This document shows positions 1 to 5,557 of a stretch of 5,557 nucleotides of DNA, one piece after another. The stretch is from the NCBI GenBank assembly GCA_030628225.1, contig DAOVRJ010000171.1:1-5557 (forward strand). The letters are read 5' to 3'. The notes below the pieces were generated by a model. That model ran no database searches and was not told the origin of the DNA. It saw only the letters and a program-made list of their open reading frames with translations. Positions within the stretch are counted from its first letter, which is position 1. Every line of letters starts with the position of its first letter. A program made the translations under genes and the position numbers. This DNA comes from Candidatus Zixiibacteriota bacterium. Lineage in GTDB: Bacteria > SM23-81.

Positions 1-323
1 ATTTTAATGGCCTCGCCGGCTAGCTCCCGGGCCCACTTGGTGCCCTTCATGGCCCTGTAATGCTGTCCATGTCCATAGGCCCCCCAGGCTTGGGTCTGGA
101 TATCCCTGGCCTGAATCAACAGGTCGCGAGCTCTCCTGCTGGGACAGTTCTCGTCAATAACCAGGCGTTTGGCCCTGAGCAGCACCACATCGGTCCGCTG
201 AAGCTCTCGCAGCATATCCGCTTCGCTCTGAGCGCTGGCCGCCTGAGCCCCCAGTCCCACCACCAGGATGACGATGAAAAATCCCGGCAAGGGCCATCTT
301 TTCAAAAGTCTCTTGGCGCTCAT
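1..323 (-). CDS. Small secreted helical protein, unknown family (3' end cut by window edge)
   Basis: An open frame runs leftward from the ATG at 323 to the window edge without a stop, giving 107 residues of an incomplete protein. Residues 1-9 are basic (four Lys/Arg), residues 11-26 are hydrophobic, and Ala-Ser-Ala at 29-31 before Gln32 makes a good signal-peptidase I site, so the product is probably exported. The mature part looks alpha-helical and charged, with Leu/Ala-rich segments around 36-57 and 63-79 separated by an Asn-Cys-Pro turn (59-61). A Gly/His/Tyr-rich stretch (81-90) is followed by another helix. The single cysteine in view is Cys60. A strong Shine-Dalgarno sequence sets the start, and a sigma-54 promoter lies just upstream. 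It sits downstream of an NtrC-type regulator in the same orientation, so it is probably that regulator's target. I do not recognise the family. A periplasmic stress or binding protein is an inference from context only. Confidence 0.8.
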   Translation of the reverse strand, partial: MSAKRLLKRWPLPGFFIVILVVGLGAQAASAQSEADMLRELQRTDVVLLRAKRLVIDENCPSRRARDLLIQARDIQTQAWGAYGHGQHYRAMKGTKWARELAGEAIK

Positions 324-330
324 CGGGAAA

Positions 331-337
331 CCCCCTT
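331..337 (-). promoter_or_regulatory. Ribosome binding site of the secreted-protein gene
   Basis: On the minus strand AAGGGGG stands 7 bases before the ATG at 323. It supports that start over the ATG at 387 in another frame, which would overlap the -12 box of the sigma-54 promoter. Confidence 0.75.
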
Positions 338-381
338 AGGATAAATGAAAATCTCCACCAAATCCTCTCGTCATCCCATTC

Positions 382-398
382 ATGCAACCTCTATGCCA
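382..398 (-). promoter_or_regulatory. Sigma-54 (RpoN) -24/-12 promoter
   Basis: The minus strand reads TGGCATAGAGGTTGCAT. This has the invariant GG (-24) and GC (-12) with exactly ten bases between them, and matches the consensus TGGCACG-N4-TTGCW except at two positions (C to T and G to A). The predicted start point is near 372, giving a leader of about 49 bases that contains the ribosome binding site of the secreted-protein gene. An NtrC-type activator is encoded immediately upstream, which strengthens the call. The match was found by eye and has no score behind it. Confidence 0.75.
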
Positions 399-447
399 GC
401 CACGAAAGAGAGCAGAAGTTTTCGATCTTGATACGTTTTAACCTCAG

Positions 448-462
448 TAACACAAGGTGTTA
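448..462. promoter_or_regulatory. Palindromic operator, candidate enhancer site for the NtrC-type regulator
   Basis: TAACAC-N3-GTGTTA is a perfect dyad with 6-bp arms, centred at 455. That is about 83 bases upstream of the predicted sigma-54 start point. Fis-type domains of NtrC-family regulators bind dyads of this size in this position, so it is the best candidate upstream activating sequence. No second full copy was seen in the gap or near the kinase promoter. Binding by the adjacent regulator is inferred. Confidence 0.55.
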
Positions 463-533
463 GCTTCCCGCCACGAGACAGCTTTTGGCGGCGGTTTTTC
501 CTCTCTGCACCAATCCTATGGACCTGGTAGTAC

Positions 534-553
534 AAAACCGTACCTGCGGGTAC
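534..553 (-). terminator. Weak candidate terminator after the response regulator gene
   Basis: About a dozen bases past the regulator stop codon, the minus strand has a 5-bp stem GTACC/GGTAC around a 4-base loop (540-553), followed by GGTTTTG. The stem is short and the T run has only four bases, so it may be inefficient or not a terminator at all. Confidence 0.25.
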
Positions 554-564
554 ACCTATGGAGA

Positions 565-1905
565 TCAGGAACTTGCCGGCTTTCGCAGCCCCAACCTCTC
601 CATCCTGGAATACAGGGCTCTCCTGGTGACTCCTAAGAGACGCGCCGCCTCGCTTTTGTTGCCTCCCGTCTGTTGTAAAGCCAGGAGGATGGATTCCCGT
701 TCCAGCTGTTCCAGGTTGAGATCACCCCCGGTGGAAGATGCGGGTGTCTGAGCAGAGGGCAAAAAGGGCAGATGGGACAATCCGATCCTCTCTTCTCCCG
801 CCAAAATGACCGCCCTCTCGATCACATTTTCCAGCTCGCGGACATTTCCGGGCCAGTGATAGACCACCAGCTGATCCAGGGCATTTTTGTCCATATCATC
901 CAGGCCTCGACCGCGAGCCCTGAGAAAGTGCTCCACCAGCGGTGGAATGTCCTCCGATCTCTCGCGCAGGGGTGGAACTGTGATCGGAAAAACGCTCAGT
1001 CGATAGTACAGATCTTCTCGGAAGCGCCCCTCGGCGATGGCCTTTTCTAGATTCCGGTTGGTGGCGGCGATGAGCCGCACATCCACGGTGATGGTCTCCG
1101 TTCCACCCACGCGGACGAACGTCTTTTCCTGGAGCATTCGCAGCAGCTTGGCCTGCAGAGCCGGGCTGACGTCTCCCACCTCATCCAGGAAGATGCTGCC
1201 CCCCTGGGATATCTCGAACCTGCCCAGCTTTTTCTTGATGGCTCCGGTGAAGGCTCCCCTCTCGTGGCCAAACAGCTCGCTTTCCAGGAGGGTTTCGGTC
1301 AGGGCTGCACAGTTGACCACCACCAGCGGGCCGGCAGAACGGGGGCTCTGTCGATGTATGGCCTCAGCCACCAGCTCCTTGCCGGTTCCGCTCTCCCCGC
1401 GGATGAGGACAGTGACGTTGCTGGGAGCCACCTTGTCCACCAGAGACATCACCTGACGCATCCTGGAACTACTCCCCAAGACCATCTTGCGATCCCCTCT
1501 GCCGCTCAGGTCCTCCCTGAGCTGCCGGTTCTCCATGACCAGACGACGCTTCTCGGCGATCTTCTCCACCAACAGCCCCATCTCCTCCAGATCAAAAGGT
1601 TTGATGATATAATCATAGGCTCCCTGCTTCATGGCCTCGATGGCCGTCTGCACCGAGGCATAGGCGGTCATCAGCACCACCTCCGTCTCGGGGCTGGCCT
1701 TTTTCACAACCCTGAGCAGCTCCAGGCCATCCACGGGAGTCATCTTCAGGTCTGTGATGACCAGATCAAACTCCCGGCGACCGAGCAGCTCCTGAGCCTT
1801 CTGGCTGTCCTCTATGGCGGTGACATCGTGACCTTTCTCCTGCAACATACCCTTGAGGATCACGCACATCTTTCTCTCATCATCCACCACCAGTATCTTC
1901 GCCAT
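565..1905 (-). CDS. NtrC-family sigma-54-dependent response regulator
   Basis: This 446-residue protein has the three standard domains of an NtrC-class activator and the usual length. The receiver (about 1-120) has acidic Asp8/Asp9, phospho-acceptor Asp52, Thr80 and Lys102. The AAA+ domain (about 140-375) has Walker A GESGTGKE at 170-177, the sigma-54-contacting GAFTGA loop at 217-222 and Walker B SIFLDE at 237-242. The C-terminal Fis-type helix-turn-helix lies in the last 45 residues (NKSEAARLLGVTRRALYSRM). All residues needed for phosphorylation, ATP hydrolysis and polymerase remodelling appear intact, so it should be a working activator. The ATG at 1905 has TAAGGAG 8 bases upstream. It follows the kinase gene by 22 bases and is surely co-transcribed with it. 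The sigma-54 promoter and palindrome downstream point to the next gene as its target. The closest named relatives by architecture are AtoC, ZraR and NtrC; which one is not decided here. Confidence 0.96.
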   Translation of the reverse strand: MAKILVVDDERKMCVILKGMLQEKGHDVTAIEDSQKAQELLGRREFDLVITDLKMTPVDGLELLRVVKKASPETEVVLMTAYASVQTAIEAMKQGAYDYIIKPFDLEEMGLLVEKIAEKRRLVMENRQLREDLSGRGDRKMVLGSSSRMRQVMSLVDKVAPSNVTVLIRGESGTGKELVAEAIHRQSPRSAGPLVVVNCAALTETLLESELFGHERGAFTGAIKKKLGRFEISQGGSIFLDEVGDVSPALQAKLLRMLQEKTFVRVGGTETITVDVRLIAATNRNLEKAIAEGRFREDLYYRLSVFPITVPPLRERSEDIPPLVEHFLRARGRGLDDMDKNALDQLVVYHWPGNVRELENVIERAVILAGEERIGLSHLPFLPSAQTPASSTGGDLNLEQLERESILLALQQTGGNKSEAARLLGVTRRALYSRMERLGLRKPASS

Positions 1906-1913
1906 GGTACATT

Positions 1914-1920
1914 CTCCTTA
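1914..1920 (-). promoter_or_regulatory. Ribosome binding site of the response regulator gene
   Basis: TAAGGAG on the minus strand, 8 bases before the ATG at 1905 and inside the short gap after the kinase stop codon. It allows independent initiation within the two-gene message. Confidence 0.8.
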
Positions 1921-1927
1921 CATCCCA

Positions 1928-3235
1928 TCAGATGGGCAAAAACAGACTGAAGGTCGTGCCCTCATTCTTATGGCTGTGCACCTGAATCCTTCCCCGGTGA
2001 TCCTCAACGATCTTGGCCACCATGGCCAGACCCAAACCACTGCCTTTCTCTTTGGTGGTGAAAAAAGGCTGGAAGATCTTGGCCAGGTGAGAGCTGGGAA
2101 TGCCTATCCCGGTGTCGGCCAGGTCGAGGCGCACCCATTTTTTTTGCTGGCTCAAAGTAATGCGGATCTCCCCACCCTGAGGCATGGCCTGAGCTGCGTT
2201 CAGCAACAGATTCAGCAATACCTGTTTGATGCGAGAAACATCCAGCCGGACAAGGGGCAGGTGAGCAGCCGGGGAGATCTGCACCTGGACTCCCTTGTCG
2301 GTCAACTCTCGCTGAGCCATGGCCAGGGTCTCGCTGAGGAGAGCGGCTAGATCTGCCGGAGCTAAACGAGGTGGATCCACACGGGCGAAATCCAGATATC
2401 TGGAGACGATCTCGTCCAGACGATCCACTTCCTCGGGGAGAAAACCCAGCAGCTCCTTGTCGGCCTCCGGCATCGAAGAAGAGGCCTTCAGTCGTTCCAC
2501 GGCGCCGCGGATGATGCTCAAGGGGTTCCTGATCTCGTGAGCCATGTGGGCGGCCATGCGGCCCAGGTTGGCCAGGGCGTCGGCCCGAAGGACCGCCATT
2601 TCCGTTTGCGCCAGGGAATAGCTTAACTTCAGAAACAGAAGCCCCACAACCACCAGAAACAGAAGGCTGATCCCCCCCAGGATCAACATGGTTTTCTTGA
2701 AATTATCCAGAACCTGGAAGTAACCCGCCGAAGCCTCCACCCCAAGAACCGCTATCACCTCTCCCTGATCATCTCTGGCCGGGGCATAACCGCTCTTTAG
2801 AAAGTAGCCGTCCACTGAATAGAGCTGGGATGCGCTGGGCACACCAGAGGAGGCCAGGGTTACCGCTGCCTGATCCAGGGCCAGGGCAGGATCTTCTGCC
2901 CCATACTGGAAGAGATTACTGGTGCTGGCCAGGTTCATTCCATCCAGGTTAAAGAGAGTAACCGTTTCCAGATCGTTGTCCTTTTGGATCTGTTCCAAAT
3001 AATCCGTCAGCAGGAACTGAGCGCCCGGGTCCCCTGCAGATTCCACCAGGTCCGGACTCAACTGGAGAGCCGCCGTCACGGCGATAGCCTGTAGCTTCTG
3101 GCCCAGCTGCTGATCAAGATAGGGAGATGCCCAGCTATAGAGCAACCAGCCCCCAGCGTTGAAAAGCAGTATGACAGCCAGTAAAAAGATGGCCAGCAGA
3201 ATCAACTGACGGCCCCGAAATCTCATTCGGAACAT
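1928..3235 (-). CDS. Membrane-bound sensor histidine kinase (NtrB/AtoS/ZraS-like)
   Basis: With the ATG at 3235 the protein has 435 residues. A basic N-terminus precedes TM1 (about 10-33). An extracytoplasmic sensor of roughly 145 residues (38-182) contains a FNLDGMNLAST segment like those of Cache/PDC sensors, and TM2 spans about 183-202. The HisKA domain carries the H-box HEIRNPL with phospho-acceptor His233. The HATPase_c domain has the N-box around Asn346, G1 DTGIGI at 374-379, F-box FQPFF at 388-392 and G2 GSGLGL at 398-403. There is no obvious HAMP domain and no cytoplasmic PAS domain; TM2 leads directly through a short helix into HisKA. The kinase should autophosphorylate at His233 and pass phosphate to Asp52 of the regulator encoded 22 bases downstream. 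A GTG at 3247 would add four residues but lacks a ribosome binding site, whereas the ATG at 3235 has GGGAG 5 bases upstream. The sensed signal is unknown. Confidence 0.93.
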   Translation of the reverse strand: MFRMRFRGRQLILLAIFLLAVILLFNAGGWLLYSWASPYLDQQLGQKLQAIAVTAALQLSPDLVESAGDPGAQFLLTDYLEQIQKDNDLETVTLFNLDGMNLASTSNLFQYGAEDPALALDQAAVTLASSGVPSASQLYSVDGYFLKSGYAPARDDQGEVIAVLGVEASAGYFQVLDNFKKTMLILGGISLLFLVVVGLLFLKLSYSLAQTEMAVLRADALANLGRMAAHMAHEIRNPLSIIRGAVERLKASSSMPEADKELLGFLPEEVDRLDEIVSRYLDFARVDPPRLAPADLAALLSETLAMAQRELTDKGVQVQISPAAHLPLVRLDVSRIKQVLLNLLLNAAQAMPQGGEIRITLSQQKKWVRLDLADTGIGIPSSHLAKIFQPFFTTKEKGSGLGLAMVAKIVEDHRGRIQVHSHKNEGTTFSLFLPI

Positions 3236-3287
3236 GGTGACTCCCACGGAAAAATCTGCAAAAACCCTCTTTCTTTTTTTCGATCAC

Positions 3288-3316
3288 AATGTAGTAAATC
3301 CACATAACTTTGTCAA
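3288..3316 (-). promoter_or_regulatory. Housekeeping (sigma-70 type) promoter of the kinase-regulator operon
   Basis: On the minus strand a perfect -35 box TTGACA (3311-3316) is separated by 17 bases from a -10 box TACATT (3288-3293, four of six consensus bases). Transcription would start near 3281, about 46 bases before the kinase ATG. No GG-N10-GC sigma-54 motif was found on this strand between 3248 and 3420, so the operon looks constitutively or sigma-70 expressed rather than driven by its own regulator. Confidence 0.65.
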
Positions 3317-3369
3317 CAACTTACCACTCTCCCGGCAGGAGAAGTGGAACGGAAATCCTTAAAAAGTGC

Positions 3370-3398
3370 TTGCATTTTGTCGAAGACTTCTGTAAATT
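3370..3398 (+). promoter_or_regulatory. Weak candidate promoter directly before the inverted-repeat unit
   Basis: TTGCAT (3370-3375) and TAAATT (3393-3398) are separated by exactly 17 bases, with three of six and four of six consensus matches. Transcription would begin near 3405, at the left arm of the inverted repeat. Placement is suggestive, but motif quality is low. Confidence 0.25.
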
Positions 3399-3425
3399 TT
3401 AGAAGGAGAGAGGACTCTGCATTTG

Positions 3426-3436
3426 AAAACCGTTTT
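3426..3436. repeat. Short palindrome AAAAC-C-GTTTT
   Basis: A perfect 5-bp dyad with a one-base centre inside the left half of the inverted-repeat unit. The related dyad at 3555-3568 sits at the mirror position in the right half. They may be operator-like sites, or just part of the long-range pairing. Confidence 0.35.
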
Positions 3437-3554
3437 ACAACGCACTAATGAAGGTAGCCCCCCAATGTTGAGACTATTCGCCGTGACCCCTTCGGGGTAG
3501 CGATGACAAAAGACTGCGGGCGGTCGTAAATCCTTTACCGTGTCGTCTGAGATG

Positions 3555-3568
3555 TGTTTTTCAAAACA
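3555..3568. repeat. Short palindrome TGTTTT-TC-AAAACA
   Basis: A perfect 6-bp dyad with a two-base centre inside the right half of the inverted-repeat unit, sharing the AAAAC/GTTTT core with the dyad at 3426-3436. Its function is unknown. Confidence 0.35.
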
Positions 3569-3619
3569 GGAGTCCTCTTTCCTTTTGCCCCTTTCTCTCC
3601 ATCCTCATCTCTCTCCTAA

Positions 3620-3660
3620 GGGAATGAGAAATTCGCAGCTTGTTATCCTTGACCATTCCC
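3620..3660. repeat. 7-bp inverted repeat upstream of the exporter operon
   Basis: GGGAATG (3620-3626) and CATTCCC (3654-3660) are perfect complements around 27 bases. They flank a possible extended -10 box, TG-T-TATCCT (3641-3649), which has no matching -35. They could be operator half-sites or a leader hairpin for the ATPase gene 43 bases downstream. The support is weak. Confidence 0.3.
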
Positions 3661-3703
3661 AACACTCCAACACACACCGTTTCTATTCTTTCCGGAGAAA
3701 TCC

Positions 3704-4603
3704 GTGAGCGCCTTAACATTGAGGCAGGTGTCCAAGCGTTTCGCGCATGTCATCGCCGTTGATTCCCTCTCCTTTCAGGTGGAACAAGGATGGATGTACG
3801 GTCTTTTGGGGCCCAACGGGGCCGGCAAGACCACCACCATCCGCATGATCTTGAACATCATCCGTCCTGACCGGGGGCAGATCTCTCTGTGGGGTGGAGT
3901 GGGACGAACGCTCACCAATCGGGTGGGCTACCTGCCAGAAGAACGGGGCTTGTACCGCAAAATGAAGGTCCTCGACCTGTTGGTCTTTTTGGCAGCTATA
4001 AAGGGAATTGGAGCCAAACAGGCGCAGGCTGACTCCCTCCACTGGCTGGAGAAATTTGAACTGGAAGCATGGGCACAGAGGAAAACCGAGGAGCTTTCTA
4101 AGGGCATGCAGCAGCAGGTGCAGTTCATCGCCTGTGCGTTGCATCGGCCTGATTTAATCATCCTGGACGAGCCCTTTGCCGGCCTGGACCCTCTGAACAC
4201 CAACCGGCTCAAAGATATCATCCTGGAGCTGAACAACAAGGGCACCACGGTCATCCTGTCCACCCACCGAATGGAGCAGGTGGAGAAACTGTGCAGCCAC
4301 ATCTGTCTGATCAACCAGGGGAAAAAAGTGCTGGACGGCCGCCTCAACGAGATAAAAAGGGAATATGGCCATAACACCATCCGGCTGGAGTTCGACGGTC
4401 CCAAAACATTTCTGGAGAACAGTCCCCTGATCGACAAAATGGACCTTTACGGCCACTATGCGGAGCTGCACCTCAAACCCTTCGCCGATCCTCAGGAGCT
4501 GCTCCGGGCCGCTGTCAAAACAATCCGCCTGCGCAAGTTCGAGATCGTCGAGCCCAGCCTCAATGACATCTTCATCGAAAAGGTGAAATCCGAGAATGGG
4601 TAA
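3704..4603 (+). CDS. ABC transporter ATP-binding protein, NatA/YhaQ type
   Basis: This 299-residue ATPase should power an inner-membrane exporter with the permease encoded next. Visible motifs are Walker A GPNGAGKTT at 36-44, the signature LSKGMQ at 130-135, Walker B LIILDE at 150-155 with catalytic Glu155, the D-loop GLDP at 159-162 and the H-loop His187. The Q-loop region reads GYLPEERGLY (75-84) with Glu where many ABC proteins have Gln, which is usual for this subfamily. Residues after about 210 form the C-terminal extension of DUF4162-type ATPases. The start is GTG at 3704, with GGAG about 8 bases upstream. The last 8 bases overlap the permease gene, so the two are translationally coupled. 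Relatives include sodium exporter NatA and YhaQ. The substrate cannot be read from the sequence, and sodium, drug or lipid-like compounds are all possible. Confidence 0.93.
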   Translation: MSALTLRQVSKRFAHVIAVDSLSFQVEQGWMYGLLGPNGAGKTTTIRMILNIIRPDRGQISLWGGVGRTLTNRVGYLPEERGLYRKMKVLDLLVFLAAIKGIGAKQAQADSLHWLEKFELEAWAQRKTEELSKGMQQQVQFIACALHRPDLIILDEPFAGLDPLNTNRLKDIILELNNKGTTVILSTHRMEQVEKLCSHICLINQGKKVLDGRLNEIKREYGHNTIRLEFDGPKTFLENSPLIDKMDLYGHYAELHLKPFADPQELLRAAVKTIRLRKFEIVEPSLNDIFIEKVKSENG

Positions 4604-5557
4604 AACTGCTACGGTGATCAAAAGAGAATACCTGGAGCGGGTAAAAAAGAAAAGCTTTATTATCGGCACCATACTGGGGCCCATCCTGATGGCCGGCTTG
4701 ATCCTTGTTCCCGGTTTGATGATGACCGTCTCCACCGGAAAACAATGGCACATCTCGGTAGTGGATCAGACCGGCCACCTTTTCCCTCGACTGAAAACGG
4801 CCTTGGACGACACCCTGAAAAACGGCCAGCGTAGATATGTCCTGGAGGAGATCTGCACGTCCGCTGAACAGACAGAATCGATCCGCAAAACGCTCAACGA
4901 ACGAGTGGCCGGTAACCTGATATCGGCCTATTTGGTCATCAGCCCACGGATTATGAGCACGGGAGAGGCGGAGCTCTTCGCTAAGAACGTGGGCGATTTC
5001 ACCGTCATCGAGAGAATTGAGAGCTCCCTGAGCCGCATCGTGGTGGAGGACCGGCTAAACCAGGAGGGATTGGATCCAGAGCAAGTTAACGATCTGACCC
5101 GTCGAGTTCGCATGAAGACCATGAAGGTGGGCAGGAGGGGCGAGCGAGAGAGCGGCTTTGGTCAGGTGTATCTGGAAACAATGGTCTTCGTGATAATCCT
5201 CTACATAACCATTTTGATGTACGGGGTAACGGTGATGCGCGGGGTTATCGAGGAGAAATCCACCCGCATCGTGGAAATTCTCCTCTCCTCTATGAGCTCC
5301 ACTCAGCTTATGGCCGGGAAAATCCTGGGAGTGGGATGCGTCGGGTTGACCCAGTATATCATCTGGATCGTCTTCAGTCTGGTCCTTTCCACTTTCGGGG
5401 CAAGCTATTTCGGTCAGGGACAGATAGTGCGGGCCATCTCGGCCAGCACTTTCCTGTACTTCCTGCTCTTCTACGTGCTGGGATATTTCCTCTACGCCAC
5501 CCTCTACGCCGGGGTGGGAGCCATCTGCACCACTGAGCAGGACGCCCAACAGGCTCA
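4596..5557 (+). CDS. ABC-2 type exporter permease, NatB/YhaP type (3' end cut by window edge)
   Basis: An open frame starts at the ATG at 4596 and continues to the right edge (320 complete codons), although no stop codon is in view. A basic cytoplasmic start (VIKREYLERVKKKS) leads into TM1 (about 21-43). A large extracytoplasmic domain follows (about 46-190), then TM2 (192-214). After it comes the family hallmark, a cytoplasmic segment RGVIEEKSTRIVEILLSS (215-232) followed by GKILGVG (241-247). TM3 (about 244-268) and further hydrophobic segments to residue 312 follow. This matches the N-terminal two-thirds or more of NatB/YhaP-like proteins, usually about 400 residues long. The start overlaps the ATPase gene by 8 bases in another frame, and AAGG lies about 11 bases upstream within that gene. 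It should form the membrane pore of the exporter. The substrate is unknown. Confidence 0.9.
   Translation, partial: MGKTATVIKREYLERVKKKSFIIGTILGPILMAGLILVPGLMMTVSTGKQWHISVVDQTGHLFPRLKTALDDTLKNGQRRYVLEEICTSAEQTESIRKTLNERVAGNLISAYLVISPRIMSTGEAELFAKNVGDFTVIERIESSLSRIVVEDRLNQEGLDPEQVNDLTRRVRMKTMKVGRRGERESGFGQVYLETMVFVIILYITILMYGVTVMRGVIEEKSTRIVEILLSSMSSTQLMAGKILGVGCVGLTQYIIWIVFSLVLSTFGASYFGQGQIVRAISASTFLYFLLFYVLGYFLYATLYAGVGAICTTEQDAQQA

Follow-up and report, generated by a model that had tools for sequence, protein, structure and literature searches.

A structured non-coding RNA family from little-studied bacteria as a candidate divergent 6S RNA or 6S substitute

The locus and its folded unit

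The window, i.e., the whole 5,557-nucleotide stretch of Candidatus Zixiibacteriota DNA that was analysed, includes a 456-base intergenic region flanked on one side by a divergent two-component operon and on the other by the operon of an ABC-2 type transporter (Table 1). Positions 3401-3586 of this region fold, according to RNAfold, with a minimum free energy of -70.9 kcal/mol (z = -5.33), a stability equalled by none of 200 dinucleotide shuffles, which bears out the claim of an earlier, sequence-only reading of this DNA that pairing of such extent exceeds chance. The fully pairable 17-bp ends described in that reading are present as a helix of 3402-3418 with 3569-3585 (G-U pairs allowed), and the imperfect pairing that it reported further inward takes the form of an interrupted rod reaching up to an apical hairpin. 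The longest terminal helix in the window measures 19 bp, versus a random mean of 6.9.

The only close relative, Zixibacteria bacterium SM23_81 (L032, which is the sequence of L003, genome G001), carries the unit at the same place, and this orthologous unit has a fold z of -5.27. Identity between the two amounts to 88% over 3401-3586 and 83% over 3360-3400, as against 48-50% in the flanking non-coding DNA and ~74% for the whole window versus the SM23_81 genome, the conserved block being delimited by a promoter-like element at one end and by the closing helix at the other. A compensatory change is seen at pair 3414-3573, where the window has A-U and SM23_81 has G-C, while the outermost four pairs (3402-3405 with 3582-3585) are broken in SM23_81, so that the evolutionarily supported closing helix comprises ~3406-3417 and 3570-3581. 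The extent originally proposed for the unit thus holds in that 3401-3586 folds as one rod, but its outer four pairs are not kept in the relative and the conserved promoter block (~3361-3398) also belongs to it. The terminal inverted repeat is best read as the closing stem of one RNA rather than as a DNA repeat.

The promoter block is retained in SM23_81 amid an otherwise unconserved flank and is alike in a third homologue, L114 (see below); from its position, an RNA start would be expected near 3404-3406. In 19 of the 20 homologous loci a CTTG motif, followed by a TATACT-like element, is located 46-62 nt upstream of the core (CTTG background 9.6%). A scan for E. coli-type consensus promoters returned no significant match at most loci, whereas the conserved CTTG element is significant.

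Table 1. Coordinates of genes and RNA features, numbered from the first base of the window
Feature	Position	Strand	Basis or remark
Sigma-54-type response regulator	565-1905	minus	two-component operon
Histidine kinase	1928-3247	minus	two-component operon
Putative promoter: -35-like CTTGCAT (TTGCAT 3370-3375), 17-nt spacer, -10-like TAAATT (3393-3398)	3369-3398	plus	conserved in SM23_81 and L114
Non-coding RNA unit	3401-3586 (supported RNA ~3404-3586)	plus	fold z; identity versus flanks; homologues found with R1, R2 and R3
Closing helix P1, 5' strand	3406-3417	plus	pairs with 3570-3581; RNAfold; compensatory pair 3414-3573
Helix P2, 5' strand	3425-3435	plus	adjoins bubble; A-U/G-C and U-A/C-G covariation in A9
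Central bubble, 5' side, UACAACGCACUAA	3436-3448	plus	opens with [A/U]ACA like canonical 6S
Helix P3, 5' strand, UGAAGG	3449-3454	plus	97.5% of cells paired; A-U to G-C in 6 of 20
Helix P4, 5' strand, GCC-C-CCC	3457-3463	plus	persistent 1x1 pyrimidine mismatch; 95% of cells paired; four pairs changed on both sides
Apical domain	3467-3514	plus	alignments; shortened in L121, L123 and L125
P5	3467-3469/3512-3514	plus	within apical domain
P6	3478-3481/3500-3503 and 3486-3490/3494-3498	plus	with CGUGA internal loop
Helix P4, 3' strand	3518-3524	plus	A9; pattern GCC-N-CCC/GGG-N-GGC
Helix P3, 3' strand, CCUUUA	3532-3537	plus	A9
Central bubble, 3' side	3538-3549	plus	unpaired in covariation-supported structure; possible refolding hairpin
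Helix P2, 3' strand	3550-3562	plus	A9; alternative pairing with bubble in several homologues
Closing helix P1, 3' strand	3570-3581	plus	fold; helix kept with new sequence elsewhere
ABC ATPase	3704-4603	plus	ABC-2 type transporter operon
ABC permease	from 4596	plus	ABC-2 type transporter operon

Homologues and covariation

Homologues were sought with three successive covariance models, designated R1 (built from two sequences, those of the window unit and SM23_81), R2 (three sequences) and R3 (twelve sequences, core only), in a survey of 386 genomes and two smaller sets. R1 returned the third homologue, L114, in a genome of another family of the same phylum (G002) with an E-value of 1.4e-18, which is rough, as are all covariance E-values here, owing to a short calibration. 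The closing helix of L114 has a wholly different sequence in which complementarity is nonetheless kept. Subsequent use of R2 and then R3 showed 13 of the 386 surveyed genomes, representing nine families, to be positive, with R3 scores of 72-130 bits and one copy per positive genome. R3 also matched Candidatus Latescibacterota CSMAG_2404 at 101 bits, and the RNA is present in eight of 64 Latescibacterota genomes. The total thus stands at ~20 homologues of constant architecture in at least nine bacterial families, Latescibacterota included.

No match was found in G003, which belongs to the genus of G002 and is 90% complete, and R3 was likewise without a match in 38 other named genomes (Acidobacteria, Krumholzibacteriota, Gemmatimonadetes, Chlorobi and others). 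A locus termed L126 reached 23.9 bits with R2 and was lost with R3, and it was treated as a chance match. DNA-level searches beyond the family returned only short chance matches, while no match to the unit was obtained in plasmids (BLAST) or in viral contigs (exact-pattern scan). The plus strand was assigned to the RNA from score and promoter position; R1 and R2 also scored the reverse strand, at 28-30 bits, as is expected since the rod is self-complementary.

Covariation was assessed in A9, an alignment of 20 sequences, eight of which had not been used for R3; the alignment was fitted to the model and is biased towards it. In it, 90.4% of cells pair. Both-side changes occur in 68 cells of this alignment versus 24 +/- 5 in shuffles, and its covariation score is 0.380, compared to 0.213 +/- 0.014 for shuffles and 0.11-0.14 when partners are slid. 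A second, MAFFT-made alignment (A8) agrees, with a score of 0.339 versus 0.191 +/- 0.018. Furthermore, beyond the modelled core all homologues but L123 possess a closing helix, 9-19 bp long, the complementarity of which yields a Fisher p of ~1e-17 over partly related sequences. The suspicion of RNA-level selection, initially based on G-U replacements, is therefore upheld by abundant compensatory changes over ~20 homologues and by a closing helix that is resequenced yet complementary between lineages.

In the apical domain, the loop strands GUUGAG and GACAAAA and the CGUGA loop are strongly conserved in most members. Three short forms of the RNA, L121, L123 and L125 (148-169 nt, two families), which are located directly downstream of a convergent recA gene, lack most of the apical domain, indicating that this domain is dispensable.

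Comparison with 6S RNA and other known RNAs

The Rfam covariance-model search that had been suggested as a check was performed on the window unit, the SM23_81 unit and eleven homologous units. None of the 4,227 Rfam families (Rfam 15) was matched above chance or at its gathering cut-off, even in narrow permissive scans; permissive matches to MIR2670 (18 bits), SAM-II (18 bits) and Twister-sister (21 bits) represent chance only. Moreover, no description of the ~185-nt RNA was found in the open-licence literature.

6S RNA is regarded as being present in the vast majority of bacteria, where it restrains RNA polymerase. It is a rod of ~200 nt composed of a closing stem, a central bubble and an apical stem, sequence similarity among its members is so low that they can be united only by covariance models, and two refolding modes have been described for its release (PMC8876501). 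The new RNA likewise forms a rod of ~185 nt with a closing stem, a bubble of similar size and an apical arm, and possesses a strong promoter of its own and one gene per genome. The 6S layout is supported in the new RNA by covariation, the bubble measuring 13 by ~12 nt and the apical arm ~89 nt, and it matches that of canonical 6S sequences from the same survey. AACA begins the 5' bubble strand of most canonical 6S RNAs, and 15 of the 20 homologues have [A/U]ACA at this junction, five lacking it; the formal p of 4e-8 over 11 representatives, which are not independent by descent, overstates the case, as the motif may have arisen once. The 3' bubble and the freed P2 strand can form a strong hairpin in five homologues, and the 5' bubble can pair with that strand in three others, the two hairpin types corresponding to the two refolding modes of 6S; the predicted refolding is strong in eight of 20 homologues, and weak or absent in the rest, including the window.

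The distribution of the two RNAs points in the same direction. Rfam 6S was found in 209 of the 386 genomes and in none of the 13 carriers (hypergeometric p = 3.1e-5 by genome, ~9e-4 by family), so that the new RNA would be the sole 6S-type RNA of each carrier genome. Absence is here defined as no RF00013 match at E <= 0.01, which applies to 177 of the 386 genomes, and in the carriers it may come from an Rfam model that detects 6S poorly in these phyla. If those phyla do have a 6S RNA that is invisible to Rfam, the new RNA would be the best candidate for it. The 177 genomes also imply that further unrecognised 6S-type RNAs may exist. Most of these 177 genomes are also devoid of the new RNA.

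Formal membership of RF00013 (gathering cut-off 46.4 bits) is not claimed, because there is no covariance score in either direction: searches with RF00013 at E <= 10 came up empty for the window unit, for its SM23_81 counterpart, for eleven homologous units and for the four genomes of the window's phylum, and R3 returned only noise on 19 canonical 6S loci. The loose resemblance to 6S-type RNAs pointed out in the sequence-only reading is hence substantiated as regards architecture and the lack of Rfam 6S in all carriers, but not as regards a formal RF00013 match. Differences from 6S comprise P3 (UGAAGG/CCUUUA), P4 and the apical loop motifs, which are specific to the new family, and apical loops that are more conserved than would be expected for 6S.

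Four Latescibacterota loci (L180-L183) exhibit weak RF00013 matches of 23-34 bits, below the cut-off, and share with the new RNA a phylum common to some carriers, a bubble-bearing rod and an upstream promoter of the TTGCAT type; they differ from it in being weakly recognised by RF00013 and not by R3. None of the four genomes concerned carries the new RNA, and 52 of the 64 Latescibacterota genomes have neither, so that this phylum alone is uninformative on mutual exclusion. L181, L182 and L183 are nearly identical 6S candidates (23-26 bits) near a tRNA gene with anticodon CAU, and look like under-recognised 6S RNAs. Of note, RF04354 (Plastid-ycf2 5UTR) matches, with 44 bits, the strand opposite to tRNA genes at L181:1350-1424, L182:1752-1826 and L183:653-727, from which this Rfam family seems to contain a tRNA.

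A precedent for a 6S-like RNA is Ms1 of Actinobacteria, which, according to two reports (PMC4191392, PMC9130861), has a 6S-related structure and binds RNA polymerase in organisms where 6S has seldom or never been detected. Ms1, however, is an actinobacterial RNA and associates with core polymerase that lacks the primary sigma factor; the new RNA was matched by no Rfam family.

Proposed function and alternatives

That these sequences constitute a new structured RNA family is a defensible claim, with a 6S-type function being the most likely interpretation and an unrelated RNA class its main rival. Based on the rod architecture, on hairpins that may form upon refolding and on the lack of Rfam 6S in all 13 carriers, we assign a probability of roughly 0.55 to the interpretation that the unit is a gene with its own promoter for a trans-acting RNA, which would bind RNA polymerase either as a highly divergent 6S RNA or as a functional stand-in for 6S. 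We infer transcription, polymerase binding, product-RNA synthesis and release as follows. The promoter would direct synthesis of a trans-acting RNA of ~185 nt, whose rod (the P1-P2 closing helix, the bubble and the P3-P6 apical arm) would imitate an open promoter, such that the housekeeping RNA polymerase holoenzyme would bind it and be held back. The enzyme may then copy the 5' side of the bubble and the 5' strand of P2 into a short product RNA, whose first nucleotide would probably be a G templated by the C of the [A/U]AC motif. Synthesis of this product would unwind P2, upon which the 3' strand of P2 could refold with the bubble and the RNA would be released.

A plausible though less favoured alternative is a new structured RNA class unrelated to 6S, for instance the RNA of an unrecognised ribonucleoprotein bound via the apical domain. 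The lack of an Rfam family match, the R3 result on canonical 6S and the strongly conserved apical motifs agree with such a class, whereas the bubble architecture, the length, the motif that opens the bubble, the refolding and the exclusion of 6S exceed what an arbitrary RNA would be expected to display, and the short forms without most of the apical domain also argue against it. A shade more tentative is the proposal of an RNA class of independent origin, recognised via P3-P4 and the apical motifs, that replaced 6S in several deep lineages or does another job.

Very little probability is attached to a cis-acting leader (riboswitch or attenuator) that would control the ABC transporter operon beginning at 3704. 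In the window as in SM23_81, the unit does precede the ABC ATPase gene on the same strand, at a distance of 118 bases, and no terminator was detected in the intervening sequence. However, the constant type of downstream gene expected of such a leader is not seen across the homologues, the neighbours of which vary by lineage and were in part recognised by eye: an HlyD-type protein and ketol-acid reductoisomerase (KARI) are encoded beside L114, pyrF beside L128 and L173, a ksgA-like gene beside L175, and the convergent recA beside the short forms. In addition, an intrinsic terminator follows several copies, e.g., L118, L121, L122, L123, L128 and L173. The varying neighbours, the dedicated promoter element and the terminators together render both an ABC-operon leader and a mobile element unlikely.

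Even less credit is given to a divergent SRP RNA, tmRNA or RNase P RNA, even though a housekeeping RNA would typically show the same single copy, own promoter and wide conservation. Of 21 genomes searched, 15 have an SRP RNA above the cut-off at another place, among them those of the window and SM23_81 (G000 and G001); in the former it is located at G000:C14:721-821 (RF00169), with no SRP match at the RNA locus itself; ARAGORN detected no tmRNA in the window. Furthermore, RNase P RNA is usually about twice as long as the ~185-nt unit, which is without RNase P core motifs; both points count against that identity. An old MITE or other non-autonomous mobile element, earlier considered because of the terminal inverted repeats, is of negligible probability, given that the suggested search of the unit's own genome (2.34 Mb, 306 contigs) returned a single copy rather than dispersed ones, and given the one copy per genome elsewhere, terminal arms that differ by lineage, the conserved promoter, helices that covary across relatives and the lack of a plasmid match.

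The single genomic copy, the promoter, the constant architecture amid varied neighbours, the covariation and the absence from Rfam argue that 3401-3586 is a free-standing non-coding RNA gene and not a MITE. Judging from the genomes surveyed, this RNA, which is unlisted in Rfam, is common to many little-studied bacteria and has so far been encountered only in genomes without a detected ordinary 6S. RF00013 finds no 6S in nearly half of the surveyed genomes, and a family filling this gap in several lineages would show whether 6S was lost, replaced or just not recognised in them. As a candidate 6S-type RNA, it would also provide a second, sequence-distinct RNA scaffold on which imitation of an open promoter could be examined with clear predictions for polymerase binding, while its covariance model would permit annotation of a hitherto invisible and probably abundant RNA in uncultured phyla.

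On the minus strand, a sigma-70-like promoter at 3288-3316 (TTGACA-17-TACATT, matching at 10 of 12 positions) faces the two-component operon and probably drives the kinase-regulator genes divergently from the RNA gene; its plus-strand TTGTCAA is also found in SM23_81.
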